A stretch of DNA of 5,388 nt from Candidatus Hydrogenedentes bacterium CG07_land_8_20_14_0_80_42_17 (GTDB lineage Bacteria > UBA8481), in contig PEWQ01000147.1 in assembly GCA_002780065.1 (NCBI GenBank), forward strand, positions 1-5,388, given 5' to 3'. Positions 1 through 5,388 of this stretch are shown one piece after another (position 1 is the stretch's first letter; every line of letters starts with the position of its first letter). The position numbers and the translations under genes were made by a program. The notes beneath the pieces were generated by a model, which searched no databases, was not told the DNA's origin, and worked only from the letters and a program-made list of their open reading frames with translations.

Positions 1-19
1 GAACTAAAGTGTTTACATG

Positions 20-84
20 TGTCATCGCGACGAAGCAATTTGTTAACAAGAGATTGCTTCGCGCCTTCGGTGCTCGCAATGACA
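20..84. repeat. Dispersed-type palindromic repeat (nested inverted repeat)
   Basis: The outer arms are TGTCATCGCGA (20-30) and TCGCAATGACA (74-84), complementary except for one base. Inside them CGAAGCAAT (31-39) pairs perfectly with ATTGCTTCG (53-61). The loop holds the perfect 10-base palindrome TTGTTAACAA (40-49). From general knowledge, elements of the form GTCATTGCGA...GAAGCAATCTC are scattered through intergenic DNA of many unrelated bacteria. This copy matches that style, but I cannot count other copies from one window. An 80-codon frame runs through it (9-251), and part of its translation (LLRAFGARNDK) is simply the repeat read as codons, so I do not call it a gene. Its function is unknown; the RNA would fold into a long hairpin. 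Confidence 0.75.
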
Positions 85-329
85 AAATTCTACTTTTTTG
101 GTCAGCCCCGGCTACCTTTTTTCGATTTTATTACAACAGAGGTGCCTATTTAGAAAATTCCACATCCCCATTTTCATTCGTCGAGGAGCGGTCTAGCCGC
201 ATGAGTTTCTCAGTGGTTGCATTCCATATCGACTTGCATGACTCCGGTTAAAAATATTTACTGCTTAGATTAGTGGTTCGTAAAAAAAAAAATTGCCATT
301 TACGCCAAAATTTGCGAAACTCTTTTACT

Positions 330-2102
330 ATGAATATGAAGGGGCGACTGTTAGCTTGTATAATTCTTCTCTGTAGCATTTCTGCTTGGGCGAATGCGTT
401 GCAAATTACTTTCCCTGTCGAGGTGGGTTCGCCTGACTCGTCACCTAAAACAATTGTCCTGAAAGCTCGTTCCCTTAAAGATCTATTTAATCGATTCGAA
501 ATTCGTTACGGTGGTGATTTTTACAGGTATGGAATCTACGGCGACAGGTCGCGTGCATTTCGCCCCGATAAAACTTACAACACCAATCAGCTCGGAACTT
601 TAATCTCATCGCGAACCCGCAAGGGCCTTGACTATGAAATCAAGATGACTTTACGAACCGTCACCGATCCTACATTATCCTATCGTGACGATCTGCACTT
701 CACTGATTTTTATGCTACAGTGTCGCGAGATAAAGTTTGGAATTTACGTACCGGCGACCTCTATCCGAACTTTTCCCGTTATACTCTGAATAGGTTCGTA
801 AAGGGTGTTAGAGCTCAATACTTCAGACCGTTTGAGAATATGAGACTCGACCTGAGAAGTGTTATTGGCAGAACTCAGCGCGCCCGTGAAATGGCGACTT
901 TGCGCAGAGTAGCCATTGGAACTTCAGCAACATTGGAAAGTCTTGAGCTTTACAAAAATCGAAGAAAGTGGTTTGCAGGTTATAGATTCGCTTCGGCTTC
1001 AGATCAGCTTGGGTCGGTGGATAATGCGTTGAGTCTTGCCGATCTGCAAATTGATGTTCACTCTGTCGAATACGGATATCAGCTTCCTTTCAACTGGACT
1101 GAAGGCGATATCTCTTTAGGAGGAGAGAACGCATGGAGCCGCGGAAGCACAGATCGCAAAACAGTTCGCGACCGCGGCGGATATTCATGGAGAAATGACC
1201 TTTCATGGGTGCGACGTTCGAATAAGCCTTACGCAGGCATCGCTCGCATGGCTCCGTTTGCGGTGCTTTTCAATTGGGAATTGAACGATCCGTATTTTCA
1301 GGCTCCACTCGGTATAGCATCTCAAGATCAGATGCGAATTAATCTCAAAACTGCGCATAGATTCAATTCAGATATCGATTGGACTTTTGGTTACTTGAGA
1401 CTTGAAAACAATGTTCGCAATCAGATAGCAACCACGAATACAACTCAAATCTCCAACGCCGCCATCAATATGCGGCCGTTCATGCTTTTCGGAGACAAGG
1501 GCTGGACTGAACGACTGCCTGACTCTGTAAAGAAAATTAGAACTAAACTGGAGTTTCGCTACAGCGACAGAGATGCGTCAAACGGCGGAGTGAACCAGAA
1601 GATAGAGGATTATCTCTATTCTGTTCAATATGCAAATTGGGGAATTAACTTTTCCGGAGATTATCAATTTCAAATTACTGATGACGACATTTCAGCTAAC
1701 TCAGATAGACGACTGCAGGTTTACGGAATCCGCGCGACGAGACCGCTCTTCTGGGAAAAATACAATATGCGTTTCTTCCCGCGCCTCGGATACAATGTTA
1801 GCAGAGACAGATATCGTATCGCAGGAACCTCTTCAAGGCTTCAAACGACAACTTTAGGTATGGGCGCGAATTGGGAAGAACTTGGAGGTATGATCAATTA
1901 CTTGATTCTTGATGCTGACCGTGCTCCGGCCGGAAACGATTATTTGCAGAATAAAGTAAATTTGAGTGTTACCTACAAGCCGTATCTTTATCCGGGTTTT
2001 CAGAGCACTTTAAGTTACGGATATCTTGATCTTAACGATGAAGCTCCAAATAGGTCATACAGGCAGACAGAAACAAGATTCACGATGAATTATACATTTT
2101 AA
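330..2102 (+). CDS. Putative outer-membrane beta-barrel protein, family not recognised
   Basis: This is a secreted protein of about 590 residues, probably an outer-membrane barrel. From the ATG at 330 the N-terminus is a textbook signal peptide: basic MNMKGR, a hydrophobic stretch to about residue 20, then ANA, with cleavage expected after residue 23. The rest is rich in Tyr, Phe, Trp, Arg and Asp, with alternating polar/aromatic stretches typical of beta strands. It ends RFTMNYTF, a terminal-Phe pattern like the barrel-assembly (BAM) signal. The motif GDLYPNFSRYTLNRF at about 142-156 resembles a turn-strand seen in large uncharacterised barrels, but that is from memory. An in-frame GTG at 273 would put 19 polar residues before the signal peptide, so it is less likely; the ATG at 336 is also possible. 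There is no Shine-Dalgarno sequence before 330. The lipoprotein gene follows closely, suggesting one operon. Substrate and role are unknown; a porin, transporter or adhesin are all possible. Confidence 0.8.
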   Translation: MNMKGRLLACIILLCSISAWANALQITFPVEVGSPDSSPKTIVLKARSLKDLFNRFEIRYGGDFYRYGIYGDRSRAFRPDKTYNTNQLGTLISSRTRKGLDYEIKMTLRTVTDPTLSYRDDLHFTDFYATVSRDKVWNLRTGDLYPNFSRYTLNRFVKGVRAQYFRPFENMRLDLRSVIGRTQRAREMATLRRVAIGTSATLESLELYKNRRKWFAGYRFASASDQLGSVDNALSLADLQIDVHSVEYGYQLPFNWTEGDISLGGENAWSRGSTDRKTVRDRGGYSWRNDLSWVRRSNKPYAGIARMAPFAVLFNWELNDPYFQAPLGIASQDQMRINLKTAHRFNSDIDWTFGYLRLENNVRNQIATTNTTQISNAAINMRPFMLFGDKGWTERLPDSVKKIRTKLEFRYSDRDASNGGVNQKIEDYLYSVQYANWGINFSGDYQFQITDDDISANSDRRLQVYGIRATRPLFWEKYNMRFFPRLGYNVSRDRYRIAGTSSRLQTTTLGMGANWEELGGMINYLILDADRAPAGNDYLQNKVNLSVTYKPYLYPGFQSTLSYGYLDLNDEAPNRSYRQTETRFTMNYTF

Positions 2103-2108
2103 TTCGAT

Positions 2109-2113
2109 AGGAG
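2109..2113 (+). promoter_or_regulatory. Ribosome binding site (AGGAG) that decides the lipoprotein start
   Basis: AGGAG is the clearest Shine-Dalgarno sequence in the window. It lies one base before the in-frame GTG at 2115, which is too close, and ten bases before the TTG at 2124, which is workable. This argues for TTG initiation of the lipoprotein gene. Confidence 0.6.
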
Positions 2114-2123
2114 TGTGATTGAG

Positions 2124-2591
2124 TTGAAGAATAAATTTTGGATTTTTAAATATTCATTTACTTCTGCGATTGTTATTTTATTGGTGCTGACTTCAGCTTC
2201 ATGTCTGCCGGGCACTCAATCGACCGGAATCGCTGTTGAATCTCCTTCCGATGAGGTATTGGCTTCTATGATCAGAGCAATCGAAGAACGGAAGGTAGAC
2301 AAATTCATTTCAGGGGTTGATGCTACCTGCATCCCGACACCTGACAGTCTCTGGAGCAAATTAACCGATTTTTTGAATGCCGCCGAGTTAATCGAATTTG
2401 TCGTCGCTGTAGATAATAGAAGTATTCAAGGAAGTGATCGAGTGACTTATGTTTTTTCGTGGAATAGAAAATACGACAATAAGACAAACGGCACAACGAT
2501 TAATGATTCAGGCAGAAGTGAATGGACGTTCGTCAAACGGCCAGGAGAACCATTTACGCTTATACTAATGTCGGGAGATCAGCTTTTCTAG
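2124..2591 (+). CDS. Small lipoprotein, possible NTF2/SnoaL-like fold
   Basis: A predicted secreted lipoprotein of about 155 residues. The N-terminus has basic and aromatic residues (MKNKFWIFKYSF), a hydrophobic core (AIVILLVLTSAS) and a cysteine at residue 27 followed by LPG. The lipobox SASC is slightly loose, with Ser at -3, but acceptable. The mature part has an early amphipathic helix (DEVLASMIRAIEERKVDKFISGVD) and then likely beta strands ending SEWTFVKRPGEPFTLILMSGD. That layout is typical of NTF2/SnoaL-like (DUF4440-type) domains; I infer the fold from pattern only, with no catalytic motif seen. I chose the TTG start because of AGGAG spacing; GTG at 2115 would add three residues. It lies 21 bases after the barrel gene stop, so co-transcription is likely and the product may serve the same envelope function. 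It ends in TAG, 3 bases from the convergent hicB stop. Confidence 0.75.
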   Translation: MKNKFWIFKYSFTSAIVILLVLTSASCLPGTQSTGIAVESPSDEVLASMIRAIEERKVDKFISGVDATCIPTPDSLWSKLTDFLNAAELIEFVVAVDNRSIQGSDRVTYVFSWNRKYDNKTNGTTINDSGRSEWTFVKRPGEPFTLILMSGDQLF

Positions 2592-2594
2592 AAT

Positions 2595-2846
2595 TCAATT
2601 CACAGCCGTTATTGGAGTGCTGGAAGTCACTTTAGGAATATGAGTCTTCTCATCCGGAGGCGCCAGACCTAATTCCTCTAATGTCATTCCCATTTCGTCA
2701 GCTGAATCGAGATAAAACTGAACTATCTGTTTTAGCCTGTTCACTGCGCACTCGAGAGTTTTTCCATACGAAAATACATCGAGTTCCGGACAGGTCGCTA
2801 CGTAGGTGTTTATATCTTTTCTAAATACTTCGACTGAGAAATACAT
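2595..2846 (-). CDS. Solitary HicB-family (type II antitoxin-like) protein
   Basis: An 83-residue protein of the HicB/UPF0150 family. The opening MYFSVEVFRKDINTYVATCPELDVFSYGKTLECAVNRLKQIVQFYL matches the family pattern: a partial-RNase-H-like strand-helix unit containing the CPELDV signature, then a helix. In true HicAB systems this domain binds and neutralises the HicA mRNA interferase, and an added C-terminal HTH or ribbon-helix-helix domain binds the operator. Here the C-terminus (from about residue 58) is short, polar and proline-containing, with no DNA-binding domain visible. No HicA-like gene is visible on either side: downstream is the lipoprotein and upstream is about 186 bases of AT-rich non-coding DNA. 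It is therefore probably a solitary HicB-like protein, possibly no longer an antitoxin. The ATG at 2846 is preceded by GAGGT (2858-2862) at an 11-base spacing, rather long. Confidence 0.85.
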   Translation of the reverse strand: MYFSVEVFRKDINTYVATCPELDVFSYGKTLECAVNRLKQIVQFYLDSADEMGMTLEELGLAPPDEKTHIPKVTSSTPITAVN

Positions 2847-2866
2847 TTATTTATAAGACCTCGTAT

Positions 2867-2947
2867 GAATTTTTTACTGCGTGATAAATTCATCGGAAGT
2901 TTTTTTTCTTACTGAAGATAAAGAGTTAAATCTTTTTTATTACTGAA
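2867..2947 (-). promoter_or_regulatory. Three CAGTAA plus A-tract motifs upstream of hicB
   Basis: Read on the reverse strand, three similar blocks precede hicB: TTCAGTAATAAAAAA (2947-2933), TTCAGTAAGAAAAAAAA (2916-2900) and GCAGTAAAAAA (2880-2870). Core spacings are 31 and 35 bases, roughly three helical turns. HicB proteins often autoregulate, so an operator is conceivable, but this copy lacks a visible DNA-binding domain. The AT-rich background makes chance plausible. No convincing -35/-10 pair was found for hicB. Confidence 0.2.
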
Positions 2948-3032
2948 ATTTGTTTTTATTCAAACTTATACAAGATTGTTCTAATAACTTGAAAACCAGT
3001 GGAAAACTCCGGCATCTATAATGACGCCCTTA

Positions 3033-4094
3033 TTAATCAGGAAGAATTGTATCGTAGCCCATGACTTTTTTAAAATCCTTTACTAATTTTGGATCGAAAT
3101 GAGTTCCGGCGCATCTGTCCAATTCCTTGAAGGCATCAAGCATGCTCATCCTTGAACGGTACGGCCGATCGGAAGTCATAGCGTCGTATGCATCGACAAT
3201 GGCAAATATGCGCGCTTCGATCGGAATCTTTTCTCCTTTCAAACCTTCAGGATATCCTGACCCATCGAATTTTTCGTGATGGTAAAGTATGAGCGGAAGT
3301 ACTGAGGACAAAAACGGAATATCCTTCAGCATTTCGTAACCCCACATGGGATGGTTCTGCATCAGAGCGCGTTCTTCTTCTGTCAATGCGCCCGGCTTTC
3401 GCAAAATTGCGTCTGGTACTCCAATCTTGCCTACATCGTGAAGCATTGCTCCCTGCTTTATACTTCTTATTATTTTCGGAGAAAGTCCAAGATATGCCGC
3501 AATCCTGCACGCAAGGTCCGAAACTCTGTGCGAATGGTCGTCAGTGTCCGCATCTCTGAGGTCCAGCGCTTTTGAAAGAGCTTCGAGTGTGACATCATAC
3601 GTCTCAAGTAATTCGCTGTTTGCAGTCTCAAGAGTTTCAAGTTGATATTCGAGGTCGGTCATTGTCTGACGCATTCTTTCACTGAATCTTTCCAAAATGA
3701 TTTGAGCTATTTTAGGATGCTTACCGAAGAGTACATAGAAATCGTCTTTTCCGAGTTCGAAAAGAATAGAGTCTGAAAGGGCTCTGATAGAAGCGGAGCG
3801 TGGAAGCCTGTCGAGAACTGCCATCTCTCCGAAAAAATCTCCCTCGCGCAAAATATTAACCGGATGCTCTGTTCGAGAAGTTCTCGCGAGTACCTGCATT
3901 ACTCCTGAAAATATGAAGAAGACGGAAAACCCCGGCTCACCTTCGGAAATAACATACGTTCCTTCCGAAACATCGAGTTTATTCAATAACGGAACTATCT
4001 CTTCCAGTTCCGAGTTCGTCATGTCCTGAAACATTTGAATTCGTGATAGGTCTTCAGCTAAAATATGAGACTTAATATTATTCTTTGAATTCAT
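3033..4094 (-). CDS. Cyclic-nucleotide-binding domain plus HD-GYP phosphodiesterase
   Basis: A cytoplasmic signalling protein of 353 residues, with no signal peptide or membrane segment. Residues about 16-135 form a CRP-type cyclic-nucleotide-binding domain, with phosphate-binding cassette GEMAVLDRLPRSAS at 89-102 (Arg99 the expected phosphate ligand). Residues about 135-177 look like a coiled-coil linker (SERMRQTMTDLEYQLETLET). Residues about 170-340 form an HD-GYP domain with HS.RV (His187), HDVGK (His219, Asp220), His248, HHEKFDGSGYP (272-282) and DAYDAMTSDRPYR (Asp301 on). All key motifs are intact, so c-di-GMP hydrolysis to pGpG or GMP is expected, probably tuned by ligand binding or dimerisation at the N-terminal domain; the ligand (cAMP or other) cannot be read off. 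The ATG at 4094 starts MNSKNN; an in-frame GTG at 4118 would add 8 residues and is possible, and neither has a clear Shine-Dalgarno. It lies downstream of amrS in the same direction. Confidence 0.93.
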   Translation of the reverse strand: MNSKNNIKSHILAEDLSRIQMFQDMTNSELEEIVPLLNKLDVSEGTYVISEGEPGFSVFFIFSGVMQVLARTSRTEHPVNILREGDFFGEMAVLDRLPRSASIRALSDSILFELGKDDFYVLFGKHPKIAQIILERFSERMRQTMTDLEYQLETLETANSELLETYDVTLEALSKALDLRDADTDDHSHRVSDLACRIAAYLGLSPKIIRSIKQGAMLHDVGKIGVPDAILRKPGALTEEERALMQNHPMWGYEMLKDIPFLSSVLPLILYHHEKFDGSGYPEGLKGEKIPIEARIFAIVDAYDAMTSDRPYRSRMSMLDAFKELDRCAGTHFDPKLVKDFKKVMGYDTILPD

Positions 4095-4124
4095 ATTTGG
4101 CGATTCTTGAATTCCCACAATGAT

Positions 4125-4152
4125 ATTCTTTAGTTAGATATTAATACGTCAA
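4125..4152 (-). promoter_or_regulatory. Candidate sigma70-type promoter for the HD-GYP gene
   Basis: On the reverse strand, TTGACG (4152-4147, five of six matches to TTGACA) is followed after 16 bases by AAGAAT (4130-4125, four of six matches to TATAAT). The predicted transcript start is about 4118. That coincides with the alternative GTG start, or gives a 24-base leader before the ATG at 4094. If real, the HD-GYP gene can be transcribed independently of amrS. Confidence 0.4.
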
Positions 4153-4179
4153 GACTTTTCAGATATAGAGATAAAAAAA

Positions 4180-5208
4180 TTATTTTTTTGCAGCGAAGAA
4201 TCCTGCACATAAAGTTCCGCATACTGAACAAGCACCGTCTTCATTCAAGCTATTCTTAATGATGCTGAATCCGTCTCTCACAATTAATTCTTTTCCGCAT
4301 TTATGGCAAATTGTTGAGCTCCCTTTTGAGTCGTGGACATTGCCTGTATAAACATACCTCAATCCGTTCTTCATTCCGATATCTCTCGCTCGAATTAAGG
4401 TTTCAATCGGAGTTCTTTCGCGGTCATGCATATTTCCGGCGGGATGAAACGCGGTAAAATGAAGAGGTACATTACAATCCAATTCTTCTGCTATCCAGCT
4501 AGTCATTGCGTCGAGTTCCTTATCGCTGTCGTTCAATCCGGGAATCAAGAGATTTGTAATTTCAAGCCAGACTTTTGTTCTTTTTTTGATGTAAATTAAA
4601 GTATCAAGAACCGGCTGTAACGTTGCGCCGCAGTATTTTTTGTAGAACTCATTTGAAAACGACTTCAAGTCAACATTTGCGGCAGACATTACATTGTAAA
4701 ACTCAATTCGAGGTTTCTCATTCATATATCCCGCAGTAACTGCTACTGTGTGAATTCCGCGCTTGCGGCACTCAAGAGCCGTATCTACGGCAAATTCGTG
4801 AAAGATGACAGGCTCGTTGTAAGTAAAAGCAACACTCGAAATTCTTCGGCCTTTGGCAAGCTCCGCAATTTTTGCAGGGGAAGTATTCTCCAAAAGTCTT
4901 TCTCTTCCGGTCACATGACTTATTTCCCAGTTCTGGCAGAAAGAACATGCGAGATTACAACCTATGGTTCCGAATGAGAGAATTTCCGAACCAGGTAGGA
5001 AATGATAAAGTGGTTTTTTTTCGATCGGGTCGATTGCAAAACCGCTCGTTCTGCCGTAAGAAGTCAAAAACATTTTTCCGGATTTAACTTCTCGGGAATA
5101 ACAAAAGCCATGTTGATCTTCGGAGAGGATGCATTCTCTAGGACAGAGCTCACACTGGATTTTTCCTTCTCCAAATATTTTCCAGTATTTAGCTTCAAAT
5201 GAATTCAT
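4180..5208 (-). CDS. amrS: AmmeMemoRadiSam system radical SAM enzyme
   Basis: A radical SAM protein of 342 residues, full length for the AmrS family (PflA-like, COG1180). The core cluster motif is CNLACSFC (Cys84, Cys88, Cys91), which would ligate the [4Fe-4S] cluster that cleaves S-adenosylmethionine. The N-terminal block C19xxC22xxxC26 and Cys36 (CELCPREC...HGFC) and two C-terminal CxxC pairs (301/304 and 327/330, plus Cys334) are family-typical and may bind zinc or another cluster. Other hallmarks are FTYNEP (128-133), NVDLKSF and TGNVHD. The family is named for its association with AMMECR1 and MEMO1 proteins; the reaction is not established to my knowledge. Neither partner gene is in this window. 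The ATG at 5208 (MNSFEAKYW) has no Shine-Dalgarno, but TATAAT lies just upstream. The HD-GYP gene follows after a short gap (61 bases to its GTG, 85 to its ATG). Confidence 0.93.
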   Translation of the reverse strand: MNSFEAKYWKIFGEGKIQCELCPRECILSEDQHGFCYSREVKSGKMFLTSYGRTSGFAIDPIEKKPLYHFLPGSEILSFGTIGCNLACSFCQNWEISHVTGRERLLENTSPAKIAELAKGRRISSVAFTYNEPVIFHEFAVDTALECRKRGIHTVAVTAGYMNEKPRIEFYNVMSAANVDLKSFSNEFYKKYCGATLQPVLDTLIYIKKRTKVWLEITNLLIPGLNDSDKELDAMTSWIAEELDCNVPLHFTAFHPAGNMHDRERTPIETLIRARDIGMKNGLRYVYTGNVHDSKGSSTICHKCGKELIVRDGFSIIKNSLNEDGACSVCGTLCAGFFAAKK

Positions 5209-5216
5209 ACAAAAGA

Positions 5217-5222
5217 ATTATA
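5217..5222 (-). promoter_or_regulatory. -10 box of amrS, placed for a near-leaderless transcript
   Basis: The reverse strand reads TATAAT, a perfect -10 hexamer, ending 8 bases before the amrS ATG. Transcription would start at or within a base or two of the start codon. The -35 region (about 5240-5246) is weak, reading like TAAATT. A Bacteroidota-type TAnnTTTG box is an alternative reading (TTCTTTTG here, one mismatch). Confidence 0.45.
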
Positions 5223-5269
5223 CAATATTCTGCAGTAAAAATTTAGGAAAACTACAGATTTGCTTTATA

Positions 5270-5298
5270 TTGACTTAGCTATGAAAAAAGTTGATAGT
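5270..5298 (+). promoter_or_regulatory. Candidate promoter reading into the terminal tandem repeat
   Basis: TTGACT (5270-5275, five of six matches) and GATAGT (5293-5298, four of six) are separated by exactly 17 bases, predicting a start near 5305 in the first repeat copy. An overlapping alternative is TTAGGA (5243-5248), 17 bases, TATATT (5266-5271), which would start near the ATG at 5281. Both point rightward, divergent from amrS. Such matches arise by chance in AT-rich DNA. Confidence 0.25.
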
Positions 5299-5302
5299 TT
5301 AT

Positions 5303-5388
5303 GCCACAGACGCCATTGCGCCACAGACGCCATTGCGCCACAGACGCCATTGCGCCACAGACGCCATTGCGCCACAGACGCCATTGCG
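5303..5388. repeat. 17-base tandem repeat array, at least five perfect copies, cut by window edge
   Basis: The unit GCCACAGACGCCATTGC starts at 5303, 5320, 5337, 5354 and 5371; a sixth copy begins at 5388. All five are identical. Each unit is two half-units sharing CGCCA: CGCCACAGA (9 bases) and CGCCATTG (8 bases). There are no spacers, so it is not CRISPR. The array is GC-rich against AT-rich flanks. The unit has no stop codon in any of six frames and 17 is not a multiple of 3, so translation cycles through all frames every 51 bases, giving a 17-residue period. An ATG at 5281 opens a frame (MKKVDSLCHRRHC...) that runs to the window edge, but no ribosome binding site is visible. True copy number is unknown. 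Confidence 0.95.

Follow-up and report, generated by a model that had tools for sequence, protein, structure and literature searches.

A 17-bp tandem array at a contig end of a Candidatus Hydrogenedentes genome: a probable locus of a dispersed, REP-like hairpin family

Comparisons of dispersed palindromes mostly take one copy at a time, and bacterial minisatellites and intergenic VNTR loci ordinarily have unrelated units. Among the systems closest to the repeat described here, GTAG-tagged REPs have stems of 6-13 bp (5 bp in Thauera) and a short loop, have an unpaired GTAG tag (or GYRG, GTGG or GGAG) at one end and can carry degenerate GTAG termini, and rarely form head-to-tail dimers (PMC3733652). 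P. fluorescens SBW25 has tandem REP arrays, with longer periods (PMC3733652, PMC3116915). In organelles, the arms of the LIMP palindromes of Lobosphaera are themselves made of tandem short motifs (PMC4524435). Finally, template switching is reported to make perfect hairpin stems and to maintain them (PMC8794818).

The repeats studied here share several traits with the GTAG- and CGTC-tagged REPs and REPINs (PMC3733652, PMC3116915): they are short, intergenic, high-copy palindromes, they fall into subfamilies with alternative complementary stem residues and G.T pairs in the stems, and many have what may be a degenerate G-N-R-G tag beside the stem. Their 5-bp stem and 4-nt loop lie at the published short limit for GTAG-tagged REPs (PMC3733652). 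However, unlike REPs and REPINs, they form strictly head-to-tail arrays with a 17-nt period and a 3-nt spacer, the AATG loop is fixed while the stem is specific to the locus, no RAYT gene was found with convincing units in the flanks read, and the bias toward G.T pairs is on the strand opposite the tag. With bacterial minisatellites and VNTRs they have in common a perfect, short-period intergenic array of homogenised copies that breaks short-read assembly, but here one secondary structure, with stems that covary, recurs at many loci. The lineage-specific intergenic hairpins with a constant loop found in organelles (LIMP in Lobosphaera, PMC4524435; Volvox, PMC2670323) offer an analogy, although LIMP is organellar and a single hairpin with repeated arms, whereas the arrays here are rows of complete hairpins with locus-specific stems.

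The window, that is, the whole stretch of 5,388 nucleotides that was analysed, is the entire contig C32 of an assembly of 2.39 Mb in 207 contigs, and the array at its right edge is therefore cut by the contig end. The initial annotation had described a perfect 17-base tandem array at 5303-5388, and TRF recovered exactly this segment (period 17, 5.1 copies, 100% matches, score 172). Exact period-17 matching extends over at most 69 consecutive positions, whereas 200 Markov-1 simulated windows scanned at periods of 10-30 never exceeded 11. On the minus strand, the unit reads as a GGCGC-AATG-GCGTC hairpin followed by the spacer TGT, which is TGC in copies on contig C198. The features of the locus are the following:

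4180..5208, minus strand: gene for an AmmeMemoRadiSam-system radical SAM enzyme (TIGR04337, E 3.8e-157; PF04055)
5209..5301, no strand assigned: AT-rich intergenic left flank, from the array to the start of the radical SAM gene
5270..5298, plus strand: sigma-70-like site TTGACT-17-GATAGT reading into the array, a consensus match only, with 0.5 expected by chance
5302..5302, plus strand: left edge of the array, T where other copies have C
5303..5388, minus strand: left part of the 17-bp tandem array, which continues at positions 1-98 of C198 (locus L006)
5309..5322, minus strand: hairpin unit GGCGC-AATG-GCGTC, with 4 Watson-Crick pairs and 1 G.U
5326-5339, 5343-5356 and 5360-5373, minus strand: further identical hairpin units

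The minus strand of the array, which is its AATG strand, lies upstream of the radical SAM gene. The 17-bp unit has no stop in any of the six frames, so the open frames that cross it (for example, from the ATG at 5281) carry no weight. A coding repeat was rejected, as the stop-free unit makes such frames uninformative and the three frames that exit the array on C198 end within ~30 nt. Likewise, we found no evidence for the phase-variable tract that had been suggested, the array being intergenic and an open frame meaningless in such a unit.

The genome search proposed in the initial annotation was run, and the exact 17-mer was found only at the right end of C32 and in the first bases of C198, on the same strand. 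C198 starts with one further identical copy, followed by four copies with one common A-to-G change, which read CGCCGCAG... in place of CGCCACAG..., and then by unique DNA. The ends of C32 and C198 share 29 bases. As no other contig ends carry the unit, we infer that they almost certainly belong to a single array, at least ~9 copies long and flanked by divergent genes; if the contigs are joined at the 29-base overlap, the array measures at least ~155 bp, and the gap may hide more. The suspicion that the window holds the edge of a longer minisatellite is thus supported, but the statement that its copies show no drift fails for the whole array, given the A-to-G copies on C198 and the T for C at 5302. 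The blocks of A-type and G-type copies are what one would expect if slippage or conversion had spread a point change.

Beyond the array, C198 encodes a lipoprotein predicted to carry a glycoamylase domain (PF10091), after which come, in order, a PMT-type membrane protein, folE, metF, and an IF-2B-family gene. In a same-order relative (G001), the radical SAM homologue lies ~150 bp from a contig end. The array might influence the radical SAM or glycoamylase gene beside it, through a leader structure or by affecting where transcripts end or how stable they are, but it may equally have no effect.

The array has many relatives in its own genome. A survey of 1.17 Mb in 119 contigs, about half of the genome, found 37 period-17 segments, against 0-12 for each of eight neighbouring periods, and ~35 intergenic period-17 arrays of one architecture. 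Almost all follow the plan GNNNC-AATG-GNNNC (a 5-bp stem and an AATG loop) followed by 3 nt of spacer, mostly CAC, CTC or TAC, so that a 14-nt hairpin recurs every 17 nt. The dominant stem is GCGTC/GACGC, other arrays use GACAC/GTGTC, GAATC/GATTC, GTATC/GATAC or GATTC/GAATC, the window uses GGCGC/GCGTC, and a CAATGG core is kept across these unrelated stems. The copies in the window and on C198 follow the plan at the 17-nt period and are recognised by R2, a covariance model built without the window's sequences. Predicted genes exclude 34 of the 35 arrays, though the purpose-made simple gene caller used for this placement called 91% of the sequence coding.

Unit identity is 95% within arrays and 79% between them, which, with the clustering of the A-type and G-type copies, supports the recent expansion or homogenisation proposed from the window alone. 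The other proposal on the origin of the unit fared less well. Its two half-units (9+8) sharing CGCCA are literally present in the window but are missing from the family's other arrays. Indeed, GAATCCATTGATTCAAG, GACACCATTGTGTCGTG, and GCGTCCATTGACGCGAG lack a direct half-repeat and have in common an inverted repeat around CCATTG, which argues against descent from an older, shorter CGCCA half-unit.

Covariation of the stems was measured on 28 distinct two-unit sequences, whose selection had required a minimal level of pairing. In this set, 98.9% of cells paired, compared with 72.7% after shuffling (reached in 0 of 500 shuffles), the covariation score was 0.668 against 0.159 for shuffled stems, with every slid register far worse, and double-sided stem changes numbered 57 against 14 in shuffles (0/500). 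Because these sequences were pre-picked for pairing, two less biased checks were made. First, CAATGG sites in the 1.17 Mb, not selected on array structure, had four perfect flanking pairs in 92 of 676 cases where 2.6 were expected, and seven control hexamers stayed near expectation (at most 11 vs 3.7). Second, the leave-one-out model R2 recovered the window and C198 copies at 29.7-33.1 bits (E 6e-7 to 4.5e-6), the unit at 5309..5322 scoring 29.7 bits (E 4.5e-6). Significance of perfect stems unit by unit was not reached; the signal is collective.

The imperfect pairs are unevenly distributed between the strands. Read on the AATG strand, they are G.T in 29 cases and A.C in 1 inside arrays, 13 and 5 at array edges, and 24 and 0 in the 28 representatives. 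Since these G.T pairs would be A.C mismatches on the opposite strand, the AATG strand appears to be the one whose pairing is kept and thus the structured strand. The argument is a suggestive one and falls short of proof, because the arrays are related and not independent, and the bias is weak when distinct unit types alone are counted (G.T 13 vs A.C 8, p 0.38). The G.T excess might also partly reflect strand-biased deamination. Folded as RNA, the minus strand of the window array forms a regular rod of -38.6 kcal/mol and the plus strand gives -16.3 kcal/mol. However, the minus-strand fold does not stand out in stability against shuffles of equal composition (z -0.91), and the energy by itself is no proof.

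From the shared architecture and intergenic placement of the arrays, their covarying stems, homogeneity, and strand asymmetry, their restriction to the source genome among those searched (see below), and the contig break, we favour, with a probability of roughly 60%, the reading that the array belongs to a lineage-specific family of REP-like hairpins dispersed over many loci, which slippage has multiplied head to tail and whose action, if there is any, is probably that of RNA hairpins. Single hairpins would have been dispersed as REP-like or miniature mobile elements, and single copies behind a conserved leader do exist. Replication slippage, helped by the hairpins, would then expand arrays locally and carry new stem variants through an array. 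The AATG-strand form would be kept, most likely as a transcribed rod of RNA hairpins in intergenic or UTR sequence. It is conceivable, but in our opinion rather improbable, that in a lineage-specific class of tandem structured elements a dedicated host factor (an RNA-binding protein, a nuclease or an HUH transposase) reads the C-AAUG-G hairpin regardless of its stem, leaving loci to evolve their stems by compensation and arrays to lengthen and shorten by slippage.

In terms of classification, the array is a REP-like palindromic repeat in minisatellite form. It consists of head-to-tail copies of a short unit, as a minisatellite does, and it is a REP in the broad sense of a short, high-copy, extragenic palindrome (92 CAATGG sites; 34/35 arrays outside genes). 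It falls outside any defined REP family because head-to-tail copies are rare there and the Y1 genes of this genome have no convincing unit in the flanks read. Many loci of one genome, each with a homogenised array and a stem of its own but with a common loop and period, amount to parallel experiments. They allow one to ask whether selection on RNA or DNA structure, or else template switching, maintains stem pairing in bacterial repeats, and in what way slippage carries a compensatory change along an array.

The alternative that survives best, although we hold it to be considerably less probable than the REP-like reading, is that the arrays are neutral palindromic minisatellites, in which template switching perfects imperfect inverted repeats, slippage homogenises them, and the structure is unselected. 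The identity of 95% within against 79% between arrays does show slippage or conversion, template switching is known to make perfect stems (PMC8794818), and several other palindromic and tandem repeat kinds fill the source genome. However, inverted loops would be expected under this mechanism, and none was found in 116 units. No strand preference would be expected either, whereas G.T and A.C stand at 29:1 inside arrays, and stems that are otherwise unrelated share the CAATGG core. Template switching is thus unlikely to be the sole cause, given the absence of inverted loops and the G.T bias.

Somewhat less likely still is that a RAYT (Y1/HUH) transposase mobilised the units as a classical GTAG-tagged REP family, in which the spacer of the CATT strand and the first stem base form a degenerate GTAG tag. 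At the array level, 31 of 47 such tags are GTGG (10), GAGG (10), GTAG (7) or GGAG (4), and they resemble the degenerate GTAG termini of REPs (PMC3733652). The genome also has four Y1_Tnp matches, and the units are intergenic, abundant, and contain G.T pairs. Yet the flanks read around the four matches, up to ~1.5 kb on each side, hold no convincing unit, unlike a REPtron. Instead of single copies and inverted (HH/TT) dimers, the arrays are only head-to-tail at 17 nt, with loops never inverted (116:0). Moreover, the G.T bias lies on the strand opposite the tag, and the window's own tag is ACAG/GCAG.

A regulatory array of iterons or operators, bound by a protein that controls the divergent radical SAM and glycoamylase genes, is very unlikely. 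The array does lie between divergent genes if C32 joins C198, and other non-dominant arrays often do so as well. However, the family occupies many unrelated loci, including convergent and co-directional ones, and 17 bp is not a helical repeat. Protein binding had been suggested for the array, but a protein that recognises a specific sequence is unlikely, since stem letters vary from array to array and their pairing is preserved. That the assembler made the repeat number or the array itself is hardly credible, for although the array stops exactly at the contig end, like many repeats in this genome, two contigs carry it with different flanks and variant copies, and the same architecture recurs inside other contigs.

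The array is real, but the contig end is an assembly break. A contig end lies within 300 bp of 21 of the 35 arrays, in a zone that makes up 6% of the sequence, and the family's arrays break the assembly in the window as elsewhere. The REP-like family thus accounts for many contig breaks of this assembly, and it provides a marker family for the lineage.

Outside the source genome, the family was not found in the sets searched. The pattern GCGYCCATTGACGC occurring twice gave 110 matches in the source genome and 0 in 40 other genomes. The family covariance model gave 63 matches in the source genome and 0 in 144 others, including one same-order relative, in a scan with stricter filters by which weak matches may be missed. 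In viral contigs, both the 17-mer pair and the dominant unit pair were absent, and Rfam yielded only a tRNA above the gathering score in five sources, including the window and L006. The one match in a named genome (Sphingobium) was discarded as a single 21-base match at about chance level, and matches to the 17-mer with 1-2 mismatches in other genomes are scattered singles.

Within the genome, the dominant subfamily is embedded in a larger dispersed element in which an AT-rich part AATTTTCAATTTGCACTTTCCAATTTGCAATTTCAAATATTATAACTCGTC and then TGGAGGCACAGGCGC precede the array and CTCGCCTGTGC follows it. The outer arms of this element pair, with a compensated variant GCACGTGC, and the element occurs in the source genome only, apart from short AT-rich matches elsewhere. 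A second group has the conserved leader GGAGTTTCCCTAAATCTTTTGCTAC (ten copies reach 3 mismatches); at several loci it is followed by between one and six hairpin units, as are most of its copies. By its flank, the window array belongs to neither the dominant-subfamily nor the leader group. At 5235-5253 of the window (minus strand), AGTTTTCCTAAATTTTTAC is similar to the family leader but is placed on the opposite side of the array, a doubtful match that may be chance. At L199 (G000:C6, ~1-200), the leader and one degenerate unit adjoin a CRISPR-like array whose repeat contains GTTTCAATCCACGCGCCCCGCACGGGGCGCGAC.

Other repeats were noted in passing. Positions 21-87 of the window hold a ~65-bp palindromic dispersed repeat of the type GAAGCAAT...ATTGCTTCG...GCAATGAC, which matches the genome 28 times, in several cases at a contig end. 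A distinct family of AT-rich 7/14-bp arrays, AATTTGCACTTTCC, has ~100 copies in the 1.17 Mb and is frequent at contig ends (L088, L099, L082, L059, L147, and many others). A second set of hairpin repeats has a constant CTATGT loop with stems CGAAC/GTTCG and GCAGAC/GTCTGC, in period-21 and period-51 arrays (L143:1-102, L091:6283-6374, L093:3002-3047, and L081:3341-3494); as in the AATG family, the loop is fixed and the stem variable. At L167:177-262, a period-18 repeat in a proline-rich coding frame is unrelated to the hairpin arrays. As for the remaining genes of the window, the plus strand has a 609-aa open frame at 273-2102 that resembles an outer-membrane beta-barrel, probably starts downstream of its first GTG, and has no Pfam or NCBIfam match, and the minus strand encodes at 3033-4118 an HD-GYP-type (HD_5) protein with an N-terminal cyclic-nucleotide-binding domain.
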